Origin: Armatimonadota bacterium | Lineage (GTDB): Bacteria > Armatimonadota > UBA5829 > DTLH01 | DNA: 47,837 nucleotides | Assembly (NCBI GenBank): GCA_029551395.1 | Contig: JAKPFN010000012.1 | Coordinates: 1 to 47,837, forward strand | Reading direction: 5' to 3' | Shown: in pieces, positions 1 through 47,837 of the stretch | Position numbering within the stretch: the stretch's first letter is position 1 | How the letters are laid out: each line of letters opens with the position of its first letter | Notes under the pieces: model-generated | Told to the model about the DNA's origin: nothing | The model's input: only the letters and a program-made list of their open reading frames with translations | The model's database searches: none | Translations under genes and position numbers: made by a program

Positions 1-80
1 GTCGAAAGGCGGGGACGCAAAGCCAACGGGCCTACGGGATCATCCTCCTACGGTTGCCAGGCTGCCGAAAGTAGTGCGGG
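1..80 (+). promoter_or_regulatory. c-di-GMP-I (GEMM-I) riboswitch aptamer, 5' end cut by the window
   Basis: The first 80 bases carry the hallmark of the class I cyclic di-GMP aptamer: CGAAAG at 3-8, GGGACGCAAAGCC at 12-24, a GGGCCTA receptor-like segment at 28-34, and the second-helix segment GGTTGCCAGGCTGCC at 52-66. The 5' strand of the first hairpin lies before the window, so the aptamer is incomplete. Its 3' half doubles as one arm of a terminator (next entry), and the controlled gene begins at 184. Identification rests on the conserved motif recalled from the family; no covariance search was run. Confidence 0.88.
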
Positions 81-168
81 ACGCATCGTCTTGAGCTGCC
101 ATCTGGCTGACGCCTTCAGACATCTCAAGACGGCGTGCCCCGCTTCGGCAGACCTGGCATTTCTTTTT
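56..168 (+). terminator. Intrinsic terminator competing with the c-di-GMP aptamer
   Basis: Bases 56-69 (GCCAGGCTGCCGAA) are complementary to 144-158 (TTCGGCAG, one bulged A at 152, CCTGGC). The stem is followed directly by ATTTCTTTTT at 159-168. The loop holds a second perfect 9-bp stem, 87-95 with 124-132. Because 56-69 is also part of the aptamer, the two folds exclude each other, so ligand binding should disfavour the terminator and switch the gene at 184 on. The pairing is seen; the ON direction is inferred. Confidence 0.75.
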
Positions 169-183
169 GAGGAGGGCACTACC

Positions 184-378
184 ATGACTATACCTGAGGC
201 CAAAGCATACGTAGGAAAAGACTGCTCAGTCACCTGGCGTGACAGACACGGCAAAGAGCAGATTATGACCACCCATATCCACGACGTTACCTTTGTCCCT
301 CTTTATGGTGCCTGCCTTGTAGGTGATGTCGAAGATATTTATCTTGAAAAAGTTACCAGAATACAGCCGCTCAACTGA
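184..378 (+). CDS. 64-aa riboswitch-controlled protein of unknown function
   Basis: I do not recognise this protein. It is 64 residues long, has no signal peptide or membrane segment, and looks like a small beta-rich domain: GKDCSVTWRDRHGKEQ near the N-terminus, then a VGDVEDIYLEKVTRI segment near the end, reminiscent of small SH3-like barrels. The ATG at 184 is chosen because GAGGAGGG lies at 169-176 just upstream; a longer frame open from 91 would start inside the terminator loop and lacks a ribosome site. It is the only gene between the c-di-GMP riboswitch and a terminator at 436-467, so it is probably a single-gene unit whose expression follows c-di-GMP. A role in adhesion, motility or surface attachment would fit such control but is not shown by the sequence. 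Confidence 0.75.
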   Translation: MTIPEAKAYVGKDCSVTWRDRHGKEQIMTTHIHDVTFVPLYGACLVGDVEDIYLEKVTRIQPLN

Positions 379-435
379 TCTCGCTTCCCGCATCATTACC
401 TGCCTGCCAGCATATGGGTAAGACCAATGCTACTC

Positions 436-467
436 GAGAGGACGCACAGCGCCCTCTCATTTTTTTG
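436..467 (+). terminator. Rho-independent terminator of the 64-aa gene
   Basis: GAGAGG at 436-441 pairs with CCTCTC at 453-458, followed by ATTTTTTT at 459-466. It sits 58 bases after the stop of the riboswitch-controlled gene and faces the end of the minus-strand respiratory operon. Confidence 0.75.
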
Positions 468-486
468 TACTAGTAGTTGAGTGAGC

Positions 487-1023
487 CTACTGCCTTTCTT
501 CTATGGCTTCTTCACGAGTCCTTACAGAGCTTTCTTCAGGCACACGTTTTGATAACTGCTGAACATACATAACCAGAGGCCACCGGTGATCACGCAGCAT
601 AGTCTGATCCATAACCGGTTCATGGCCAGTACCTGTCAGCATCCGAAGATAAACCTGCCCTGCGTTCAACTGAGCAATCCCTGATGTTGTCAGATCAGTC
701 GGTTTGGGAACAAATCCCTGCCCCACAGGCCCATTGCCTCTGCCATCTTCCCCGTGGCACATAACACAGTAATAGTTATAGTAGATTCGGCCATTCCTGA
801 GATTTTTCTCAGATAGTGGAAGCGGGTTATCTGTCAGTCTTGACTGTTCCAGTGTAAAAGCAGATAAATCACCACGAGTAGGCACGGTACCCGTAGGCAT
901 CTGAGGCATAGCACGTTCGTATGGTTGAATGGAAGGCTGCGTCCTCATCCTTGGACCGCACGACGCACAGCAGATCGCACAAAGACATATAGTAACGACT
1001 CTAAATGACGTTCTGGTTATCAT
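487..1023 (-). CDS. actE: ActE-like monohaem cytochrome c lipoprotein of alternative complex III
   Basis: A 178-residue exported c-type cytochrome. The N-terminus has a hydrophobic signal ending in ICCASCG, a plausible lipobox, so it is probably a lipid-anchored periplasmic protein. A single haem site CVMCHG lies near the middle, followed by GRGNGPVGQG and a later Met-rich segment (HEPVMDQTML) that can supply the axial Met. In alternative complex III this type of subunit carries electrons from the ActA/ActB side to the terminal oxidase. It is the last gene of the operon, and its ATG overlaps the stop of the preceding gene by 4 bases. The separation from the other act genes by oxidase genes is unusual. 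It could instead be a free oxidase-associated cytochrome; the lipobox and length favour ActE. Confidence 0.72.
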   Translation of the reverse strand: MITRTSFRVVTICLCAICCASCGPRMRTQPSIQPYERAMPQMPTGTVPTRGDLSAFTLEQSRLTDNPLPLSEKNLRNGRIYYNYYCVMCHGEDGRGNGPVGQGFVPKPTDLTTSGIAQLNAGQVYLRMLTGTGHEPVMDQTMLRDHRWPLVMYVQQLSKRVPEESSVRTREEAIEERQ

Positions 1024-1325
1024 TCAGACATCTCCGGCAGCTCAACCTGCTGCGGTTCCAAGCCTGCAGGCGCTAACTCTGAGGAAATTGCTGATTGTCC
1101 TGGTACATACGGGATCACTCCATACTTCCAATCAGGTTTCCTGTCTCCAATCAGAAAGAATATTACCAAACACCAGCCGACGGTGAATCCAGCAACAACC
1201 AGAGGAGCTATCCAACCTCCTACCCACCATCTTCCAAATGCTGGCGACTCTCTCTGTTCAGGTATTTCAGGATGAAAACCTTCAGGAACTTCCGGATGTT
1301 GGTGCTCAGGCAAGTCAGAGTTCAA
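1020..1325 (-). CDS. Small single-pass membrane protein of the respiratory operon
   Basis: A 101-residue protein with a hydrophilic, proline- and histidine-rich N-terminus, one membrane segment (about residues 38-60, GWIAPLVVAGFTVGWCLVIF) and a polar tail with tryptophan and tyrosine. I do not recognise a family. It overlaps both neighbours by 4 bases (ATGA junctions), so it is translationally coupled to the 87-residue two-pass protein before it and to the ActE-like cytochrome after it. A plausible role is an accessory or anchoring subunit of the cbb3-like oxidase or of its complex with alternative complex III, in the position where CcoQ or subunit IV proteins occur in other operons. This is inference from context. 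Confidence 0.7.
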   Translation of the reverse strand: MNSDLPEHQHPEVPEGFHPEIPEQRESPAFGRWWVGGWIAPLVVAGFTVGWCLVIFFLIGDRKPDWKYGVIPYVPGQSAISSELAPAGLEPQQVELPEMSE

Positions 1326-1585
1326 TATGTAATCCCTCCCAACCAGATATAAGCCACATAAAGTATCAACGATGCGAATATGAAGATTATAAATGCAATC
1401 AGAACCGGAGGAATGCCAGTAAAGACTTCATGCAGATTAGCAGGTAGTTCTATCTCAGGTAGTTCGCGCTCTTCTCGTCTTGAATGAACCCAATACAACC
1501 CGATTATCCACCATATAGCAAACGAAATGCCTGCAATGACCGCAGCAGCCACTATGAAATTGACAAAAAGCGGATAGAGTTCCAA
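1322..1585 (-). CDS. Two-pass membrane protein, possible accessory subunit of the cbb3-like oxidase
   Basis: An 87-residue protein with two hydrophobic helices, about residues 8-32 and 58-82, separated by a charged loop (HSRREERELPEIELP). Similar two-helix proteins follow oxidase genes in operons of this type, but I cannot name the family. Translation likely begins at TTG 1585, with GAGGAG about 13 bases upstream and a nearer AGGT. Nine bases separate it from the CcoS-like gene before it and it overlaps the next gene by 4 bases. Function as a small structural subunit of the oxidase is inferred from size, topology and position only. Confidence 0.7.
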   Translation of the reverse strand: MELYPLFVNFIVAAAVIAGISFAIWWIIGLYWVHSRREERELPEIELPANLHEVFTGIPPVLIAFIIFIFASLILYVAYIWLGGITY

Positions 1586-1593
1586 CTTGCTAC

Positions 1594-1857
1594 CTATGCT
1601 CCTCGTAAAGATAGATAAACAGCCGCTGTAAAGAATGCCAGCGCAAGAAATGTCAAAACAAGCCAGATATAACGGTCAGCACGAGTCATATCATGCTTAG
1701 ATGCATCAAAGTCCAGCAGGTCTTCAGATCTAAGCGCTATATACCGCTGCCTGTCCAACTCAGTAAACTGCTTGGCACGTACTGCCCAGATAAATACCAG
1801 AGAATAACATGTGATACCGAATACTGCTATCAGAATCCAGGATACAAGGAATGTCAT
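1594..1857 (-). CDS. CcoS-like protein with an extra C-terminal membrane helix
   Basis: An 87-residue protein. The N-terminal half has one membrane helix followed by FIWAVRAKQFTELDRQRYIA, which resembles the short cbb3 oxidase maturation protein CcoS (membrane helix, then WAV-x3-QF-x2-LD and a short acidic tail). CcoS is normally about 50-60 residues with one helix and is needed for haem insertion into CcoN. Here a linker and a second helix (about residues 62-85) follow, so the protein is longer than usual. The ATG overlaps the stop of the CcoO/P-like gene by 4 bases. Placement inside a cbb3 operon supports an assembly or subunit role. The assignment is a motif resemblance and moderate in strength. 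Confidence 0.6.
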   Translation of the reverse strand: MTFLVSWILIAVFGITCYSLVFIWAVRAKQFTELDRQRYIALRSEDLLDFDASKHDMTRADRYIWLVLTFLALAFFTAAVYLSLRGA

Positions 1858-2867
1858 CTCACACCACCTTTTCCCGGCTGAATCGGCTCAGGCTGCGGGT
1901 TTTTGGTGACAGGCTTTGCGTGCCGTCCTTCATACGACACCGGAATACCTGCTGATGGTATCCTGTCATCTCTTACATTGATAAAGTTGACCATAATGTA
2001 GTTGCCTACATCCCAGATTTTCGCAGACTCCAAATCCTTCTTATGATAGGGCATGGCTGTGCCTGTTATCCCGTTCATAATCTGGTAGTAGAGTATACCC
2101 CCGATATACTGACCATCGATCAGGTGCCTCCGAAGAGTGGTAAAGTTGACCGGCGGCGGATAAATATATGGTGCTGCTGGACCTGCGCCATCACCAACCG
2201 GGCCATGACAGCCTATACAGTAGTCCTGATAGACCTTTTCTCCGCGAGCAACCGATGCCCGTGTTGCAGGAGTCTCGCTTGGCATAATTCTCCAGGGTTG
2301 TGGAACACGAGAATGCAGCCACCTGATGTGCTCATCAGGGCCGCGCTCCCATGCAGCTATCGCTTCTTCGTGAAATCTGTTTTGCACAGCCATTCTCTGG
2401 TCTGCATCTTTTCCGCCTAAGCTCTGTATATATGCAATCAAAGATTCGATACCTTCTTCACCGATATAAGCAAATGCAGGCATCAAAGAACGCGGCCTTG
2501 TGAACCTCGGATTGATAAAATGCGCCCTGTGCCAATCGTCCGAGTGTTCTCCACCTTCTTGAGAAAGATCAGGCCCGGTACGCTGCGAACCTAAAAGATG
2601 AGGTATCTGCCGGTAGTAATCGCCTGATTGGGATATCCTTTCTGCTCCAATACCCCAATCCTGAGGCCTGATATACTGTGAATGACAGTATGTACACCCA
2701 TTGGCAATATATATCAGACGGCCTTTTTCCTCTTGAGACTGAAGCGGCCGCCAAATATCTGATGGTTCATCTCTTATATTGATGACAGGCCAGTAAACAG
2801 TGGCAAACATCGCTGCCACAACCACTAAGAGACTTCCCCAGACAATGATTGCTTCAGAGGACCTCAT
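1854..2867 (-). CDS. CcoO-like and CcoP-like dihaem cytochrome c fusion, cbb3-type oxidase
   Basis: A 337-residue membrane-anchored cytochrome with two c-type haem sites. One N-terminal membrane segment (about residues 7-26) is followed by a CcoO-type domain: GCTYCHSQYIRP, then GDYYRQIPHLLGSQRTGPDL and a Met-containing LMPAFAYI, all typical of the monohaem CcoO subunit. A second domain from about residue 200 holds YCIGCHGPVGDGAGPAAP and a late GTAMPYH methionine, like one cytochrome unit of CcoP. The fusion probably replaces separate CcoO and CcoP subunits and feeds electrons into CcoN. It overlaps ccoN by 4 bases and the CcoS-like gene by 4 bases. Only two haems are present where CcoO plus CcoP would bring three. 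Confidence 0.85.
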   Translation of the reverse strand: MRSSEAIIVWGSLLVVVAAMFATVYWPVINIRDEPSDIWRPLQSQEEKGRLIYIANGCTYCHSQYIRPQDWGIGAERISQSGDYYRQIPHLLGSQRTGPDLSQEGGEHSDDWHRAHFINPRFTRPRSLMPAFAYIGEEGIESLIAYIQSLGGKDADQRMAVQNRFHEEAIAAWERGPDEHIRWLHSRVPQPWRIMPSETPATRASVARGEKVYQDYCIGCHGPVGDGAGPAAPYIYPPPVNFTTLRRHLIDGQYIGGILYYQIMNGITGTAMPYHKKDLESAKIWDVGNYIMVNFINVRDDRIPSAGIPVSYEGRHAKPVTKNPQPEPIQPGKGGVR

Positions 2868-4237
2868 TCGCTTATCCTCTCACCTTTTAGGAATGTCATG
2901 ATAACGTTATAAAGCCCGATGTAAGAGCCAATGATGATTAATATGCCTTCAAATAGCCTTGTAGTCATATATGGTTTAAGCATCGGAACGCTGCGGTAGA
3001 CTGTTCCGCCATGCAGCCATACATGTCCTTGGATAAGTCCGGCTGCCGTCAGCGAGACAAAGAACCCCAACAACCCAAGAAGTACCAACCAGTATTGAAT
3101 ATTGATAAGTTTGGTGCTGTAGATCTTCCTTCCGGTGATATATGGCAGCACATAATACATCCCAGCAATAGCAATGAATCCGGTAAATCCTAAAACAGCG
3201 ATATGAGAATGCCCAATCACCCAGTTATTGAAATGAGTCACCCGCTGAACCCAGGCAAGAGATTGGAGCGGTCCCTGAACACACACGATTGCATACCAGA
3301 TACTACCAATAAGGAAGAATTTCCCTACTGGATTTGATAGAAAATTCTGGAAACGGCCTCTGGCAGTGTACCACCAGTTAATCAAAACAATTGCTACAGG
3401 CAGCATCATAGCAAAACTGTCGATTATGGAAACAGTTTTGAGCCAGGTAGGTATTGGAGCCTGAATCAAATGATGACCTCCTATGTGCGTATAGAACATA
3501 AGAAGAGTCCAAAAGCCTAAGATAGATAAAAGCTGGCTGTAAAGCGGTGCGCGGGCGATTCTTGGCACCATATAATAACCGATAGCCACTGCAAGCGGGG
3601 TAACGAGCAGTCCGAATATGTTGTGGCCGTAGAACCATAGGAATATGGCATCCGTAATACCGCTCATTGCTCCTGGTCTGCCTCTCCACAGCACATTTCC
3701 GAAGGGGTACATAACTGTAGTCCAAAGCATTGCTCCTACTACATACCAGGATGATACATATAACAAAGGTTCCCGTCTTTGCCTGACGGTCATCACAGCA
3801 TTAGCTGTAAGCAACAAAAACGCGACTACAATCATTACATCCACAGGGAATATATACTCAGCGTATTCTCTACCTTGACTATGTCCTGCCAGAAGAGAGA
3901 TATCTCCGACTAATACTGCCAGATTGAATGTAACAGCCGCTACAACGCCCATCGGTTCACTGAATAATCTCGTGTTGAGAACTTTTGGAAGTATGTAAAC
4001 CCCTGCGCCAATGAGCATACCGGTTACAAAGCCGAACAAAACTGTATTAGTGTGGGCTGGACGGACACGGCCAAACTCAATAAATGCAATATTCGCAAAA
4101 AAATCCGGTGCGACAAGGTGTATCGCACTGAACAGACCAAGACTCGTTCCTACTGCAAACCAGACTGCACCCGATACCAGAAAAATCTTTGCCGTCAGGT
4201 ATTCAGTTGACCAGAATCGTGTTAGATTTATCCTCAT
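2864..4237 (-). CDS. ccoN: cbb3-type cytochrome c oxidase catalytic subunit I (CcoN-like)
   Basis: A 457-residue polytopic haem-copper oxidase subunit with about 12 membrane segments. Expected ligands are visible: an early histidine in RPAHTNTVLFGF for the low-spin haem, YTHIGGHHLIQ carrying the two adjacent CuB histidines, and HFNNWVIGHSHIAVLGF carrying haem ligands. The YTH segment supplies the tyrosine position typical of C-family (cbb3) oxidases. The enzyme reduces oxygen to water at the cytoplasmic membrane. It lies 11 bases after the actA-like gene and overlaps the CcoO/P fusion by 4 bases. Close linkage to alternative complex III suggests the two form a functional electron relay or supercomplex; aa3 oxidases are the usual partner, so a cbb3-like partner is worth noting. 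Confidence 0.92.
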   Translation of the reverse strand: MRINLTRFWSTEYLTAKIFLVSGAVWFAVGTSLGLFSAIHLVAPDFFANIAFIEFGRVRPAHTNTVLFGFVTGMLIGAGVYILPKVLNTRLFSEPMGVVAAVTFNLAVLVGDISLLAGHSQGREYAEYIFPVDVMIVVAFLLLTANAVMTVRQRREPLLYVSSWYVVGAMLWTTVMYPFGNVLWRGRPGAMSGITDAIFLWFYGHNIFGLLVTPLAVAIGYYMVPRIARAPLYSQLLSILGFWTLLMFYTHIGGHHLIQAPIPTWLKTVSIIDSFAMMLPVAIVLINWWYTARGRFQNFLSNPVGKFFLIGSIWYAIVCVQGPLQSLAWVQRVTHFNNWVIGHSHIAVLGFTGFIAIAGMYYVLPYITGRKIYSTKLINIQYWLVLLGLLGFFVSLTAAGLIQGHVWLHGGTVYRSVPMLKPYMTTRLFEGILIIIGSYIGLYNVIMTFLKGERISE

Positions 4238-4248
4238 CGATTATCACT

Positions 4249-4779
4249 CTAGTAATGGCATGTGTAACAGTCCACAGATGCCTTTTTATCCCAGTGGCAT
4301 GTAATGCAAAAGTTCATATTAAAACGATGCACTTGCTCGACTCTATCCATCGCTTTGATGTTGCCATGGCACCGGCTGCAATCTATTCTTCTTGTCAGAT
4401 GGGCTTGATGGCTGAACCTGACAAACCCAGCAAGATTATTGACCTTCACCCAAGGTATTGACTCCTGTCGGTTGTAGTAACCCAGAACATTGGCAATCGG
4501 AGGAAACTGGGAAGCAATCACTTCATGGCACAAAACACATTTATCTACTGTCGGGATGCCCGGATTCGATGAAACTGCCGCATATTGATGGCAGAAAAAG
4601 CAATTGATTTGCTTTGTGTCTGCATGGACTCTATGGCTGAATGGAATCGGTTGAGCAGGGCCGATATCAAGTTTTGCCCTTACAACCAGTGCACCAACAG
4701 CCAGCAAAAGTATAATAGCCAGCACTGCTACAGCCAGCTTTATCGGCTTAGGGAAGGAAGGTACTCGCGCAAAAATCAT
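4249..4779 (-). CDS. actA: ActA-like pentahaem cytochrome c of alternative complex III
   Basis: A 176-residue protein with one N-terminal membrane anchor (about residues 13-33) and five CXXCH sites: CFFCHQ, CVLCHE, CSRCHG, CITCHW and CYTCHY, the last one at the very C-terminus. HRVH and FSHQAH segments supply further axial histidines, as in class III and NrfH-like multihaem cytochromes. In alternative complex III, ActA holds five haems on the periplasmic side and takes electrons from ActB. It overlaps actF by 4 bases and lies just before ccoN. In most described operons actA comes first, ahead of actB; here it has moved behind actF. Confidence 0.87.
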   Translation of the reverse strand: MIFARVPSFPKPIKLAVAVLAIILLLAVGALVVRAKLDIGPAQPIPFSHRVHADTKQINCFFCHQYAAVSSNPGIPTVDKCVLCHEVIASQFPPIANVLGYYNRQESIPWVKVNNLAGFVRFSHQAHLTRRIDCSRCHGNIKAMDRVEQVHRFNMNFCITCHWDKKASVDCYTCHY

Positions 4780-6014
4780 ACCAGCACCTCCTCTTCCCGG
4801 TCATAGATTTCCTTCAGAGCTTCATCAGCAGCAGAAATAGCGGGATATCTTCTCAAAAATGCCAATACAGCAAGCACTAATGCTCCAAGGAAACCCAGCC
4901 CCATCAGTGCAGAAACCGGAAAAAGCAGCAGATGTCCCGGTCTGTCTAGCGCATACATAACAGATGGAACTACCAGAACATAGCGTTCTAAAGCTACTCC
5001 CGCAATGACTAACAACGCCACCCAAAAAAGCCAGCGAGGTCTCCGTTTCAACGTCCGGCTTTGCAATAATAAAAACGGTACAACGTAACCGATAATGAAC
5101 GCTGCCCACCCAAGCGGAACCCAAGGGCCTCTAAGGTATCTGAAGATGATAAAGTCCGTCTCTATCGGAAGATTGGCATACCAGATAGTCAGATATTGAG
5201 CAAAAAACAGCCCCATGGAAAACAAGCTGAACCCAAGCATCAGATTGCCAAGGTCATTGAACTGGTCAGGGCCAAGATAACGTCCTACTCTCAGATGGCT
5301 GCCTAGTAGGACACCCATTACGACCAGCACAGCCAGACTCATGTATATATTTGTTGTAAAATAGTATGGGCCAAACATCGTGCTGAACCATGTCGGCCAG
5401 AGGGACATAATAAAGTCGTAGGAAATCAGTGTAAAAACGAATGGATAGGCAATAGTTATAGCAACTGCAACAGAGTTCAGTCTGTAATGCAGATTCCGGC
5501 TCAAATCTTCGCCCCGTGCTACGGCTGCATCGGCTTCAAGACTCCATCTGACGAGAATGAAACTGAGCAAGACCATTAAGGCCATTGCTGCCAGGTTTCG
5601 GATTATCATAAACGGAATATTCAGCCACGCAGCTTTCTCCGGCAGAGGATTCCAGACCCAGGGTACATAAAACCTGACTCCAAGCAGCAATACAACAAGA
5701 ATTCCAAGTACAATAGGCAAAAAACCAATAGTAGAATGCCCTAAACGGTTTACAGCAGGTGTCCATCTGGCCTGCGCAACCCTGAAAATTGCAGCCCAGA
5801 CCAAAACCCCCTGAGCAGCTCCTCCGAAAACCAGAAACCATACAACCAGCCAAAGCCATGACTCAACTACTGGTGCAGTAAGAAAGCCAATAATAGCTGC
5901 CGCAGCCCCAATGACTACTGCCAATATTGATGCCAGACGTATCCATCCGGGAAATGCTAATCTTGCATCCACATTCATTCCAGGATTGACTTCACTCTGC
6001 GGTTGGTCATTCAT
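4776..6014 (-). CDS. actF: ActF, NrfD/PsrC-like integral membrane subunit of alternative complex III
   Basis: A 412-residue protein with about ten membrane helices, a soluble N-terminus (NDQPQSEVNPG) and an acidic C-terminal tail (EIYDREEEVLV). It is related to ActC and to the NrfD/PsrC membrane proteins. In the known complex, ActF sits beside ActC in the membrane and is thought not to bind quinone itself. Motifs visible include SYDFIMSLWPTWFSTMFGPY and a YANLPIETDF loop that recur in ActF-type proteins. It overlaps actD by 8 bases at its start and the actA-like gene by 4 at its end, consistent with translational coupling. Confidence 0.88.
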   Translation of the reverse strand: MNDQPQSEVNPGMNVDARLAFPGWIRLASILAVVIGAAAAIIGFLTAPVVESWLWLVVWFLVFGGAAQGVLVWAAIFRVAQARWTPAVNRLGHSTIGFLPIVLGILVVLLLGVRFYVPWVWNPLPEKAAWLNIPFMIIRNLAAMALMVLLSFILVRWSLEADAAVARGEDLSRNLHYRLNSVAVAITIAYPFVFTLISYDFIMSLWPTWFSTMFGPYYFTTNIYMSLAVLVVMGVLLGSHLRVGRYLGPDQFNDLGNLMLGFSLFSMGLFFAQYLTIWYANLPIETDFIIFRYLRGPWVPLGWAAFIIGYVVPFLLLQSRTLKRRPRWLFWVALLVIAGVALERYVLVVPSVMYALDRPGHLLLFPVSALMGLGFLGALVLAVLAFLRRYPAISAADEALKEIYDREEEVLV

Positions 6015-6519
6015 CAGTCTCTATGACCTCCACTGCACCTGCATTTTCAAGCAATCTGACAACCTCATCATGCCGGTCAGAAACGACTTCAACATCTATA
6101 CCAAAACTGTCGCCGCTGAATCGAACATCATAGCCAGATGGAACATCATGTCTAAGCAACCGAGCCAATATCAACACACCAAAAAACGCCCCAACTGCCC
6201 CGAGAAGAATCGTTCCTTCGTAACCAACGACAACAAAAGGCACATTTGATACCGGCGGCTTGCCTCCGACGATTAATGCGTATATAAGAGAGGTCGCAAT
6301 ACACATATAGAAGAACAGCACGAGACCGATGACCGCTCCTATAGTTGCAAAAGCCCGGACAGCACTTCCTCTGCGCGGCATAAGCGGGCTGATTTCCTCC
6401 AGATTCACCGGGCCATATGCTTCGTAACGTTCAAATCCAGATGCCTGCAGCGAACCTAACGCCTGTTTGAACGCCGGAAAGTCATCAAATATGGCACGTA
6501 TATGCTTTGCATCAGCCAT
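6007..6519 (-). CDS. actD: ActD, DUF3341-type subunit of alternative complex III
   Basis: A 170-residue protein matching the ActD layout: a cytoplasmic alpha/beta domain beginning AIFDDFPAFKQALGSLQASG, then the YGPVNLEEISPL stretch, two membrane helices (about residues 60-85 and 98-120), and a short C-terminal soluble tail. ActD is a structural subunit that holds the membrane part of the complex together. The gene overlaps actC by 8 bases and actF by 8 bases, so all three are probably made in fixed proportion. Length and gene order C-D-F agree with the family, with actE removed from its usual place between actD and actF. Confidence 0.87.
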   Translation of the reverse strand: MADAKHIRAIFDDFPAFKQALGSLQASGFERYEAYGPVNLEEISPLMPRRGSAVRAFATIGAVIGLVLFFYMCIATSLIYALIVGGKPPVSNVPFVVVGYEGTILLGAVGAFFGVLILARLLRHDVPSGYDVRFSGDSFGIDVEVVSDRHDEVVRLLENAGAVEVIETDE

Positions 6520-7831
6520 GCAGTTCCTCCGATTTATGCACCACCTGCTCTTTCAGCTCACTCATAGCCACAGCAGGAAAGAGTTTCACGAAACTCAAAA
6601 ACAGGAACAGGAAGAACCCGAATGACATAAGGGTAATCAGGAACTCGACTATTGTAGGCACATACAATCCCCAGGAAGATGGCAGAAACCCGTTTGAAAG
6701 CGATGTCACAATAATCACGAACCGCTCAAACCACATCCCTACATTCACCAACACGGCAACCACAGCCAGCCATACAATGTTAGTTCTGAGTCTCTTAGAG
6801 AAAAATGTCATTGGCAGCGCTACATTAAACCCGACCATCAACCAGAAAAATGGAGCATAAGCTCCAAAAGCCCTCCAGTGGAGGAACTGACGCTCGAAAA
6901 TCTCACCGCTGTACCATGCGATAAACGCTTCACTGCCGTAAGAATAGCCAACTATCAAGCCCGTCAGTATCATCAACAGCGCCATAGACTCGAAATGCCT
7001 CATCGTGATAATCCGCTCAAGCCCTAAAATACGCCTGAGCGGAATGAGCAAAGTGATTACCATGGCAAGCCCTGAATGGATAGCTCCAGCAACGAAATAC
7101 GGCGCGAATATCGTAGTGTGCCAACCGGGAAGGATAGACATCGCAAAGTCCCAAGACACAACACTGTGGACAGAGATAACAAGCGGGGTAGCAAGTGCTG
7201 CAAGGGCAAGATAGACTCTTGCGTAGTGCCTCCACTGGTCGTAACGACCAGTCCAACCGAGTGAAAGCATGGTATACATAGACCTGCGCCATCCAGATGT
7301 TCTATCTCTGGCCGTAGCAAGGTCAGGTATCATCCCAACATAGAAGAACAGCAGGCTTACGGTAAAATAGGTTGTAACAGCCACAACATCCCACACCAGC
7401 GGAGACTTGAAATTCGGCCAGAGGTGCATAGTGTTTGGGTATGGCAACAGCCAGTAGAAAACCCATACTCTTCCCAGGTGGATAAGTGGAAACATTCCAG
7501 CAGTCAAAACAGCAAAGACTGTCATTGCCTCTGCACTGCGGTTTACAGCATTCCTCCAACTGGTGCGGAATAGGTATAAAATCGCAGATATCAATGTGCC
7601 CGAGTGAGCAATTCCTATCCAGAAGACGAAATTAGTGATGTAAACTCCCCACGAAACAGGCACATTCAGACCTGCCACACCCATTCCTAGAAAGTACTGG
7701 AACAGATACGCAATCCCGCCAAGCAGTATGAATATGATGCAGGCCAACAGAAACAGCAAATAACCTCTGGATGGTTTGCCAAGCGATGCAAGCACCTGCT
7801 CATCTATATGTCTTAGAACTCTGTCAACCAA
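6512..7831 (-). CDS. actC: ActC, quinol-binding NrfD/PsrC-like subunit of alternative complex III
   Basis: A 439-residue polytopic protein with about ten membrane helices. Segments such as NFVFWIGIAHSGTLISAILYL, HLGRVWVFYWLLPYPNTM and SVVSWDFAMSILPGWHTTIF are characteristic of the ActC/NrfD family; the buried histidine and aspartate contribute to the quinol site and proton path. ActC oxidises the membrane quinol and passes electrons to the Fe-S clusters of ActB. The start is TTG 7831, which follows GAGGGGA at suitable spacing. It lies 17 bases after actB and overlaps actD by 8 bases. Confidence 0.9.
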   Translation of the reverse strand: MVDRVLRHIDEQVLASLGKPSRGYLLFLLACIIFILLGGIAYLFQYFLGMGVAGLNVPVSWGVYITNFVFWIGIAHSGTLISAILYLFRTSWRNAVNRSAEAMTVFAVLTAGMFPLIHLGRVWVFYWLLPYPNTMHLWPNFKSPLVWDVVAVTTYFTVSLLFFYVGMIPDLATARDRTSGWRRSMYTMLSLGWTGRYDQWRHYARVYLALAALATPLVISVHSVVSWDFAMSILPGWHTTIFAPYFVAGAIHSGLAMVITLLIPLRRILGLERIITMRHFESMALLMILTGLIVGYSYGSEAFIAWYSGEIFERQFLHWRAFGAYAPFFWLMVGFNVALPMTFFSKRLRTNIVWLAVVAVLVNVGMWFERFVIIVTSLSNGFLPSSWGLYVPTIVEFLITLMSFGFFLFLFLSFVKLFPAVAMSELKEQVVHKSEELHG

Positions 7832-7848
7832 AACAACTTCCCCTCAAG

Positions 7849-10722
7849 TTACTCTGAGTCGATAATCCGCCGGAGATACACTACTCCAGGCTTGGTATTG
7901 AGTTCATATAACGCCTGATATGCTCTTGGATCCTGTTTGAAAAGCCTGGACACTCTTGAATCAGGATTATTAAGATCTCCAAAGGTAAATGCACCTGTAG
8001 GACAGGTTTGGACACAGGCTGGAATAATCTCATCATCTCTTAAAGCCCTGTGTTCTCGCTTTGCAATAATCTGAGCTTCTCTTATCCTCTGTATGCAAAA
8101 TGTGCATTTCTCCATAACCCCACGGTCTCGCACTGTAACATCAGGATTAAGCTGCCAGTTCAACGGCTCAGGCCATGTAAATTGGAACCAGTTGAAACGC
8201 CGCACCTTATATGGGCAGTTATTGGAGCAATATCTGGTTCCCACACAGCGGTTGTAGACCTGCATGTTGATGCCTTCTTCGCTGTGGGCTGCTGCATAGA
8301 CCGGGCATACTGACTCACATGGAGCAACATCGCAGTGCTGGCAGAGCATTGGTTGGAAGATAATTGGAGTTCGAGATTGTGACCAATCAAAATATCTATC
8401 TATCCTAAGCCAGGCCATCACTCTGTTCCGCCTTACACCCTCTTCTCCCACTACAGCCACATTATTTTCTGCATAACAGGCCGCTACACAGGCATTGCAG
8501 CCTATACATCTGTCGAGGTCTACAACCATTACCCATCTGCTGCCTTTATGCTCATGACCTGGATAAAAATCGTTTTCATCAAATCCGGCTGGCAAAGGCA
8601 GACGAACTTCTCGGTGGCTTTCACGTTCTCCCAAGGCAGTAGTTTGAGCTAAACTTCTTCTATGTTGGCTGTCTCCATGCTGCCAATTTGCCAATGCTTT
8701 TCTAGTCCCCATTGTTCGTATTTTTACTTCAGCAGCCTCGGGAGTAACAACAGGCCATACATTTATGCCAACACCATTTGCAAAGTCTCCGTAATGACTA
8801 TGACCCTGACCAATTGGAACCGCAACTACATCGGGATGCACGCCGTTCCAGACATAAACGGGAGCCGATATCTTGGTATTGTCTTTCGAGACCTCAACAA
8901 CATCATTAGTGCGTACGCCTAACCGGTCTGCCAAACTTGGATGTATTTCTATCCATGAGCCCCAGCAGACCTTGGTAACAGGTTCTGGCATTTCCTGAAG
9001 CCAACACCTGTTAGCCCCTCGACCATCATAGAAGTAGATATGAGGATATGCATAAAGCCTGAGCTTGCCTGCCTCTATAGACGGCTTTGATTGCTGAGAT
9101 GAAGGTACGGCAGAAGTGACTTGTATCTCTGTCGGAGGTTGTGGCAATGATTCAGGCGGAATAGAAGCTAAAGAGTCCTCGCTGGCCGCATTTTGGATAG
9201 TTAAAGGAGTTCTAGCTTCGCTTGCTTCAACCGTTTCAGGCCATCTGCCTCCTAATTGCAATAAGGACTCCCATTCCGGTGGATATACATCCAGCGGCTG
9301 CCCCTGTTGAATAGGAAATCCCCAACGATTGCGTAAATACTCAAGGTAACTATCTGCTCCGAATGTTACTCTCGGTGCAATCCCTGCAGACCTGGCAAGA
9401 TTGATTAAAATATCCCCGGTATGCATTGTATTGAATATCTGCCCCATAGTAGGCTGCATTAGGTTGACCACACCAAGCTGCGGTTCATAATCACCCCAAG
9501 ACTCAAGTGGTGTATTTGATGGCAGAATCCAATGAGCATGTGTTGAAGTTTCATCCATAAAGCTGGTCAAACTTATAACTGCATTCACTCGATTCATAGC
9601 CTGAAGGAACCTGTCTGCTTCAGGCAATGCATAGACAGGATTTGCCCCATATACGATAAGTGCCTCTATCTCTCCTGCCTCCATTGCTGAGATGAATTCC
9701 TGCACATCTTCGCGGTTCGCAGCGTTCGAGAGCGCATGGGGCCGGTTTCGAGACACCAACTGCGTACCAAGCGTTGTATTGAGCGCAGAAACGGCTCTGG
9801 CTGTGTTGAAATCTCCTCCCTGAAGCACCAATGGAGCCTGTGCTTCTGCAAGTTCGCGAGCTATCTTTCGAAGCTGTCTTGGATCGATGTCCAGTTGAGA
9901 TGAAACTTCGTCTATGGAAGGAGTTCCGGGAGATGCGGCTAAAGCGTTCGCAACCAGTGCTTCAGCGCCGGATGGAACAATAATACATTCATCTGCATTT
10001 GCAGCAGTCATCGACATTCTCGGCCCTACATAAACAAAACGTCCTCGACGGCCGTTGGTAATCTGCCGCATTACTGCGAACTGCCAAGCGTATTCGACTG
10101 GAGAAATCCACGTTTCAAGGAAATCAGCATTAAATGAAATCAGATAATCGCTTGCGGCTATATTGAATGCAGGTATGATTCCGCCATAAACTGCTTTAAC
10201 CGATTCATAGTCAATCGGCTCATAAACCAGCAGACGGCCTGAACCGAATGCTGCAAGCCACTGACGCATCAGAGCGCTAAGGCTGCCAGTCTGAAGGTCG
10301 CTGATGATACCAATTCGTCCTCTATTTGCTAATAGAACCTCACCTACAGCCCGTAGCGCTTCCTGCCAATCGACCTGACTAAAATGTCCATTACCGTTGC
10401 CGCGCATTGGGCTTTTTATACGGTGTGGATCATAAAGACCGTGCAAGGCTGCCTGTCCGCGAGCGCAAAGCGCTCCTCGATTGATTGGATGGTTAGGATT
10501 GCCCTCGCATTTAACATCACGAGCTTCTCTGTTTCTGACCAGCATCCCACACCCCGCAGGACACTCTCTGCAGCTTGTGGCATACCAGGCAGAGACTCCT
10601 GGGATAATGTTCTCAGGCTGGTGTATGAACGGCACCAGATGTTCATAATTAGTAGCAGCAAGCCCTAATCCTCCAACCGCTACCCCCAGACCTTTGAGAA
10701 GCTCTCTACGTGTGAGAGGCAC
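7849..10722 (-). CDS. actB: ActB, Tat-exported molybdopterin-like and Fe-S subunit of alternative complex III
   Basis: A 957-residue fusion. The N-terminus carries a twin-arginine signal (RRELLKGLGVAVGG). A molybdopterin-oxidoreductase-like domain follows (about residues 45-650) with CRECPAGCGM and a later GALCARGQ cysteine; in ActB this domain does not act as a molybdoenzyme. The C-terminal quarter is a ferredoxin-like domain with four cysteine groups (DRCIGCNACVAAC, CQHCDVAPCESVCP, CVGTRYCSNNCP, then CTFCIQRI and CVQTCPTGA) for three 4Fe-4S and one 3Fe-4S cluster. It moves electrons from ActC to ActA. I start it at GTG 10722 because GGAGG precedes it at proper spacing and places the Tat motif near the N-terminus; the frame is open to TTG 10770. 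First gene of the operon. Confidence 0.92.
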   Translation of the reverse strand: MPLTRRELLKGLGVAVGGLGLAATNYEHLVPFIHQPENIIPGVSAWYATSCRECPAGCGMLVRNREARDVKCEGNPNHPINRGALCARGQAALHGLYDPHRIKSPMRGNGNGHFSQVDWQEALRAVGEVLLANRGRIGIISDLQTGSLSALMRQWLAAFGSGRLLVYEPIDYESVKAVYGGIIPAFNIAASDYLISFNADFLETWISPVEYAWQFAVMRQITNGRRGRFVYVGPRMSMTAANADECIIVPSGAEALVANALAASPGTPSIDEVSSQLDIDPRQLRKIARELAEAQAPLVLQGGDFNTARAVSALNTTLGTQLVSRNRPHALSNAANREDVQEFISAMEAGEIEALIVYGANPVYALPEADRFLQAMNRVNAVISLTSFMDETSTHAHWILPSNTPLESWGDYEPQLGVVNLMQPTMGQIFNTMHTGDILINLARSAGIAPRVTFGADSYLEYLRNRWGFPIQQGQPLDVYPPEWESLLQLGGRWPETVEASEARTPLTIQNAASEDSLASIPPESLPQPPTEIQVTSAVPSSQQSKPSIEAGKLRLYAYPHIYFYDGRGANRCWLQEMPEPVTKVCWGSWIEIHPSLADRLGVRTNDVVEVSKDNTKISAPVYVWNGVHPDVVAVPIGQGHSHYGDFANGVGINVWPVVTPEAAEVKIRTMGTRKALANWQHGDSQHRRSLAQTTALGERESHREVRLPLPAGFDENDFYPGHEHKGSRWVMVVDLDRCIGCNACVAACYAENNVAVVGEEGVRRNRVMAWLRIDRYFDWSQSRTPIIFQPMLCQHCDVAPCESVCPVYAAAHSEEGINMQVYNRCVGTRYCSNNCPYKVRRFNWFQFTWPEPLNWQLNPDVTVRDRGVMEKCTFCIQRIREAQIIAKREHRALRDDEIIPACVQTCPTGAFTFGDLNNPDSRVSRLFKQDPRAYQALYELNTKPGVVYLRRIIDSE

Positions 10723-10923
10723 TTTGACTAAACCTCCGGCAGTTAATAAGCAGGTCTTGACGGTCGACAACTTCGGTCAGGTAAAATAGCAACCGTGCCT
10801 GCTCAGCAGTTAGTGTATTTTATCCAGCTTGCCTGGTTCCTACACATATAAAAGCTGAATAATTTGGGTAAACTCAGCAGCAGTAATAGACAAACGTGTT
10901 CTGAAACAAGAGGATATAAATAA

Positions 10924-11640
10924 GTGTGGGCATCATTTCTTTTAGGGCTTGTTGCAGGGATTAGCGCAACGCCTCATTGTTTGGGTATGTGCGGCGGTTT
11001 CCCGCTTCATTTGGCTAAATCCTCAGGTAAAGGTCAGGTGTTCTTGAGACAATTGCTCTTTGTAATGGGAAAAAGCGTCACATATATGTTCCTGGGAGCA
11101 CTTGCCGCGTCTTTAGGTGTTATCGTGTTGAAAGACACACAGCTTGCAAAGGCTGCACCAGTAATTCGTCTTGCTGCGGGCATCATCACGCTCATATTCG
11201 GCCTGCTTATGCTAGGAATCAAGCTCCCTTCAATAAAACCATTGCAGAATATCTCAGATACAGGATTCATAAAGAGTATATTCGGTGGCCTTCTAATCAG
11301 CCCTGGCCCACTTTCGGCACTGGTGCTGGGATTATGCGTCGGTTTTATCCCCTGCCCTCTTCCAATAGTTATGCTTGGAGTGTCTGCTGCATCCCACAAT
11401 GTGCTTTATGGTATCATTCTAATGGCTGGTGTGGGAGTCGGAACTGCCCCTGGGCTTCTTGGTGTTGGACTTTGCGGCGCTGGACTAAACAGACGGTTCG
11501 CCAAAGTTGGCATGAAGCTTGCAGGTGTAGTTGTAGTAAGTATAGCCCTGCTTACAATAGGTAGAGCATCTGGAATGATACCCAAAGCTCACCCCATCAA
11601 CTACGCAATTCCCTCATGCTGCGGAGGTGGACAGCATTGA
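10924..11640 (+). CDS. TauE/SafE- or DsbD_2-type membrane protein next to the copper ATPase
   Basis: A 238-residue protein with about six membrane helices. The N-terminal helix holds ATPHCLGMCGGFP, a signature of the UreH/DsbD_2 (TauE/SafE superfamily) transporters that commonly sit beside cbb3 maturation ATPases. A second repeat carries GFIPCPLPIVML. The C-terminus ends in SCCGGGQH, a possible metal-binding tail. Start is GTG 10924, with AGAGGA about 10 bases upstream. The last 25 bases overlap the P-type ATPase, which implies coupling. Likely role: metal (copper) or redox handling for oxidase assembly; the substrate cannot be read from the sequence. It is transcribed away from the actB operon across a 200-base gap in which I find no convincing promoter pair. 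Confidence 0.78.
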   Translation: MWASFLLGLVAGISATPHCLGMCGGFPLHLAKSSGKGQVFLRQLLFVMGKSVTYMFLGALAASLGVIVLKDTQLAKAAPVIRLAAGIITLIFGLLMLGIKLPSIKPLQNISDTGFIKSIFGGLLISPGPLSALVLGLCVGFIPCPLPIVMLGVSAASHNVLYGIILMAGVGVGTAPGLLGVGLCGAGLNRRFAKVGMKLAGVVVVSIALLTIGRASGMIPKAHPINYAIPSCCGGGQH

Positions 11641-13733
11641 CCAAACGGCAGTCCTGCGCTTACTGCGGACTGATATTTACAGGCAGCGGATATTCTGCTG
11701 ACGGCAAACAACGCTTCTGTTGTTATGGGTGCTATCTCATCCAGAGGATAATGGGCACTCAGGGCGAAGATGGCATAGCCACTTGGATACTTCTCAGGCT
11801 CGGACTTGGGGCTTTTTTATCCATGTTCGTGATGATGATCAGCCTGATTCTATATGCCACTCCACTTGATGAACTTGGAGCAGCAACCATCCGCGGATTC
11901 CACTGGGCTATGGTCGGGCTTTCCACTCCGGCAGTTGTAATCCTTGGCAGTCCTTTCCTTTTTGGTGCAGCAAAAGATCTCCGAAGAAAGCGGATAAGCA
12001 TGGATGCCCTCATTGTCACAGGCTCATTCGCAGCTTACAGCGTCAGTGTATTCAATGTGATAAAGGGAAACGGTCACGTCTACTTCGACACGGCAACGAT
12101 GCTGTTGCTTATAGTTACGCTTGGCCGGCTGATGGAAGCTAAAGCTAAGAGCAGCACATCGAAAGCTATTGCAGATATGATCTCCATAATGCCGGTTACT
12201 GCAAGAATTCGCAGAAATGGAAAGGATATCGAAATCCCGGCAGACCAGGTCAGAAAAGGCGACATTTTGATAGTAAAACCAGGAGAGAGGATACCTGCGG
12301 ACGGAAAAATCATATCAGGAGAATGCCTGGTAGAAGAATCGGCCTTTACAGGAGAATCCAGACCTCGGTCATGTTCGCCCGGAGACTTGGTATACGGTGG
12401 GAGCATCAACTGTGATGGCCTCATCAACGTGCAGGCAACAGCAGTAGGTTCTGCGTCTCTTCTGGCTCAGATTCAGCAGATGGTAGAGGAAGCACAGCAT
12501 AATAGCGCGCCTGTTGAACGGTTGGCAGAACGTGTTGCATCGGTTTTTGTTCCGATAGTATGGATCATAGCAGCAGGCACTGCTGTATATTGGGGCGTTT
12601 TCCAGCACAACATAGAGAGAGGATGTTTATCTGCACTCGCAGTTTTGGTTGTTGCCTGTCCATGCGCTCTGGGTATTGCAACTCCGCTTGCTGCGTGTTT
12701 AGCCATTGGAAAGGCTGCCAAAGCTGGGGTCTTGATACGCTCAGGTGATGTGCTTGAGCGATTGCCGAAGATTCATCGAGTGTTCTTCGATAAAACCGGT
12801 ACTCTGACAACCGGTAAACTTGCAGTGGGTGAAATAGTTGTCTCACCTGAAGTAACTACAGACGAGGTAATGTCCCGGTTGATATCACTTGAGACTGCCA
12901 GTGAACATGCAATTGCAAAAGCAATAATGGGAACAGTTGAATCTCGAGGATGCGCTGTCGGTTCTGTTGCTGATTTCCGCACTCATCCAGGTCATGGGGT
13001 TTCCGGACTTGTAACATTGAATGGAAGCACTAAAAAAGTATCTGTAGGTTCATTGAAGTTCCTCTCACCAGATTATGAAGCGCCGCCAGAATTGACTCAA
13101 CGTAAGAATGGAAGCAGGTTTACATCAACATACATCGCATGGGACGGACGCATACGCGGTGCTGTCTATATGAAAGACCAAATCCGTCCTGAAGCATCTA
13201 AAACAGTACGAGAACTGGCGGATTTAGGAATATCAGTAGCCATAATCTCCGGCGACCGTGAAGACCCGGTTAGAAAGACCGCTGAAGCAGTTGGAATCCG
13301 GCAATTCCTTTATGAATGCACGCCCGTTGAAAAAGTCGAGGCAGTGCAGGAAATGCGCGGTAAATCGCGCCTTAGAAAAAAACTGATTGCAGTTGTTGGA
13401 GACGGAATCAACGATGCTCCAGCGCTTGCAGAAGCAGATGTAGGCATTGCCATTGGTGGAGGTACCGACCTTGCGCGGCAAGCGAGTGATGTTACACTGC
13501 TTGGGGATGACCTGCTGCGCATTCCCTGGGTAATTCGGCTCTCACAGGCTACCTACAGCATCATCCGGCAAAACCTGTTGTGGGCCTTCAGCTACAATAT
13601 TGTTGCAATGGGGCTGGCAGTAATGGGACACATACACCCGCTGATTGCAGCAACTGCTATGGTCGCAAGCAGCCTTGCTGTTATAACCAATTCAATGCGT
13701 ATTTTGCGCTTACCTAATCTATCTGAGGATTAA
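11616..13733 (+). CDS. CcoI/FixI-type copper-exporting P-type ATPase
   Basis: A 705-residue P1B ATPase. Hallmarks: TGES in the actuator domain (about residue 247), CPC metal site at 348-350, DKTGT phosphorylation site with Asp392, and GDGINDAPAL in the hinge. About eight membrane helices. The N-terminus has no classic heavy-metal domain (GMTCxxC); instead it carries CAYCGLIF and FCCYGCYLI, a zinc-ribbon-like cysteine cluster seen in FixI/CcoI proteins. CcoI loads copper for CuB of cbb3 oxidases, which fits the divergent ccoN operon. Start ATG 11616 lies inside the upstream gene; a TTG at 11637 is possible. Followed within 13 bases by the convergent rhomboid gene. Confidence 0.9.
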   Translation: MLRRWTALTKRQSCAYCGLIFTGSGYSADGKQRFCCYGCYLIQRIMGTQGEDGIATWILLRLGLGAFLSMFVMMISLILYATPLDELGAATIRGFHWAMVGLSTPAVVILGSPFLFGAAKDLRRKRISMDALIVTGSFAAYSVSVFNVIKGNGHVYFDTATMLLLIVTLGRLMEAKAKSSTSKAIADMISIMPVTARIRRNGKDIEIPADQVRKGDILIVKPGERIPADGKIISGECLVEESAFTGESRPRSCSPGDLVYGGSINCDGLINVQATAVGSASLLAQIQQMVEEAQHNSAPVERLAERVASVFVPIVWIIAAGTAVYWGVFQHNIERGCLSALAVLVVACPCALGIATPLAACLAIGKAAKAGVLIRSGDVLERLPKIHRVFFDKTGTLTTGKLAVGEIVVSPEVTTDEVMSRLISLETASEHAIAKAIMGTVESRGCAVGSVADFRTHPGHGVSGLVTLNGSTKKVSVGSLKFLSPDYEAPPELTQRKNGSRFTSTYIAWDGRIRGAVYMKDQIRPEASKTVRELADLGISVAIISGDREDPVRKTAEAVGIRQFLYECTPVEKVEAVQEMRGKSRLRKKLIAVVGDGINDAPALAEADVGIAIGGGTDLARQASDVTLLGDDLLRIPWVIRLSQATYSIIRQNLLWAFSYNIVAMGLAVMGHIHPLIAATAMVASSLAVITNSMRILRLPNLSED

Positions 13734-13755
13734 CCAATCATCAGTCTAATTGGTT
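13732..13755. terminator. Short bidirectional hairpin between convergent genes
   Basis: AACCAAT at 13732-13738 is the inverted repeat of ATTGGTT at 13749-13755, with a 10-base loop. It spans both stop codons of the convergent ATPase and rhomboid genes. The stem is short and AT-rich, so this is a weak terminator call based on position. Confidence 0.4.
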
Positions 13756-14945
13756 GGATTGGCTTTTGAAGCCTGGTCCATTTGCGCCCAAAGACTTCTC
13801 CCGAACTGAGTCATCGGCCCATTTGGGAACCTTCTGGCCATTTCACGAAGGCAGTTGCGGGCATTGCGTACATCTCTAAATCCATTCCAATAGCAGTAAG
13901 CCATATTATAAAGCGCAGTCTCTGCATCTGCAGTTTCAGGATAGTTATCCAGCAACAGTTGATAAATCTCAATAGTCTGAAGTTTATCGCCTCTTTGTTC
14001 CAGATTCTTTGCAAGCCTCATCAGCACTGCAGGATGATATATTCCCACCTGCCCTCTGTAAGATTTGAGGTAATACGCAACAAGAGCCGGATCTTTATTT
14101 ACAAGCTCAGGACCTGCTGCGCTCATTGCACGATCAACAACTTGATATTTTCCCTGCTTCTGGGCAGCATTCATTAGCAACCTGAGCAATTGTGGATTCA
14201 TTGGATCATGCTCAACCATAGGCTCTAATGCATGAAGCGGCAACAGCGACATGTCTTTAAGGTCTGCTTGCAAGGCTCTTGCCTCAGATACAGCATCAGT
14301 GTCGCGTTTGGCTCGCATAGCTATACAGAACAAAACCCCTACAATTCCACCGCCTACATGCGCGAAATATGCCACACCGCCTCCAGTTGCAAATCCAGCT
14401 GAGATGACGCCATTGAATAAATCCATCAATAGATACAACCCGATTACCCAGAAAGCATCGAGTTGGAAGGTTCCTACATAAAAATAGATCCAGTAGAATA
14501 TACACACAGGGCTCCATGAAAACAGGTACCAGTATGCTCCCAACAGACCCATCACGCAGCCGGATGCACCTATGCATAAACCTACCTGCCCCATTGTGCT
14601 TACCTGCACAACAGCTTGTAGAATAGACCCTGCTACACCTGTGCCGAGATATACAGCCAGAAATTTAGGTATCCCCAGTCTGTCTTCCACAGCCTGACCG
14701 AATACCCAGAGAAATAACATATTTCCTCCCACATGAAAAATATCTGCATGGAGGAAAGCTCCCGTAAACACGTTCAATATCGGAAGTTCTGAGCCACCAA
14801 AAGCGTATCTCAGTGCAATGTGCTCTTTAATCATTAGATTTCCGTCAATCGTAAGTAAGTAAACGAGCACATTAATGGCAATAATCGTCACCGTAGCAAT
14901 TGGGAATCTGCTAACAGGAGCTTTTACGCGGTATGGAATCAGCAA
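13746..14945 (-). CDS. Rhomboid-family intramembrane serine protease with C-terminal helical-repeat domain
   Basis: A 399-residue protein. Residues about 1-225 form a six-helix rhomboid core: GGNMLFLWVFGQAVEDRLG after helix 1, the catalytic serine in IGASGCVMGLLGAYW (helix 4), and the partner histidine in AYFAHVGGGIVGVLF (helix 6). Residues about 240-399 are soluble and look like TPR-type helices (for example TIEIYQLLLDNYPETADAETALYNMAYCYW), suggesting protein-protein contacts at the membrane. The TTG start at 14945 follows AGAGG and gives a short N-terminus with IPYRVKAPVSRFP, typical of this family. Substrates are unknown. It is the last gene of the minus-strand group that includes rtcA and htrA, and may be separately transcribed. 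Confidence 0.88.
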   Translation of the reverse strand: MLIPYRVKAPVSRFPIATVTIIAINVLVYLLTIDGNLMIKEHIALRYAFGGSELPILNVFTGAFLHADIFHVGGNMLFLWVFGQAVEDRLGIPKFLAVYLGTGVAGSILQAVVQVSTMGQVGLCIGASGCVMGLLGAYWYLFSWSPVCIFYWIYFYVGTFQLDAFWVIGLYLLMDLFNGVISAGFATGGGVAYFAHVGGGIVGVLFCIAMRAKRDTDAVSEARALQADLKDMSLLPLHALEPMVEHDPMNPQLLRLLMNAAQKQGKYQVVDRAMSAAGPELVNKDPALVAYYLKSYRGQVGIYHPAVLMRLAKNLEQRGDKLQTIEIYQLLLDNYPETADAETALYNMAYCYWNGFRDVRNARNCLREMARRFPNGPMTQFGRSLWAQMDQASKANPTN

Positions 14946-15043
14946 ACCTTTACCTCTCTTTCTACTCCCCTAGACCGAGTCAATATCTTAAAGACTGCTG
15001 CTGTCAACACCCTCCAGCAAGCAGTTTACTGCTCCTCTTTCAA

Positions 15044-16096
15044 TCAGGGATTCTTGAACCCGGCACCTTCAATTTTCACCGTTCCCGGTTGACCATGTTC
15101 TCCTGATATTTCTATATTAATCGGCAAAAACTGCCTTACAGTATCAATATTTGTAGTAAGATGTAGCGTGATCTCCTCGGTAGTAAAAGATGATTCTCCC
15201 TCAGCCAGCGCCATTGGAACGATTAATTGATCTGCCAGATGCTTATCAAGAGCCATTCCAGATTTCCACCACGAAGTAAACTCCTTACAGGCTTCACGCG
15301 CCACCTTCTCTGCCGGTTTTCCACGCTCACCTAGTGCAGTAAAACCGGCTTTAAGGTCACCGCCATCGTACAGAATAAATACAACCGTTCCCTTGCCGGG
15401 TGATTCGTAGTCTTCTATCAGCTCAACAGGCACTATTCCTGAATCCTTCAAGCATATAACAGCCTCGTTCATCTGTCGCTCTGCGATAGACCGTGGTAAG
15501 TTCGACACAGCCGAATAGCATGTGACTGTTCCTGGTAAACGCTCAGTGAATACCATGTTTTTCAGGCTGTTGACGATGTCGATCTCAACACGAATTTCCC
15601 CTCCACCAATCGGATAATAACCTGCCCTAGCTACTGAGTACCACGTAAGCAGCCCCATTCTAGCCAGCACAGGCAGATAGACTTCATCCAAATAGTTAGC
15701 CGGAGGACTCCAGGGAACATGAGTGCCCCCTCGGAGGGTAATTCTGGAAGATTTTGCCGCAAAAGCAAGCGGAAGCAGCACTGTCTGCAAGATAAGGTTA
15801 ACCGCTCCGGCCGATGCTTTAATCTCCGATACATCGAAGATATATTCTCCCGGTTGAACCTGCCCTGGATGGAATTCCAATGCTATTGAACCAACTTCAT
15901 CCCCAACAAGCTTGCCGTTACAGATACGAGCAATAGCGCGAGCTGCAGTCAGGTGCTGCGGCTGCAACCCAGGATTCTTGCGGCCTGCCCTAATGTTTTC
16001 GATTTTTATTGGACGCTGCAGCAGTGCAGAAAGAGAGAGACTTGTTCTGAGTATCTGACCTCCACCTTCTCCATAGCTGCCATCGATGTAAAGCAT
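15044..16096 (-). CDS. rtcA: RNA 3'-terminal phosphate cyclase
   Basis: A 350-residue RtcA. It converts an RNA 3'-phosphate into a 2',3'-cyclic phosphate using ATP through an enzyme-AMP intermediate. Diagnostic parts: IDGSYGEGGGQILRTSLSLS at the N-terminus, RAGRKNPGLQPQHLTAA, and HLADQLIVPMALA, in which His286 corresponds to the nucleophile that becomes adenylated. TLHLTTNIDTVRQFL closes the family pattern. Length matches the bacterial enzymes (about 340). The ATG follows GAGGG at good spacing. The usual partners RtcB (ligase) and RtcR are not next to it; neighbours are a rhomboid protease and HtrA. RNA repair or end-healing is the likely role. Confidence 0.93.
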   Translation of the reverse strand: MLYIDGSYGEGGGQILRTSLSLSALLQRPIKIENIRAGRKNPGLQPQHLTAARAIARICNGKLVGDEVGSIALEFHPGQVQPGEYIFDVSEIKASAGAVNLILQTVLLPLAFAAKSSRITLRGGTHVPWSPPANYLDEVYLPVLARMGLLTWYSVARAGYYPIGGGEIRVEIDIVNSLKNMVFTERLPGTVTCYSAVSNLPRSIAERQMNEAVICLKDSGIVPVELIEDYESPGKGTVVFILYDGGDLKAGFTALGERGKPAEKVAREACKEFTSWWKSGMALDKHLADQLIVPMALAEGESSFTTEEITLHLTTNIDTVRQFLPINIEISGEHGQPGTVKIEGAGFKNP

Positions 16097-16263
16097 ATCA
16101 TTGCCCTCGTATATTCACTGTTCTTTTGTCAATATAGAGCAAGCAGATTAATCTGGTAATCATATTTTATGGCAAACTATGCAATTATCCTTCTCGAAAT
16201 ACACAGATAATGAAGGTTTTCAGATGATAAAGCAGTTTAGTGATGGATGGGGCTGCCGTGATG

Positions 16264-16302
16264 TGCAGGGATTCATGTTTTGATATAGCGTGAATCCCTG
16301 CA
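16264..16302 (-). terminator. 12-bp perfect hairpin downstream of htrA
   Basis: TGCAGGGATTCA at 16264-16275 and TGAATCCCTGCA at 16291-16302 are exact inverted repeats with a 15-base loop, beginning 18 bases after the htrA stop. There is no clear T-tract on either side, so it may act as a terminator or mRNA-end stabiliser. Confidence 0.6.
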
Positions 16303-16319
16303 AAGTCAGTGTCATTAGT

Positions 16320-17438
16320 TTAACCACATGGAAGGTTAGTCGGGCATTCTGTGGGGCCGTTTCGGGATGATTCCGGCATCTCAATCAGCTTTATTGTCAC
16401 TGTTTCCCTCTTTCCATCCCGGACAATTCCCAGGTTCATCGTATCACCAACCTGCTTAGCCCTGAACAGTTTCTGAAAATCAGCACTGTCGTTAATGTTT
16501 TTACCATCAGCCAGGATGATTATATCGCCGCGCTTCAACCCTACTTTGCTGGCCGGACTATTATCAGCAACATCGGCAATAATAATCCCCTGATTGACTG
16601 AAAGAGCAAATGCAGTGGCCAATTCTGGATCAACGTCAGCATAAGATATGCCTAACCAGGGAACAGCTACCCGGCCTTTTGTCAGCACATCTTCTATTAC
16701 ATCCTGCGCTGTATTAATGGGCACAGCAAATCCGAGTCCGCCGCCGCCTTCTCCGGTAATTAACGCTGTATTGATACCTATTACCTTACCTTGAGCATTC
16801 AGAAGCGGACCTCCTGAGTTTCCGGGATTAATCTCTGCATCCGTTTGAATCAGATTAGTTAACGCAGCGCCGCCTCCTGGGATACTCCGCCCGAGTGCAC
16901 TGATCACGCCAACAGTAACAGTCCGCTCAAAACCGTATGGATTGCCGATAGCTACAGCTATTTGACCTACCTGCAGCATATCGGAATCACCAAGAGGAGC
17001 CGCCTGAAGCTTTCCTGCATCTACCTTCAAGATCGCAACATCAACTCGCGGATCGCCGCCAAGATACTTAGCCGGCACTTCACGCCCACTTGCCAGTGTT
17101 ACCGTTATACTCTTTGCTCCCTGCACTACATGGTTGTTAGTCAAAATATAGCCGTCAGTTCGCACTACCAGACCGGAACCTTCCGGGCTGTCCGAATTAT
17201 CTCCTGTCTTGATGCCAACTACCGCTGGACCTACATTCCTTGCAATTTCAACCACAGCACGTTCATTCTCAAGGAGAAGTACTGCAGGACCTGCACCGGT
17301 TCCAGCAGGTGTGCTTGGCCTTACAGTTGTCTGAGTCCTGACATCGATAGTCGCCGTACCGAGTAAAAACCCGGTTAGAAACATCACCATTATCACAACA
17401 CCGGTAGCCGTCCTACCGGATGAACCAATGTAATTCAT
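16320..17438 (-). CDS. HtrA/DegP-type S1C serine protease with one PDZ domain
   Basis: A 372-residue envelope protease. An N-terminal membrane/signal segment (VVIMVMFLTGFLLG) is followed by a trypsin-like domain with all three catalytic elements: LTNNHVVQ (His), DPRVDVAILKVD (Asp) and GNSGGP (Ser). One PDZ domain occupies roughly residues 260-350 (WLGISYADVDPELA, then SPASKVGLKRGDIIIL). It degrades or chaperones misfolded periplasmic or membrane proteins. I start it at ATG 17438, which has GGAGGGGA 7 bases upstream; a TTG six codons earlier is part of that ribosome site. A second HtrA-like gene at 32035 lacks the catalytic His, so this is the only intact HtrA in the window. Confidence 0.92.
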   Translation of the reverse strand: MNYIGSSGRTATGVVIMVMFLTGFLLGTATIDVRTQTTVRPSTPAGTGAGPAVLLLENERAVVEIARNVGPAVVGIKTGDNSDSPEGSGLVVRTDGYILTNNHVVQGAKSITVTLASGREVPAKYLGGDPRVDVAILKVDAGKLQAAPLGDSDMLQVGQIAVAIGNPYGFERTVTVGVISALGRSIPGGGAALTNLIQTDAEINPGNSGGPLLNAQGKVIGINTALITGEGGGGLGFAVPINTAQDVIEDVLTKGRVAVPWLGISYADVDPELATAFALSVNQGIIIADVADNSPASKVGLKRGDIIILADGKNINDSADFQKLFRAKQVGDTMNLGIVRDGKRETVTIKLIEMPESSRNGPTECPTNLPCG

Positions 17439-17568
17439 CTCTGGTCTCCCCTCCAAAGAGGATTTATACTACCCCTAATAGTCTCTTACCCAGTGCTGTG
17501 ATTTTCAAGGGAGACGAGCTTATAAGTTGATTACATCAAAGAAACGAGAGGATAAGTTATGAGGGAAG

Positions 17569-18987
17569 CTATTTGCCAATACAAAAATCGCTGAAGATGC
17601 GGTCGATCAGATCTTCAGTGGCTGTCTCACCAGTGATCTCACCCAGGCTCATCCTTGCTGCAATGAGGTCTACGGAAAGGAAATCGACAGGCATCTCTTG
17701 TTCTATGGTTTCGAGCGCACGGGAAAGGCTCTCACGAGCATCTATCAGCGCTTGTTTATGCCGTAGATTGGTGACAAAGACTCCTTCAGGAACTCCTGCA
17801 TGACCTCCAAGGACCATATCTGCAATCTGGTCTTCCAGATCCTCTATTCCTTCACCAGTGGCAGCAGATACGGGAACTACAATCCTGCCAATTGCCTCTG
17901 TTCGGATATCTGAGAGAATTTCCTGTAGACTGTCTTCAGACACAACATCGACCTTGTTCAACACAATAATACTTGTAGTTCCTATGCGGTGAAGAATGTC
18001 CCGGTCATCATCCGTAATGCCCGTTGAAGCATCCAGGACTACTAAAACCATCCCAGCAGCAGCCATAGTGCGCTCCGTTAGCTCTACACCAATTCGCTCG
18101 ACCTCATCCGAAGCCTCTCGCAGCCCTGCAGTATCCGCAGCAACAACAGGAATCCCACGGATGTTGATTGTCTCTTCGATCACATCTCGCGTAGTTCCTG
18201 GCACTGCCGTTACAATTGCCCGAGTCTGTCTGAGCAGCGCATTCAGCAAGCTGGATTTACCTACATTTGGCCTGCCGACGATTGCAAGACTGATTCCTTC
18301 TCGATATATCCGTCCTCTATCGCTTGTAGAGATCAAACGGTCGATTACTCCGGCTATATTACTAATTTCGTCAGCCAATTCGTGATAATCCGGCTCTTCT
18401 ACATCTTCAGGGAAGTCTACAGCAGCTTCAATGCGCGAAAGTATAGAAAGGAGCACGTCTGTCAGTTTGGAAACTTCTGTTGACAGCGAACCGCCCAGTT
18501 GACGAAGAGCCAGGCGCTGTGCGTCATCTGTTTGAGCTTTAATCAGGTCATTTACAGCCTCTGCCTGTGCTAAATCCAGCCGTCCATTCAAGAACGCTCG
18601 CTTGGTGAACTCTCCAGGTTCAGCAGGTTTGGCACCTGCTGCAAAAACCGCTTGGAGCGCTTTCCTGAGCGTCACGATTCCACCGTGACAGGAGATTTCT
18701 ACAACATCTTCTCCCGTGTAGCTGGATGGTGCTCGAAATATAGTCAACAGGACTTTGTCTACTGGCTCACCACTCTTAGTATCTACCAGTGTACCGTAAT
18801 GAACCGTATGAGAAGGTTTCTGTGATGGCACAACAGAGGCACTCTTGAACACCTTATCCGCAATTGCAAAAGCTTCCGGGCCACTGATGCGGATAACACC
18901 GATGCCGCACGAGCCAACTGCCGTAGCGATGGCTGCTATTGTGCTGATATCATAATCAGAAGATGAGTTAGTAGTCATGAGATACAT
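17569..18987 (-). CDS. mnmE: tRNA uridine-5-carboxymethylaminomethyl modification GTPase MnmE
   Basis: A 472-residue MnmE (TrmE), which with MnmG modifies the wobble uridine of several tRNAs. The N-terminal folate-binding domain starts at DTIAAIATA-like sequence (STIAAIATAVGSCGIGVIRIS). The central helical domain contains an inserted G domain: GRPNVGKSS (Lys244), TTRD, DTAG, NKVD. The C-terminus ends in FCIGK, the conserved catalytic-cysteine tail. ATG 18987 or ATG 18978 could be the start; neither has a Shine-Dalgarno sequence directly upstream, and a strong hairpin ends 4 bases before 18987. It belongs to the rpmH-rnpA-yidD-yidC-jag-mnmE block and is its last member. Confidence 0.95.
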   Translation of the reverse strand: MYLMTTNSSSDYDISTIAAIATAVGSCGIGVIRISGPEAFAIADKVFKSASVVPSQKPSHTVHYGTLVDTKSGEPVDKVLLTIFRAPSSYTGEDVVEISCHGGIVTLRKALQAVFAAGAKPAEPGEFTKRAFLNGRLDLAQAEAVNDLIKAQTDDAQRLALRQLGGSLSTEVSKLTDVLLSILSRIEAAVDFPEDVEEPDYHELADEISNIAGVIDRLISTSDRGRIYREGISLAIVGRPNVGKSSLLNALLRQTRAIVTAVPGTTRDVIEETINIRGIPVVAADTAGLREASDEVERIGVELTERTMAAAGMVLVVLDASTGITDDDRDILHRIGTTSIIVLNKVDVVSEDSLQEILSDIRTEAIGRIVVPVSAATGEGIEDLEDQIADMVLGGHAGVPEGVFVTNLRHKQALIDARESLSRALETIEQEMPVDFLSVDLIAARMSLGEITGETATEDLIDRIFSDFCIGK

Positions 18988-18991
18988 TAAC

Positions 18992-19017
18992 GGCGGAGGT
19001 TACACGTAACCTCCGCC
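18992..19017 (-). promoter_or_regulatory. Strong hairpin in the jag-mnmE gap that buries the only GGAGG before mnmE
   Basis: GGCGGAGGTTAC and GTAACCTCCGCC are exact inverted repeats separated by two bases. The stem ends 4 bases before ATG 18987. On the minus strand the 5' arm holds the only GGAGG in the leader, paired and more than 20 bases from the ATG. There is no T-tract, so translational control or an intercistronic processing hairpin is likelier than termination. Confidence 0.55.
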
Positions 19018-19049
19018 TTGTTATATCAATTCAACCTGTCAGGCAGACT

Positions 19050-19766
19050 CTATTGTTTCTTTGGCGAAATAACGACGTGTCTTTCATCGCCTTCACCTTC
19101 GCTGTAGGTGATTACATCCGGGTCATCCACAAGCGCCATATGGACAATTCGCCTGTCTCTTGGGTTTTGCGGTTCCAACACCGCTTCCTGTCCGGCTTCC
19201 TTGACTTGTCTTGCCAGTTCACGAGCTTTAGCTTCTATTATCTGCTTGTGCCGCTCTCTATAACCCTCAGCATCCAGCACTACCCGGATCTTATCATATC
19301 TACCCCGGTTTGCAGCTATTGCTACAAGATATTGCAGGGCATCCAAAGTCTGACCATGCCTGCCAATAAGCCTGCCGATGTCTTCAGATGAGCCATGAAT
19401 CTCAATCTGGATTTCCTCAGGAGTTTCTGAAACAAGCTTAGGTTCTGCCTCAAACTTCATAGCCTCCAGCACTCGGCTGAGGACCAACATAGCTTCAGCT
19501 CCAACAGACTCAGCTTCAGAATCCACGTTAACATCAATGCTTGCTTCGAATTCATCCATGTCTGCGCTGTCTGATGGTTCTTCTATACCGTTTTGCTCAT
19601 CATCCATCACCGTTGCACGGATTCTAACAAGATGACCAAATCCCAAAAAGCCTTTATCTTCATCAAGAATTTCGGCACATATACGATCAACAGCTACACC
19701 AAGCTCTGTTGCAGCAGCTTGTTTAGCTTCTTCAAGTGTCTTTCCACTAGCCTCAATCCAAGTCAT
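19050..19766 (-). CDS. jag: Jag/KhpB RNA-binding protein (Jag_N, KH, R3H)
   Basis: A 238-residue protein usually encoded next to yidC. The N-terminal Jag_N domain (ASGKTLEEAKQAAATELG, then EILDEDKGFLGFG) is followed by an acidic linker (about residues 70-110), a KH domain with IGRLIGRHGQTLDALQYL, and an R3H domain containing YRERHKQIIEAKA and NPRDRRIVHMAL. KhpB proteins bind mRNAs and small RNAs and affect cell elongation and division. The ATG at 19766 is preferred, since GGAGG sits 8 bases before it; an in-frame GTG five codons earlier overlaps that site. It lies 40 bases after yidC, and about 60 bases before mnmE. Confidence 0.93.
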   Translation of the reverse strand: MTWIEASGKTLEEAKQAAATELGVAVDRICAEILDEDKGFLGFGHLVRIRATVMDDEQNGIEEPSDSADMDEFEASIDVNVDSEAESVGAEAMLVLSRVLEAMKFEAEPKLVSETPEEIQIEIHGSSEDIGRLIGRHGQTLDALQYLVAIAANRGRYDKIRVVLDAEGYRERHKQIIEAKARELARQVKEAGQEAVLEPQNPRDRRIVHMALVDDPDVITYSEGEGDERHVVISPKKQ

Positions 19767-19806
19767 AGGGCAATCCTCCACATGGAAGTACTATAAGATT
19801 GCGTAT

Positions 19807-21156
19807 TTATCGCCGCCTGCGTCTGCGCCCGGAACGCCTTGATTGCGAAGGACGTCTTTCCGGTTCTGCTTCAATCACCGGCTTCTCCGGTACTGCTTCC
19901 ACTGAACCGCTGTGAAGCACACGATACTGCTGCCATGTCTGCAGCAGGTTGGACAACAACCAGAATAGCATAAATGCTGACGGCAGGTAACCGATAAAGA
20001 AGAAGAACATTACCGCCATCGCCCAACCCATAAACTTCTGCTGCTCAGCCTGTGACGGATCAACCGTTGACAGCCGCTGTGCTACTATCATACTTATCGT
20101 ATAAAGCACGAGCAGCAGCAGGTCGGGCTGGGCAAGGCTTTGAGCCGTAAACCAGACTGGTCTGCCCATCAATGGGATATAGAATATATGCTCTAGCGGT
20201 TCCCAGCCAATCCACAGGAACGATCCTTGAGCAAACTGGTTTTCATACACCCTGATAGCATAATATGCCACGATTACAATCGGCATCTGGATTAATAGCG
20301 GCAGGCAACTCGCAAACGGATTAACACCATGCTCTGTGTAGACTTCCCACATTTTTTTATTAAACTCACGTGGGTCGTCTTTATACTTCTCCTGAAGCTG
20401 CTTTATTATCGGCCCTACCCGCTGCATTTCCTTCATATTCTTGAGCTGCATCTTGGTCAGCGGCATGGTAATAATCTTAACGAACAATGTTGCCAGTACA
20501 ATTGCAAACCAATAGCTAAACCAGGAAATTCTGAAGGTAAGTGCTACCAGGGTATCCATAATCCTGTAGAGAAGATTGGACCTGTTTTCTTCATCCATCC
20601 TCTCTCCAGCTAGCTGTGCATACTGCTCTGCCTGTTTGACTACCACATTGATCTGGCGAGCTTCTTCTTCTCCGTACGCTTTAACCAAATCCTCATAGCT
20701 TCGGCCTGAGTCGAACTTATAAAGCACCATGCGGAAGGAATCTCGTGCCATGTGGTCATTCTGTAGCCTTGATTTCATCCCGAACAACGCACGGAAGCCT
20801 CCACTGTATGTGGTAGTAAACTCACGCTTGAATCCGTTCTCAGGAGTCGAACCAACTGGAATACCGGCGTATATCTGACCTTTATGAAGCAATGCGCGTG
20901 CTACAACCGGAGCTAATTCAGGATTATTGGTCAGGTTAACAGCGGCGGCTTTATCGTACTGCTTGATGGCATTCTTAAAATGCTTTGCTTGCACAAGGTT
21001 GCCTTTAGCACTCTGTGCCTGTGCAGCGAGTCTGTCTCCCGTTGCGAGCAATTTAGGTGCTGAATCCGGCTCTGTGCTCTGAAGAAATGAGCAACCTGTC
21101 ATGAAGACCACAACAAGCAGTGCAGCCACAATATATAATAATCTGGATGTTTTCAT
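19807..21156 (-). CDS. yidC: YidC/Oxa1 membrane protein insertase, lipoprotein-type
   Basis: A 449-residue insertase. The N-terminus is a lipoprotein signal (VVVFMTGCSFLQS). Residues about 30-180 form a soluble helical domain with TPR-like sequence (FKNAIKQYDKAAAVN) in place of the large beta-domain of proteobacterial YidC. The insertase core starts near residue 205 (FSYWFAIVLATLFVKIITMP) and includes the cytoplasmic hairpin KMQLKNMKEMQRVGPIIKQL, PFASCLPLLIQMPI and FIGYLPSAFMLFWLLSNLLQ. The C-terminus ends in a basic tail (RRSGRRRRRR) that can bind ribosomes. It inserts membrane proteins with or without SecYEG. It lies 22 bases after yidD. Confidence 0.94.
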   Translation of the reverse strand: MKTSRLLYIVAALLVVVFMTGCSFLQSTEPDSAPKLLATGDRLAAQAQSAKGNLVQAKHFKNAIKQYDKAAAVNLTNNPELAPVVARALLHKGQIYAGIPVGSTPENGFKREFTTTYSGGFRALFGMKSRLQNDHMARDSFRMVLYKFDSGRSYEDLVKAYGEEEARQINVVVKQAEQYAQLAGERMDEENRSNLLYRIMDTLVALTFRISWFSYWFAIVLATLFVKIITMPLTKMQLKNMKEMQRVGPIIKQLQEKYKDDPREFNKKMWEVYTEHGVNPFASCLPLLIQMPIVIVAYYAIRVYENQFAQGSFLWIGWEPLEHIFYIPLMGRPVWFTAQSLAQPDLLLLVLYTISMIVAQRLSTVDPSQAEQQKFMGWAMAVMFFFFIGYLPSAFMLFWLLSNLLQTWQQYRVLHSGSVEAVPEKPVIEAEPERRPSQSRRSGRRRRRR

Positions 21157-21178
21157 TCAGTATTCTTATCTAAAGGAA

Positions 21179-21394
21179 TTATTTTACAGGATCTTCTCCA
21201 CCTGGAGCCCACGGATGGCACCTGCCTATCCGACACATACCCATCCATACTCCTTTGAGAGGCCCATATTTCTCAATTGCTTGTGCTGTATATTCTGAAC
21301 AAGAGGGTGTATATCTGCAGACATTCGGCCAGAATCGGCGCGAGAACTGCTGATAAACACCTCTAATCATAAAAACCATTATACGGCGCAACAT
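21179..21394 (-). CDS. yidD: YidD membrane protein insertion efficiency factor
   Basis: A 71-residue peripheral membrane protein. Signature sequences are CRYTPSCSEYTAQAIEKYG and GRCHPWAPGGEDPV, both nearly invariant in YidD. It assists membrane protein insertion by YidC. The ATG at 21394 is chosen because GGAG precedes it and because the frame upstream overlaps rnpA; only one base separates it from the rnpA stop. Length fits the family (about 70-85). Confidence 0.94.
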   Translation of the reverse strand: MLRRIMVFMIRGVYQQFSRRFWPNVCRYTPSCSEYTAQAIEKYGPLKGVWMGMCRIGRCHPWAPGGEDPVK

Positions 21395-21395
21395 T

Positions 21396-21752
21396 TCAAT
21401 TTTCTCCCGCGCCTGTAAACACACCTGCTCGTTCCAGGAGCTTCCGCAGGTCTTTGACCACATCTGCATAAGCTGCATCTGTGACAGGCTTCCTGGCAAT
21501 GACTACAAAGTCATAGCTTCCTGATATTCTTGGAAGTAGAGCCCGTGCTGCCTCTCGCATCAGCCGTTTAGCCCGGTTCCGCACTACGGCTCCTCCCAGT
21601 TTTTTGCCTGCGGAGAACCCGAAGCGAACCCGGTCACCACCAGGTCTTGGTAGTACGTACAAGACGATGAGGTCCGTTGCATAGGACCTCCCTCGACCGT
21701 AAACAGCTCTAAAACCAGAAGACTGTGTTAGCCTTGCGTGCGGAGGCAGCAT
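21396..21752 (-). CDS. rnpA: Ribonuclease P protein component
   Basis: A 118-residue basic protein that binds RNase P RNA and helps remove tRNA 5' leaders. The family motif RNRAKRLMREAAR is present in the middle, preceded by the FGFSAGKKLGGAVV strand, and the N-terminus has the LTQSSGFRAVYGRG pattern. Size is normal. It starts 21 bases after the rpmH stop and ends one base before yidD, as expected for the conserved block. Confidence 0.95.
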   Translation of the reverse strand: MLPPHARLTQSSGFRAVYGRGRSYATDLIVLYVLPRPGGDRVRFGFSAGKKLGGAVVRNRAKRLMREAARALLPRISGSYDFVVIARKPVTDAAYADVVKDLRKLLERAGVFTGAGEN

Positions 21753-21773
21753 CTTGCGCTCCGTTCATATGTG

Positions 21774-21908
21774 TTATACTGTGAGCTTCCAGCGGCCCTT
21801 TTGCCGCCGTGAACTCAGCACTTTCCGTCCGCCGGTTGTTGACATCCGGCTCATGAAACCGTGAACGCGCTTTCTTCGGCGCACTTTTGGTTGATAGGTT
21901 CGTTTCAT
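21774..21908 (-). CDS. rpmH: 50S ribosomal protein L34
   Basis: A 44-residue protein that I read directly: it begins [20 protein letters not shown] and ends GRWKLTV, with [16 protein letters not shown] between. These are the invariant parts of bacterial L34, a basic protein of the large ribosomal subunit. It is first in the rpmH-rnpA-yidD-yidC-jag-mnmE group. A strong promoter (TTGTAA, 17 bases, TATAAT) lies about 29 bases upstream, and an AGGGGG element precedes the ATG by about 13 bases. Confidence 0.97.
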
Positions 21909-21936
21909 TTTGTGCAAACAACCCCCTAACTGGAGG

Positions 21937-21965
21937 ATTATACCATAACAGCCAAACCGTTACAA
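21937..21965 (-). promoter_or_regulatory. Sigma-70-type promoter of rpmH operon
   Basis: On the minus strand TTGTAA (21965-21960) and TATAAT (21942-21937) are separated by exactly 17 bases. The -10 box matches consensus. It faces rpmH, 29 bases away, and lies back to back with the uvrA promoter. Confidence 0.85.
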
Positions 21966-22060
21966 CACTGACTTCAATTTTTCCGTTTTTGGCACCTCGA
22001 ACTGGTTCCGAAAAAGCGCCTAAAACCACTTTATATCACCTCATTTTGAGCTTACAACTC

Positions 22061-22089
22061 TTGAACAGGGCAGGTCTTAATGGTAAAAT
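22061..22089 (+). promoter_or_regulatory. Sigma-70-type promoter of uvrA
   Basis: TTGAAC at 22061-22066 and TAAAAT at 22084-22089 with 17-base spacing, about 45 bases before the uvrA ATG. I see no SOS-type LexA box (CTGT-N8-ACAG or GAAC-N4-GTTC) over it. Confidence 0.75.
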
Positions 22090-22133
22090 AGTATGTTATA
22101 CCAGCGAGTGAAGTAAGCTCAGGAAGTTGTTTG

Positions 22134-25085
22134 ATGACGCAAGACAAGATCATTATCAGAGGTGCTAGACAGCACAACCTCAAAAACATAGATGTTGAAA
22201 TCCCCAGAGACCAAATGGTAGTAATTACCGGGCTTTCAGGCTCAGGAAAGTCTTCTCTGGCCTTTGACACGATATACGCTGAAGGCCAGCGCCGCTACGT
22301 AGAGTCTCTGTCCGCTTATGCACGTCAGTTTCTCGGTCAGATGGACAAACCGGATGTTGATGACATACTGGGCTTGTCTCCGGCAGTCTCCATAGACCAG
22401 AAATCTACTACCAGAAACCCCAGATCGACCGTCGGTACGGTTACAGAGATTTATGACTACCTCAGGCTGATGTTTGCCAGGATCGGTAGACCTCACTGCC
22501 CTGAGTGCGGACGCGAAATCTCTCAACAAACAGTCGAACAAATGGTTGATCAGATCATGGCGTTGCCTGAAAGGTCTAAGATACAGATTCTCGCTCCAGT
22601 AGTCCGGGGACGCAAAGGTGAATACAGACAGGTCATAGAAGATATCCGCAAGCAGGGATTCGTTCGTGTCCGGGTTGATGGCAGGCTGTATGAAGTCTCG
22701 GATGACATTGAGATGGACCGCTACAAGCAGCACACCATCGAAGTTGTTGTTGACAGGCTGATAGTCAAGGCTGAAATTGAAAAACGGCTGGCTGATTCAC
22801 TGGAGACAGCACTGAAACTGGCTAATGGAAATGTGGGCATCCATGTTGTGGAACCGACACCTGGTTCACCAGTCGAGGAAGAACTGTTCTTCTCGGAAAG
22901 CTTCGCATGTACGGAATGTGGAATTAGTCTGGAAGAACTTGCTCCGCGCAACTTCAGTTTCAACAGCCCTTATGGAGCCTGCCCTGACTGCCACGGTCTT
23001 GGAACGCACACGAGGCTGGACCCGGACTTGGTAATACCGGATAAGAGCAAATCCATAGACGATGGGGCCATTATCCCGCTCGCAAGGACAACCAGCGAGT
23101 ACTACCTTGGACAACTCCAGGGAGTAGCAAAGAAATACGGGTTCAAGACATCTACGCCAATCAAGGATTTAACTGATCGTCAGTTGAACGTGCTTCTTTA
23201 CGGCGCTGACCAGAGAATCCCGGTAACCTTCAAGAACAGGTACGGCAGGACCAGGCAGTTCGAAAGTTGGTTCGAAGGGATTATGAACTGGCTCGACAGG
23301 CGTTACAAAGAGACCTCCAGCGAGATGATTAAAGAAGAGATCCAGCGCTACATGTCCGCAGTTCCCTGCGGTTCTTGTAAAGGTATGAGGTTGAAGCCGG
23401 AAAGCCTTGCTGTCACGATTGGTGGTCTCAACATCAGCCAGGTTGCGGCAAAGTCGGTTGCATCAGCTTACGACTGGTTCGATAGTCTGCAATTGACACC
23501 GCGCGAACAAACGATCGCTCATCAGGTGACCAAAGAGATAAAGGTTCGTCTAGGTTTTCTGAAAAATGTTGGACTGGAATATCTGACTCTGGATCGTGCA
23601 GCAGCGACTCTGGCCGGCGGCGAGGCTCAGAGGATTCGGTTGGCGTCACAGATAGGCTCCGGATTGATGGGAGTCCTGTACATACTGGATGAGCCGTCTA
23701 TCGGCCTGCATCAAAGGGACAACACAAGGCTTATCGACACGCTTCACCGGCTCCGTGACATTGGAAATACGATTATCGTTGTAGAACACGACGAAGAGAC
23801 GATGTATGCCGCTGATCACATCATCGATATCGGTCCAGGTGCAGGTGAGCACGGCGGACAGGTTATCGCCACTGGAACGGTAGAAGAAATAAAGACTAAT
23901 CCAGCATCGATCACCGGAAAGTACCTGTCAGGGAAGCTTTCAATCAATATCCCTGATAAAAGACGCCCGCACAATGGAGCATATATCGAGTTAAAAGGCG
24001 CATGCGAGCATAATCTGAAAAATGTGGATATTAAAATCCCGCTTGGAAACTTCGTCTGTGTTACCGGAGTGTCAGGGTCAGGTAAAAGCACTCTTATTCA
24101 GGAGACTCTTTACCCAAGATTGATGTATGCGCTGCATGGCACACACCGGGCTTGGGGAGATCATACGGAGATTACTGGGCTTGAGCACATTGACAAGGTT
24201 ATAGACATCAATCAGTCGCCGATTGGCCGTACGCCTAGATCAAATCCGGCTACTTATACAGGTACTTTCGATTTGATAAGGGACCTGTTCTCCCAAACGC
24301 CTGATGCAAGGATGCGTGGTTATCAGCCAGGTAGGTTCAGCTTCAACGTGAAAGGCGGACGATGTGAAGCCTGCAAGGGAGACGGAATCATCAAAATTGA
24401 GATGCACTTCCTTCCTGACGTTTACGTGCCTTGTGAGGTTTGCAAAGGCAAGAGATATAACCGAGAGACTCTTGAGGTCAAATACAAGGGGAAATCTATC
24501 GCTGATGTGCTAGATATGACTGTAGGACAGGCGCTTGAATTTTTCAAGCATATCCCTCCGATCACTCGCAAGCTGCAGACAATACACGATGTCGGCTTGG
24601 ACTACATAAAGCTCGGTCAGCCTGCGACTACTCTCTCAGGAGGAGAGGCTCAGCGCGTAAAGCTGGCCACGGAGCTTGCAAAGAGAAGCACCGGCAGGAC
24701 AATGTATATCCTCGATGAGCCGACTACCGGACTGCACTTCCATGACATAAAAAAACTTTTGGAAGTACTAGGCAGGCTGGTAGATTCGGGTAATACTGTA
24801 CTCGTTATTGAGCATAATCTGGATGTTATCAAGACAGCAGACTGGATAATAGACCTCGGCCCCGAAGGTGGAGACCAAGGCGGAGAAATTATTGCCACTG
24901 GAACGCCGGAGGAAGTCGCCCGCATTGAGACATCTCATACTGGAAGATACCTGAGGAAGATTCTTGGTGGCCGTCCTGTAGTTCTTTCTGAGAAGAAATC
25001 ACCGAATGGCCGGAAGAAGGGCAAGCAAAAAGCAGCACAAAAGTCCATAGATACAGCAGAGACAACGGATCTGGGGGTTACTTAA
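22134..25085 (+). CDS. uvrA: Excinuclease ABC subunit UvrA
   Basis: A 983-residue UvrA. Two ABC ATPase units: [13 protein letters not shown] near residue 35 and [13 protein letters not shown] near residue 645 (Walker A); [12 protein letters not shown] and [12 protein letters not shown] (signatures). Zinc modules are visible as CPECGRE, CTECGI...CPDCHG and CEACKGDG...CEVCKGK. UvrA recognises bulky DNA lesions and loads UvrB. ATG 22134 is preferred to TTG 22131 as it has AGGA at better spacing. The C-terminus has a lysine-rich tail ([18 protein letters not shown]) beyond the usual end. It overlaps the next gene by one base (TAATG), and uvrC follows 0.5 kb later; uvrB is not in the window. Confidence 0.97.
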
Positions 25086-25540
25086 TGAAGTTCCTGACGA
25101 AGTTATTCAGCGAAAGGACTGATAAATCCAATCAACCGCACAAGTGGTCCATGAACCCGTATCAGGCGCGTTATCGAGCTAAAATGACCGTGGATTCAGC
25201 TCGAAAGCTGGGAGTAACTCTGGATTACTCACCTGAAAGCCTGAAAGACGTCGATATGTTGATCGATAAAGAAAGAGAAACCGGTATAGGGTTAACAAAA
25301 GAGATGGCTGCCGTCATGCTTTCGCTTGGTGCTTACGTTGGTGAGGTCATGGTCAGAAATATGGGCGCCAAGTGGGCCTACGGCGGCCGAGACGAAAAAC
25401 ACGACCCTTTGATGATAATAGTCAAAGACCGGTATGCCATCAACGTTGTGAGTATGGTATTTAGAAGGTTTATCTTAGGAAACTCTCACAGCATTGCGGG
25501 GATGTATGAGGAAACTGAAAAGTTAACCGAAAAGCAGTAG
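25085..25540 (+). CDS. Small DUF3806-like protein coupled to uvrA
   Basis: A 151-residue cytoplasmic protein with no membrane segment. The core LSLGAYVGEVMVRNMGAKWA and the following hydrophobic strand (DPLMIIVKDRYAINVVSMVF) resemble the DUF3806 fold pattern, in which a helical domain carries a conserved GE-V-x-NLG-x-W motif; this is a resemblance only. Its ATG overlaps the uvrA stop by one base, so translation is coupled, and uvrC begins 82 bases later. A link with nucleotide excision repair is suggested only by position. I cannot assign a function. Confidence 0.7.
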   Translation: MKFLTKLFSERTDKSNQPHKWSMNPYQARYRAKMTVDSARKLGVTLDYSPESLKDVDMLIDKERETGIGLTKEMAAVMLSLGAYVGEVMVRNMGAKWAYGGRDEKHDPLMIIVKDRYAINVVSMVFRRFILGNSHSIAGMYEETEKLTEKQ

Positions 25541-25621
25541 CATAAGAAATGGTATTTGGTCATCAAATAGAACCTTTGAGATTCTGAACAATAGAAAAGC
25601 GTATTACTTTTGGATGGGGAA

Positions 25622-27550
25622 ATGGAGAAAGAGATAGTCGAGGAGATCGACTTATTCGACCCGCTCGATTCGCTTGAGTCGTGGGTCTTAGAAAGCAAGT
25701 TTTTCGTGACATTGAAAGATAAGTTGGCGGCGTTGCCGGCTCGCCCTGGCGTATATTTAATGAAGAATGCCTTGGGTGACGTCATCTACGTCGGCAAGGC
25801 TGTCGTACTTAAAAACAGGGTTAGGTCGTACTTCCAAAAACTAGGTAAGGATGTCTCAAACAAGGTTCGCCGGATGGTCCACGAGGTCGCTGACATCGAG
25901 TGGATTGTAACTGATACCGAACTGGAAGCGCTCATACTCGAATCCAACCTCATCAAGAAATACCGGCCACATTATAACGTGCGTCTCAAGGACGACAAGA
26001 GCTATCCATACATCTGCATCACGCTGAACGAACGGTTCCCAAGGCCCATTTTCCTGAGGAAAATCAAGTTTGAGGGCAAAGACGGCAACCGGTACTTCGG
26101 ACCATACACGGATTCAATGGCAGTCCGGGAGACACTACGGCTCATCCGCCGCGTCTTCGGTGTTCCATGCGGTTACAAAGACCCCAGCCAATCCAAAGGA
26201 AGAGCATGTCTTTATTATCACATCGGCCAATGTCTTGGGCCATGCAACAACTCTATCTCAGAAGAGGAGTATGCCCAGGTTATACGCGATGTCATCCTGT
26301 TCCTTGAAGGCAGGCAGGAAAAGCTGCTGAAAGAACTGCAACACCAGATGGAAGCAGCTTCCGAGAAGCTGCTATTTGAAAAAGCAGCCCGGCTCCGAGA
26401 CCAGATACAGGCAGTCCAGCGGATCATCGAACGGCAGAAGATAATCTCGACTGCAATGGTAGACCAGGACGTAGTTGCCATTGTAACAGATAATGGCAAT
26501 GCAGTTGCGCAGATGTTCTTCATACGCAACGGAAAGCTGATAGGCCAGGAGCACTTCATGCTCGAAGGAACATCTGGTGACGATCTGTCCGAAGGTGTTC
26601 AGGAGTTCGTGAAGCAATACTACCAGGCTGCTGCTTATGTACCAAAGGAAATCCTGCTTCAATGCGAGATAGATGAGCTTGAGATAATCGAGAGTTGGCT
26701 CAGGCAGAAGCGCGGGACCAAAGTAGAGATAAGTCACCCAGTCCGTGGTGAGAAGCGCCAACTTGTGGAAATGGCAGAAACGAATGCTGAAGCCATACTC
26801 GACCAGCTTCGGAAGAAGGTAGAAGCCGATGAAGCGTACATAACAATCGAGCTTGGCGAACTGCAGCAGGCACTTGACCTGCCGAAGCTCCCAAGACGCA
26901 TAGAGTGCTACGATATTTCGAACATCATGGGTACGGAGGCTGTTGGATCGCTGGTTGTATTCGAGAACGGAAGACCAAAAAAGTCCGACTATCGCAGGTT
27001 CAAGATAAAATATACACCAGAACGGCCTGACGACTACGCTATGATGCGCGAAGTGCTTGCTCGCAGGCTCACGGGGCAGCTCAGACAGTCGGAAAAGTTT
27101 GCAGAACTGCCGGACTTGCTCATGGTAGACGGCGGAAAAGGTCAGTTGGGAATAGCAGTTGAGGTTCTGGATGCACTTGGAGAGGATGTTCCGGTTATAG
27201 GACTCGCAAAAGAGTACGAAGAGGTCTTCAAACCGGGTGAAAGTGACCCGAGGCTGCTTCCACGCAACTCCAAAGGGCTTCACGTGCTCCAGCGTATCAG
27301 GGATGAAGCCCACCGGTTCGCCGTCGAGTATCACCGCAAGCTGAGGTCCAAGAGGATGACGCGCTCGATACTCGCAGAAATCCCAGGAATCGGCAAAAAA
27401 CGCCGGAGCGCGCTTCTCAAGCACTTTGGATCGTTAAAACGCATCCGAGAGGCGACAATCGAAGAACTGGAACAGGCTCCCACCATGACCAGACCGGCTG
27501 CAGAGGCAGTTTTTTCATATCTGCAGATGGAAACCTCTGGTAAGAATTAG
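25622..27550 (+). CDS. uvrC: Excinuclease ABC subunit UvrC
   Basis: A 642-residue UvrC, which makes both incisions in nucleotide excision repair. Domains in order: an acidic N-terminal extension of about 30 residues, GIY-YIG nuclease (RPGVYLMKNALGDVIYVGKA), a cysteine-bearing segment (KGRACLYYHIGQCLGPC), the UVR helical hairpin that binds UvrB (EKAARLRDQIQAVQRI), the RNase H-like nuclease (IECYDISNIMGTEAVGSLV), and tandem helix-hairpin-helix motifs (IPGIGKKRRSALLKHFGSL). ATG 25622 is preceded by GGATGGGGA; a TTG at 25610 is the alternative. The long antisense frame across it is a shadow. Confidence 0.95.
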   Translation: MEKEIVEEIDLFDPLDSLESWVLESKFFVTLKDKLAALPARPGVYLMKNALGDVIYVGKAVVLKNRVRSYFQKLGKDVSNKVRRMVHEVADIEWIVTDTELEALILESNLIKKYRPHYNVRLKDDKSYPYICITLNERFPRPIFLRKIKFEGKDGNRYFGPYTDSMAVRETLRLIRRVFGVPCGYKDPSQSKGRACLYYHIGQCLGPCNNSISEEEYAQVIRDVILFLEGRQEKLLKELQHQMEAASEKLLFEKAARLRDQIQAVQRIIERQKIISTAMVDQDVVAIVTDNGNAVAQMFFIRNGKLIGQEHFMLEGTSGDDLSEGVQEFVKQYYQAAAYVPKEILLQCEIDELEIIESWLRQKRGTKVEISHPVRGEKRQLVEMAETNAEAILDQLRKKVEADEAYITIELGELQQALDLPKLPRRIECYDISNIMGTEAVGSLVVFENGRPKKSDYRRFKIKYTPERPDDYAMMREVLARRLTGQLRQSEKFAELPDLLMVDGGKGQLGIAVEVLDALGEDVPVIGLAKEYEEVFKPGESDPRLLPRNSKGLHVLQRIRDEAHRFAVEYHRKLRSKRMTRSILAEIPGIGKKRRSALLKHFGSLKRIREATIEELEQAPTMTRPAAEAVFSYLQMETSGKN

Positions 27551-27764
27551 AATCATACTTCTAATAGTGACACTTGAAAGCAGATGGGCTTCTCCTCTCT
27601 ATTGTTGAAGGCTTAGAATTGGTCTTCTTCCATCAATTTCTGGTCTGATAGCTACACTGCAGACATCTCCACTCGACTGGACTGATGGTCCAGGGTATAG
27701 TTACAATATGTAGAATGCTGAAATTCCAAAAAGGTTCATTCTCAGCGTTGAAGGGGGACTCGAG

Positions 27765-28271
27765 ATGAAAAAACCTGCGTTATTATTCACATTGATTATT
27801 CTAGCTGTTGCTGCAACAGCGGCTGTTGCTCCATCTAAGCTACTGCCTGCTAATGGTGATGTCAAGGGATGGAACAGGGTCGATGGCGCGAGGATAGAAG
27901 TCAAAGGAGAAAACCTGACAGAAATCTATAACGGCGGATACAAACTATATCTCGATAACGGAGTCACCGTCGCTGCCCGTGACCTCTATATGAAAGATAA
28001 TGTGGTAATGGAAGTTACCGTGCATACTATGAAATCGAAAGATGCTGCAAATAAGTTCTTCGAATACTGGAGAAAAGAGTATAATCCGCAGGCCATAGAC
28101 AAGCAGAAGACATACTCCATGTTCATAAGCCGCAAGCCTGCCGTCGGATGGATGGTATCAGGCATCTACCTCGTATCAGCCGTGCCGTCAAAAGATGGAG
28201 AGCAGCAGATAAAAGACACGAAGGCATTTTTGCATCAGGTGAGGAAGAAGATCGAAACAGCACAAAAGTAA
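27765..28271 (+). CDS. Exported DUF6599-like protein
   Basis: A 168-residue protein with a cleavable-looking signal (MKKPALLFTLIILAVAATAA). The mature part resembles the DUF6599 pattern: LLPANGDVKGWNRVDGARIE, then LTEIYNGGYKLYLDNGV where family members show a conserved NGGAELYL-type motif, and a later VTVHTMKSKDAANKFF. Function of that family is not known to me. GGGGGA lies just upstream of the ATG. A 214-base gap separates it from uvrC; it holds a GGAC-TGATG-GTCC hairpin near 27689 and no promoter I trust. Confidence 0.7.
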   Translation: MKKPALLFTLIILAVAATAAVAPSKLLPANGDVKGWNRVDGARIEVKGENLTEIYNGGYKLYLDNGVTVAARDLYMKDNVVMEVTVHTMKSKDAANKFFEYWRKEYNPQAIDKQKTYSMFISRKPAVGWMVSGIYLVSAVPSKDGEQQIKDTKAFLHQVRKKIETAQK

Positions 28272-28302
28272 CTGATATAATCTCAAAGGCTGGTTCGGCT
28301 TT

Positions 28303-28749
28303 ATGATAATCGATAAAATATCCAATGCATCGCTCTATTACTGCCTCGGGCCAGGGATTAAGTCCGCACTGACTTATCTCGCATCTCAGGACTTCTCACA
28401 ATTGCAGCAAGGTAGATATGACATAGCTGACGGATGCTATGCAATCATTCAAGACTACGAGACTGTACCGAAAGAAGAAAAGCGATGGGAAGCTCATCGG
28501 AAATATATTGATGTGCAGTACATAGCAAGTGGTAACGAACTGATAGGGCACACCGATATTACGAAACTGAGTGTTGTCGAGGCATATAACCTTGAAAAGG
28601 ATATAACCTGGCTGGAAGGGAAGGGAGATTTCGCATCAATGACTACTGGGTCGTTCATGATCCTTTTTCCTCATGACGCGCACATGCCGGGAGTCTGCCA
28701 TAACAATGTAAACAGTGTCCGCAAAGTCGTTGTGAAGGTGTCGGTATGA
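28303..28749 (+). CDS. YhcH/YjgK/YiaL family protein (DUF386, cupin fold)
   Basis: A 148-residue protein of the YhcH/EbgC family. Typical motifs: EAHRKYIDVQYIASG, then FASMTTGSFMILFPHDAHMP, giving the metal-binding histidines of the cupin-like barrel. Family members include the beta subunit of evolved beta-galactosidase and proteins in sialic acid and aldose catabolism, where an isomerase or mutarotase-like role has been proposed. No sugar catabolic genes flank it, so its substrate is open. The next gene overlaps it by 4 bases. Confidence 0.85.
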   Translation: MIIDKISNASLYYCLGPGIKSALTYLASQDFSQLQQGRYDIADGCYAIIQDYETVPKEEKRWEAHRKYIDVQYIASGNELIGHTDITKLSVVEAYNLEKDITWLEGKGDFASMTTGSFMILFPHDAHMPGVCHNNVNSVRKVVVKVSV

Positions 28750-29414
28750 CAGTCACTAAGCGCAACCAAATCAGCTCGTCCGCTGTGCTCTGGATATTGA
28801 TCAGTATTATTGCCGGCTGCGTTGGATTCATCACAACTCACAAATCATCGATTAAACCACTACCGATATCACCTGAAAATCAACCCAACTCGTTCTATGT
28901 AGTAGGTTTTCCCAAATCTGGTAAGCCTCTGTTATTGAAAGACGAGCGTTCTAAGCAAATCAAGGAAAAACAGCGCTACTACCAAAACAGGCGAACTCAC
29001 ATGATGATGAAGAATGATGATGAACCTATCCTTTGGCGTGAAGACAACAGGCGAAACGGACCATATTCATTCTACATAGCTGCTGATACGGTATACGATA
29101 CTGAATCCGCCCTGACTATTGCATTGAATGATAAGTTTGACAGGGTAAAAATTGATATCCAGGATGATAATCCTCAAGCTAAAACACAGAAGGTTTTCCT
29201 GACACATGATAGCGATGATTTCAGCTATTACTATGTTTATTCAGTAAGCCCTGATGGTGTGATACCACTGGAATACGGTGATTTTTTAAGAGGTGATGTT
29301 TTCGTCGCATTACTCAAGGGCGGCACTTATGCAATGTTTGCTTTAGTTCTGGGATTTATGTTAGAGATAAAGCTAAAGATGCGTAGATTACATCTACAGA
29401 AGGATGACAATTGA
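28746..29414 (+). CDS. Membrane protein of unknown function with two helices
   Basis: A 222-residue protein with an N-terminal helix (AVLWILISIIAGCVGFITT) and a C-terminal helix (YAMFALVLGFMLEIKL). Between them lies a soluble domain of about 150 residues, mostly beta by appearance, with NGPYSFYIAADTVYDTESAL and a tyrosine-rich DDFSYYYVYSVSPDG segment. With both ends cytoplasmic the domain would face outside. I do not recognise the family. It overlaps the YhcH-like gene before it and the GNAT gene after it by 4 bases each, so the three are probably co-translated. Confidence 0.65.
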   Translation: MTVTKRNQISSSAVLWILISIIAGCVGFITTHKSSIKPLPISPENQPNSFYVVGFPKSGKPLLLKDERSKQIKEKQRYYQNRRTHMMMKNDDEPILWREDNRRNGPYSFYIAADTVYDTESALTIALNDKFDRVKIDIQDDNPQAKTQKVFLTHDSDDFSYYYVYSVSPDGVIPLEYGDFLRGDVFVALLKGGTYAMFALVLGFMLEIKLKMRRLHLQKDDN

Positions 29415-29986
29415 AAGATAACAAATCGGCATTTCTGGTTGGTGGGAACGTATATCTTCGACCAGTCGAAAAAGATGACCTCCCTCACATGCAAAGATGG
29501 GTAAATGATCCTGAAGTCCGCGGATTAATCGGCTCCACACTGCCCATGGACCAACAGGGCATTGATGAATGGTTCGAGAAATCTCGATCAGATGACTCAA
29601 GGGTATGGTTTGTCATCTGTACAAAAGAGGATAACCAAGTTATTGGTGAATGCGGCTTACTCCGCATGTTCCCGGCATGGAGAACAACCGATCTCAGTAT
29701 CATTATGGGCGAAAAAAATGCCCAGGGTAAAGGTTATGGCACAGAAGCAATAAACCTGCTGTTGGATTATGCTTTCGGTTACCTTAATTTCCATAGGGTA
29801 GCCATCGGTGTTGTCGGATTCAACGACAGTGCAATCCGTTTTTATGAGAAAATCGGCTTCAAGAAAGAAGGCATCCAGCGAGACGGGTATTATTATAATC
29901 ACGAGTACCACGACTTCGTTATGATGAGCATTCTTGATGACGAGTTTCGTGTATTAAATGGAGGAAAAAACAATGGCAGTGGCTAA
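29411..29986 (+). CDS. GNAT-family N-acetyltransferase (RimJ/RimL or SpeG-like)
   Basis: A 191-residue acetyltransferase. The N-terminal pattern NVYLRPVEKDDLPHMQRWVND is typical of RimL/SpeG-like GNATs. The acetyl-CoA site is AQGKGYGTEAINLLLDYAF, and NFHRVAIGVVGFNDSAIRFYEKIGFKK-type sequence (asparagine, then YEKIGF) completes the fold. It could acetylate a ribosomal protein N-terminus, a polyamine or a small amine; sequence alone does not decide. Start is TTG 29411, with AAGGA upstream, inside the preceding stop codon region. The last 14 bases overlap the FKBP gene, whose ribosome site lies in this reading frame. Confidence 0.88.
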   Translation: MKDNKSAFLVGGNVYLRPVEKDDLPHMQRWVNDPEVRGLIGSTLPMDQQGIDEWFEKSRSDDSRVWFVICTKEDNQVIGECGLLRMFPAWRTTDLSIIMGEKNAQGKGYGTEAINLLLDYAFGYLNFHRVAIGVVGFNDSAIRFYEKIGFKKEGIQRDGYYYNHEYHDFVMMSILDDEFRVLNGGKNNGSG

Positions 29987-30401
29987 AACCGGCGATTTAG
30001 TAAAGGTAGATTACACAGGCAGGCTGAACAGTGGGCAGATTTTCGATACTTCCGAGGGCAGGGAACCGATTGAATTCGTATTAGGCTCACACCAGGTTAT
30101 CCCAGGTTTCGAAGAAGCTGTAGAAGGTATGTCGGTCGGAGACAAGAAGACTATAGAGATTCCTGCAGACCAAGCTTATGGCCAGCGGCGAGAAGAACTG
30201 GTAGCAACCGTTAGAAGGGACCAACTTCCGGAGGACCTGGAGCCTAAAGAGGGTGACATACTTCGCATTCAGCGTGAAGACGGACAGGTGATACTTGTTA
30301 GAATAACAGATATTGATGAGACCAGTGCAACACTGGATGCAAACCATCCATTGGCAGGAGAAGACCTGACATTCGACATAAAGCTGGTTGATATCACCTG
30401 A
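29973..30401 (+). CDS. FKBP-type peptidyl-prolyl isomerase, SlyD-like
   Basis: A 142-residue cytoplasmic FKBP. VDYTGRLNSGQIFDTSEGR and EFVLGSHQVIPGFEEAVEGM form the FKBP core, and the inserted segment (about residues 65-115; AYGQRREELVATV to DANHPLAGEDL) is the IF (insert-in-flap) chaperone domain, ending with NHPLAGEDLTF, a SlyD hallmark. The histidine-rich metal-binding tail of E. coli SlyD is absent. It catalyses proline cis-trans isomerisation and assists folding. The ATG 29973 is chosen because GGAGG lies 8 bases upstream; an ATG at 29958 overlaps that site. A strong hairpin terminates the unit at 30436-30483. Confidence 0.93.
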   Translation: MAVAKTGDLVKVDYTGRLNSGQIFDTSEGREPIEFVLGSHQVIPGFEEAVEGMSVGDKKTIEIPADQAYGQRREELVATVRRDQLPEDLEPKEGDILRIQREDGQVILVRITDIDETSATLDANHPLAGEDLTFDIKLVDIT

Positions 30402-30435
30402 TAGATTCTCAGTATCTATCAACATGAAACTAAAT

Positions 30436-30483
30436 AATCGCCGCTCAGATAACAGACGATTTTCGTTTTCCTGAGCGGCGATT
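30436..30483. terminator. 13-bp perfect inverted repeat after the FKBP gene
   Basis: AATCGCCGCTCAG (30436-30448) and CTGAGCGGCGATT (30471-30483) pair perfectly around a 22-base loop, 35 bases after the stop. Only a weak T-run (ATTTT) follows. It closes the uvrA-to-FKBP gene run before the sigma factor operon. Confidence 0.65.
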
Positions 30484-30623
30484 CCCATTTTAAGAAATAC
30501 ATCCTCCACCCTATCCCTCAAGACACAGTCTTCGAACATTACAGAGAAAAAAAGAGTCAAGAAATATTAGTTGACAAAGGTTAACGTACCATTAGTCATA
30601 TCAGTCATATTTACAGAAGCGAA

Positions 30624-31226
30624 ATGATACCAGGCAGCTTTGCAACAGCAGAAGCGACACGCGCAGTCACTTCAGAAAACAAGTTAATATCGGCTGCACA
30701 ACTCGGTGATCAGGATGCATTTGGCGTTTTATTCGAGCAGTACAAGGATGTCATCTATGGCTTTGTGCTGAAAACAATCGATTCTAAAGATGACGCCGAG
30801 GATATTGTGCAGGAGACTTTCTGCAGGGCATGGAACTCTATTGGAAGATTCCGAGGTGACAGCAAGCTTTTGACATGGCTCTGCCGAATAGCGACTAATT
30901 TATGCATGGATTATATGAGATCGCCCCGCAGAAAAGTGCCAACAGCAACTGAACTGGATCTGGACACTGAAAATACCTGTTGTTTTTCGCTTCAATCTGA
31001 GAGCGCTGAAGACGGGAGTATCACTAAACATTTGATAAAAGATGCTTTGGAAAAACTGCCACCCAGCCATAAAATGCTGGTGATACTCTGTGATGTTCAG
31101 GGATTTACCTGCGAAGAGGCTTCAAGAGTGCTCAAATGCTCTTCGATAAGTGCGAGGGTAAGGCTGAGCCGAGCCAGGAAAACGCTTCGCAAGCTGCTGT
31201 CCCCCGCATTGGAAGGGGTGGAATAA
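30624..31226 (+). CDS. ECF-family RNA polymerase sigma factor
   Basis: A 200-residue sigma-70 family member with only regions 2 and 4. Region 2: DAFGVLFEQYKDVIYGFVLK and DAEDIVQETFCRAWNSIGRF (core binding and -10 recognition). Region 4: ALEKLPPSHKMLVILCDVQG followed by a helix-turn-helix (FTCEEASRVLKCSSISARVRLSRAR). The first 20 residues are an extension. It directs transcription of a stress or envelope regulon when its anti-sigma partner, 2 bases downstream, is inactivated. A consensus TTGACA at 30571-30576 lies upstream, but no good -10 follows at 16-18 bases. Likely autoregulated, as is usual for such pairs. Confidence 0.93.
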   Translation: MIPGSFATAEATRAVTSENKLISAAQLGDQDAFGVLFEQYKDVIYGFVLKTIDSKDDAEDIVQETFCRAWNSIGRFRGDSKLLTWLCRIATNLCMDYMRSPRRKVPTATELDLDTENTCCFSLQSESAEDGSITKHLIKDALEKLPPSHKMLVILCDVQGFTCEEASRVLKCSSISARVRLSRARKTLRKLLSPALEGVE

Positions 31227-31228
31227 AA

Positions 31229-32056
31229 ATGGGAGTGCGATGTTACCTAGTTAAAAAATGGCTTGAAACGGCTCCACCGGATCAGCAGGACTATCCGGTA
31301 ACGGTCACCCGTCACCTTGCTGACTGCGAACACTGCAGGGCTGAAGCTGCCAGTTACCAGCGTTTACAGGCAGTCCTGCGAGAAAACCTTGAGGTTAGCG
31401 AGAAATGTCAGGTGAGCTGGGACCAGGTGTGTGCAAGAATGACAGCCATTCCAGCCAAACCAGCCGGAATCAGGCTCAAGCTTGTTCCCGTTGCTGCAGC
31501 AGCCGTTTGCCTGCTCATTTTCTGCCTTATTGGTTCTATAATACTAAACTCTAATAATGCTCAATCGACTAACGACCAGATAGTGAAACATCAGACTGAT
31601 GTTGAGGTAAGACCATCGCTTCAACCGGAGACCGGACTTATTGATAAGGTAGAGGCAACTGCTAACGCAAAGCAGGAAGAAAATAATGACCTTATTCAAA
31701 CTAATTCGATAGATAAACAGCCAAAAAACCTTACCGTCCTGAATGTGGTTAAGCCAGTAAATAACAATAGAAAACCTAATCGGACTGATAAAACAATCAT
31801 AGTAAATAACGCTGCAGATCCAGGTTCTGGTCAACCACCGATTAAAAATGATGAGATAGCTAGCATAAATGTGATACCTCCACAGCCTGACCCGGATCTG
31901 CAGCCAGTATCAACTGATGACCAGAAGGTGGCGATAGTCACGCCGACTGAACATGCTATTGGTGTTGTTGGAGTGGATATGGACGTCCAAAACGACCATA
32001 ACACATACGCAATTCATAGAGTAAACGGCACTACATGCGCATATCTAGATTTATAG
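31229..32056 (+). CDS. Zinc-finger anti-sigma factor, single-pass membrane protein
   Basis: A 275-residue protein whose N-terminal domain holds the zinc-binding anti-sigma motif TRHLADCEHCRAEAASY (H-x3-C-x2-C). One membrane helix (about residues 88-110, PVAAAAVCLLIFCLIGSIIL) follows, then a long extracytoplasmic domain rich in Asn, Gln, Pro and Lys that looks disordered (about residues 115-275). It should bind the sigma factor at the membrane until a signal releases it. ATG 31229, two bases after the sigma stop and preceded by GGAAGGGGTGG, is chosen over the longer open frame inside the sigma gene. It overlaps or abuts the pseudo-HtrA gene, which may sense or transmit the envelope signal. Confidence 0.85.
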   Translation: MGVRCYLVKKWLETAPPDQQDYPVTVTRHLADCEHCRAEAASYQRLQAVLRENLEVSEKCQVSWDQVCARMTAIPAKPAGIRLKLVPVAAAAVCLLIFCLIGSIILNSNNAQSTNDQIVKHQTDVEVRPSLQPETGLIDKVEATANAKQEENNDLIQTNSIDKQPKNLTVLNVVKPVNNNRKPNRTDKTIIVNNAADPGSGQPPIKNDEIASINVIPPQPDPDLQPVSTDDQKVAIVTPTEHAIGVVGVDMDVQNDHNTYAIHRVNGTTCAYLDL

Positions 32057-33579
32057 AAATGGCGATACGACAAATGAAACTTTACAGATATCTAATCGTT
32101 CTAGCAATAATAACGCTCATTGCCATAGCCCCAGGCGCCTACGGTGTATCGACCTTGCAGGAGCTAAGCGATGATATGAGTAAGCTCGTAAGCTTGGCAA
32201 GCCCGGCTGTTGTCGAAATCCGGGCAGATAAGGGCTCTAAATCACTGGCAGGAAGCTTTGGAACCGGTGCAGGACGGACAAAGGATATTTCTACTGCGGT
32301 GTATCCTGTGGCAACGATCGGTTCAGGTTTTGTGTTCGATGAAGCAGGTTACATCCTCACTACCGGCAACATTGTCAATGGTGCCGTAGATATTACGGTG
32401 AGATTTGCAGATGGAAGCATATCTGATGCCGAGTTGCTTGGAATAGATCCTGCTACTGATCTGGCAGTTATCAAGATTGATAAAAAGGGTCTGACAGCCC
32501 TTCAATTTGGTGATTCTGACACTCTCCAGCCTGGATCACTGGTAGTGCAGATAAACAACCAGGTTGGACTTACCAACTCAGCATCGCTCGGGATGATCTC
32601 GGGTGTTAACCGCTCTGTGGGAGGAGGCGGTACCGATATGATCCAGATTTCCGGAACGATCGGTCCGGGGGCCAGCGGGGGCCCGGTGCTCGATCCATCC
32701 GGCAAGGTCGTCGGTGTCTCGGCTGCGATGTTCTCGCCTTCTCCCACGGCACTGCCATTTAACGCTCCAACAATAGTGATATCTCCCGGCGATGATCCAC
32801 GAATGCTGCAGATGGAGATTGAAAGAATCCTGGAAAATATATTTTCTGGTGTAAATCAAGACCCTGATGTCAAGCTGCCGAATGTTGCTGATCCTTCACA
32901 AGACGATATCGAAAGAATAATCAATTCAATGTCCAGTCGGATAGAAATCGAACGGATTTCCGGTAGTGCTGGATTTGCTATACCTATCAACAGAGTCATA
33001 CCTGTTCTTGAAGATCTAAAGAGAGGAAAAGTAGTTAAGCGGGCATGGCTGGGCGTTTCAGTCGCTATGAGTCCATTCGGGATTTTACTCCAACCAGCAG
33101 AAAATGGTCCTGCAGCTAGAGCTGGAATCAAACCTGGTGATATTCTCATCGCAGTTGATAATTATCCTATCTACTCTGCTGCTGATGTCCCTTCTCTGAT
33201 ACTTGATAAGAAGCCAGGTGAAGTTATCAAGCTGAAAGTTAGGCGAGAAGACAAGGAAATTGATGTAAATGTACAGCTTGAAGAGCGGACTGCAATCGGA
33301 CCAATGCAGGAGAAGATATCCATGATCGGAATCAGAAAGTCGAATGATCCTTCGGCTGCTACTGAGATTGATATGCGTGACGCTGATATTTATCAAATTG
33401 CCAACGCCCTATCTGAGGTATTCAATAAAGAAGTAACTGTCTCTGATCAATTCAGCCCTGGTCAAAACATCACTATGCAAATCTCCGCAAAGACTGTTGA
33501 AGAAGCACTTGATGCAGTTTGTGCTGCCTTGCATTGTAAGTATAAGAAGGACGGTGATGTCTATACAATTACACCTTAA
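32035..33579 (+). CDS. HtrA-like protein lacking the catalytic His, with PDZ and C-terminal STN-like domain
   Basis: A 514-residue exported protein; signal helix about residues 15-37 (YRYLIVLAIITLIAIAPGAYG-like). The trypsin-like domain keeps Asp142 (DPATDLAVIKID) and Ser214 (GASGGPVLD), but the His position is Asn112 (ILTTGNIVNG where active HtrA has ILTNNHVV). Residues about 232-300 are an insertion containing a helical, acidic segment. A PDZ domain follows (about 340-425; PAARAGIKPGDILIAVD). Residues about 440-514 resemble the STN/secretin N-terminal fold (DIYQIANALSEVFNKEVTV, then AVCAALHCKYKKDGDVYTI). Probably a binding or sensing protein instead of a protease. It belongs to the sigma/anti-sigma operon. 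Starts 32059 and 32074 are also possible; no clear ribosome site decides. Confidence 0.85.
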   Translation: MRISRFIEMAIRQMKLYRYLIVLAIITLIAIAPGAYGVSTLQELSDDMSKLVSLASPAVVEIRADKGSKSLAGSFGTGAGRTKDISTAVYPVATIGSGFVFDEAGYILTTGNIVNGAVDITVRFADGSISDAELLGIDPATDLAVIKIDKKGLTALQFGDSDTLQPGSLVVQINNQVGLTNSASLGMISGVNRSVGGGGTDMIQISGTIGPGASGGPVLDPSGKVVGVSAAMFSPSPTALPFNAPTIVISPGDDPRMLQMEIERILENIFSGVNQDPDVKLPNVADPSQDDIERIINSMSSRIEIERISGSAGFAIPINRVIPVLEDLKRGKVVKRAWLGVSVAMSPFGILLQPAENGPAARAGIKPGDILIAVDNYPIYSAADVPSLILDKKPGEVIKLKVRREDKEIDVNVQLEERTAIGPMQEKISMIGIRKSNDPSAATEIDMRDADIYQIANALSEVFNKEVTVSDQFSPGQNITMQISAKTVEEALDAVCAALHCKYKKDGDVYTITP

Positions 33580-33634
33580 TAATATACCTACCCTAACCCA
33601 TAAAATAGTAAGTGTTACATCATGATTCTCCGTA

Positions 33635-33678
33635 GAGTTGCTTCCCAGCCCCCTTCCCTCTCCCCAGGGAAGCAACTC
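33635..33678 (+). terminator. 12-bp hairpin after the sigma operon
   Basis: GAGTTGCTTCCC (33635-33646) and GGGAAGCAACTC (33667-33678) are exact inverted repeats around a C-rich 20-base loop, 55 bases after the pseudo-HtrA stop. No T-tract follows, so termination efficiency is uncertain. Confidence 0.55.
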
Positions 33679-33699
33679 CATTATATCTGGCATTTTAAT

Positions 33700-33728
33700 T
33701 TGACCGTCAACCACCTGCGTGATAAAAT
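33700..33728 (+). promoter_or_regulatory. Sigma-70-type promoter of the galU gene
   Basis: TTGACC at 33700-33705 and TAAAAT at 33723-33728 with 17-base spacing, about 36 bases before the start at 33765. Confidence 0.75.
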
Positions 33729-33764
33729 GAAGCCGACTTCATACCACATCTCAGGACATCTGCA

Positions 33765-34598
33765 TTGGTTAAATCAAAAGTGATCCGTAAGGCGGTTATT
33801 CCGGCAGCAGGAAAAGGTACCAGGCTGCAGCCGCTTACTTTGGCAATCCCTAAAGAAATGCTTCCTCTGGGCAAAAAGCCTGTCCTGGAGATTATTGTAG
33901 ACGAGTTGCTAAGTATCGGCATTCAGGAGATACTTTTTGTCATTTCAAAAGATAAACTGTCTATTCCTTCGTACTTTGAAAATGCGCGAGGATTGAAGGT
34001 TAACTGGACTATCCAGGAACATCAACGCGGACTTGCTGATGCAATTTTATGCAGTGAAGACTTTGTTGGAGATGATCCGTTCCTGGTAGCACTGGGAGAT
34101 TCAATCATCACTCCAAACACAATACCTCATCCAACACAAAAAGTCCTGGATTGTTTCGCTCAAACTAACGCAGAGGCTGTTATTATCGTCCAGAGTACAC
34201 CTAAAGAAGAAGTCTCTCGTTATGGAATAGTCCATCCTAAGTCTGTAGGAGGCAAATGGTTTGAAATCGACCTTTTGGTAGAGAAACCTGAGCCTGAAAA
34301 TGCACCGAGTGAGTATGCTATAGCTGGACGATATGCCTTTGATCCTTGCGTCTTTGAATATATTAGAAATACTCTACCTGGCGCTCGTGATGAGTATCAG
34401 ATTACTGACTCTATTGGACTGATGATAGAAGATAAAAAACCTGTCTGGTGTGTTCCTCTAACTGGAAAAGAAATCAGACGTGATATAGGGACTTTTTCTT
34501 CATATTTTGAAGCCTTCACACAGGCATGTCTGGATGATCCTGAGTATGGAAAGGATTATAGGTTATTGATTGACATGCTGACCCGACGTCTGGGATAA
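33765..34598 (+). CDS. galU: UTP--glucose-1-phosphate uridylyltransferase (GalU-type)
   Basis: A 277-residue nucleotidyltransferase that makes UDP-glucose from UTP and glucose 1-phosphate for glycan synthesis. The N-terminal nucleotide loop is PAAGKGTRLQPLTLAIPKEM, followed by KPVLEIIVDELLSIGI; a later LLVEKPEPENAPSEYAIAGR segment matches GalU, as does DEYQITDSIGLMI. Length is typical (about 280-300). Start is TTG 33765, 8 bases after AGGA; an in-frame GTG at 33780 would also precede the conserved core. Related thymidylyl- or guanylyltransferases cannot be fully excluded. First of three consecutive sugar nucleotide genes. Confidence 0.85.
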   Translation: MVKSKVIRKAVIPAAGKGTRLQPLTLAIPKEMLPLGKKPVLEIIVDELLSIGIQEILFVISKDKLSIPSYFENARGLKVNWTIQEHQRGLADAILCSEDFVGDDPFLVALGDSIITPNTIPHPTQKVLDCFAQTNAEAVIIVQSTPKEEVSRYGIVHPKSVGGKWFEIDLLVEKPEPENAPSEYAIAGRYAFDPCVFEYIRNTLPGARDEYQITDSIGLMIEDKKPVWCVPLTGKEIRRDIGTFSSYFEAFTQACLDDPEYGKDYRLLIDMLTRRLG

Positions 34599-34651
34599 TC
34601 TGACTCGTCAGGCAGCCTGGTAACTAACAAGGAAGTAAAGGAGCAAAGAAT

Positions 34652-35758
34652 TTGTCGATTCCGATGGCTGATCTAAAGGCTCAGTACCGTGCGCTTGAGC
34701 CAGAGATCAAATCCGCACTGCTCGATGTGCTGGAGAAGGGACAGTTTATTCTTGGAGAGAATGTTTCATCTCTGGAAACCGAAATCGCAGAAATGTGCGG
34801 AGCAAATTACGGTATTTCCGTAGCATCCGGCACGGATGCCATCACCATAGCGTTAGCTGCGCTCGGGATCGGCCCGGGCGACGAGGTAATTACTACACCT
34901 TTTACCTTCGTTGCTACTACCGAATCCATAGTTCTGGTAGGCGCACGACCTGTCTATGTTGATATTGATCCTGCAACATATAATATCGATCCATCTGCCG
35001 TAGAAAAAGCAATTACACCAAAAACAAAAGCGCTGCTTCCGGTACACCTTTATGGGCAGTGCGCGCAGATGGACGAATTGTTGGCTATAGCTGAAAAACA
35101 TGGATTGGCAGTCATTTGCGATGGAGCGCAGGCTATTGGCTCAAAATATAAAGGCAAACCAATCGGTCAATTGGGCCATGCGGCTACTTTGAGTTTCTTC
35201 CCAACCAAGAACCTTGGAGCCTACGGAGATGGCGGTATGATGCTTACAAATGATGACGCTGTCGCTGAAAAAGCCAGGTCGCTTAGATTCCACGGTATGT
35301 CATCATCCTATGAATACCGTCATATAGGCTACTGCAGCCGACTTGATGAAATACAGGCTGCAATACTACGGGTTAAGCTGCCTTATCTAACGGCGTGGAA
35401 CGAAGCCAGAAGAAATAATGCTGCAAAATATAGTAAAGTATTAACTGGAAGCCCTATTATTCCGCCTATTGAACTGCCGGAAAATTATCATATCTATCAT
35501 CAGTACACTGCCAGATGTGCTAATCGAGAGGTTGTTCAATCTAAGCTTAAGAACGCAGGAGTAGCATCTGCTGTTTATTATCCGTCGCCTCTGCACGTTC
35601 AACAGGCGTACAGCTATCTGGGATACAAACTTGGAGACTTCCCGGAAGCCGAAAAAGCTTCCAAAGAGGTATTTTCTATCCCTGTTCATCCTAATCTTTC
35701 AGATGAGCAGGTGCAGACAGTTATAGATGCCCTTAAAGTTGCAGTCGAAAGCTGCTAA
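34652..35758 (+). CDS. DegT/DnrJ/EryC1/StrS family PLP aminotransferase
   Basis: A 368-residue sugar aminotransferase that transfers an amino group to a nucleotide-linked keto sugar. The PLP lysine lies in FFPTKNLGAYGDGG; substrate and cofactor segments ASGTDAITIALAALGIGPGD, TTPFTFVATTESI and DGAQAIGS are all present, the last carrying the Asp that contacts the PLP ring. TTG 34652 is the start, with AAGGAG 8 bases upstream. The neighbours (GalU and a hexapeptide NDP-sugar enzyme) point to synthesis of an amino-sugar for surface polysaccharide, lipid or protein glycan. No dehydratase or epimerase partner is in the window, so the substrate is open. Confidence 0.93.
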   Translation: MSIPMADLKAQYRALEPEIKSALLDVLEKGQFILGENVSSLETEIAEMCGANYGISVASGTDAITIALAALGIGPGDEVITTPFTFVATTESIVLVGARPVYVDIDPATYNIDPSAVEKAITPKTKALLPVHLYGQCAQMDELLAIAEKHGLAVICDGAQAIGSKYKGKPIGQLGHAATLSFFPTKNLGAYGDGGMMLTNDDAVAEKARSLRFHGMSSSYEYRHIGYCSRLDEIQAAILRVKLPYLTAWNEARRNNAAKYSKVLTGSPIIPPIELPENYHIYHQYTARCANREVVQSKLKNAGVASAVYYPSPLHVQQAYSYLGYKLGDFPEAEKASKEVFSIPVHPNLSDEQVQTVIDALKVAVESC

Positions 35759-35780
35759 TCGCCTTAGATTAGAAAGGAGG

Positions 35781-35810
35781 ATGAGCAAAGAGTTCATTAT
35801 CGATTGGTAA
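35781..35810 (+). other. Possible 9-codon leader ORF with a strong ribosome site
   Basis: AAAGGAGG at 35773-35780 directly precedes an ATG that opens a 9-codon frame (MSKEFIIDW, then TAA). It is in the same frame as the pyrophosphorylase starting at 35838, whose own ATG lacks a Shine-Dalgarno sequence. Two in-frame TAA codons separate them. A TTATCG/CGATAA inverted repeat spans the stop. Either a translated leader or the remnant of an older N-terminus. Confidence 0.35.
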
Positions 35811-35837
35811 CGATAAGAACCGGTTGCTCTACACTCT

Positions 35838-36872
35838 ATGAAAGCAATGATACTGGCCGCTGGTGTTGGATCCAGACTCGATCCACTTACGCGCCACATC
35901 CCTAAACCTATGGTGCCGATCGTTAACCGTCCGGTCATGGAGCACATCATTGAACTCCTGGCTAAACACGGCATTAAAGATATAATGGTAAACCTGTATT
36001 ATCTTGCCAACCAGATTGAGGAATACTTCGGCGATGGCAGCAAGTGGGGCGTTAACATACAGTACTCAAAAGAAGACAGGCTTTGGGGTGATGCTGGAAG
36101 CGTAAAACGGTGCGAAGATTTCTTTGACGACACATTCCTGGTGGTCGGCGGAGACGACATGGCCGACATCGACATCACCCGGATGATACGTTTACATAAA
36201 GAGAAGAAAGCTCTGGCAACGATTGCACTTTCTCTTGTAGATGATCCTTCCGAATATGGTATTGCCCTGTTGAATGAACGCGGCAGAATCACCAGGTTCC
36301 TGGAAAAACCTCGTGGTGAGGTTATTTTTAGCAACACTGCTAACACAGGTGTATATGTCTTCGAACCGCAGGTGCTGGAGTTAATCCCAAGAGGCGTTGC
36401 CTACGGTTTTGGAAATAATGTCTTCCCTATGCTGCTTGAACACCGGACCAGATTCTACGGGTATCTGACATCCAGCTACTGGAGGGATGTTGGGAATCTG
36501 AAACAGTACCAGCAGACCCATTATGACGTGCTGGACGGTAGAGTTTCCATCAAAATCCACCACAAAGAAATTCGCAAGTACGTATGGATTGCTGATGGGG
36601 TAGAAATTGACCCAAGTGCTGACATCGGCTACCCGGTTCTAATCGGGCGCAACTGCCGAATCGAAAAAGGTGCAAGACTGCTGGAATACTCTGTGCTTGG
36701 TGAAGGTTGCGTTATCGAAGAAGGCGCCACTGTCAAGCAGAGCATCCTCTGGCCGGGCGCTTGTGTTATGCAAAACACCATGCTCGAACGGTGTGTAGTA
36801 GGTACAGGTTGTAGAGTAAAATCAAACGCTGCCGTGTTCGATGGAGTAATCGTCGATCCTGGCGGAAGATAA
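35838..36872 (+). CDS. NDP-sugar pyrophosphorylase with left-handed beta-helix C-terminus (GlmU/ManC-like layout)
   Basis: A 344-residue protein. Residues 1-235 are a nucleotidyltransferase: LAAGVGSRLDPLTRHIPKPM (nucleotide and metal loop), VVGGDDMADIDITRM, FLEKPRGEV and SYWRDVGNLKQYQQTHYDVL. Residues about 245-344 contain hexapeptide repeats (PVLIGRNCRIEKGARLLEYS, VIEEGATVKQSILWPGACVM) of a left-handed beta-helix. Such two-domain proteins make GDP-mannose, ADP- or dTDP-sugars; the nucleotide cannot be told from sequence here. Start ATG 35838 is followed closely by the conserved core, but it has no ribosome site; a good one serves a short leader ORF upstream. Part of the galU-aminotransferase group. 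Confidence 0.88.
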   Translation: MKAMILAAGVGSRLDPLTRHIPKPMVPIVNRPVMEHIIELLAKHGIKDIMVNLYYLANQIEEYFGDGSKWGVNIQYSKEDRLWGDAGSVKRCEDFFDDTFLVVGGDDMADIDITRMIRLHKEKKALATIALSLVDDPSEYGIALLNERGRITRFLEKPRGEVIFSNTANTGVYVFEPQVLELIPRGVAYGFGNNVFPMLLEHRTRFYGYLTSSYWRDVGNLKQYQQTHYDVLDGRVSIKIHHKEIRKYVWIADGVEIDPSADIGYPVLIGRNCRIEKGARLLEYSVLGEGCVIEEGATVKQSILWPGACVMQNTMLERCVVGTGCRVKSNAAVFDGVIVDPGGR

Positions 36873-36877
36873 ATTTA

Positions 36878-38244
<1,367 letters not shown>

Positions 38245-38308
38245 TCAGGCAAATACTAAGCCTATTGTAAATCCAGTTTATTGCTGCAGGATAAAGATAA
38301 CAAAACTG

Positions 38309-38338
38309 AAAGGGGCCAGGTCGATTTCTGGCCCTTTT
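38309..38338 (+). terminator. Rho-independent terminator of ahcY
   Basis: AAAGGGGCCAG at 38309-38319 pairs with CTGGCCCTTTT at 38328-38338 (one G-U), with an 8-base loop; the TTTT is part of the right arm. Confidence 0.8.
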
Positions 38339-38404
38339 GCAGTTGTCTTGATATAAAAAGACTCATTATTCAGCTCCTGCTATTATCATCTCACTTATCT
38401 GTTG

Positions 38405-38410
38405 TATAAT
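38405..38410 (+). promoter_or_regulatory. -10 box of the wecG-like operon
   Basis: TATAAT, perfect consensus, lies 15 bases before the ATG at 38426, implying a short leader. No convincing -35 box is seen 16-18 bases upstream. Confidence 0.5.
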
Positions 38411-38425
38411 CATTTACTGTAGTAT

Positions 38426-39154
38426 ATGGAAAGAATTGACTTACTTGGTGTCAGGATAGATAAGGTAGATATGCAGACCGCTCTCGGACTGATTGAGGGT
38501 TATATGGAGAGTGGAATGCCTCATCTCGTCGTCACCGCGGATGCTTCTGCAGTAGTCATAGCTCAAAAAGACGAAGAGTTCAGAAATATCGTCAATAACG
38601 CAGATATGGTGACTCCTGACAGTACAGGTATTATAGCTGCCAGCAGATGGTATCATAATCCGCTAATCGAGAAGGTATCTGGAGTAGACCTTGCTGTGCA
38701 ACTTGCTAAGCTCGGAGCTGAGAAAGGTTATTCGATATTCCTGCTCGGGGCAGCGCCAGGAATTGCGGATGAAGCTGCTGAAAAGCTCAAGGAACGGTTC
38801 CCAGGGCTTAGTATAGCCGGAACACACCACGGGTTCTTCCAGGATGATGAGCAGATTGTAGAATTAATTGCTAATTCAGGAGCCAGGATGCTTTTTGTTG
38901 CTATGGGAATCCCCAAGCAGGAAAAATGGATAGCGAAGCATCTGGATAGGCTTGGTGTCAATGTTGCGATGGGTGTTGGAGGAACGCTGGACGTTCTTTC
39001 TGGCAGAGTCAAACGAGCCCCTGAATGGATGCGTAAACACGGGCTTGAATGGGCCCATAGGCTTGCCTGCAATCCCCGTAAAATATCAAAGGTAGCAACC
39101 TTACCCAAATTCCTATGGTTGGTACTATTAGACAAAGTATTCAAGAGGAGCTAG
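38426..39154 (+). CDS. WecG/TagA/CpsF family glycosyltransferase
   Basis: A 242-residue GT26-family transferase that adds an N-acetylmannosaminuronic acid, N-acetylmannosamine or similar sugar to a lipid-linked intermediate at the inner membrane face. Family motifs: VVTADASAVVIAQKDEEFR, VTPDSTGIIAAS (usual members have PDG here), VSGVDLAVQLAKLG, FLLGAAPGIADEAAEKL, AMGIPKQEKWI and GVGGTLDVLSGRVKRAPEWM, with a basic C-terminal appendage for membrane contact. It begins 15 bases after a consensus -10 box and is followed 5 bases later by a PfkB kinase. It probably contributes to surface polysaccharide or a teichoic-acid-like polymer. Confidence 0.92.
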   Translation: MERIDLLGVRIDKVDMQTALGLIEGYMESGMPHLVVTADASAVVIAQKDEEFRNIVNNADMVTPDSTGIIAASRWYHNPLIEKVSGVDLAVQLAKLGAEKGYSIFLLGAAPGIADEAAEKLKERFPGLSIAGTHHGFFQDDEQIVELIANSGARMLFVAMGIPKQEKWIAKHLDRLGVNVAMGVGGTLDVLSGRVKRAPEWMRKHGLEWAHRLACNPRKISKVATLPKFLWLVLLDKVFKRS

Positions 39155-39159
39155 GAGAT

Positions 39160-40095
39160 ATGTATTCTGGTATGCATAACGGCGGCGCACCGGTTCTAAT
39201 AGTCGGAAGCGTAGCGCTCGATTCCATAAAAACACCGCTAGGACAGGTAACGGACGCGCTTGGAGGAGCGGCTGTTTATTCATCAGTCGCCGCAAGTTTT
39301 TTCACCCCGGCAATGGTCGTTGGAGTTGTTGGCGAAGACTTCCCTATGGCACATATCGATTTTCTGGCCAGCCGAGGTATCAATACGCACGGTATCCAGG
39401 TTCGTCCAGGTAAAAGTTTTAGATGGGGAGGCTCTTATGAGTTTGACCTGAACCAGGCACACACTCTCTTTACCGAGCTAAACGTCTTTGCAGACTTCAA
39501 ACCAACGATTCCGCCTGCTTACCGGTCAGCAGAATACGTATTCCTTGCTAACATTGACCCTGAATTACAACTCGAAGTTTTGGACCAGGTAGAAAAACCT
39601 AAGCTCGTCGCCTGCGACACGATGAATTTCTGGATTGAAAACAAGCAAGATTCGCTCATCGAAGTTCTCAAACGTGTCGATGTGGCTTTTATGAATGACG
39701 CTGAAGCCAGACAGCTTATCGGAACCAGCAGCCTTATAAAAGCAGCAGGAGAAATCCGGCAGTTTGGCCCTAAAACGGTGATTATCAAAAAAGGCGAGAA
39801 TGGTGCGATGATGTTCTGCGACAGTATATGCTTCATGGCTCCCTCCTACCCTCTTGAAGAAGTCGTTGACCCTACAGGAGCCGGAGACAGTTTCGCTGGA
39901 GGGTTCATCGGGTATATCGCGCACACAAACGACATAAGTGAGCGCAATATCCGAAAGGCTATCATCTATGGAAGCACTATAGCGTCATTCAATGTAGAGG
40001 GATTCAGTCTTGATAGACTTAAAGCGTTGACCCAAAGAGATATTTCTGACCGCTATAACGAGTTCAAGCAGTTTGTCTTCTTCGAACCTATGTAA
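39160..40095 (+). CDS. PfkB-family carbohydrate or nucleoside kinase
   Basis: A 311-residue ribokinase-fold kinase. Motifs: LIVGSVALDSIKTPLGQV at the N-terminus, ALGGAAVYSSVAASFF (PfkB signature region), and the ATP and catalytic motif VDPTGAGDSFAGGFIGY with its catalytic Asp. The ATG at 39160 follows GAGGAG; the frame open from 39115 overlaps the glycosyltransferase. Substrate is unknown; fructose, adenosine-like nucleosides and aldose sugars are all possible in this family, and the nearby ahcY (adenosine producer) makes an adenosine kinase role thinkable but unproven. Terminator at 40127. Confidence 0.9.
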   Translation: MYSGMHNGGAPVLIVGSVALDSIKTPLGQVTDALGGAAVYSSVAASFFTPAMVVGVVGEDFPMAHIDFLASRGINTHGIQVRPGKSFRWGGSYEFDLNQAHTLFTELNVFADFKPTIPPAYRSAEYVFLANIDPELQLEVLDQVEKPKLVACDTMNFWIENKQDSLIEVLKRVDVAFMNDAEARQLIGTSSLIKAAGEIRQFGPKTVIIKKGENGAMMFCDSICFMAPSYPLEEVVDPTGAGDSFAGGFIGYIAHTNDISERNIRKAIIYGSTIASFNVEGFSLDRLKALTQRDISDRYNEFKQFVFFEPM

Positions 40096-40126
40096 ACACG
40101 GTTTTAGACATCCAAAGAAATCTGAC

Positions 40127-40160
40127 CGGGCGCTGCATATGTGTGGCGCCCGTTTTCGTT
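40127..40160 (+). terminator. Rho-independent terminator after the PfkB gene
   Basis: CGGGCGC at 40127-40133 pairs with GCGCCCG at 40146-40152 around a 12-base loop, followed by TTTTCGTTT. Confidence 0.85.
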
Positions 40161-40223
40161 TCTATGCGAACAGTGCTGGGAAAGGTAATTACAGGGCACA
40201 GGGCTTGAGTGAGGTGATAAATC

Positions 40224-40484
40224 ATGCATTGGTGGTTTAGAGACGGTTGGTGGCTGGGCGGTTGGTTTATGTATATATTCATGATGCTCTTTTGGATACT
40301 GATCATCGTAGGATTTATACTGCTGATTCGGTGGATTGCTGCCAGACCGGCCGAAGCAGGACCAACCATGCAAGGCTCAGCTTTAGAAATATTAAACGCA
40401 CGCTATGCGCGGGGAGAAATCACTCGAGAACAATATCTGGATATGCGAAAAGACATCGAAAGCACCGACAGACCATCTTCTTGA
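40224..40484 (+). CDS. SHOCT-domain single-pass membrane protein
   Basis: An 86-residue protein. A tryptophan-rich N-terminus (MHWWFRDGWWLGGWFMYIF) leads into one membrane helix (about residues 15-38), a linker, and a C-terminal SHOCT motif (ALEILNARYARGEITREQYL) that is a short helical hairpin found at the ends of many small membrane proteins and thought to mediate oligomerisation. GAGGTG lies just upstream of the ATG. A second small membrane protein starts 30 bases later, so the two are probably one unit. Function unknown. Confidence 0.88.
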   Translation: MHWWFRDGWWLGGWFMYIFMMLFWILIIVGFILLIRWIAARPAEAGPTMQGSALEILNARYARGEITREQYLDMRKDIESTDRPSS

Positions 40485-40514
40485 ACAGTTTTAATTGATT
40501 AAGGAGCAACAAAG

Positions 40515-40697
40515 ATGAGCAGAACAGCAGAACGAGTGCTTTGGATTATACTGCTTGTTATTGCAGTTATCATTTTGTTACCGATAGCACTGGGGCTTAT
40601 CAGGGTTCTATCAGAAGTAGTCCGGTTGGTTCTTACAATCGCTTTGCTTGTGTTCATTGCGGTAGTTTTCTGGAGGCTGATAGCTGGACGAGGCTGA
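40515..40697 (+). CDS. Small hydrophobic membrane protein
   Basis: A 60-residue protein that is almost entirely hydrophobic, with two helices (about residues 8-28 and 36-55) and basic ends (SRTAERV, RLIAGRG). AAGGAG precedes the ATG by 9 bases. It resembles phage-holin-like or phage-shock-type small membrane proteins in size but has no recognisable motif. It follows the SHOCT gene closely. Confidence 0.7.
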   Translation: MSRTAERVLWIILLVIAVIILLPIALGLIRVLSEVVRLVLTIALLVFIAVVFWRLIAGRG

Positions 40698-40846
40698 TTC
40701 TTATCCCTTTTTATGTCCACATCCAACATCTGCAACTTGCATCTGGAACTAGAAATGGTGACTGAATACCGACAGAACTTGTCAGTATCAGCCATACTAT
40801 GTTAGTATAATTGACGAATCTTCCAACTTGAGGACGGAAATAGTCA

Positions 40847-41941
40847 ATGCACCCCAAGTATGTGACGCCAGATGCTATAGGTATTGACGCTGTACGGTTG
40901 AAAGCAGCCAGTAGAGTAATCCAGCGCGGTTTGGATGCTGGTTTATATCCCGGAGCAGTCTACATAATCGGCAGAAGCAATGGTACTCTGGAACCTCAAT
41001 GTTTTGGTGTTATTAATCCTGAAACACAACAGCCAGTCCGTCCAAATACGATTTTCGATCTGGCATCTTTGACAAAACCAATAGCCACTGCGTCATCACT
41101 CATATTACTTGTAGAACGAGGCAATCTCCATCTGAAACAACCGCTCAAGGACTTTTTTCCTGATTATGAACTGCCGCACCTCTCAGAAATCACCCTCTTT
41201 CATTTGCTTACTCATACATCCGGTCTTCCAGCTTACAAAGATCTTTATTCGAGTAAGCTAACCAGGGATGAAATTATTTCTGCAATACTTGAGTTATCAC
41301 CAGAGAATCCTCCGGGCAGTAAATATACATATAGCTGCCTTGGTTATATCCTTTTGGGAGAGATAATCAGACTGGTAAGTGGATCTGACCTCGACCAATT
41401 CTCAAGAAAAAACATCTTTGAGCGTCTGGAAATGAACGATACCTTTTTTAACCCGGTTGGAGAACCTTTAACAAGAACTGCAGCAACAACAGGCTGTCCT
41501 GTACGAAAAAATACCCTGGTTGGGCAAGTTCATGATCCAAATGCGTGGGCTTTAAGTGGAATAAGCGGTAATGCGGGACTTTTTTCGACAGCAATTGACC
41601 TTTCACGATTTATGACTATGTTGCTCTGTCGAGATATTGACGTCTTCTCACGTGCAAGTTTCGATATTATATATCGAAATCTCATTAATCCGGCTATTGG
41701 AGGTCACACAGCAGGATGGTTTATCCATCCTAACGAAATGTTGCCATCAGGCGATCTCATGTCTGATGATACAATCGGTCACACAGGCTTCACAGGCACA
41801 TCGGTTGTTATAGACAGCAAGTGCGATTTATTCGTGATTTTGCTGACGAATCGCGTCTGGAATCCCGATGACGGTACTGAATTTCGAAAAACACGCCGAT
41901 TATTCCACAATACTACCGCACAGGCAGTGTTAAGTATATAA
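40847..41941 (+). CDS. Serine hydrolase of the class C beta-lactamase / penicillin-binding family
   Basis: A 364-residue protein with no signal peptide. The catalytic SxxK is SLTK (Ser74, Lys77). The second motif is Y-S-C (Tyr162) where the family usually has Y-S-N or Y-x-N; the third is HTG (in IGHTGFTGTSVVI). LLTHTSGLPAYKD is also typical. Members include esterases, D-aminopeptidases and EstB-like enzymes, and most are not resistance factors. Absence of an export signal makes an intracellular esterase or peptidase likelier than a true beta-lactamase. A -10 box TATAAT lies at 40806-40811; ribosome site GAGGACGGAAA precedes the ATG. Confidence 0.87.
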   Translation: MHPKYVTPDAIGIDAVRLKAASRVIQRGLDAGLYPGAVYIIGRSNGTLEPQCFGVINPETQQPVRPNTIFDLASLTKPIATASSLILLVERGNLHLKQPLKDFFPDYELPHLSEITLFHLLTHTSGLPAYKDLYSSKLTRDEIISAILELSPENPPGSKYTYSCLGYILLGEIIRLVSGSDLDQFSRKNIFERLEMNDTFFNPVGEPLTRTAATTGCPVRKNTLVGQVHDPNAWALSGISGNAGLFSTAIDLSRFMTMLLCRDIDVFSRASFDIIYRNLINPAIGGHTAGWFIHPNEMLPSGDLMSDDTIGHTGFTGTSVVIDSKCDLFVILLTNRVWNPDDGTEFRKTRRLFHNTTAQAVLSI

Positions 41942-41971
41942 AATATCAGAGCAAATTTGTATGATGCAGCC

Positions 41972-42000
41972 TTGACACCTGCGAGAAAACAACATATACT
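41972..42000 (+). promoter_or_regulatory. Near-consensus promoter of the response regulator gene
   Basis: TTGACA at 41972-41977 and TATACT at 41995-42000 with 17-base spacing, about 93 bases before the ATG at 42093, leaving a long leader of roughly 85 bases. Confidence 0.85.
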
Positions 42001-42092
42001 TGCGATAGATGAGCTTACACGCAATTATTAGAAGCGTGCATAAAGCCGTCATAGGATGTACGTTTACCCCAATACGAAAGGAAGTAGTAAGT

Positions 42093-42800
42093 ATGACCAA
42101 ACAAAAGGTGCTGGTGATAGACGATGAAGAGAACGTCTGCGAACTAGTTTCTATGTATTTTGACAAAGCTGGCTACGAAGTAATCACTGCCGTAGACGGT
42201 GCAGACGGAATCGAGAAAGCCCGCCAGTATCGACCTGATATCATCATCCTGGACTTAATGCTGCCAGGAATGGATGGATTGGACGTTTGTAAGGAAATCA
42301 GAAAGTCCAGCAATATTCCGATCATTATGCTCACTGCTAGAGTTGATGAGGTAGATCGGGTTCTGGGCCTTGAAATCGGCGCAGACGACTACATCACCAA
42401 GCCATTCTCACCTCGTGAACTACTGGCAAGAGTCAAGGCTGTCCTCAGAAGAGCAGCCTATGTCCCCAGTCCAGACGAACAGCAGGTCCTTAATCTCCCT
42501 GGCTTGGCCGTAAGTCGGATATCCCGTGAAGTTATAGTTGGAGATCGAAAAGTCGATCTTACCCCTAAGGAATTCGACCTCCTATGGTACCTGGCATCCA
42601 ACCGCAATCGAGTATTTACTCGTGAGCAGTTGCTTGAGCAGGTTTGGGCCTACCAGGAGTTCTACGGTGACGAGAGAACCGTAGATCAGCATATCAAGCG
42701 CCTCCGCAGAAAGATTGAGAACAATGGCAGCCCCTGCAGAATCACAACTATCTGGGGCGTTGGCTACAAGTTCGAGATCAGAGAGCCTGCAATACTTTAG
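42093..42800 (+). CDS. OmpR/PhoB-family response regulator, orphan
   Basis: A 235-residue two-component regulator. The receiver domain has VIDDEENV (acidic pocket), DIIILDLMLPGMDGLDV (phospho-acceptor Asp), MLTAR (Thr switch) and DYITKPFSP (Lys). The C-terminal winged helix domain shows LTPKEFDLLWYLASNRNRVF and RTVDQHIKRLRRKIE then WGVGYKF, typical of PhoB/WalR. ATG 42093 follows AAAGGAAG. It is strongly transcribed by consensus promoter 41972-42000. No histidine kinase is next to it; the following gene is on the other strand. The kinase must be elsewhere or the gene acts alone. Confidence 0.95.
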   Translation: MTKQKVLVIDDEENVCELVSMYFDKAGYEVITAVDGADGIEKARQYRPDIIILDLMLPGMDGLDVCKEIRKSSNIPIIMLTARVDEVDRVLGLEIGADDYITKPFSPRELLARVKAVLRRAAYVPSPDEQQVLNLPGLAVSRISREVIVGDRKVDLTPKEFDLLWYLASNRNRVFTREQLLEQVWAYQEFYGDERTVDQHIKRLRRKIENNGSPCRITTIWGVGYKFEIREPAIL

Positions 42801-42866
42801 TAGTAATAATCCAGGCGTGTAATGCACCCTGGTTAAATTGGAGTGTACATCCTGAACTGGATGGAG

Positions 42867-42913
42867 CGGGGTTGGTTATGGATGACCAGCCCCGTTTCTC
42901 TACACGGGGCTGG
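42867..42913. terminator. Bidirectional terminator region with two mutually exclusive hairpins
   Basis: CGGGGTTGGT (42867-42876) pairs with ACCAGCCCCG (42885-42894), then TTTCTC: a terminator for the response regulator. The same right arm, CCAGCCCCG (42886-42894), also pairs perfectly with CGGGGCTGG (42905-42913). The second hairpin serves the convergent FemAB-like gene. Confidence 0.7.
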
Positions 42914-42929
42914 ATGTGTTTGAAATCAA

Positions 42930-44021
42930 CTAAGCCTGCTGGTCTGCACCTGACCTTGCACGTCTCTTCAGCAGGTTCATCACTGTTGGTTTGAGGCTGA
43001 CCCATAACCAATACCATGCCGGAGATAGTACAAGGTCATATTCACCTATGTACTCAACATAACGGGGTGAAAAGCCTTCTTTGAACCTGTTCAAGCCCTG
43101 CAGGTGGTCATCTTCTTCACTTGCTCCACGACGTGGTGAAACACCTCTAAAATCATACCATTTGCATCCAAGTGATTTAGCCCATTTTATCATTTCCCAC
43201 TGCATAAGATGGTTAGGCATCAGGTTGCGGTGTTCATTGCTGGATGCGCCGTATACATACCAGGCCCGGTCACCGATGACAAAATCGAAAGCACCACTGA
43301 GTGCAGTATCTTCATAATATGTCAGAAACAGCTTGGCATATCCTGCCGGAACAAGAACATCCCATAAGGTCTGAAAGTAACTCAATGGTCGGCCAACAAA
43401 ACCATCGCGTCTTGCAGTGGTTTGATACAGTTTATGAAATACCTTGAGGTCATCTCTGGTGCAGTCTGTCTTGACCTGAACACCTTTCTTTTCAGCTAGA
43501 CGGATATTATAACGCCATTTCGGTTTAAATCCAGAAAGCAGATCATCCTCACTCTTATCCAGGTCAAGCTGCATAACACATTTCGGTTGAGTGCCTCCAA
43601 AGCCTGTGGGATCAGCAATACATTGGAATCCTGCATTTTCAATACATTGCCTACTGATGTTATCTTCTACTGGTACAGGAGGATCGATCTTTATGAGAAT
43701 AGCACCTCGCTTTCGAGCGCTTTGCCTCATTGCATTAGTGAACTCACTCACCAGTACAGGATTCGTTGTATCTATAACCGGTCCGCGCGGTACATAGACT
43801 ATGGTTCTACCTGTGCGAGGGATTCGTCGAAACAGCATTAGCGCAGATGCCACAATCTGACCAGTATCATCCTCACCAATCAATCTTACAGGACTCCAAT
43901 CTCCGCTTTTAGCCTTGACTTCACCCCATTCCCACGACTGCATAAGGTCTGCATTTGGGAATTGTGCAACAAATCCATTGAAACGAGCTTTATCTACAGT
44001 ATCTATCTCTATTGTCTTCAC
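42930..44021 (-). CDS. FemAB/FmhB-like peptidoglycan peptidyltransferase
   Basis: A 363-residue member of the lipid II:amino acid transferase family (GNAT-fold pair). It adds amino acids to the peptidoglycan stem peptide from aminoacyl-tRNA. Motifs: FPNADLMQSWEWGEVKAK at the N-terminus, FKPKWRYNIRLAEKKGV, GVQVKTDCTRDDLKVFHKLY, and C-terminal WEMIKWAKSLGCKWYDFRGV followed by GLNRFKEGFSPRYVEYIGEYD. The start is taken as GTG 44021, which falls at the expected transcription start of a TTGACG-17-TACAAT promoter, implying a leaderless mRNA. GTG 44048 is open in frame but lies between that promoter's -35 and -10 boxes. No coiled-coil arm as in Staphylococcus FemA is obvious. Confidence 0.9.
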   Translation of the reverse strand: MKTIEIDTVDKARFNGFVAQFPNADLMQSWEWGEVKAKSGDWSPVRLIGEDDTGQIVASALMLFRRIPRTGRTIVYVPRGPVIDTTNPVLVSEFTNAMRQSARKRGAILIKIDPPVPVEDNISRQCIENAGFQCIADPTGFGGTQPKCVMQLDLDKSEDDLLSGFKPKWRYNIRLAEKKGVQVKTDCTRDDLKVFHKLYQTTARRDGFVGRPLSYFQTLWDVLVPAGYAKLFLTYYEDTALSGAFDFVIGDRAWYVYGASSNEHRNLMPNHLMQWEMIKWAKSLGCKWYDFRGVSPRRGASEEDDHLQGLNRFKEGFSPRYVEYIGEYDLVLSPAWYWLWVSLKPTVMNLLKRRARSGADQQA

Positions 44022-44027
44022 GGGCAG

Positions 44028-44056
44028 ATTGTAACACCGGTCAGGCACAACGTCAA
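44028..44056 (-). promoter_or_regulatory. Promoter giving a leaderless FemAB-like transcript
   Basis: On the minus strand TTGACG (44056-44051) and TACAAT (44033-44028) with 17-base spacing. Seven bases beyond the -10 box is the first base of GTG 44021, so the message should begin at or next to its start codon. Confidence 0.65.
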
Positions 44057-44180
44057 CGAGTCAAGCTTGATAATCTGAAGATATGTTCGTAAATGTATGA
44101 CCAATTTACAATTACAAGGTAATAAAACTGCTTTTATCACTCATGTTATATTCTCAACTAATTCTATCACCCCTCTAATC

Positions 44181-44209
44181 TTGACAATAAACGACCTGGA
44201 GCATAGAAT
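44181..44209 (+). promoter_or_regulatory. Promoter of the ROK-like/PIG-L operon
   Basis: TTGACA at 44181-44186 and TAGAAT at 44204-44209, exactly 17 bases apart, about 57 bases before ATG 44266. Confidence 0.8.
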
Positions 44210-44265
44210 ATGCCCGTACTGCAAGCAGCCTGACCCCCCAGGCAATAGAAATAGAGAGGAAGTAG

Positions 44266-45669
44266 ATGAACAACTTTGTAGAAATGGCAAAGCCAAGTGT
44301 GGCCCCGCCCCTCGACCCTGATTTTAAGCCTTTGGTACTGGCTAATCATTCATTTTTGGAAGGTGTTCGTAAATCAGGGCAAGCTGTACCACTGGTTATT
44401 GGATTGGAGCGAGGCGACGGGTCTATATCCAGATTTGAAACAGTTGTCTCAGGCAATTCTGATGATATGCCTGCCAATCTTGCTTATGCAGAGCGGATAG
44501 TAAAGATGCTGCTCTGGCAAAAAGGTGGCTGGAAGGTTATCGTAGGGGGACCTAAAGAGGTCGGTAAGCATATAAGAAATACATATTCTCCAAGTGGAAC
44601 ACGCGCATTTGACCATGAGTTTATGGGCGGCGTATATGAGAAGCCCTTTACTGTAGAAATTGTAGACGCTGCAGATGTTCCTGAAGCCAAAGAAGAAGCT
44701 GTTCCTCTTGGCAGGCATCTTAAAGGCTGCCGTATTGGCTTCGACCTTGGCGCAAGTGATAGAAAAGTCGCTGCAGTTATAGATGGCGAACCGGTTTTTA
44801 GCGAAGAAGTAAACTGGGACCCGAGGAACCAGACTGATCCCAAGTATCATCACGATGAGATAATGGCTGCACTCAAAAAAGCGGCTTCTTATATGCCCAG
44901 AGTAGACTCCATAGGCGGCAGCTCAGCCGGAGTATACATCAATAACCGCGTAATGGTGGCATCGTTGTTCCGTGGAGTACCTCGTGATGTATTCAACGCG
45001 AAGGTAAAAGACTTGTTCATCAATATGCGTAAGGAATGGAACAACATACCCTTTGAGGTTGTCAATGATGGCGAAGTCACTGCACTTGCTGGATCGATGT
45101 CTCTTGGCGATAATGCAGTCCTTGGAATTGCTCTCGGTTCAAGTGAAGCTGTTGGTTATGTAACGCCAGATGGAAGTATTACAGGTTGGCTTAATGAGCT
45201 TGCATTTGCTCCAGTCGATGTAAGTCCTACAGCTCCTGTTGATGAATGGTCTGGTGACAAAGGTGTTGGAGCCTTATACTTCTCCCAGCAGGCAGTTTTT
45301 AGACTTGCCGCTAAAGCAGGAATCGCTCTGGATGACTCTCTTGGGCTTGCAGACAAGTTAAAATCAGTCCAGCAGCTTCTGGCATCTGGGGATGAACGCG
45401 CAAAAGCCATTTGGGAGACTATCGGTGTTTATTTAGGTTATGGAATTGCACACTATGCTGACTTCTATGACCTAAAACATGTGCTTATTCTTGGCCGCGT
45501 TACATCCGGTGACGGTGGAAGTATACTTATTAAGAAGGCTAGTGAAGTATTTAATACGGAATTCCCCGAGTTGGCGGACAAAGTGTCTCTTCACCTTCCT
45601 GAGGATGAAGCCAGCCGCAGAGTCGGACAGGCAGTTGCTGCTGCCAGCTTGCCTTCGATAGATAGTTAG
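44266..45669 (+). CDS. ROK-like (sugar kinase/regulator superfamily) protein with a novel N-terminal domain
   Basis: A 467-residue protein. Residues about 160-460 have the actin-like ATPase pattern of ROK proteins: RIGFDLGASDRKVAAVIDGE (phosphate loop 1), EVVNDGEVTALAGSMSLGDN (catalytic Asp region), AVLGIALGSSEAVGYV (phosphate 2). The zinc motif CxCGxxGCxE of many ROK kinases is absent, which suggests a diverged kinase or a binding protein. The first 150 residues are not ROK: a small alpha/beta domain (PLVIGLERGDGSISRFETVV, then a basic VIVGGPKEVGKHIRN). Strong promoter TTGACA-17-TAGAAT and ribosome site GAGAGGAAG. It is followed after 17 bases by a PIG-L deacetylase, so the pair may handle an acetylated amino sugar. 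Confidence 0.8.
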   Translation: MNNFVEMAKPSVAPPLDPDFKPLVLANHSFLEGVRKSGQAVPLVIGLERGDGSISRFETVVSGNSDDMPANLAYAERIVKMLLWQKGGWKVIVGGPKEVGKHIRNTYSPSGTRAFDHEFMGGVYEKPFTVEIVDAADVPEAKEEAVPLGRHLKGCRIGFDLGASDRKVAAVIDGEPVFSEEVNWDPRNQTDPKYHHDEIMAALKKAASYMPRVDSIGGSSAGVYINNRVMVASLFRGVPRDVFNAKVKDLFINMRKEWNNIPFEVVNDGEVTALAGSMSLGDNAVLGIALGSSEAVGYVTPDGSITGWLNELAFAPVDVSPTAPVDEWSGDKGVGALYFSQQAVFRLAAKAGIALDDSLGLADKLKSVQQLLASGDERAKAIWETIGVYLGYGIAHYADFYDLKHVLILGRVTSGDGGSILIKKASEVFNTEFPELADKVSLHLPEDEASRRVGQAVAAASLPSIDS

Positions 45670-45686
45670 AAATAGTGGAGGATTGA

Positions 45687-46538
45687 ATGCAGTTTTTTAA
45701 TACTACTGCAGAGATTTTTGTACCGGATGCAAAACCGGTTGATGAAGCCCTGCAGCGGATAACCCATATTGGGATTGCAGCACATCAGGATGATCTGGAG
45801 ATTATGACATATCCGGGCATCCTGGAATGTTTTGGCAGCGATTCAAAGTGGTTCATGGGAGTAGTTGTCACTGATGGAGCCGGCAGCCCAAGAGATGACC
45901 TTTATGCCAAATATACCGATGAAGAAATGAAGAAGGTCCGCCGGGTCGAGCAGAAAAAAGCAGCATTTGTGGGTGAATATGGAGCCCAGGTCCTGCTGGA
46001 TTTCACAAGCTCAATGGTCAAGGACCCAACCAACCGAAGCGTGGTTGAAGATATCAAGAAACTAATTGAATCTACAAAGCCATCTGTTGTATTCACTCAT
46101 AACCTTGCTGACAAGCACGACACTCATGTAGCAGTCGCAATCAGGACAATACAGGCACTAAGAGAACTTCCCGAAGATATTAGACCTGAAGCTGTTTATG
46201 GATGCGAAATCTGGCGTGATCTGGATTGGCTGCTGGATACTGATAAGGTCGTTTTTGATATAGCGGCTCACGAGAATCTTGCTGCTGCGCTTCTTGGTGT
46301 ATTCGATTCGCAGATATGTGGAGGCAAACGGTACGATTTAGCCACAATGGGCCGAAGACGAGCACATGCCACTTACCATGCATCTCATGGAACGGATGAT
46401 ACAACAAGTATTATATTCGGAATGAATCTAACACCTCTCGTGAAAGATCCATCAATGGACATCAAAGGTTACATCGATGGATATATCCAGAGACTAGCTG
46501 AAGACGTAAACAACCGGATTAGTAAATTGCTTGGTTGA
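45687..46538 (+). CDS. PIG-L/LmbE family deacetylase
   Basis: A 283-residue zinc hydrolase that removes the N-acetyl group from N-acetylglucosamine-like substrates. Zinc ligands: AAHQDDLEIM (family consensus AHPDDxE, with Gln in place of Pro) and HNLADKHDTHVAV (later histidines). RRAHATYHASHGTDDTTSI follows. No signal peptide, so it acts in the cytoplasm. It shares an operon with the ROK-like gene, with GGAGG just before its ATG. Substrates of such pairs include GlcNAc-inositol compounds (thiols) or glycan intermediates; which is not determinable here. Terminator at 46568. Confidence 0.9.
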   Translation: MQFFNTTAEIFVPDAKPVDEALQRITHIGIAAHQDDLEIMTYPGILECFGSDSKWFMGVVVTDGAGSPRDDLYAKYTDEEMKKVRRVEQKKAAFVGEYGAQVLLDFTSSMVKDPTNRSVVEDIKKLIESTKPSVVFTHNLADKHDTHVAVAIRTIQALRELPEDIRPEAVYGCEIWRDLDWLLDTDKVVFDIAAHENLAAALLGVFDSQICGGKRYDLATMGRRRAHATYHASHGTDDTTSIIFGMNLTPLVKDPSMDIKGYIDGYIQRLAEDVNNRISKLLG

Positions 46539-46567
46539 GCAACAAGTGTATATGTTTATCTTTTGAT

Positions 46568-46597
46568 AGGGCGAGAATCACTCGCCCTTTTTGTTTT
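46568..46597 (+). terminator. Rho-independent terminator after the PIG-L gene
   Basis: AGGGCGAG (46568-46575) pairs with CTCGCCCT (46581-46588) around AATCA, then TTTTTGTTTTT. Confidence 0.9.
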
Positions 46598-46768
46598 TAA
46601 GCCAATAATTAACCTGGAAATTAAGCAGCTTGGCAGTCTGGAACAAAACTCCTCTGACTTGCGTCAGTCCAATTAGTGGGCGTGCCTGCACCGAATCTTC
46701 TGTAATACAAAGGCTAGTTGTAGAGCAGTGTGGTGTCAGGATTATTTGTATTAAGAAGGAGATGCAGC

Positions 46769-47837
46769 ATGCAAAGTAATTGTTCGGTTTACAAGTATCT
46801 AATCGCCGCAATAACAACTATACTAGCCGTATCTGCAATCACTCCACTGTTCGCAGGGCCAGATTTAGATGTAGTGTACATTTCCAGAACTCCCCGTTAC
46901 TATAAATATGACGTAAGTTATATTAATGGTCTGGATCCAAGAGACTGGGCTAATGGAAAACCATATTTGACTGCACAAGAAGCGGCAAAACAACGATGGC
47001 CCAGCCCTGGAGAAACGGTAGTATTCACTGCTGTAGTAAAGAATCCTGGAGATGCTCCTACAGGTGATTTTACGTATAAGTGGTATTTTGACGGCGAGCT
47101 TATTCAAACTTCAACAGCACCATCTATAGCTCCAGGTGGCAGATCTGAATTCACCTATACCTGGCAGTGGGATTCTGAATGGAATGACCATACAATCAAA
47201 TTCGAAGTTGACCCGGATAATATTATTGCTGAAAATGTGGAGACAAATAATTCCCGGGAAGACAGAACTAATGCTTTGTCCTTCCGGTTCCATGTATGGC
47301 AATCGGTTTACGATTGGTTCCTGACAGAAGCTCCGAAAATCAATCCGCAGATAGCAAGTTTTGAAGATTGGGCACAAATGCAGTTGGCCTTAATCAACCA
47401 ATATTTTAAGGAAGCTGTTTTTCCATTAGCACCAAATGGAATACTGGAACGAGTGCGTCTGGATGAAGTGGTCGTGGAGCCGGAAGATACTCCCGATCCT
47501 GATCCCTGGGCCTGCCATGCTCCACCTGACTTTGAATGGGATTGTAGATGGGGCTTTACACCTGCTGAGTATCCGCGAATATTCATAGAAAACCCAATGT
47601 TCATAACCGGGCGTTACGATTGGGGACATCATGAGTGGGGTCATCAGATGGGGTTGATCGATCTCTACAGGTTTGACCTTGGAATAGATCAAAACCATAT
47701 CGTTCCTCTTGGACACAACAGCACGCGGAACTTCTGTATGATGACAGGTAATGAACCTCGTTACAGCGATCATACTGCCTATGCCATTAACTCAAAACTT
47801 CATAAACGATGTGGGTATTTTGGAGAGTATCTTTATG
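46769..47837 (+). CDS. Exported metzincin-like zinc protease with CARDB-type domain, 3' end beyond the window
   Basis: I read an open frame of 356 codons from ATG 46769 to the window end, so the protein is truncated here. Signal peptide: basic-polar start then LIAAITTILAVSAITPLFAG. Residues about 70-165 look like a CARDB beta-sandwich (SPGETVVFTAVVKNPGD, then IKFEVDPDNIIAENVETNN). A zincin site follows: HHEWGHQMGLID (HEWGH at 288-292, Asp298 as possible third ligand, HExxHxxGxxD), and a Met pair at 324-325 (FCMMTGN) as a candidate Met-turn. AAGGAG lies 7 bases before the ATG. Secreted or surface-bound metalloprotease is the likely role. The substrate is unknown and the catalytic domain's C-terminal part is not visible. 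Confidence 0.8.
   Translation, partial: MQSNCSVYKYLIAAITTILAVSAITPLFAGPDLDVVYISRTPRYYKYDVSYINGLDPRDWANGKPYLTAQEAAKQRWPSPGETVVFTAVVKNPGDAPTGDFTYKWYFDGELIQTSTAPSIAPGGRSEFTYTWQWDSEWNDHTIKFEVDPDNIIAENVETNNSREDRTNALSFRFHVWQSVYDWFLTEAPKINPQIASFEDWAQMQLALINQYFKEAVFPLAPNGILERVRLDEVVVEPEDTPDPDPWACHAPPDFEWDCRWGFTPAEYPRIFIENPMFITGRYDWGHHEWGHQMGLIDLYRFDLGIDQNHIVPLGHNSTRNFCMMTGNEPRYSDHTAYAINSKLHKRCGYFGEYLY

Follow-up and report, generated by a model that had tools for sequence, protein, structure and literature searches.

The window analysed here is a stretch of 47,837 nucleotides (contig JAKPFN010000012.1 of assembly GCA_029551395.1, from a bacterium of the phylum Armatimonadota), in which positions 30624-33579 of the plus strand encode an ECF sigma factor, a membrane anti-sigma factor and an HtrA-like protein, in that order and in the reading frames given by the original prediction. 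The sigma factor (30624..31226, 200 aa) comprises sigma regions 2 and 4 only (Pfam Sigma70_r2, E = 2.4e-18; Sigma70_r4_2, E = 1.2e-10) and adjoins a gene whose product (31229..32056, 275 aa) has one transmembrane segment and a zinc-type HxxxCxxC motif, the features expected of an ECF sigma/anti-sigma pair. The open reading frame of the anti-sigma factor spans 31136-32056, with a likely start at 31229, and the chain, which has a low-complexity ectodomain, ends in the peptide TYAIHRVNGTTCAYLDL (32003-32053). Its match to NCBIfam antisigma is below the cut-off (E = 2.4e-8), and Pfam zf-HC2 was not reached in the Pfam scan, with the HxxxCxxC motif being present; the protein is homologous to the anti-sigma factors of other ECF operons in the phylum. 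The third gene (32074..33579), a putative HtrA-like pseudoprotease with a PDZ and an STN domain, lies in a frame that is open from 32035, the start at 32074 being the likeliest. The unit is flanked on the plus strand by a hairpin between an FKBP gene and the sigma factor gene (30437..30482, -25 kcal/mol, z = -7.4), marking its 5' boundary, and by another after the HtrA-like gene (33635..33679, -20.2 kcal/mol, z = -5.3), marking its 3' boundary; the latter has no T run and hence is not a classical intrinsic terminator. A promoter and simple terminator scan of the window gave nothing better than shuffled sequences, and all Rfam matches within the window were far below the gathering scores. Elsewhere on the minus strand, the window encodes a second HtrA, with an intact triad (16386-17294, L001), and contains a 350-codon open frame antisense to a UvrC-like gene (26372-27424), which is probably an effect of base composition. 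An M50 protease of RseP size is encoded in the same genome.

The HtrA-like protein contains a trypsin-like domain (residues about 91-236, 32305..32742; Trypsin_2, E = 4.8e-26, and PDB alignments), and its full-length AlphaFold2 model (pLDDT 75.5) matches DegP, DegQ, AlgW, DegS and MucD. The catalytic Asp (Asp142, codon GAT, 32458..32460) and the residue at the nucleophile position (Ser214, codon AGC, 32674..32676) are retained, whereas the position of the catalytic His is occupied by Asn112 (codon AAC, 32368..32370), so that the fold and the PDZ domain of an active HtrA are present and the His-Asp-Ser triad is not. In the phmmer comparison with PDB, Asn112 stands opposite the catalytic His with zero shift ('GYILTTGNIV' vs. 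'GYILTNNHVV' of a DegP-like chain), with GYILTTGNIVNGA aligned on GYILTNNHVVADA, and the DegP-like, MucD and AlgW chains all align without shift; a shifted alignment that would restore the His is ruled out by both the PDB and the family alignments. An insertion of about 70 residues in the region of loop L2 (32743..32964), evident as a gap in the PDB alignments and modelled with low pLDDT in parts, separates the Ser motif from 'GFAIP': residues 236 to 311-313 of the query face 4-6 residues in AlgW, MucD and the DegP-like chain. The insertions of the related proteins described below are shorter and variable in length. The insertion is followed by a PDZ domain (33040..33279; PDZ_2, E = 1.1e-14) in which the carboxylate-binding loop W-L-G-V (338-341) is intact. 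The three active-site positions, the missing His, the 70-residue insertion after the Ser motif and the PDZ domain had all been read correctly from the sequence in the original prediction, which also proposed a C-terminal STN-like domain.

That domain is borne out by several comparisons. Residues 444-514 (33364..33576) match Pfam FecR_C just above the cut-off (24.8 vs. 24.4 bits), with Pfam STN itself below its cut-off (E = 0.018), and an alignment of the C-terminal 70 residues reveals a pattern shared with the STN domains of secretin-like proteins of the phylum. The AlphaFold2 model of the domain alone (pLDDT 87) has its best Foldseek matches in FecR-type anti-sigma structures (4m0n and 4m0h; TM 0.72-0.73, rmsd 1.6-1.7 Å), followed by PilQ N0 and, further down, by the PupR anti-sigma domain 6ovk. 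Operons consisting of a sigma factor, an anti-sigma factor and an exported STN-domain protein recur in the phylum (L044, L045, L066 and L177), where the third protein carries one to three STN copies and, at L066, a zinc ribbon; the window protein thus amounts to a pseudo-HtrA joined to the STN module that is seen in such operons.

Although no full-length ortholog of the window protein was found in 60 relatives, anti-sigma and HtrA matches adjoin each other in several of them. We built a family profile from five proteins, then from 24, and searched it against 291 genomes of the phylum, in which the family members (E of about 5e-79 or lower) are separated by a gap from ordinary HtrAs (from about 1e-75). 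The search identified 45 pseudo-HtrAs in 41 genomes, which fall into four families: f8 is present in 10 genomes, f11 in 15, of which three have two copies, f32 in 15, of which one has two copies, and the fourth is that of the window. An ECF sigma factor is encoded two genes upstream in 41 of the 45 cases, and the remaining 4 genes lie at contig ends. None of the 45 proteins has His at the catalytic position, which is occupied by Asp (24), Glu (19), Asn (1, the window copy) or Ser (1); the Asp position holds Asn (29), Gly (15) or Asp (1, again the window copy), and the Ser position Ser (31), Pro (10), Gln (3) or Asn (1). By comparison, the 34 HtrAs of the phylum used as references, among them several encoded in the genome of the window, keep His-Asp-Ser without exception, and a His missing from 45/45 related proteins and present in 34/34 references is more than chance would produce. 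In a tree calculated after removal of the catalytic columns, the 45 proteins form one clade (branch support 100/99), within which the window copy, being on a long branch, is placed without an exact position. It is the least decayed member, with only the His of the triad gone. The trypsin and PDZ domains are recognisable in all 24 members scanned, and the carboxylate-binding loop is retained in every member with sequence there. The window protein shares with the others its clade, an acid or amide at the His position and its place as the third gene after an ECF sigma factor and an anti-sigma factor. On these alignments and this gene order, its membership in a conserved family of HtrA pseudoproteases that is linked to such operons is close to certain, and the loss of the His is, as judged from the same data, a conserved feature rather than an accident. 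The STN domain, by contrast, was found in the window copy and in none of the 23 other members scanned. The suggestion that an envelope sensor had been made from a dead protease consequently holds in part: retention of a dead protease as a regulator in the envelope is well supported by a His loss that is fixed in a monophyletic, ECF-linked family, but the STN domain, present in 1/24 members, is not the family's general means of passing the signal.

Several features of individual families were noted. Three f11 genomes each have two paralogous pseudo-HtrA operons (L091/L152, L092/L150 and L093/L151), which belong to different sub-clades and have different anti-sigma ends (Tyr and Trp). In the f8 operons, the pseudo-HtrA gene is followed by a fourth gene that weakly matches AhpC/TSA (thioredoxin fold), as at L080:2637-3092 and at the equivalent position of other f8 loci. 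Upstream of the f8 sigma factor, about 85 bases are near-identical in all 10 species (L061:821-916, L062:821-916 and 8 more loci) and fold as a single long hairpin (-43.6 kcal/mol, z = -3.0); the element is present as a single copy in the four genomes searched, has no Rfam match and displays no covariation because there is no variation, and it is possibly an RNA leader or a regulatory site.

A second ECF arrangement in the phylum consists of a sigma factor, a zf-HC2-type anti-sigma factor of ~176 aa and an intact DegP-like protein of ~485 aa (L011, L017, L021, L028, L029, L183, L184 and L191, and probably L003, in the window's own genome), the anti-sigma factors of which frequently have an F[VA]S-like peptide and then Arg at their C-terminus. 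Derivation of the pseudo-HtrA operons from a duplicated operon of this kind is not supported, the sigma factors of the active-HtrA operons forming a separate clade in a sigma tree whose deep nodes are unresolved. The sister of the window sigma factor (L060, from the same order) belongs to an operon without any HtrA: at this locus (L158:2486-4586), which holds the closest sigma/anti-sigma relative, the third gene encodes a 233-aa exported protein with no Pfam match, a difference from the window which indicates that the third gene is exchangeable. At a further locus (L063:1-2429), the sigma and anti-sigma genes are followed by a gene for a PDZ protein without the usual protease match.

The ectodomains of the anti-sigma factors are variable and of low complexity, and most of their conservation falls within the final 20-30 residues: here a Y[VI][IM]-like motif and the residues at the very end are shared by the members of each family. 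In f32 and in clade B of f11, the final codons of the anti-sigma gene run into the start of the gene behind it (e.g., GCA TGG TAA holds ATGG), so that the C-terminal conservation is partly forced by the HtrA start; the Y[VI][IM]-like motif, 15-30 residues before the end, lies outside the overlap. Only clade A of f11, with a terminal Tyr specified by both synonymous codons, and f8, with a Val/Ile-Glu end, are largely free of overlap, and the f8 anti-sigmas end in Glu, not in a hydrophobic residue, an unusual terminus among PDZ ligands of this class. Aromatic C-termini occur in 31/42 anti-sigmas of the family vs. 1/17 controls (p = 1.5e-6, the rows not being independent) and in 3/28 same-genome controls; among the first 17 controls, the anti-sigma of L063 is the only one with a terminal Phe. 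The statistic lends weak support, given that an overlapping ATGG start largely dictates the terminal Trp of f11 clade B, that f32 is affected by overlap and that the rows are non-independent. The anti-sigma factors of the active-HtrA operons also have recognisable C-terminal peptides, so that such peptides are not special to dead HtrAs. Sensing of unfolded C-termini by the PDZ domain is compatible with the retained carboxylate-binding loop, the C-terminus of the anti-sigma factor being another candidate ligand.

Taken together, these findings suggest that the dead HtrA may regulate, from within the periplasm, the anti-sigma factor encoded in the same operon, acting through docking and shielding and displaced by misfolded C-termini, a reading to which we assign a probability of about 0.45. 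Regulation of the anti-sigma factor as such is likely, and the route through PDZ docking and shielding is our hypothesis for how it would operate. The pseudo-HtrA would dock on the anti-sigma ectodomain, most likely on the conserved C-terminal peptide, and, while docked, would shield it from site-1 proteolysis, in the way that RseB binding prevents DegS from cutting RseA (PMC8103513) and that the FoxA signalling domain protects FoxR from proteolysis, a contact for which the FoxR STN domain is required (PMC11637429). The PDZ domain could instead bind the exposed C-termini of misfolded envelope proteins, displacing the pseudo-HtrA, after which an active protease would cut the freed anti-sigma factor, the RseP-like M50 protease would make the next cut and the sigma factor would be released. 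In the window copy, the added STN domain, whose fold makes contacts in FecR/PupR/FoxR signalling and in secretins, may provide a further contact. A regulatory role is favoured by the loss of the His in 45/45 members vs. 0/34 references, by the single clade with an ECF sigma factor upstream in 41/45 cases, by the preserved trypsin fold and PDZ loop, by the C-terminal conservation of the anti-sigmas and the presence of an M50 protease, and by an STN fold nearest to FecR-type anti-sigmas together with the STN proteins that occupy the third-gene slot elsewhere. Against it, a gene transcribed together with the sigma factor may simply be one of its targets, and the window sigma factor is sister to one from an operon without an HtrA; the docking step is further weakened by the overlap-forced C-termini of f32 and f11 clade B, the Glu ends of f8 and the peptides in active-HtrA operons. 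The broader proposition, that in ECF systems across the phylum an HtrA became a dead sensor whose PDZ domain holds and protects the C-terminus of its cognate anti-sigma, with similar misfolded C-termini competing for the groove, is more speculative, and we regard it as rather doubtful.

The doubt about co-transcription is shared by the explanation in which the protein is an effector and not a sensor, that is, a sigma-controlled periplasmic chaperone derived from an HtrA, binding unfolded proteins through its PDZ domain and dead active site and leaving the anti-sigma factor untouched. Protease-dead DegP provides a model for an HtrA-derived chaperone, the Ser and the cleft are retained in many members, and co-transcription is no proof of regulation; HtrA genes are, moreover, classical targets of envelope sigma factors (PMC8103513). 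However, the gene is tied to the sigma and anti-sigma genes in all members with enough flanking sequence, and the anti-sigma ectodomain carries a conserved C-terminal peptide; we consider a pure effector possible, if somewhat unlikely. The many intact HtrAs of the window genome and its relatives allow for a different role, in which the pseudoprotease joins or activates an active HtrA, in mixed trimers or by allostery, and steers it toward the anti-sigma factor, much as MamO promotes MamE-dependent proteolysis (PMC4794232), but with no dedicated active partner seen in the operon, this is clearly less probable still.

Retained protease activity of the window protein, with a different base assisting Ser214, is very improbable: Ser214 and Asp142 are both present in this copy, but across the family the His is lost in 45/45, the Asp in 44/45 and the Ser in 14/45 members, and the S1 motif TDAxINPGNSGG is altered to ISGTIGPGASGG. 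We give even less credence to Asn112 as a sequencing or assembly error, or as the mark of a decaying gene in one genome, since the 514-codon frame is open, the neighbouring motifs have changed too and the clade's 44 other members also lack the His, even though AAC is one base from a His codon and the draft genome is in 165 contigs.

The reading as a regulator can be set against several known systems, and no published description of such a pseudo-HtrA family was found in our searches of open-access papers. In the RpoE and AlgU systems, DegS and AlgW are active site-1 proteases that cut the anti-sigma factor. Like the window protein, they have one trypsin-like and one PDZ domain and are tied to a membrane anti-sigma and an ECF sigma factor, whereas the window protein lacks the catalytic His and is encoded within the sigma operon itself; with its triad broken, it would not be expected to be a sensor protease of the DegS type, active and cutting the anti-sigma. 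The Pseudomonas operon, with the order algU-mucA-mucB-mucC-mucD, likewise unites a sigma factor, an anti-sigma factor and an HtrA-type gene, and the proposed shielding resembles that by RseB/MucB; MucD, however, is an active HtrA, and in the window operon, which has no RseB homolog, the shield would be the HtrA fold. The closest known case is MamO, an HtrA protease domain without catalysis that has been retained for other work, in cells with both dead and live HtrAs, as here (PMC4794232). In MamO, the His and Asp are kept and Thr replaces the Ser; the protein also has a TauE transporter domain, binds metal and functions in biomineralisation (PMC4794232). The window protein, by contrast, has lost the His, has a PDZ domain (plus the STN domain of this copy) and is encoded in an ECF sigma operon; the Pfam scan found no TauE transporter domain in it, and NCBIfam MamO scored 44 bits against a cut-off of 800. 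FecR, PupR and FoxR likewise belong to ECF systems, and they share with the window protein an STN domain that ends a periplasmic chain, as described for PupR, where it is at the extreme C-terminus (PMC7186176); in those systems, contact can protect the anti-sigma factor from proteolysis (PMC11637429). There, however, the STN domain is on the anti-sigma factor and its partner is a TonB-dependent transducer, whereas in the window it is fused to the dead HtrA, with no STN-type Pfam match in the anti-sigma factor and no TonB receptor among the neighbouring open reading frames examined, an arrangement that differs from FecR/PupR cell-surface signalling.

HtrAs in envelope-stress signalling are understood as proteases, exemplified by DegS and AlgW. 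A clade that keeps the operon, the fold and the PDZ groove together with a fixed loss of the His indicates that there is value in retaining the non-catalytic part by itself, and it opens to experiment the question of whether a sigma factor can be controlled by PDZ sensing when the sensor does not cut. Leads for bench work are offered by the acidic residue that 43/45 members have at the His position, by the ECF operons of this phylum that contain an active HtrA and by the STN fusion. If the broader proposition of a dead sensor is correct, the signal would be conveyed by competition for the PDZ groove, not by cutting, and the window copy would add an STN contact, as in the parallel STN operons.
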